IMG/VR virus record: IMGVR_UViG_3300017734_000125 | Coordinates: 1-20,104 of that record | Source of the DNA: a virus | Reading direction: 5' to 3' (one strand) | Length of the DNA: 20,104 nucleotides | In this document: positions 1-20,104 of the stretch, piece by piece | Layout of the letters: each line of letters begins with the position of its first letter | Position numbering within the stretch: the stretch's first letter is position 1 | Made by a program: the position numbers and the translations under genes | Notes under the pieces: model-generated | Seen by the model: only the letters and a program-made list of their open reading frames with translations | The model's database searches: none | What the model was told of the DNA's origin: nothing

Positions 1-6
1 AGACTA

Positions 7-1737
7 ATGTGTGACCAAGAAGACTTTGAACTGACCCACGTGGTCGACCGAGAGCCCTGTCCTCAGTGCCGAGAAGAAGGCAATGACAACAGCGGCGACA
101 ACCTCGCACGCTACAACGACGGCCACGGCCACTGCTTTGCTTGCGGATACCATGAGAAAGGCGACGGCGAGTCTGTCAAGTCCGCTAAGAAGATCGAGGT
201 GGAAGGCGAATGGTCTCCGTACAACGGTGCCTTTGCTGACCTCGGCCAAAGACAAATCAATGCAAAGACTTGCCGCCTCTACGGTTACAAGTCTGCTAAG
301 ACCGGCGACCAAGAGTTCCAGTTCTGGAATGCGTTCAACGCAGACGGACAACTCGTCGCCCAGAAGCTCCGCAAAGTAGGAGCAAAGGAATTCAAATGGC
401 ATGGCAATTCGCGGAATCCCCAACTGTTTGGACAGGGTCTCTTCAAGAAGGGTGGCCGACGGTTGATAATTACCGAGGGGGAGATCGACTGCATGACAGT
501 CAGCCAGCTGATGGAGAACAAGTGGCCAGTGGTCAGTCTTCCAAATGGTGCTGCCTCTGCAGTGAGAGATGTAAAGAACAACTTGGACTTCGTGGCCAGC
601 TACGAAGAAGTGGTTCTGGTATTCGATAACGACGAGGCAGGCCGAGAGGCAGCCAAGGCTGTCGCTGACATCCTGCCCCCCGGCAAGACCAAGATCGCAC
701 GCACCATGCTGAAGGACGCCAACGAGCACTTGCTCGCAGGCGAAACCCAAAGCTTGATTACTGCTGTCTGGGAAGCACAACTCTACTCCCCCGACGAGAT
801 CCTCCACGTCTCCAACGTGATGGCGCAGAAGGATCTCAAGGACCAAGAGGTCTGGGCATTCCCGTGGCCACAGCTCACTGACTACCTGATCGGCCAACGC
901 TCAGGAGAGATCAGCCTGTGGACCTCGGGCACTGGCTCTGGTAAGTCTACCATTGTCCGTGAGCTGATGTACCACCACCTGTCAGAAGGCCGGTCGGTTG
1001 GTGCTATCATGCTGGAAGAGACGCCGATGGAAACCATCGACGACCTCATCTCCCTCCACATCAGCAAGCCAGTGCGGGCTATCCGTGCAGGCAAGATGAT
1101 GAACGAACTCCGTGAACGCATGGGCATGGATCAAGTCGCCATCAACATTGCTGAGGATTATACTGAAGAAGAATACGCCGGTGCCCAGAAGTGGCTCGGC
1201 GATACTGGGTTCTACGTGTACGACCACGAAGGACACAACGCCATGGCTAACCTCATGGCACGCATGGAGTACATGGCTACATCCCTCGGGGTAAAGGTCA
1301 TCGTGCTCGACCACATCACTGCTGCAGCCACGGCTATGCTCGAGGCTGATGATCAGAACAACGAACGCATCCTGATTGATAACATCATGAAGGCCTGCCG
1401 CTCGCTGTGTGTACGCACTGGCGTCCACATCGACATCATCTCGCAGCTCCGTAAGTCTGACAAGTCATACGAAGAAGGTAGCCGCATCACGCTGCAAGAT
1501 CTTCGTGGCTCAGGCTCGCTCGCTTCGGTGCCCAACACGGTCATCGGTTTGGAGCGGGACCGTCAGGCACAGGACGAGACTGAAGCCAACACCACTACAG
1601 TGCGTGTGCTGAAGAACCGTCTGACTGGCCGTGCCGGTGTGGCAACTGGTCTGTTCTATAATGCAACTACATCCCGCCTCTCTGAGGTGGACCCTAACTT
1701 TGGCGGCAACGTCCCGGAGTTCTCAAGTGTCAAGTAA
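7..1737 (+). CDS. T7 gp4-like bifunctional DNA primase-helicase
   Basis: 576-residue replicative primase-helicase that would unwind the phage fork and lay RNA primers. The N-terminal zinc-binding domain shows C18/C21 and C43/C46. A TOPRIM primase core follows with TEGEID at 156-161 (E157) and DNDEAG at 207-212. The RecA-like helicase domain has Walker A GTGSGKST at 308-315, a Walker B-like VIVLDH at 431-436, and the conserved LRGSGSL stretch near 499-505. R538 in LKNRLTG matches the position of the T7 arginine finger. Length is close to T7 gp4 (566). The ATG at 7 is the first start in the window, and only six bases precede it, so an upstream start cannot be excluded. Unlike T7 gp4, the C-terminus (ending EFSSVK) has no acidic tail. 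It overlaps the next small gene by 11 bases and leads the replication operon. Confidence 0.96.
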   Translation: MCDQEDFELTHVVDREPCPQCREEGNDNSGDNLARYNDGHGHCFACGYHEKGDGESVKSAKKIEVEGEWSPYNGAFADLGQRQINAKTCRLYGYKSAKTGDQEFQFWNAFNADGQLVAQKLRKVGAKEFKWHGNSRNPQLFGQGLFKKGGRRLIITEGEIDCMTVSQLMENKWPVVSLPNGAASAVRDVKNNLDFVASYEEVVLVFDNDEAGREAAKAVADILPPGKTKIARTMLKDANEHLLAGETQSLITAVWEAQLYSPDEILHVSNVMAQKDLKDQEVWAFPWPQLTDYLIGQRSGEISLWTSGTGSGKSTIVRELMYHHLSEGRSVGAIMLEETPMETIDDLISLHISKPVRAIRAGKMMNELRERMGMDQVAINIAEDYTEEEYAGAQKWLGDTGFYVYDHEGHNAMANLMARMEYMATSLGVKVIVLDHITAAATAMLEADDQNNERILIDNIMKACRSLCVRTGVHIDIISQLRKSDKSYEEGSRITLQDLRGSGSLASVPNTVIGLERDRQAQDETEANTTTVRVLKNRLTGRAGVATGLFYNATTSRLSEVDPNFGGNVPEFSSVK

Positions 1738-1879
1738 ACTTACTGAATCACAAGCCATGGGCTTGATTGAATTACTGCAACTGGTCATGACTCACCCCCA
1801 ACGCCTCGATTATATGGACGAGGACCTCAAGGCTGCGCTTGACTGGATCAACCAACAACTCATCGAACGGAGAATCTAA
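1727..1879 (+). CDS. Small hypothetical protein between helicase and polymerase
   Basis: 50-residue protein I do not recognise, starting at a GTG inside the end of the primase-helicase gene. GGAG at 1716-1719 lies seven bases upstream of this GTG. The later in-frame ATG at 1757 has no visible Shine-Dalgarno and would give 40 residues. The protein is leucine- and acid-rich with short helical segments (LIELLQLV, DLKAALDWINQQLIE) and no membrane segment. Its stop TAA shares its last A with the ATG of the polymerase (TAATG), which argues for a translated, coupled gene rather than a spurious frame. T7 carries small genes 4.1-4.7 in the same interval, but I see no specific similarity. Function unknown. 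Confidence 0.6.
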   Translation: MSSKLTESQAMGLIELLQLVMTHPQRLDYMDEDLKAALDWINQQLIERRI

Positions 1880-3684
1880 TGGCTCACTACGTCTGGGATA
1901 TCGAAGGCAATGGCCTTCATGAGATCACGCTGGACCAAAAGGGACAGCCCACTCCTGAGTGCAGCAAGGTGCACTGCCTCGTTGCAATCAACGTCCAGAC
2001 CAACGAGATGCACACCTTCCGTCCTCACCAGATTGATGAGGGGTGGGACCTTATGTGTTCCGCCGAGACTATCATCGGCCACAACATCATGCAGTACGAC
2101 ATTCCCGTGATGGAACGCATCACCGGACGCCGCCTGCCTGAGTCTGTCAAGATGGTAGATACATTTACAATGACGCAGCTTATGTGGCCAGACCGTAGCA
2201 ACAACCCAGTAGGTGGCTACAGTCTCAAGCAGCTCGGTATCTTCTTCGGAGGTAACGAGAAGGCTGACTACAGTGGCGGCTGGGAAGAGTTCAACGAAGA
2301 GATGTTGAGCTACTGTCAGCAGGATGTTCGAGCTAACCTCGACATCTTCAAACGCCTTGCACCTATGGTCAAGGCTCGTGTACCACGTGAAGTGCTGCAA
2401 CTTGAGCACGACTTCGCTCGTATCATCAGTGACCAGACCGCTACCGGCTGGCACTATGACATCGACGGTGGTGAGCGCTTGCTCATCGACATCCTTATGA
2501 AGAAGCGAGGCATCGAAGATGACCTGCGCAAAGCATTCCCTGATATCAAGGAGGAGATGAAGTCTCCTCAGTACTGGGAGGATCCAGAGACGGGCCACCA
2601 GTACACTACCAAAGGCGACATCAAAGGCAAGGGCTCCGGCGCTATCCGTGAACGGGTAGTGCGTGGCCCCAACAAGTTTAAGATGATCCCCTTCAATCCC
2701 GGCAGCTCAGTTCAGCTCGCATCGCGGCTCAACGAGAAGTATGGCTGGCAAGCCGAGGTCAACGAGGCCTCAGGCAAGCCTATCTGTGATGTCGAAGTTC
2801 TTCAGAGCCTCGACTTCCCAGAAGCAAAGCTACTGCTGGAGTACCGAGACACGGACAAACTCCGTGGTCAGGTGGAGGATTGGAACGCCCGAGCTGGCTA
2901 CAGCCGGGACGGACGTATCCATGGTACCCTTAAGACACTTGGTACAGTCACTGGTCGTACGGCTGCTACCCAGCCCAACGTCCAGCAAGTCTCAGGGGAC
3001 AAGGCTGCACGCTCACTGTGGCAGCCTACCCCCGGTTGGGTTCAGGTAGGATCAGACCTTAGCGGCCTTGAGCTGCGCTGTCTGGCCCACTACATGGCTC
3101 CGTTTGACGACGGTGCCTACGCAGACCTGATCCTCAACGGCGACATCCACACTGCCAACCAAGAGGCGGCAGGGCTGGATACTCGTGACCAAGCCAAGAC
3201 ATTCATCTACGCTCTGATCTACGGTGGCGGCAACGCCAAGATCGGAAGCATCGTGGGTGGCTCGGCATCCAAGGGTGGGCGCTTGAAGGATACGTTCTAC
3301 CAGAACATTCCTGCTCTCAAGAAAGTAATCGACCAAGCTGTTGCTTGTGCCGATTCCGCTGGAGAGATCAAGCTGCTCGACGATAGGATCGTACCTGTGC
3401 GATCCGCTCACAAGGCACTCAACGTCCTGCTCCAAGGGGCAGGCGCTGTCATCTCTAAGGTGTGGTGCATCACGGCCAACCGCCGTGTAGCTGAGGCTGG
3501 GCTCCGTGCCCGGCAGATTGGCTTCATCCACGACGAGATGCAGTGGGAGTGCCACCCTGCTGACGCTGATCAGCTGTGTGAGATCCTTACATCTAGTTCC
3601 GTTATTGCTGGCGAGGAGCTGGGCATTCGCATGCCCGTCGACTCTGAGGCACAGATCGGAGCTAACTGGTCGGAGTGCCACTAA
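1879..3684 (+). CDS. T7 gp5-like family A DNA polymerase with 3'-5' exonuclease domain
   Basis: 601-residue replicative polymerase. The N-terminal proofreading exonuclease shows Exo I D7-I-E9, Exo II GHNIMQYD (D74) and Exo III YCQQD (Y145, D149). The polymerase domain shows motif A GSDLSGLELR (D393), motif B AKTFIYALIYG (K440, Y444, Y448) and motif C HDE at 551-553. It ends WSECH, close to the T7 ending WAICH. Y444 sits where E. coli Pol I has F762 and T7 has Y526. The protein is about 100 residues shorter than T7 gp5 (704). Part of the difference falls in the thumb insertion (roughly residues 223-272), which in T7 is the thioredoxin-binding loop. GGAG at 1869-1872 lies six bases before the ATG. 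It acts with the upstream helicase at the fork. Confidence 0.97.
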   Translation: MAHYVWDIEGNGLHEITLDQKGQPTPECSKVHCLVAINVQTNEMHTFRPHQIDEGWDLMCSAETIIGHNIMQYDIPVMERITGRRLPESVKMVDTFTMTQLMWPDRSNNPVGGYSLKQLGIFFGGNEKADYSGGWEEFNEEMLSYCQQDVRANLDIFKRLAPMVKARVPREVLQLEHDFARIISDQTATGWHYDIDGGERLLIDILMKKRGIEDDLRKAFPDIKEEMKSPQYWEDPETGHQYTTKGDIKGKGSGAIRERVVRGPNKFKMIPFNPGSSVQLASRLNEKYGWQAEVNEASGKPICDVEVLQSLDFPEAKLLLEYRDTDKLRGQVEDWNARAGYSRDGRIHGTLKTLGTVTGRTAATQPNVQQVSGDKAARSLWQPTPGWVQVGSDLSGLELRCLAHYMAPFDDGAYADLILNGDIHTANQEAAGLDTRDQAKTFIYALIYGGGNAKIGSIVGGSASKGGRLKDTFYQNIPALKKVIDQAVACADSAGEIKLLDDRIVPVRSAHKALNVLLQGAGAVISKVWCITANRRVAEAGLRARQIGFIHDEMQWECHPADADQLCEILTSSSVIAGEELGIRMPVDSEAQIGANWSECH

Positions 3685-4019
3685 TGCGAATCTATATTGC
3701 TGGACCTATGTCCGGCCTACCTAACAATGGATACGACGCGTTCAACCGCAAGGCTGCCCAACTACGGGCAGCTGGTTGGGACGTCGTCAATCCTGCAGAG
3801 ATGGACCGCAACGAAGGCCTGTCTCCTACCCGAGAGTTCACACGTCAGGACTACATGCGGGCCGCTAGGCGCGACCTGAGGGCCATCCAAGAAGTAGATG
3901 CCCTGTACATGCTTGACGGGTACGAGGCCTCTCCCGGCGCTAACTGGGAGTGGGCCTACGCCAAGGAACTCGGACTTACTATTTACTATGAAACCCCTTT
4001 AGCCCCGGAGGCAACATGA
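3684..4019 (+). CDS. DUF4406 / nucleoside 2-deoxyribosyltransferase-like protein
   Basis: 111-residue single-domain protein of the DUF4406 type, which belongs to the nucleoside 2-deoxyribosyltransferase-like fold group. Visible marks are the N-terminal YIAGPMSG (4-11), NPAEMD (36-41), a mid-helix RRDL segment (62-65) and SPGANWEWAYA (83-93), where E89 sits in the place of the usual glutamate of this fold. Exact activity is unknown; handling of nucleotides or nucleotide derivatives is a reasonable guess from the fold and from the kinase next door. I chose the ATG at 3684, which overlaps the polymerase stop and has GGAG at 3672-3675 eight bases upstream. An in-frame GTG at 3675 would overlap that ribosome site and is less likely. 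The stop overlaps the next ATG (ATGA). Confidence 0.85.
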   Translation: MRIYIAGPMSGLPNNGYDAFNRKAAQLRAAGWDVVNPAEMDRNEGLSPTREFTRQDYMRAARRDLRAIQEVDALYMLDGYEASPGANWEWAYAKELGLTIYYETPLAPEAT

Positions 4020-4816
4020 AAGTTATTGGATTCACCGGCCAAGCCCGGTGCGGCAAAAGCTACCTGTCTGACAGGCTGGCCAAGGCTGCGTTCGACGCAG
4101 GCCAACGACCACGCCTCGTCTCCTTTGCGGGCGCGCTGAAGCGTGCCAGTGCAGAGGCTGGGTTCCCTAAGGACACACACCCTGCTGAGTACCGGGAGTT
4201 CTGTCAAACTCACGGTGCTGAAATGCGAGCTAAAGATCCAGACTACTGGGTCAAGAAGACCATCGAAGAGATCAATGAGCTGGCTCAACTCGAGAACAAG
4301 TTGCTGAACGAAGGCAACGAGTTCTGGGAAATTGTAGTCATCATCGATGACGTTCGCTACCAGAATGAGATTGACACCATCCTGAAAATGGGCGGCGATG
4401 TGGTGCACGTCACGGCTGGCAACCGCCTGCCTGTGCCTCACGCTCGCTTCCGTCGACATGAATCGGAGAAGCTGGCCAAGGCCATCGACCGCACCAAAGG
4501 TACCGGCAAGAAGTTCGAATCGTTCTTCAGTACCGAGATGCCATGGGGTGCGCACAGTGCCGACAAAATCTACTGGTTCGACAACTCCGGCACTGCCAAG
4601 ACCGGCAACAAGATGCTGGACACCATCGCCCCGCTGTTGCTGGGCACCATGCTCCTCGTACCGGAGCCCGAGCACCAGCTTGGAGACCTCAGCGAAGAAG
4701 ATCGTGAGGCTTTGATTAAAGAACTCGAAGACGTAATGGACCAGCTCTTTGACCTTCAAGACGACGACGAAGAGTGGGACTACGACTCAGATAGGGATGA
4801 CAATGAAACCAACTAA
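4016..4816 (+). CDS. Deoxynucleoside monophosphate kinase with acidic C-terminal tail
   Basis: 266-residue P-loop kinase that would phosphorylate dNMPs from degraded host DNA to feed phage synthesis. The P-loop is GQARCGKS at 8-15. The SFAGALKR segment (36-43), the long charged helix around DPDYWVKKTIEEI (75-87) and the DDVRYQNE motif (111-118, with D112 and R114) match the dNMP kinase pattern of T4/T5-like enzymes. The last ~50 residues (216-266) form an extra, strongly acidic tail ending in D/E-rich sequence, which I would not expect in a minimal kinase. GGAGG at 4007-4011 precedes the ATG by four bases. The start overlaps the preceding stop and the end overlaps the exonuclease gene by 14 bases, so translation of the three genes is probably coupled. 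Confidence 0.88.
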   Translation: MKVIGFTGQARCGKSYLSDRLAKAAFDAGQRPRLVSFAGALKRASAEAGFPKDTHPAEYREFCQTHGAEMRAKDPDYWVKKTIEEINELAQLENKLLNEGNEFWEIVVIIDDVRYQNEIDTILKMGGDVVHVTAGNRLPVPHARFRRHESEKLAKAIDRTKGTGKKFESFFSTEMPWGAHSADKIYWFDNSGTAKTGNKMLDTIAPLLLGTMLLVPEPEHQLGDLSEEDREALIKELEDVMDQLFDLQDDDEEWDYDSDRDDNETN

Positions 4817-5558
4817 AGCTGTAATCGACGGCGACTGGGTAGCGTACACCGCTGCCTGCTTCGCAGAAAACGAAGGATTCGACTGGCTCGAAGATAGGAT
4901 TGCTCATGATCTCAAAGATCTGTCTCGTGGTTTTGATACTGTGGCTGTGGCCTTTAGTTGCAGCCGTGCTGATAACTTTCGCCGCGATCATTGGCCACTG
5001 TATAAGGCTAATCGGGATAATAAACCGAAGCCTCAGTTCCTCTCTGACGCGATGGATTACCTTCGGGAGGGGGCCGAGATGGTCGTCGAACGCCCACGAC
5101 TCGAGGCCGATGACCTGATGTCAATGATGCTGTGCCAAGGCTGGTGCTGCATCGCTATCGATAAGGACATGCGAACCGTACCCGGCTGGCACTGGAACCC
5201 CCGCAAGGAGGACAGCCCAGTCGAGGTCAGCGAGGCAGATGCCATTGCATTCGAGCGCATCCAGATGGTTGCTGGCGACAGCACCGACCATATCTGGGGC
5301 ATCCTCGGACGCGGTGAAGCATGGGCCAAGAAACAGAACTGGCACTTCCCTAGCATCCTCCAAGAGAACCGAGATGCCTTCCTCAACCCCGGTAAACGGT
5401 ACGTCGAGAAGCGAGATCGGGTCATCAATGAGGCGGGAATCAGCGACCCAGATGAGTACTTTGCGTCACAATACAAGTGCCTGCACCTCCTCAGACCAGA
5501 GGAATATAACAAGGAAACTGGCGAGATTACGCACATCTTGCCTTGGGAAGTAACGTAA
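4803..5558 (+). CDS. T7 gp6-like 5'-3' exonuclease (FEN/PIN family)
   Basis: 251-residue metal-dependent 5' nuclease for removal of RNA primers and turnover of host DNA. Acidic metal ligands of the FEN/PIN fold are visible in order: IDGDW (D9, D11), EADD (101-104), DKD (120-122) and AGDSTDH (157-163). The arch/substrate region FRRDHWPLYKANR (59-71) is typical of the family. The helix-hairpin-helix part after residue 160 is degenerate compared with bacterial enzymes (ILGRGEAW), which is common in phage gp6 proteins. I chose the ATG at 4803 because AGGGA at 4793-4797 stands five bases upstream; a longer frame from 4749 adds residues inside the kinase tail and has no support. It is the last gene of the replication block; the structured gap 5559-5747 follows. 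Confidence 0.93.
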   Translation: MKPTKAVIDGDWVAYTAACFAENEGFDWLEDRIAHDLKDLSRGFDTVAVAFSCSRADNFRRDHWPLYKANRDNKPKPQFLSDAMDYLREGAEMVVERPRLEADDLMSMMLCQGWCCIAIDKDMRTVPGWHWNPRKEDSPVEVSEADAIAFERIQMVAGDSTDHIWGILGRGEAWAKKQNWHFPSILQENRDAFLNPGKRYVEKRDRVINEAGISDPDEYFASQYKCLHLLRPEEYNKETGEITHILPWEVT

Positions 5559-5747
5559 TACGGCTTACCAAGTTTGTCCGACCCGTAGGATAGCGCAACA
5601 TAAGATAGACAACCTAAGTCTACACGAGTATGCACCTGAGCTATCCACCTAACCTTATATCTCCTTGGCCCTCTGGGCCCTAGCCAACCTAGGCTGGGGC
5701 CCTTAGGGACACCCTCGGAGACCAATGTTCCAACCCAAGGAGAAACC
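5559..5747 (+). promoter_or_regulatory. Non-coding gap with several inverted repeats, between replication and late genes
   Basis: No credible gene was found in these 189 bases. They hold a series of inverted repeats: TAGAC/GTCTA (5606-5622, loop AACCTAA), GGCCC-TCT-GGGCC (5667-5679), an 11-bp stem (5675-5702) that is mutually exclusive with the previous one, and AGGG-ACA-CCCT (5705-5715). The downstream gene uses AAGGAG at 5737-5742. The position, between the DNA metabolism genes and the lysis/structural genes, is where a class II/III promoter or a processing site would be expected in a T7-like phage. No convincing sigma70 -35/-10 pair is visible. The role as a control region is inferred. Confidence 0.5.
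5675..5702 (+). terminator. Long GC-rich hairpin without a U-tract (possible attenuator, processing site or terminator)
   Basis: The left arm GGGCCCTAGCC (5675-5685) pairs with the right arm GGCTGGGGCCC (5692-5702) over 11 positions with one T-G wobble, around the loop AACCTA. The next bases are TTAGGGAC, so the U-run of an intrinsic terminator is missing. The first GGGCC can alternatively pair with the GGCCC at 5667-5671, giving two competing structures. It could be a weak terminator, an RNase site or a transcript-stabilising hairpin. Confidence 0.4.
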
Positions 5748-6071
5748 ATGGAACCAACTGACACCCCAGATATCGAAATCAATAAGGCAGAAACTGTTGA
5801 GATCGGAGCCGTCGAAAGCTTCGAGACCGCACGAGTGGACTTTGTTCCAACCCCTCTTACGGAGTTGGTCAGGAAACTCAACGGAGCAACTGAACAAGTT
5901 CTGTCAGCACAAGAGAACGCTCTTCCCGGTGACCGTGCTGTCTTGGTTGGCTTGGCCTACCAGATTGACGCCATCGCAGAGCTGTTCGTCACCTCCGCTG
6001 AGGCTGCCGCAGCTGCTGCTGCTGAAGCCCAACCAGAGGGTGACTCCTACGGAATCGTAGAAGAGGAATAA
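5748..6071 (+). CDS. Hypothetical acidic protein with a poly-alanine stretch
   Basis: 107-residue protein I do not recognise. The N-terminal 35 residues are rich in E, D, T and V and probably extended. A helical middle (LTELVRKLNGATEQVL, 37-52) follows, then a second helix (VLVGLAYQIDAIAELFVTSA, 65-84), then an alanine run (AEAAAAAAAEA) and an acidic tail ending EEE. There is no signal peptide or convincing membrane segment. AAGGAG at 5737-5742 lies five bases before the ATG, which is the first gene after the structured gap, so it should be well translated. It is one base away from the holin-like gene (TAATATG), suggesting one transcript. It could be a minor virion or regulatory protein. Confidence 0.75.
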   Translation: MEPTDTPDIEINKAETVEIGAVESFETARVDFVPTPLTELVRKLNGATEQVLSAQENALPGDRAVLVGLAYQIDAIAELFVTSAEAAAAAAAEAQPEGDSYGIVEEE

Positions 6072-6072
6072 T

Positions 6073-6504
6073 ATGTTTACTGCTGAGCTTATCACTACGC
6101 TAGGCGGCATGGTCGCTGGCTTTGTGATGAAGCTCATTGCGATACGGTCGCAACAACAAGTGGACTTCCAGATGGCGGCCATTGGCAAGATCAATGCCGC
6201 CACGGAATCCGCAGACCGCGCCGCCGCCCGTACCAAGGACGGTGGCAAATTTGCCCGACGTCTTATCGTGCTGTTCATTTTGTTCAGCGTTGTCCTCGTA
6301 CCCCTGCTTGCCCCCATGTGGGGCTTGCCGGTGGTCGTCGAACACGACAAGAAAATCGGCAGCCTGTTCTTCGGGCTGATTGACTTACCATCGTTCAAAC
6401 AATTCACCACAGTCTATGGCGTCCTGCTCATCCCCGAATTGCGGCAGGTGCTGTTGGCCATTGTTGGATTCTACTTTGGCGCTGGATCAGCGAGGGCACG
6501 TTGA
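6073..6504 (+). CDS. Three-TM membrane protein, holin candidate
   Basis: 143-residue inner-membrane protein. Three hydrophobic segments are visible: residues about 5-24 (LITTLGGMVAGFVMKLIAI), about 62-84 (RRLIVLFILFSVVLVPLLAP) and about 113-137 (VYGVLLIPELRQVLLAIVGF). A polar, coiled-coil-like stretch of Q, A, E and D residues lies between the first two. The ending AIVGFYFGAGSARAR resembles the end of 3TM holins of the gene-transfer-agent type (Pfam GTA_holin_3TM) as I recall them. A holin would form the timed membrane lesion for lysis. The neighbouring lipobox/TM gene fits a lysis cassette. GAGGAA at 6063-6068 precedes the start and the stop overlaps the next ATG (TGATG). Another kind of phage membrane protein remains possible. 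Confidence 0.6.
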   Translation: MFTAELITTLGGMVAGFVMKLIAIRSQQQVDFQMAAIGKINAATESADRAAARTKDGGKFARRLIVLFILFSVVLVPLLAPMWGLPVVVEHDKKIGSLFFGLIDLPSFKQFTTVYGVLLIPELRQVLLAIVGFYFGAGSARAR

Positions 6505-6701
6505 TGAAATACATTGCCCTATTGGTGCTGACAGGATGTCAAGCACTAAAGGTGGACGACGCTCTCGTCAAAGAGTTGACCCGCCCAGAGAAACACACGA
6601 CCGTAGGCTCGCCACTGACTGGCAATCCTCCGGCAATACCGTGGTGGATAGTAGCCCTAGGTGGCTGCTTCCTACTATGGAAACTTACAAAGGAAGATTA
6701 A
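6504..6701 (+). CDS. Small lipoprotein with C-terminal TM segment, spanin-like candidate
   Basis: 65-residue protein. Residues 1-11 form a short hydrophobic signal, and the lipobox LTGC ends at C12, which would be lipidated after cleavage. A polar, proline-containing section (13-43) follows, then a C-terminal hydrophobic segment PWWIVALGGCFLLW (46-59) and a short charged tail KLTKED. An outer-membrane lipid anchor plus a C-terminal TM is the topology of unimolecular spanins (T1 gp11 type), which join inner and outer membranes in lysis. The linker of about 30 residues is much shorter than in known examples, so it might instead be a small membrane lipoprotein. I chose the ATG at 6504, which overlaps the holin-like stop and has GAGGG at 6492-6496, over the TTG at 6501. 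Confidence 0.7.
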   Translation: MKYIALLVLTGCQALKVDDALVKELTRPEKHTTVGSPLTGNPPAIPWWIVALGGCFLLWKLTKED

Positions 6702-6702
6702 T

Positions 6703-6843
6703 ATGCTTATTACTTTCCTCCGCCGAGTGGAACTCGCCTTGCTTACTGCGGTCGAGTACCCCATCAGCGGAATCAACTACGTCTCAAGCCGAGCCGTACG
6801 TGGACTGCGTAACCTTCAAGACGCAATCCGCCGCGCCATCTAA
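6703..6843 (+). CDS. Small cationic amphipathic protein
   Basis: 46-residue protein of unknown function, preceded by AAGGAAG at 6689-6695 and separated by one base from the upstream stop. It has seven arginines against three acidic residues. The first part (FLRRVELALLTAVEYPISGI) is hydrophobic with charges on one face. The second (SRAVRGLRNLQDAIRRAI) would make a strongly amphipathic helix. Such a peptide is likely to associate with membranes. Its place directly after the holin-like and lipobox genes suggests a role in lysis, though a virion or host-takeover role is equally possible. A frame open from 6661 has a GTG inside the previous gene without a ribosome site, so I rejected that start. 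Confidence 0.65.
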   Translation: MLITFLRRVELALLTAVEYPISGINYVSSRAVRGLRNLQDAIRRAI

Positions 6844-6865
6844 TCTATCCCCCAAGGAGAAGATA

Positions 6866-7951
6866 ATGATTATCGAAACTCTTGCTAGCCTTGCGCTGGC
6901 GCAACCGGTGGGCGGGGAGTTCGAGTTCGGCATCGTAAAGATGGTGGACCGTGGGCGACTTACGCCCTTTGGCAGAACCTATGACGTGTACCTCGATACG
7001 AACGGACGAGTGCCCTCGTTCCTTCACTCAGGCCGTTACTGGATCTGCGATCCCGACAATGTGTCTGGCCCGTTGAATACCCGAGGCAAAGAGAACAAGA
7101 ATGCTCTCATTAGCTTCAGCAACTTTAGCGGCAAGGATGTACTCTGGTACAACTACCATAACCCATGGGCTCCAAAGGCAGACATCCGTACCGAGCCCGG
7201 TATGGACGATTGGTTCTGGCAGAACGACCCCGAGTGGTGGGCCTGCCAGCTGGGTAACTACCTCAACACGTCGTACTTTAACCGGGCAATTCCTGTTGAG
7301 TGGTACATCGATAGTAACGGATTCCCGCAGCGACGCTGGGATCTCCAAGCTGTTGATTACTTCTGGGCTGACACGTGGCTGCTGCAAGGCGCTCCGTTCA
7401 TCCTGAACGATCAGAATGATCGCCCTATCTTCCCCCAGATGGAAGAGCAGTGGGCTGACTGGATGTATCCCAGCGTGCCCGGCGAGAACAATTCTTCTGT
7501 TCTCATAGCGAAGTCCGCACTTGACGAAATTACTGATACCTACCGCTGCGACCCCTCACCGGGAAGCCGCGACTCTGGTGTCTTGATCCGATTCGGTAGC
7601 ACTCCTGCAGGCGTAAGCTGGGAGAGCTCCGAGTTCCCCGGACAGTTCCGCATCATGCGAGTGACTGGCCCGATCGAGCGTGCCCGCTTTAACTTCTACA
7701 TTACGTACGAAGATTTGGGTGGAGCGCAGCCGGGGCAGACCACGTGCGACGAAGGCGTTAACCGACAGGACTACGCTTACTCCACGTTCGTGTTCCCTGT
7801 GGACTTAAACCCAACCGACCTCAACGAAGATGGCGTGACCAACTTCAGCGATCTGTTGATTGTCATCTCTGACATCTCAGCAGGCAAGTACAAGAACGAT
7901 GGCTTCGATGCCATCCTTGAAGTGCTTGGCGGATGGGGACCTAACCAGTGA
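6866..7951 (+). CDS. Trp-rich accessory protein with C-terminal dockerin-like Ca-binding loop
   Basis: 361-residue protein I cannot assign to a phage family. The first 13 residues (ending SLALAQ) are hydrophobic and could be a short signal, but no basic residue precedes them. The body (20-300) is mostly polar and very aromatic: 15 tryptophans (for example W116/W118, W124/W125, W167/W171, W196/W199) and four cysteines (61, 127, 228, 294). Residues 318-329 form a dockerin-type 12-residue loop (D318, N320, D322, G323, N326, D329), followed by a helical part and the ending GGWGPNQ. That style of single loop plus WGP ending is, to my knowledge, frequent in exported Planctomycetota proteins. AAGGAG at 6854-6859 precedes the ATG. 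The GTGA overlap ties it to the next gene. It may be a virion decoration, adhesin or secreted factor; function unknown. Confidence 0.85.
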   Translation: MIIETLASLALAQPVGGEFEFGIVKMVDRGRLTPFGRTYDVYLDTNGRVPSFLHSGRYWICDPDNVSGPLNTRGKENKNALISFSNFSGKDVLWYNYHNPWAPKADIRTEPGMDDWFWQNDPEWWACQLGNYLNTSYFNRAIPVEWYIDSNGFPQRRWDLQAVDYFWADTWLLQGAPFILNDQNDRPIFPQMEEQWADWMYPSVPGENNSSVLIAKSALDEITDTYRCDPSPGSRDSGVLIRFGSTPAGVSWESSEFPGQFRIMRVTGPIERARFNFYITYEDLGGAQPGQTTCDEGVNRQDYAYSTFVFPVDLNPTDLNEDGVTNFSDLLIVISDISAGKYKNDGFDAILEVLGGWGPNQ

Positions 7952-8532
7952 ACTGCTACACCGAAAAAGAAACTCTCGACGGCGGGCTGATTAAGTACCG
8001 CTGCTTCCTCGAGGGCATTGGCCCCGAGGAGTTCATCACTGCAGTAGGCGACATGGACGACAGCGGATGCTTGTTCGTCTCCACTGCGCCGCTCGTGCAG
8101 GATGAGCCTAACTTTCCAGCTAACTTTCCGACAGGTGCTGCTGGCCCCGACGATAGCTTTGTCTGCATCGGTAACACTACCGGTGGAGAGATGAAGACTC
8201 CGGGCTTCCGTAGTATCCTCGGCAACACTTGGAACCAATCCGGAGAAGGATGGTTCAAGATGCCAGCTGGAGATCACATGGGAACGAACATGATTGCTCA
8301 GTTCGTTCTGCCCGCCGATGCGCAGTGGTCCTTCAAGGGCGCTGCTCGTATTCGGGTGGAGAAAGGCGTTGGCCGGACCTTGCCGTTCCACTTTCAGGAA
8401 CTGTCAGGCCCAGTGGCGGGCGACCTCGACGGCGATGGCATCGTCAACTGGCGAGACCTGACCCTCGTGCTCTCTAAGTGGGAGCAATACGGCTTCGATG
8501 AACTTACTAAAGTTCTGTCGGGCTACAACTAA
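7948..8532 (+). CDS. Second accessory protein with C-terminal dockerin-like loop
   Basis: 194-residue protein, probably translated by coupling: its GTG start overlaps the stop of the previous gene (GTGA), with a purine-rich GGATGGGGA about eight bases upstream. The body has four cysteines (3, 19, 41, 73) and a likely beta-rich part (MIAQFVLPADAQWSFKG, 115-131) in the style of planctomycete exported proteins. Residues 159-170 form a near-perfect dockerin loop (D159, D161, D163, G164, N167, D170), then LTLVLSKW and a second helix ending VLSGYN. No signal peptide or membrane segment is visible, unlike a free exported protein. A complex with the preceding protein is plausible because both carry the same terminal module and are made from one message. 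The strong terminator at 8540-8575 follows at once. Confidence 0.82.
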   Translation: MNCYTEKETLDGGLIKYRCFLEGIGPEEFITAVGDMDDSGCLFVSTAPLVQDEPNFPANFPTGAAGPDDSFVCIGNTTGGEMKTPGFRSILGNTWNQSGEGWFKMPAGDHMGTNMIAQFVLPADAQWSFKGAARIRVEKGVGRTLPFHFQELSGPVAGDLDGDGIVNWRDLTLVLSKWEQYGFDELTKVLSGYN

Positions 8533-8539
8533 ATCCAAG

Positions 8540-8575
8540 GAGACCATGGCTTAGCGGCCATGCGTCTCTCTTTTT
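8540..8575 (+). terminator. Rho-independent terminator after the dockerin gene pair
   Basis: The left arm GAGAC + CATGGC (8540-8550) pairs with GCCATG + GTCTC (8557-8568), with a single bulged C at 8563 and the loop TTAGCG. The right arm is followed by TCTTTTT at 8569-8575. This is a classic intrinsic terminator 7 bases after the stop codon. The left arm also contains a ribosome-site-like AAGGAG (8537-8542) and ATG-GCT-TAG (8546-8554). The remainder up to 8602 holds only the AAGGAG site of the next gene. Confidence 0.85.
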
Positions 8576-8602
8576 ACACTCAGTCCCAACCAAGGAGATT
8601 AT

Positions 8603-8866
8603 ATGAAAGACCCAAGACTTGAGCAGATCTCAATGATCGAGGCTGCCCTGACTTCAAACATCGGCGGCGTACGGAATGCTCACCCATGGATCAAGCCTAT
8701 GTGGCTTGAAATCCAACGACTTCGCAAGGAGCTTGGACAACTTAAAGAACCCGAGCAGCCCATCAAGACTGCTACGGAAATCCTAAAAGAAAAAAAGGTA
8801 GCCGAAAAGGCTACCGAGAAGAAGGCACCTCGTCGTGCAAAGAAGACCGATACTGACGAAGGTTGA
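8603..8866 (+). CDS. Hypothetical helical protein with lysine-rich tail
   Basis: 87-residue protein of unknown function with a well-placed AAGGAG (8592-8597) five bases before the ATG. Residues 1-50 look helical and amphipathic (MWLEIQRLRKELGQL, 33-47). Residues 55-82 are rich in K, E, A and R (KEKKVAEKATEKKAPRRAKK) and resemble a nucleic-acid or charged-partner binding tail. No membrane segment. It is the first gene after the terminator at 8540-8575, so it must depend on readthrough or a new promoter. An in-frame A-AAA-AAG sequence at 8791-8797 and a 7-bp hairpin lie inside it. The next gene overlaps by 32 bases if its GTG start is right. Confidence 0.75.
   Translation: MKDPRLEQISMIEAALTSNIGGVRNAHPWIKPMWLEIQRLRKELGQLKEPEQPIKTATEILKEKKVAEKATEKKAPRRAKKTDTDEG
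8785..8815 (-). terminator. Minus-strand intrinsic terminator-like sequence inside a + strand gene
   Basis: On the + strand an A-rich tract (8785-8796, ending in seven A) is followed by a perfect 7-bp inverted repeat, GGTAGCC (8797-8803) and GGCTACC (8809-8815), with the loop GAAAA. Read on the minus strand this is a 7-bp hairpin followed directly by TTTTTTT-C-TTTT, a textbook intrinsic terminator. It lies within the lysine-rich part of the coding sequence, so codon bias for Lys/Glu could partly explain the A-run but not the perfect stem. It may stop antisense transcription; activity is inferred. Confidence 0.5.
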
Positions 8867-9257
8867 GGTCTGGTTCTGGGACCAACTGCCCGGTGACTAT
8901 CGTCACTGGTGGATTGGAACCACAAGCGAGAAAGCACACTGTGCTGTAGTGCTTGGCGACTGGATGTTAGGAGTTGACCGAAAGGGCAACAGGTGGGAAC
9001 CCATCAGCCTACTGCATCCATGGTACCAGAGCCCTGACTACGTGGTCGACTGTGGCTACACCCGACAGACATTCCTAGACTTTCAATCCTACGAGACCGA
9101 ACGGCTCGATGCGTTCCGCCTATGGTGGGCATCGTGTGCTAGGGCTTTAGGATTCAACGTCTCACTTGGTGCAGGATACTGCTCCGATACTGTCCGCCGA
9201 ATACTATCAATACCCGGTAGTAATCTTACAGTCGATGACGTCTGGAAACTACTATGA
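8835..9257 (+). CDS. Possible permuted NlpC/P60-like cysteine hydrolase
   Basis: 140-residue protein. EKAHCAVVLGDWMLGVD (from about residue 34) resembles the HVALVIGD strand pair with the catalytic His of permuted papain-fold (YiiX/NlpC-P60-like) proteins. GAGYCSDTVRRIL (near 115-127) resembles their later catalytic Cys at the start of a helix. The His-then-Cys order fits a permuted fold, but the similarity is weak and by eye only. Such a protein could be a peptidoglycan hydrolase for lysis or entry, or an acyl-transfer enzyme. No other endolysin candidate is visible in the window. The start is uncertain: GTG at 8835 overlaps the previous gene by 32 bases; no ATG lies near the conserved VEVWFWD start. 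The stop overlaps the next ATG (ATGA). Confidence 0.6.
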   Translation: MQRRPILTKVEVWFWDQLPGDYRHWWIGTTSEKAHCAVVLGDWMLGVDRKGNRWEPISLLHPWYQSPDYVVDCGYTRQTFLDFQSYETERLDAFRLWWASCARALGFNVSLGAGYCSDTVRRILSIPGSNLTVDDVWKLL

Positions 9258-9451
9258 ACGAGTACCCTCACATCGAAGAGGAGCTGATCACAGCCCTCCA
9301 AAAGAAATTTCAAATCAATGACGCACACCTCACCGCTAGCGAGTGGGACCGTGCGTACCTTGCTGGGCAGCGATCTGTTGTCCAACTGCTGTCGATTGTG
9401 CGGCAGCAGCAAGAGCAACAGAACCAACGCGCAACTCAGAAAAGGATCTAA
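9254..9451 (+). CDS. Small hypothetical helical protein
   Basis: 65-residue protein, ATG overlapping the preceding stop (ATGA) with a modest GGAAA at 9244-9248. It appears entirely helical. The N-terminal EEELITALQKKF is followed by ASEWDRAYLAGQRSVVQLLSIVRQQ and a glutamine-rich, basic end (QQQEQQNQRATQKRI). The EWDRAYLAGQ piece resembles short phage proteins of unknown function encoded near structural genes. No membrane segment or catalytic motif is seen. Its position in a tight chain with the two flanking genes suggests co-translation with the virion genes. Confidence 0.7.
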   Translation: MNEYPHIEEELITALQKKFQINDAHLTASEWDRAYLAGQRSVVQLLSIVRQQQEQQNQRATQKRI

Positions 9452-9453
9452 CT

Positions 9454-9777
9454 ATGAAACCAAAGATCGTACAACCCCAAGCAAGCCCCGGCTTGTCACA
9501 AGAAGAGCTCGACGCTAAACTGGCACAGCAAGCAGCAGACGCTAAGAAAGCCGCCGCTGAAGCAGAAGATGGCCGAAGGCGAAGAGAACGACGTCGGGCA
9601 GCAGAAGAAAAGCGAAAGGCTATTGCCGTCGCGCAGAACACCGAAGCTAAACGACTCAACCAAGAGAAAGCCCAGAAGGCTACTGTCAACTCTGTTTCTG
9701 CACAGCGCAGGGCAGCTGGTCAGGCAGCTCAATCTGGCGGAGCTTACTCTGCGATCTCCGGCACGGGGTATAATTGA
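9454..9777 (+). CDS. Ala/Arg-rich coiled-coil protein, possible T7 gp7.3-like virion protein
   Basis: 107-residue protein with AAGGA at 9442-9446 seven bases upstream. Residues 15-75 form a charged, alanine-rich helix likely to be a coiled coil, including RRRRERRR at 41-48. The C-terminal 25 residues are glycine/serine-rich (SGGAYSAISGTGYN). T7 gp7.3, a ~99-residue tail protein encoded just upstream of the portal gene, has the same size, a basic alanine-rich body and a Gly/Ser end (SGGGINI). The match is one of composition and position, not clear homology. The stop TGA overlaps the portal ATG (TGATG), so it is coupled to head assembly genes. Confidence 0.7.
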   Translation: MKPKIVQPQASPGLSQEELDAKLAQQAADAKKAAAEAEDGRRRRERRRAAEEKRKAIAVAQNTEAKRLNQEKAQKATVNSVSAQRRAAGQAAQSGGAYSAISGTGYN

Positions 9778-11402
9778 TGGCATACGCAATGGCTGAAAAG
9801 ACTATTGCGGAACGCTTCCTCGCACTGGACGGCATGCGGCGAGCCAAGCTCGACCGCGCCCGTGGCTGTGCTGCCCTGACTTTGCCTGAACTCCTGCCAC
9901 CTCACGGGTGGTCAGAAACAGAACAACTGGAGCCTCCGTACTCCTCCGTGCCTGCCCGTGGCGTGAACGCCTTGGCTAGCCGGATGATGTCCGCGCTCCT
10001 TCCCTTGAACGACATGCCCTTCTTCCGCTTCGGTACGCCCGGCGGAGAAGCACTGGAACTCGAAGCGTCTGAGTACCTCGAGTCTTTGTCGTTCCAAGTC
10101 TATAAGAAGCTTACGCAGAAGAACCTGCGAGAGACTATCTACCACGCACTGCAGCAACTGCTGGTGCTGGGAGACACTCTCATTATCCTAGACGACGACA
10201 TGACCTTCCGCACTTGTCGGTTGGATCACTACGTTGTCCGCCGCGACTACAAGGGTGAGGTGATTGAAGTCATCTACCTCGAGCATGCGGCTCACGGGCA
10301 TTCCGAGAATGCTCAACAACCTAACAAGCCTGTGATCCCCGGATCCAACACGGTGATGAAGAAAGGCTACGACTGCCTGTATCACCGAGCCATCTGGCTA
10401 GAAGACAAGAACAAGTGGTACGTGTGTACAGAGCTGGACGGTGAGATCATCACCGAAGGTACGTACGCCGTGTCCCCTCTTGTCCCCCTCCGTTGGCAGG
10501 CTATCGTGGGAGAGAACTACGGTCGCTCTCACGTCGAATGCAACATCGGCGACATCAAGTCGCTTGAGGCTTACACTGCCTCGCTTATTGAAGGACTCGC
10601 TGCAGGGTCGTCGTTCTGGATGGGTGTTGACCCATCGGGCATCACCGCCCTTGACGACATTGCATCCCAGCCAAACGGCGCATGGGTTGCAGCCCGGCAG
10701 CAGGACGTGTTTACGTTGTCTCCTTCCCAAACAATGAACCCCCAGATCCAAGTCACCTCGACCGCCGTCGAGAAGATGCGGCAAGAAGTCGGACGCGCTT
10801 TCCTCATGTCCGGAGCTGCCATCCCTCAAGGCGATCGTGTTACTGCCACGGCAGTGCGTATGGTTGGCGAAGAACTCGAGCAAGTGCTCGGCGGTGTCTT
10901 CTCCTCCATCGCCCGTGACCTCCTCCAACCTATCGTCCGCCGTACTTTCTATCTGATGGTGGATGGCGAAGAGGTTGATCCTCGTCTCAAAGAACAGTTT
11001 GAGTCTGACGAAGGAGTGCTCTCGGTTGACATCGTGACTGGACTCCAAGCCTTGAGCCGCGAGTCCGATCGTGAACGACTTATGCAGATGGGTGAGATGG
11101 TGCGCAACCTTCCACCTGAAGCTGTCCAGAACTTCCGATGGGACGCCTACGCTTCTGCCCTGATTACTTCGCTCGGCTTTGATCCACGCATGTGGGTCCG
11201 ACCGCAAGAAGAAGTCATGGCCGAACAAGAAGCAGCTAAGGCTGAAGAAACAAATGCGGCTATGGCACAAGCCATGGCTCAACCTGCCGCCCAATCGGTG
11301 GCCCAAGCAGCACAGCCTGCTATGGAACAAGCAATCACTGAAGCCCCTGAAGAGAATGCTGAGCTTGCTATGCAGGCCATGCAGGGAATGATGGGCCAGT
11401 AA
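9777..11402 (+). CDS. Portal / head-tail connector protein (T7 gp8-like)
   Basis: 541 residues, nearly the length of T7 gp8 (536). The dodecameric portal sits at one head vertex and joins head and tail, and DNA passes through it. Family marks are the early PPYSSVPARGVNALASRMM segment (53-71), FFRF at 82-85, GENYGRSHVE (245-254) ahead of the long helix, and the conserved RVTATAVRM (354-362) in the stem/clip region. The last 60 residues are low-complexity (A, Q, M, E), with repeated AMAQ/AAQ units, as is common at portal C-termini. I chose the ATG at 9777, with GGGG at 9765-9768; a second in-frame ATG at 9789 lacks a ribosome site. The scaffold gene follows after 21 bases. Confidence 0.95.
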   Translation: MAYAMAEKTIAERFLALDGMRRAKLDRARGCAALTLPELLPPHGWSETEQLEPPYSSVPARGVNALASRMMSALLPLNDMPFFRFGTPGGEALELEASEYLESLSFQVYKKLTQKNLRETIYHALQQLLVLGDTLIILDDDMTFRTCRLDHYVVRRDYKGEVIEVIYLEHAAHGHSENAQQPNKPVIPGSNTVMKKGYDCLYHRAIWLEDKNKWYVCTELDGEIITEGTYAVSPLVPLRWQAIVGENYGRSHVECNIGDIKSLEAYTASLIEGLAAGSSFWMGVDPSGITALDDIASQPNGAWVAARQQDVFTLSPSQTMNPQIQVTSTAVEKMRQEVGRAFLMSGAAIPQGDRVTATAVRMVGEELEQVLGGVFSSIARDLLQPIVRRTFYLMVDGEEVDPRLKEQFESDEGVLSVDIVTGLQALSRESDRERLMQMGEMVRNLPPEAVQNFRWDAYASALITSLGFDPRMWVRPQEEVMAEQEAAKAEETNAAMAQAMAQPAAQSVAQAAQPAMEQAITEAPEENAELAMQAMQGMMGQ

Positions 11403-11423
11403 TACTCAATCCAAGGAGTAACT

Positions 11424-12425
11424 ATGACTGAAATTAATAATGGTGATGGGCTTTCGCACATTGAAGGCACTACCGTTGGCAACCTTGCACCCGAAGGTGC
11501 TATCCCTGTCAACGAGGCTCCAGCTGTGGAAGTTCCCGCATCACCGGAACAACAACTGAGCCAAGCTGCTCAGCAGTACCAATACGAGCGCGAGATGTTC
11601 GTCAAGGGTGCTGAAGCAAACGCTGTCGCAATGCCCGGCAACTTCAAGGACTTCGGAGATTACTTCGATAGCCTGAAGGAAGCCCAAGGTCAGTACACCG
11701 AAGCTCGGCAAGAGCTGTCCAAGATGCGCGCCGAAGAGGCTGCACGCTTGGCTACTGGTGAGCCCGAAGCTGCCGAAGCTGAAGGCGAAGCCGTAGAAGG
11801 CGAGCTGCCCGATAGCCTCGAAATCAAAGAACCAGAAGCTGAAGCCGAAGCGGCTGAAGGCGAAGACGGTGACTATGAGGTCTACGAGGTTGGCATGACA
11901 GAAGAGGAAGGCATGGCGTGGACTGGTGAGTTCATGGAAACCGGTACCCTTACCGAAGAAACCATGGGCAACATCCTGCAATCCTTCCCCGGCGCTACTG
12001 AAGACATGGTCCTAACTTACATGGCCGGTCTCAAGGCTGCCGAAACCGCGTCTATGGAATCCTCTGCTGAAGCAGTGGGTGGCGTAGACAACCTCAATAA
12101 CATTCTTTCGTGGGCTGGAGAAAATCTGTCTGCTGATGAGCGCGCCGCCGCGAACGCCGCTCTGTCAGGACCGATGGCCAGCTACACACTCCGTGGACTG
12201 CAGGCTCAGTATGAAGCTGCGATGTCCCAAACTCGCACGGCAACTGAGCCGTCGCAAATCCCCGGTCGCGTCGCATCCGCCGCAGCAGCACAGACGATCC
12301 AAGCTTACTCGTCGCCTGCTGAGATGAATGCCGACATGGCCAACCCTGAGTACCGCTCGAACCCTGCATTCCAGCAGCAAGTTCAACAGCGGCTCGCCAT
12401 GACCCCTTGGGTCTACGGAGGCTGA
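11424..12425 (+). CDS. Capsid assembly scaffolding protein (T7 gp9-like)
   Basis: 333-residue, strongly acidic and alanine-rich protein lying between portal and capsid genes, the standard place for the scaffold that guides procapsid assembly and is then lost. Residues 40-108 are helical with coiled-coil character (YTEARQELSKMRAEEAARL). Residues 112-150 are an E/A-repeat section (GEAVEGEL, EAEAEAAEGEDG). The C-terminal SPAEMNADMANPEYRSNPAF (about 296-315) followed by QQQVQQRLA matches the end of gp9-type scaffolds, which binds the capsid protein. CCAAGGAG at 11411-11418 gives strong initiation. It ends PWVYGG at a TGA and is followed by a 190-base gap. Confidence 0.92.
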   Translation: MTEINNGDGLSHIEGTTVGNLAPEGAIPVNEAPAVEVPASPEQQLSQAAQQYQYEREMFVKGAEANAVAMPGNFKDFGDYFDSLKEAQGQYTEARQELSKMRAEEAARLATGEPEAAEAEGEAVEGELPDSLEIKEPEAEAEAAEGEDGDYEVYEVGMTEEEGMAWTGEFMETGTLTEETMGNILQSFPGATEDMVLTYMAGLKAAETASMESSAEAVGGVDNLNNILSWAGENLSADERAAANAALSGPMASYTLRGLQAQYEAAMSQTRTATEPSQIPGRVASAAAAQTIQAYSSPAEMNADMANPEYRSNPAFQQQVQQRLAMTPWVYGG

Positions 12426-12615
12426 GTCACCTCCACACTCTGGCTGACCTAGCCTACGCTGCCGACTATGCTGGGCATACTCACCAGCAGCCAAGCTAGC
12501 GATCCCCCAGAAAGCTGACTCCCTTCGAGGGAACAATCAAGCGCTGTGGAACTTATCAGACTCACACTAAGAACCGGGCCTCAGGCCCACCAACTCCTAA
12601 CTAGGAAACATTACA
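12426..12615 (+). promoter_or_regulatory. Structured non-coding leader upstream of the capsid gene
   Basis: 190 bases without a supported gene. Three small inverted repeats are visible: GCTGG/CCAGC (12470-12488, loop of 9), TCCCT-TCG-AGGGA (12520-12532) and GGGCC-TCA-GGCCC (12576-12588). AGGAAA (12603-12608) is the capsid ribosome site. Frames inside it lack starts with ribosome sites. In T7 the strongest late promoter (phi10) is in this interval, so a capsid promoter or a message-stabilising leader is expected. No promoter of known sequence is recognisable. Confidence 0.5.
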
Positions 12616-13773
12616 ATGCCATCTAACATTAACCCAATGAACCGCTGGGGTGTCGACAGCGTCACGCCCGTGACCTCGAACCCCGCCACCGTTGCCAGCG
12701 CTGGACTTTCCGCTGGTTCACAAGGCGACCTCTGGATCCCAACTTGGTCCGGCGAAGTCCTTCATGCTTACGATCAGTACAACACGTTCGAAGGTATGGT
12801 CGACTCCCGCACCATCTCTTCCGGCACCACCGTCGAGTTCCCCGTGACCGGCACCATTGCTCTCAAGGATGCTTGGGAAGCTGGCGAAGAGCTCGGCGGC
12901 GGCGGATCGTCCACCACCAAGTTCACTATTGGTTTGGACCGTCGACCCATCGCTGCTCACTTCGAGCTCGATAACATCGACGTGATGATCCAGCAATTCG
13001 AGTTCCGCTCCGAGCTGGCTCGTCAAGCTGGTCTGACCTTGGCCAACGAGCGTGATCGCCAGATCGCCCGCCTCTTGGTGAAGGGTGCCCAAACCGGCAG
13101 CCGTATGCATGTCCGCACGGAAGACCCAGACGCCACTAACGTCGGTGGTTTCGACACCCGATACGCTGGTACCGCTTACTGCTTCTCAAATGACGACACC
13201 GCCGTCGACGCCCTGTCCGGCGAAGCTGGTGCTTTGAAGATCCTCGCAGCTATCGAAGCTGAGTTGGTCAAGTGCCGTCAGCTCGACATCCCAGAGATGG
13301 GCCTGAACGTCGTGGTCAACCCCGCCATGTTCAACCAAATCCGTCGTCTCGGTATTGCTACCGTTGGTGACGAAACCTTCGGTGCCAACGGCACCTCGCC
13401 GCTCTTCGGTACGCAAACCTCCGCTCCTGCCCTCTCCGGCAGCTTGAGCTACATGGGTGCTACTATCGTGAGCAGCAACCACTTGCCATCCGGCGACTTG
13501 TCCGCCGACGGTAAGGACGCCAACTACTTGGTCGACGCTACCGGCGTCGAAGCTTTGATGTTCGCCCGCCAAGGCGTGGCTTCCATCAAGAAGCAAGGCC
13601 TCAAGGTCGACACCGTCGAAGACGTGCGTCGTAACACCAACTTCACCGTTGCCTCGATGTACTCGGGTGCTGGTGTGCTCCGCCCAGAGCTGTGCTCCGT
13701 GGTCCTCGGATCCGGCACCGTCGCTGGCGCTGAAGCCCTCTACACCAACGTCGAAGACCTCGATGTTGCCTAA
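12616..13773 (+). CDS. Major capsid protein (T7 gp10-like)
   Basis: 385 residues, HK97-fold major head protein of the T7 type (T7 gp10A is 345). The N-terminal part carries FEGMVDSRTISSGTTVEFPV (58-77), which corresponds to the N-arm/E-loop region of gp10, then LDRRPIAAHFELDNIDVMI (107-125), LARQAGLTLANERDRQIARL (about 134-153) and late VEDVRRNTNFTVASMYSGAG, all typical of podophage capsids. The gene uses a marked set of C-ending codons (GGC, ACC, AAC, GTC), as expected of the most abundant virion protein. AGGAAA precedes the ATG by seven bases. A strong terminator follows 24 bases after the stop. I saw no evident slippery site near the end for a gp10B-like frameshift product. Confidence 0.94.
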   Translation: MPSNINPMNRWGVDSVTPVTSNPATVASAGLSAGSQGDLWIPTWSGEVLHAYDQYNTFEGMVDSRTISSGTTVEFPVTGTIALKDAWEAGEELGGGGSSTTKFTIGLDRRPIAAHFELDNIDVMIQQFEFRSELARQAGLTLANERDRQIARLLVKGAQTGSRMHVRTEDPDATNVGGFDTRYAGTAYCFSNDDTAVDALSGEAGALKILAAIEAELVKCRQLDIPEMGLNVVVNPAMFNQIRRLGIATVGDETFGANGTSPLFGTQTSAPALSGSLSYMGATIVSSNHLPSGDLSADGKDANYLVDATGVEALMFARQGVASIKKQGLKVDTVEDVRRNTNFTVASMYSGAGVLRPELCSVVLGSGTVAGAEALYTNVEDLDVA

Positions 13774-13785
13774 TCCTCTGGATTA
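13771..13785 (+). repeat. Perfect short inverted repeat at the capsid stop codon
   Basis: TAATCC (13771-13776) pairs with GGATTA (13780-13785) around the triloop TCT. The left arm begins with the capsid stop codon itself. It lies 12 bases before the terminator stem and may form a stacked structure with it or protect the 3' end of the message. Confidence 0.45.
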
Positions 13786-13796
13786 ACCTACACGTT

Positions 13797-13827
13797 CCCC
13801 TCGCCTTACCGGGCGGGGGGTTCTTTT
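13797..13827 (+). terminator. Rho-independent terminator downstream of the capsid gene
   Basis: CCCCTCGCC (13797-13805) pairs with GGCGGGGGG (13812-13820) over nine positions with one T-G wobble, loop TTACCG, followed by TTCTTTT (13821-13827). It sits between capsid and tail tubular protein A, exactly where T7 has the partial terminator T-phi. Partial readthrough would lower tail gene expression relative to capsid, as in T7; this is inferred from position. Confidence 0.9.
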
Positions 13828-13862
13828 AGACAACTACACTAACCTAACTTAAGGAGGCCAAC

Positions 13863-14555
13863 ATGGCCGGTATTACTAAACTCGAGGCGGTGAACTACAT
13901 GCTAGTCCAAGCCGGAGAGCAACCCGTAGTCGCCCTTACAGGGGCTGGCCTCGGCACAGACACAACGATGGCTCTCTTCATGCTTGACGTGGTGACCAAG
14001 GAATCGCAAGAGCGGGGCTTGGACGAGAACGTCTACGAGACCATCATCCCACTGAACTTAGCGGACAACTCTGTCCCTATTCCAGCTAACGCCATCGACG
14101 CCTACCTCCGCGACCAGCTTATCGTGACTGACAACAGCGGAGAACTCAAAGGCCAGATGAATGTGGCTATCCGGGACCGCAAGCTCTACAACGTCACCTC
14201 CCAGTCCTTTGACTTCTCGGAGTACAGCACTGGCGAAGTAGAAGACCAAGGCGGCTTCCGTGTGGTCCTCAAAGTCTACCTTGACTTCGAAGACCTGAAC
14301 CCCGCAACTAAGCGCATGATCATGGAAGAGTGTGCTCGACGCTACCAGCTCGCCACTCAAGGCGACCAAGCAGTCGACGGACTCATGGCCCAGCGCACCC
14401 AGTTGTCCCGCATCAACAGCCGGGCCAACGACTTCAACAACAAAGCCCGCAACCTGTTTGATGGCAGCGACCCACGACGCTTGTTCGCCGTGAGCCGCCG
14501 CTTCCCTTACGGCGGCGGAAGCAACCCCGCAGATAACACACGACGAGGACTCTAA
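13863..14555 (+). CDS. Tail tubular protein A (T7 gp11-like)
   Basis: 230 residues; T7 gp11 is 196. It forms the ring between portal and tail nozzle. The start MAGITKLEAVNYMLVQAGEQPV is the usual gp11 opening helix with the conserved N-x-M-L-x-x-x-G-E-x-P pattern. A middle VLKVYLDFEDLNPATKRMI (about 139-157) and ARRYQ follow, as in the family. The C-terminus is basic (NPADNTRRGL). The ribosome site TAAGGAGG at 13850-13857 is the strongest in the window, which makes sense for a gene right behind a terminator. The stop overlaps the next ATG (TAATG), consistent with coupled synthesis of the two tail tube proteins. Confidence 0.9.
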   Translation: MAGITKLEAVNYMLVQAGEQPVVALTGAGLGTDTTMALFMLDVVTKESQERGLDENVYETIIPLNLADNSVPIPANAIDAYLRDQLIVTDNSGELKGQMNVAIRDRKLYNVTSQSFDFSEYSTGEVEDQGGFRVVLKVYLDFEDLNPATKRMIMEECARRYQLATQGDQAVDGLMAQRTQLSRINSRANDFNNKARNLFDGSDPRRLFAVSRRFPYGGGSNPADNTRRGL

Positions 14556-17497
14556 TGGCTTCCACACTTACCTCTATAAAGATTCCTTCTATGATGGGAG
14601 GGGTCAGTAAAAGCTCCCCTACCAAACGTAGACCTGATCAGGTAGAGGAAGCTAACAATGTGTACCTCTCCGCTGAAGAGGGATTACAGAAGCGACAGTC
14701 TACTGAGTTTATGCCCTTGGCTGACTCAGCGCTGAAAGGCTTCTTAGATCTCTCTGGCTACGACGCAGCCAACGACGCTGTGTTCTACGAGTTCCGCATG
14801 AGCAAAGGCAAAGCTGCCCTTATAGTCATCAACCCAGACGCAGTTCTGGATGCTGACGTAGTCCAGATCTTTAACGCCTCTACAGGCAACAAGGAATCTT
14901 GGCTTGGCTCCTCTGACGAAGAGGCATCCTTTGTTTCTTATATTCGTCAAGGAACTCTTCCTTCTACTGAACGTTACCGAATGGTGCGAGTCAAGGCTTC
15001 CTTGTTCGTCCTGAACACCGAAGTCGAAGCTAAGTTTAAGACTGTCGACGAAGGCGCAGAGCTGGACTATCAGTCTGTTTTCCGGACTAATGATCCGAAT
15101 GCCTCCACTTACGGCCCCCGCTTTGGTCGGGGCTTTGGTCCTACGGACAACGTTGAGTTGGCCGGAGGCACTGAAACAGATCTTGAGTTTGCTCTTGGAC
15201 GTCCCATTGGGCCTTCTAGTGGAAACACTGAATTTGCTCTTAATGTTCCCGTGTCTGAAGAATACATTCACCGGGCGTTTGACAGAGACCAGCTCGTCTT
15301 TAAGGCGGCGTCATATCTTGACCGTAAACCTAACACCGACAACGGCGTTATGGTAGACACTCAGGACACCATCGCAGCCAACTACTTCTATGAGTTGGGC
15401 GAAGCTCCTGATGCTCAGCGAGCTTTGGACACTGTGTCTAAGTACAACGACGGCCTGACGCAGCATGCCCATACTATTCTCCGTACTCCCTTTATTCGAA
15501 ACTCGGATGAAATTAGAGCAGCTATGGTTGCTCTTCATGGGCAAGGCGCGGGCGAAGTCGAGTGGGCCTTTGCCTACAACGATACTACTAATGTCGACAG
15601 CACTGCTGACGATCGCGTAGGTTCTTCTTTGTTTGGCTCTCCCCACTTGGGCGATGGCTTTATCTTCGAAGTTCGTAACGGAATTTCTGGAGCTCCTGCT
15701 GGCCACTACCGAACCATTGCTACTCCTGTGTCTCCTACCCGGAAAACAGAAAGTACTGAGTTCGAAGTTGAAGACGACCCAGCCGCAGAGGACTACGGCG
15801 AAATCCAGTTTGCTACTAACGGCGAGCCTAAGTTTAAGCCCTTGCCTATTCGGTACTTTAATCGGATAGCTCGTGCTACTCAAGAACGGTTTGCCGAACT
15901 CGGTAATAAGTTTAACCACGAAGCCAATAGCGACTTTGAGTACAACTTCTACTACACCGGGACAGACGAAATCAACGCACTGCCTTATTACCAGCGGGTT
16001 CGATCCCCTGAGTTGGGCTCTGTGTTAGACCGTGCTACGTTCCCTCACCTTATTGCATTTAACAACGAGCCAGACTCTCCCCAGTTTGTTATGGGACAGA
16101 TGCCGCTCGTTCCCCGATTTAATGGAACCAATGTGACCAATCCCGGTCCCTCGTTCCTCGCTCGGACGGAGTCTCCCTACAGTACGAGTAGTCCTACTGG
16201 AGCTAAGATCTCTGGTATGGGGTACTGGCGTGGACGACTGTGGCTTGCCTCTGGCACCACAATTGTATCCTCGCAGGCAGGCAACCAGTATGCGTTCTTT
16301 ATTGACGACTCCGAAGTCGTCAGCGACAAGGACCCCTTGGATCTGTCTATCTCTGACTCCGACGCATCCAACGTGAACTGGGTCGTGCCCTTTGAGCGCG
16401 CCCTGTTCCTTGGTACCGATGGCTCCCAGCAGTTTGTGCTGACCGGAGCCGACAACTTTATTTCCCCTGCCACCGCAGCACTGGATGCTACATCGCAGCA
16501 CTCCATCTCCGCCGCAGCTGAGCCCTTCAAGGTTGGTCCTTACCTCTTCTTCTCTGATGCAGGTCGGCTCTTCCTTTACTCGGGTAAGGCTTCGGACGGT
16601 GAAGGCCGCTCGATTGATGTGTCCGCTCACGTGCTAGGCTGGTTCCCGCAGAACGTTACGCACTCCGTGTCCGTACCTGAAGAAGACATCGTAGTATTTC
16701 TTACTGACAATGCTGGGGACGAAAGCACAGCGTACGTGATGCGGCGCTTTACTACTAACGAGCAAGGAGACTTTGCTTCTAGCTTCTGTAAGTGGACCTT
16801 CCGCGCTCCTATCGTGAGCGCATACTCGTTTGGCGCCTACGTATACTTCGTCCTGCAGACCGCAGGCGGATTAAAGGTAGAGCGCATGAGCATTAACGCT
16901 ATTACAACTGACGACATCCTTTTGGATTCTCGCGTCTCGGTCCCGGGATCTTATGATTCGGTGTCTGGCCAGACCAGCTGGACTCTGCCCTTCGATCCTA
17001 CGGGAGCTGTGGGCGTATACGAGCCTAGCCGTCAGTCGTTCCCTGCCTTCACCTCGTTCGCCTCGGGCGACAACTGGGTAGTGCAGGTAGCTGGAGACTA
17101 CTCTGGAGGTAACACTACCTTTGGATTCTCTTACGAGATGCTCGCCGAGCTTTCACCCCTCGTTCTACGCGACGGCAACAACACCGCTGTCGACACCTCA
17201 CTCCAGATCAAGGACTTGGCTACACGGCACTACCGATCTGGTACCTATGAGTTTGGTATCTCCCGACGTGGAAGATACGAAACCAAGGCTACCTTTGATC
17301 CGTACCGTACATCCAACCCCTTCGTTACTCTTGAGGGTGAGTACTACCAAGAGAACGGACAAGCGCAAGCTAAGGTCTCGGGCCCTGCTGATGATATTCA
17401 GATTCAGATCAGGACCGACGGCTTTATCCCAGTTAACATCACTAACGTGGAGGCCCGTGTCATGGCTCAGACGAACCGTGACACAGCGATTGACTAA
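14555..17497 (+). CDS. Tail tubular protein B / nozzle (T7 gp12-like)
   Basis: 980 residues, larger than T7 gp12 (794). It is the hexameric nozzle at the tail tip. The N-terminus shows the gp12 signature: SIKIPSMMGGVSKSSPTKRR, then PDQVEEANNVYLSAEEGLQKR, closely paralleling SIKNLKGGISQQP...PDQ...EGLQKRP in T7. The rest is beta-rich, with SYEMLAELSPLVLRDGNN late (about 863-880), near the place of a conserved receptor-proximal domain in the family. GAGGA at 14545-14549 gives the ribosome site. Many codons end in T or A (GCT, TCT, CCT, ACT), in contrast to the capsid gene, hinting at different expression demands or a separate evolutionary history. The stop overlaps the fiber ATG. Confidence 0.93.
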   Translation: MASTLTSIKIPSMMGGVSKSSPTKRRPDQVEEANNVYLSAEEGLQKRQSTEFMPLADSALKGFLDLSGYDAANDAVFYEFRMSKGKAALIVINPDAVLDADVVQIFNASTGNKESWLGSSDEEASFVSYIRQGTLPSTERYRMVRVKASLFVLNTEVEAKFKTVDEGAELDYQSVFRTNDPNASTYGPRFGRGFGPTDNVELAGGTETDLEFALGRPIGPSSGNTEFALNVPVSEEYIHRAFDRDQLVFKAASYLDRKPNTDNGVMVDTQDTIAANYFYELGEAPDAQRALDTVSKYNDGLTQHAHTILRTPFIRNSDEIRAAMVALHGQGAGEVEWAFAYNDTTNVDSTADDRVGSSLFGSPHLGDGFIFEVRNGISGAPAGHYRTIATPVSPTRKTESTEFEVEDDPAAEDYGEIQFATNGEPKFKPLPIRYFNRIARATQERFAELGNKFNHEANSDFEYNFYYTGTDEINALPYYQRVRSPELGSVLDRATFPHLIAFNNEPDSPQFVMGQMPLVPRFNGTNVTNPGPSFLARTESPYSTSSPTGAKISGMGYWRGRLWLASGTTIVSSQAGNQYAFFIDDSEVVSDKDPLDLSISDSDASNVNWVVPFERALFLGTDGSQQFVLTGADNFISPATAALDATSQHSISAAAEPFKVGPYLFFSDAGRLFLYSGKASDGEGRSIDVSAHVLGWFPQNVTHSVSVPEEDIVVFLTDNAGDESTAYVMRRFTTNEQGDFASSFCKWTFRAPIVSAYSFGAYVYFVLQTAGGLKVERMSINAITTDDILLDSRVSVPGSYDSVSGQTSWTLPFDPTGAVGVYEPSRQSFPAFTSFASGDNWVVQVAGDYSGGNTTFGFSYEMLAELSPLVLRDGNNTAVDTSLQIKDLATRHYRSGTYEFGISRRGRYETKATFDPYRTSNPFVTLEGEYYQENGQAQAKVSGPADDIQIQIRTDGFIPVNITNVEARVMAQTNRDTAID

Positions 17498-18837
17498 TGG
17501 CTACTACAATTACAGTATCCGGCAATGGCAGCTCAGGCCCTTACAGCGTGAGCGCTATTGACTGGCACCCTTATGGTCTGCTCCAGCAGCAGTCCATCGT
17601 CTTCAAGCTAGACGCTGCAGGTTCTGCAACGGCGCTTACCTACGGAGACGACTACATTTTTGACCAAGAAGTGAAAAGCATTACCCTTGTCGGTGATACC
17701 ATTTCTTCGTTGGAATCTCTCAAGGTAACTCGAGAGACTCCTGATACTTTCTTTGCATCGCTCCCCGACCTCGGTGTAGCTGATGCGATCTCTGCTAAGT
17801 CCAATGACATCCAAGTTATGAACCGACTCAGCGAAGTCGAAGATGACTTGGCTGAGGTCAGCGGCGAAGTCTCATTGACATTTGACGGCGATGCCTTTAC
17901 TTCGGTAAGCGCAGGCTCGAACATCAACATGTCAGTGAGCGGCAGCGATCTCCTCATCTCCTCTACCGCTACTGGTGGCGGCGGAGGTGGGGGCGGTGGC
18001 TTTACTGATGCCCAGTTTGGCAACGGTAAGCCCGCGCAATCCTCCGGTACTAGCTCAACGTTGATCCTTAACTTCAATACCACTGGCTTCTATGGAGCTA
18101 GCGAGTTGTCCACATGGTTTGTCGATAACAACATCATTGATACGACTGCACTTAATACTGCTTTGGGCAGCTTCCGTGGAACTGAAGTGGCTAACGACAT
18201 TGCAGGATCTCTTGTAGACTATGAAGTAAAGACCATCTCTAACAGCGACGGCAAGATTGGCGTGACAAACACCAGTGGCGACGTTGAGCTGAGCTACACT
18301 GGGCCCGATCCAGTGGCAGCTCCTGCTGGTTCGATGGTTATGTGGTGCGGCTCGACCGCTGACCTGCCTGATGGCTGGGCATTGTGTGACGGATCTGTGG
18401 TTGACTCTACGTCAGACGCAACCTTTGCCGATCTCTTTGACATTATTGGTACTGCCTTTGGTGGTTCCGGTGCTGCAAGCTTTAACCTTCCTGACATGCG
18501 GGGCAGCGTTCCCGTAGGTGTCAATGGAGTAAGCCCTGAGCTTGGTGGTACTGGCGGAGCTGACAGCGTTATGCTGGACGGCAGTAACCTGCCTACGCAC
18601 AGGCACCAACTTACCAGAGTCCAGTCGGCTTCAGCTTCTACTTCTGGAAGAACCTTTAGAACCGGTAACGATGGCGCTGACGCGGTTCAGTCCGTTAGCG
18701 TAAGCGTGTCAACTAGTGGCTCCTACAAAACCGGATCTACGATCTACGAACCTACTGGAAGCCAGAGCTTCGGTACGCAAACAGCCGTTGATATTCGTCA
18801 GCCTTTCGTTGGCGTTCATTACATTATTAAGAAGTAA
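17497..18837 (+). CDS. Tail fiber with T7-type N-terminus and tail-collar domain
   Basis: 446 residues. The first ~120 residues resemble the T7 gp17 N-terminal virion-attachment domain (phage_T7_tail): YGDDYIFDQEVKSITLVGD, then LKVTRETPDTFFASLPDLG and a helix (SNDIQVMNRLSEVEDDLAEV). Nine glycines in a row (160-168) form a hinge. The C-terminal half has a Phage Tail Collar domain: PAGSMVMWCGSTADLPDGWA (276-295), LCDGS, then FNLPDMRGSVPVG (329-341). HRH at 368-370 may bind metal as in other trimeric fibers, and RQPFVGVHYIIKK is a typical collar-type fiber end. No ribosome site is evident at the ATG, which overlaps the gp12-like stop, so translation is probably coupled. It likely binds the host surface. 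Confidence 0.88.
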   Translation: MATTITVSGNGSSGPYSVSAIDWHPYGLLQQQSIVFKLDAAGSATALTYGDDYIFDQEVKSITLVGDTISSLESLKVTRETPDTFFASLPDLGVADAISAKSNDIQVMNRLSEVEDDLAEVSGEVSLTFDGDAFTSVSAGSNINMSVSGSDLLISSTATGGGGGGGGGFTDAQFGNGKPAQSSGTSSTLILNFNTTGFYGASELSTWFVDNNIIDTTALNTALGSFRGTEVANDIAGSLVDYEVKTISNSDGKIGVTNTSGDVELSYTGPDPVAAPAGSMVMWCGSTADLPDGWALCDGSVVDSTSDATFADLFDIIGTAFGGSGAASFNLPDMRGSVPVGVNGVSPELGGTGGADSVMLDGSNLPTHRHQLTRVQSASASTSGRTFRTGNDGADAVQSVSVSVSTSGSYKTGSTIYEPTGSQSFGTQTAVDIRQPFVGVHYIIKK

Positions 18838-18845
18838 GGAATACT

Positions 18846-20104
18846 ATGGCACTTACACTTTCTGTTTCTCCTAGTATTCCTGCGCTGGTACCTGCTGACT
18901 ACGTTCCTTCGTTGAGCGCGTCGGCTTTGGATACCGTCCCAGATGTGGAGTTTGGTTTGCAGGTTACTGTGACCCGAACAACAATCCTCGGGGATACTAC
19001 TACCCTTAATGAGGGTACTGATTACACTTACAATTCAGTTAGCGACGAGGTGTTCTTTTACATCCCCCTGTCTAACTCAGACATCATTCAATTTTCCGTT
19101 ACTCCTGACTACTCTGCTACCGACCTTAGCACTCAGTTCTCTGACATTGGTGTAGCCCCTGCCGAAGGATCTAACCTTCGTGACAGGCAGCTGCTTCAGA
19201 TGGCTCGTGATCTTGATGCGCGAATCTTGGCCCTTGGTGGCCAAGGATCCGGAGGCGGTACTGCAGCAGGAGTATCTTCGCTGCGTATAGGATCTACGTC
19301 CTATGACGGCACCATCCAAATCTTTGCTGGAAACGGGCTGTCCTTCCTTGAGGGTGCTTCTTCGTTCCAGATTGAGTTGGACGCTGACATTCGTAATGCT
19401 CCTAGCAATATTACGAACTTGTCTGACTCGTTGTCTACCTTAGACAGCGAAGTTGGCTCGCTGACCGGCACGGTTGGCAGCATCCGCCAAGTCCCTGATT
19501 CGTCAGCAGCTGCGGTAGGTCACGTGCTTACTGTCAACAACGCTAACGAAGCCGAATGGAAGGCTCCTACGGGAGGCTCTGGCGGCGGCGGTGGCGCAAC
19601 TAACATTAGCGGTCTTGACGACGTTACGCTTAGCACCCTGACGGATGGCGACATCTTGGTGGCTTCGGGCGGAGACTTCGTTAACCAAGCGCCTAACTTC
19701 CTCACCTCTGGTGACGTTGCTAATGTGGCTTTGTCTGGCGAGTACTCGGATCTAGCTAATGCTCCGACCATTCCTGACACTACGGGCAACTGGGACTTTA
19801 CTACCGACCGCGCACAAGTAGCATTCAGCGCCCCCAACAACGAGACGCTGCAATCAGGCTACGTCTGGCGTTGGACCGGCTCTCAATTTAAGCCAGCTCA
19901 GCTTGACATCTCTGATGTTAACACCGCAGGCAATACGCCTTTGGCTGACCTTATGGATGGAACTACTGAAGCTGCTCCTGAGTATGCTTCTGGAGATGCC
20001 AATAAGGTATTGACGGTTGCTGCAGGCGGCACTGGCCTTGAGTGGGCTACTGCCGCTTCAGGTAGCGGGCCTAGAATCTGGAGCTGCTACTTTGATCGTA
20101 GCGA
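18846..20104 (+). CDS. Second tail-fiber-like protein, incomplete at the window edge
   Basis: At least 419 residues, open to the last base; the 3' end is outside the window. AAGGAA at 18836-18841 overlaps the previous stop and sits four bases from the ATG. The N-terminal ~125 residues match the layout of the preceding fiber (LNEGTDYTYNSVSDEVFFYI, then TDLSTQFSDIGVAPAEGSN, then LRDRQLLQMARDLDARI), so it probably carries the same virion-attachment module. Glycine-rich links follow (GGQGSGGG, SGGGGGA). Fiber-shaft modules repeat: VLTVNNANEAEWKAPTGG and again VLTVAAGGTGLEWATAASG, plus GEYSDLANAPTIPD. These are common in marine phage fibers. Codons are rich in T endings. It is likely a second host-recognition fiber or shaft segment. 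Confidence 0.85.
   Translation, partial: MALTLSVSPSIPALVPADYVPSLSASALDTVPDVEFGLQVTVTRTTILGDTTTLNEGTDYTYNSVSDEVFFYIPLSNSDIIQFSVTPDYSATDLSTQFSDIGVAPAEGSNLRDRQLLQMARDLDARILALGGQGSGGGTAAGVSSLRIGSTSYDGTIQIFAGNGLSFLEGASSFQIELDADIRNAPSNITNLSDSLSTLDSEVGSLTGTVGSIRQVPDSSAAAVGHVLTVNNANEAEWKAPTGGSGGGGGATNISGLDDVTLSTLTDGDILVASGGDFVNQAPNFLTSGDVANVALSGEYSDLANAPTIPDTTGNWDFTTDRAQVAFSAPNNETLQSGYVWRWTGSQFKPAQLDISDVNTAGNTPLADLMDGTTEAAPEYASGDANKVLTVAAGGTGLEWATAASGSGPRIWSCYFDRS

Follow-up and report, generated by a model that had tools for sequence, protein, structure and literature searches.

In freshwater planctomycetes, cohesin-dockerin complexes termed planctosomes have been proposed, and the dockerins involved are non-cellulosomal (PMC6461901). 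In phage T5, the small lipoprotein Llp is a factor of superinfection exclusion, with FhuA as the receptor (PMC9586334). A cultured Phycisphaerae strain, ZRK32, releases phage chronically, without lysis (PMC10945688). Searches of the open-access literature, judged by titles and the openings of abstracts, brought up no description of phage-encoded dockerin-type or PEP-CTERM tags.

The locus considered here lies in a linear virus record of 20.1 kb (IMGVR_UViG_3300017734_000125, positions 1 to 20,104), the whole of which is referred to as the window. It carries T7-like portal and capsid genes, the former 32-34% identical to the head-to-tail joining proteins of T7-like phages and the latter 25-28% identical to its T7-like counterparts; the RNA polymerase lies outside this fragment. 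Two plus-strand genes, P1 and P2, are joined by a GTGA overlap. P1 (6866..7951, coding 6866-7948) has an AAGGAG ribosome site immediately upstream of its ATG at 6866 and encodes an exported-type protein of 361 aa, made up of a Trp-rich body and a C-terminal dockerin-type module (7802..7948). P2 (7948..8532, coding 7948-8529), which starts at the GTG at 7948, encodes 194 aa, with a Phycisphaerae-homologous body and a module of its own (8416..8529). Directly 3' of P2, a terminator-like stem-loop (8545..8562, plus strand) is predicted from a consensus match only. A frameshift fusion of the two genes can be dismissed, as the P2 frame does not open until 7945, a little upstream of the P1 stop, and the end of P1 is also the end point of its family.

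Two further genes flank the pair. Just upstream of P1, the small product of positions 6501-6701 starts with a lipobox-like sequence (LVLTGCQ), has hydrophobic residues in its C-terminal part and could belong to a spanin. The 140-aa product of 8835-9257, whose gene adjoins P1 in T7-like relatives too, has a conserved HCA..LG motif and a later Cys, and by eye may be a papain-like peptidase.

The C-terminal module of P1 and P2

The first-pass annotation, made from the DNA letters alone, was correct on the GTGA overlap and on a dockerin-like calcium loop near the end of each protein, at P1 residues 318-329 (7817-7852; DLNEDGVTNFSD) and P2 residues 159-170 (8422-8457; DLDGDGIVNWRD). Both loops have D/N at positions 1, 3 and 5, G at 6 and D at 12, and both are followed by two helices; in P1 these span residues about 327-338 and 346-355, and the protein ends in LGGWGPNQ. 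A second dockerin repeat had been taken to be absent; in fact its helix persists (GFDAILEVLGGWG in P1, GFDELTKVLSGYN in P2) and only its calcium loop is gone, so that the pair of calcium loops that characterizes PF00404 is reduced to one. The structural model of P1 is confident in this region, with pLDDT of 82-94 over residues 311-360 except for the last residue and with both helices placed behind the loop.

The Pfam search suggested by the first-pass annotation bore it out in position and fell short in score: Dockerin_1 (PF00404) matches exactly the two loop stretches, at 14.2 bits in P1 and 13.3 bits in P2, under a gathering cut-off of 22.9, and even such a weak match is found in just 1 of 19 P1-family members. 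The modules are more than chance resemblances, because P1 reaches 57 bits with a module profile of its viral relatives, built without P1, and P2, at 14.9 bits, exceeds the best of 20,000 shuffles of its own sequence (10.9 bits); the shuffling test rejects a chance loop. A strict loop pattern occurs near the C-terminus of 90 of 102 family members, as compared with 3 matches among the 1354 further genes at these loci. Calcium binding by the P1 and P2 modules would be expected from the loop residues. Bracketing cysteines, one before PxDL and one after WGx, are present in >90% of the viral relatives; both are gone from the window P1 and absent from P2, and their joint absence from P1 would be consistent with the loss of a whole disulphide pair. 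Inspection and profile searches of both proteins revealed no PEP-CTERM tail on either.

The P1 family, its carriers and its predicted export

Neither scans of viral contigs with single sequences nor tblastn searches of phage records returned relatives of P1 or P2, and P1 relatives were reached only via the portal gene of related phages. The phage with a portal 86% identical to that of the window (L002) encodes a P1 relative at the corresponding position, where the two proteins share only 32% identity; P1 and P2 are both missing from this position in another portal relative, L003, and the more distant podoviruses L036, L038 and L039 encode P1 relatives behind the portal. Searching with an alignment of these relatives found the family in at least 89 IMG/VR contigs, and 80 of the 89 were kept. 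The C-terminus of complete copies is formed by the module, usually of the type SCPSDLNEDGxVGFxDLLQVLxDVxxxKYHPQTNNGFNAIxKVLSEWGxC, and nearly all members keep it. The window P1 shares the invariant columns of the family (the GRLTPFGRT motif, the body and the C-terminal module), and the other members of its subfamily (L082-L088 and L091, at 54-61% identity) sit in T4-like contigs wherever enough of the neighbourhood is known. No match to P1 or P2 above cut-off was found in Pfam, PHROGs or NCBIfam, and INPHARED had no match even for a better-conserved P1 relative or for the 52-aa module.

The carriers are of several kinds. The first-pass annotator knew of no T7-like phage with this arrangement; the T7-like L095, L106, L107, L131 and L143 carry P1 in the window's gene order, and L002 is a further T7-like carrier. 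A second podovirus lineage (L036, L038, L134, L136) also has P1, as do siphovirus-type contigs with a terminase and portal of their own and T4-like contigs (L082, L085, L086, L112, L116, L117, L155, L156), in which P1 directly follows a gp23-type major head gene. One P1 subfamily is 80-82% identical among T4-like L117, T7-like L002 and L095, and siphovirus-type L098, and identity among podovirus portals alone goes down to about 54%. An identity of about 80% between copies from unrelated phages implies that the P1 gene moves between them, and the phages that exchange it probably share hosts. The supposed two-part unit is not supported by the wider sampling: the P1 relatives in at least 89 contigs are found without P2, which is known from the window only.

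Several observations concern genes of the same contigs. Phages L083, L086, L087 and L114 encode two or three tandem P1-family paralogs each, and every paralog has a hydrophobic N-terminal stretch and a C-terminal module of its own. Between small membrane genes and P1, L002:5310-7684 holds a dUTPase-like gene and a large ribonucleotide-reductase-like gene, both recognized by eye only. L147:1-171 belongs to a phage gene outside the P1 family that also ends in a dockerin-type tail (CGTCAGDANADGVVGFLDLTTILGNWGCEG), and two adjacent phage proteins at L114:13290-15377 have an EF-hand-like loop that is internal rather than C-terminal (DFNGDGIIGAND, DYNGDGYIGPND).

Many family members begin with classical Sec-type signal peptides (e.g., MRHFLTLVVCTLSSFSFA in L117), and an N-terminal hydrophobicity of 2.0 or more is reached by all measured members versus 7.5% of control genes. 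The possible signal noted earlier on P1 is clear across the family and weak in the window copy, where the short hydrophobic stretch MIIETLASLALA (6866..6901, plus strand) reaches a 9-residue hydrophobicity of 1.69, at about the 90th percentile of other genes; P2 has the same module, though no signal peptide. The N-terminus of P1 has no lipobox. The conserved cysteines of the family fit an exported protein, and export of the P1-family proteins, predicted from their N-termini, is well supported. The genes next to P1 are of a similar kind. In T4-like contigs, P1 is followed by a gene whose product bears a signal peptide and ends in a PEP-CTERM-like tail (IPAPG...RRRR; e.g., IPAPGTLTLLGLSIIGNRSRRRR), as at L082:7022-7663, L112:9076-9705, L114:9925-10563 and 16 other places, and NCBIfam sorting-signal models match these tails weakly. 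Near P1 in podo- and siphovirus-type contigs (L095:5568-5987, L130:9047-9499, L131:2009-2428 and others), the proteins of a second family have a cysteine motif at the N-terminus, a run of hydrophobic residues and a tail resembling PEP-CTERM (e.g., IPEVGQLALLGSLPFLMNKRRR).

The first-pass annotation had left open whether the pair was displayed on the virion or secreted; the signal peptides of the family support secretion and argue against display. As a virion decoration, P1 would be attached to the capsid or tail, where its module would bind a partner on the host surface and aid adsorption. We hold this to be unlikely: its location, immediately behind the head gene of T4-like phages and close to the portal gene of podoviruses, would suit such a role, as would the Trp-rich body, a weak beta-sandwich resemblance to adhesins (Z 3.5 or less) and a P2 without a signal peptide, but the clear Sec signal peptides of many members, the conserved cysteines and the neighbours with a signal peptide and PEP-CTERM-like tail fit export and not assembly of virions in the cytoplasm.

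The body itself appears to be viral. It was found in no cellular genome searched, including 298 Phycisphaerae genomes, a set in which it was absent while the same query did match viral records. The model of the window P1 body is poor (mean pLDDT 61) and that of L117 better (74); fold searches with a family body gave no reliable relative, just weak beta-sandwich resemblances with Z of 3.5 or less, among whose unrelated rows cohesins and bacterial adhesins occur. A cohesin-like body that would bind the module of another P1 copy was considered, and no evidence for it was found. An exported, surface-held P1 could alternatively serve a metabolic or digestive role, its body binding or processing a polysaccharide or other nutrient for the infected host; the Trp-rich composition and the large exported proteins among the dockerin-tagged proteins of the host would be in line with this. 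We nevertheless think it quite improbable, as profile searches matched no enzyme or binding-module family, no fold match is reliable and the invariant residues form no evident catalytic set.

Cellular matches and candidate hosts

When species genomes were scanned with the C-terminal 100 residues, nine matches were obtained, the best four of which are in Phycisphaerae MAGs; three of these four have near-identical two-repeat tails (CPSDLNEDGFVGFSDVLEVVASWGPC, LGCPADVNNDGAVEFADLLEVLADYGDC). Most matches outside Phycisphaerae span the loop only, and those that cover the whole module, second helix included, are from Phycisphaerae. Against L160-L163, the module of the viral family is 42-47% identical over its length, covering repeat 1 and the second helix and sharing the C-terminal position. 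By these alignments, the phage module looks like a Phycisphaerae two-repeat tail that has lost its second loop and kept its second helix.

At an E-value of 0.01, these four Phycisphaerae MAGs have 48-171 module matches each, two Bacteroidota have 13 and 23, and an acidobacterium has 1. At the strict threshold of 1e-5, the module is found in 3 of 120 Phycisphaerae genomes, with 10 matches in G003, and in 0 of 118 Bacteroidota. With just 3 of 120 genomes matched at this threshold, the module is not a mark of the class as a whole, and its close version belongs to a few Phycisphaerae lineages.

The P2 body leads to the same class. One match (E 1.1e-5, 36% over 124 aa) is to a Phycisphaerae protein that combines a signal peptide with a PEP-CTERM-like tail, and a wider search found such bodies in further exported Phycisphaerae proteins and, more weakly, in 3 of 247 Bacteroidota; an alignment of P2 and its Phycisphaerae relative had no match in viral contigs. 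The planctomycete link drawn in the first-pass annotation is thereby upheld, by the best cellular matches of the module and by the P2 body alike. Homologs in phages of unrelated hosts had been named there as evidence against it; the carriers are indeed unrelated to one another, yet the evidence points to one host group. Its cohesin-like host partner did not turn up, PF00963 being absent from all five Phycisphaerae genomes searched, which are presumed hosts and in which a divergent partner would be missed. An exosortase is encoded in 4 of the 5.

From these matches, Phycisphaerae are the likely hosts of the P1-carrying phages. The same tag and mechanism could operate in marine bacteria of another group whose proteins end in similar tails, for instance Flavobacteriales, given the loop-only matches in that order and in another Bacteroidia MAG and the few P2-type bodies of Bacteroidota; we find this doubtful, since the matches that extend through the second helix are from Phycisphaerae, the strict search drew a blank in Bacteroidota, and PEP-CTERM-like tails in neighbouring phage genes are paired with exosortase in the candidate hosts.

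Proposed role and relation to known systems

On balance, we favour P1 as a phage-specific exported protein with a Phycisphaerae-type tag that is placed on the surface of the infected cell, where it perhaps masks receptors. During infection, P1 would be exported by the Sec pathway of the host and its module would fold with calcium outside the cytoplasm; the envelope system of the host would then retain P1 on the surface, presumably as it does the dozens of identically tagged proteins of the host itself. Once there, the body may alter the surface, most likely by masking receptors against further phage adsorption, or else by changing attachment, and P2 would contribute a host-derived surface domain and a second copy of the tag. 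Surface retention is what the tag suggests, and a surface-held protein in turn suggests a surface-changing role such as receptor masking, by analogy with T5 Llp. Counting against this explanation are the weak signal of the window P1, the missing one of P2, the small share of Phycisphaerae genomes (3/120) with strict module matches, the weaker P2-type bodies of a few Bacteroidota, the absence of a cohesin from the five genomes searched, and the position of P1 behind the T4-like head gene, which a virion protein could equally have. A broader proposal, in which unrelated phages of marine Phycisphaerae exchange an exported-protein cassette that uses the dockerin-type tag together with exosortase/PEP-CTERM to rebuild the infected-cell surface, is put forward tentatively, at a little under an even chance.

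To our knowledge, almost no lytic phages are known for Phycisphaerae. As a sequence marker, the module could link many orphan marine phages to this class. The retention of the tag by phages, on a single conserved protein in genomes that are otherwise unrelated, could also help to explain the role of the very abundant planctomycete dockerin-type tails in cases in which a cohesin is not found.

Among described modules, the closest in sequence are the Phycisphaerae two-repeat tails (CPSDLNEDG...WGPC LGCPADVNNDG...YGDC; L160-L162), with which the phage module has the first repeat and second helix in common, as well as, for most viral members, the bracketing cysteines; it differs in a KYHPQTNNG-type linker that replaces the second calcium loop, in the viral body and, for the window P1 and P2, in the lack of those cysteines. 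Cellulosomal dockerin type I (PF00404) has the same 12-residue loop followed by a helix and the same two-repeat layout, whereas P1 and P2 score below its cut-off, have lost the second loop, are phage-borne and have no cohesin counterpart in the five candidate host genomes. The planctosome likewise places non-cellulosomal dockerin-type modules on exported planctomycete proteins, but its model includes cohesin partners, of which those five genomes had none, and has no viral part (PMC6461901). PEP-CTERM/exosortase sorting is represented by tails on genes near P1 in related phages and on the host relatives of P2; in P1 and P2 the dockerin-type module takes the place of such a tail. With T5 Llp (PMC9586334), P1 would share the role of a phage-encoded exported protein that alters the infected-cell surface, although, unlike this small lipoprotein with its known receptor FhuA, it has no lipobox and has a different fold. 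Phage-encoded proteins that alter the cell surface are already known, and a host-type sorting tag on them would be the new part.
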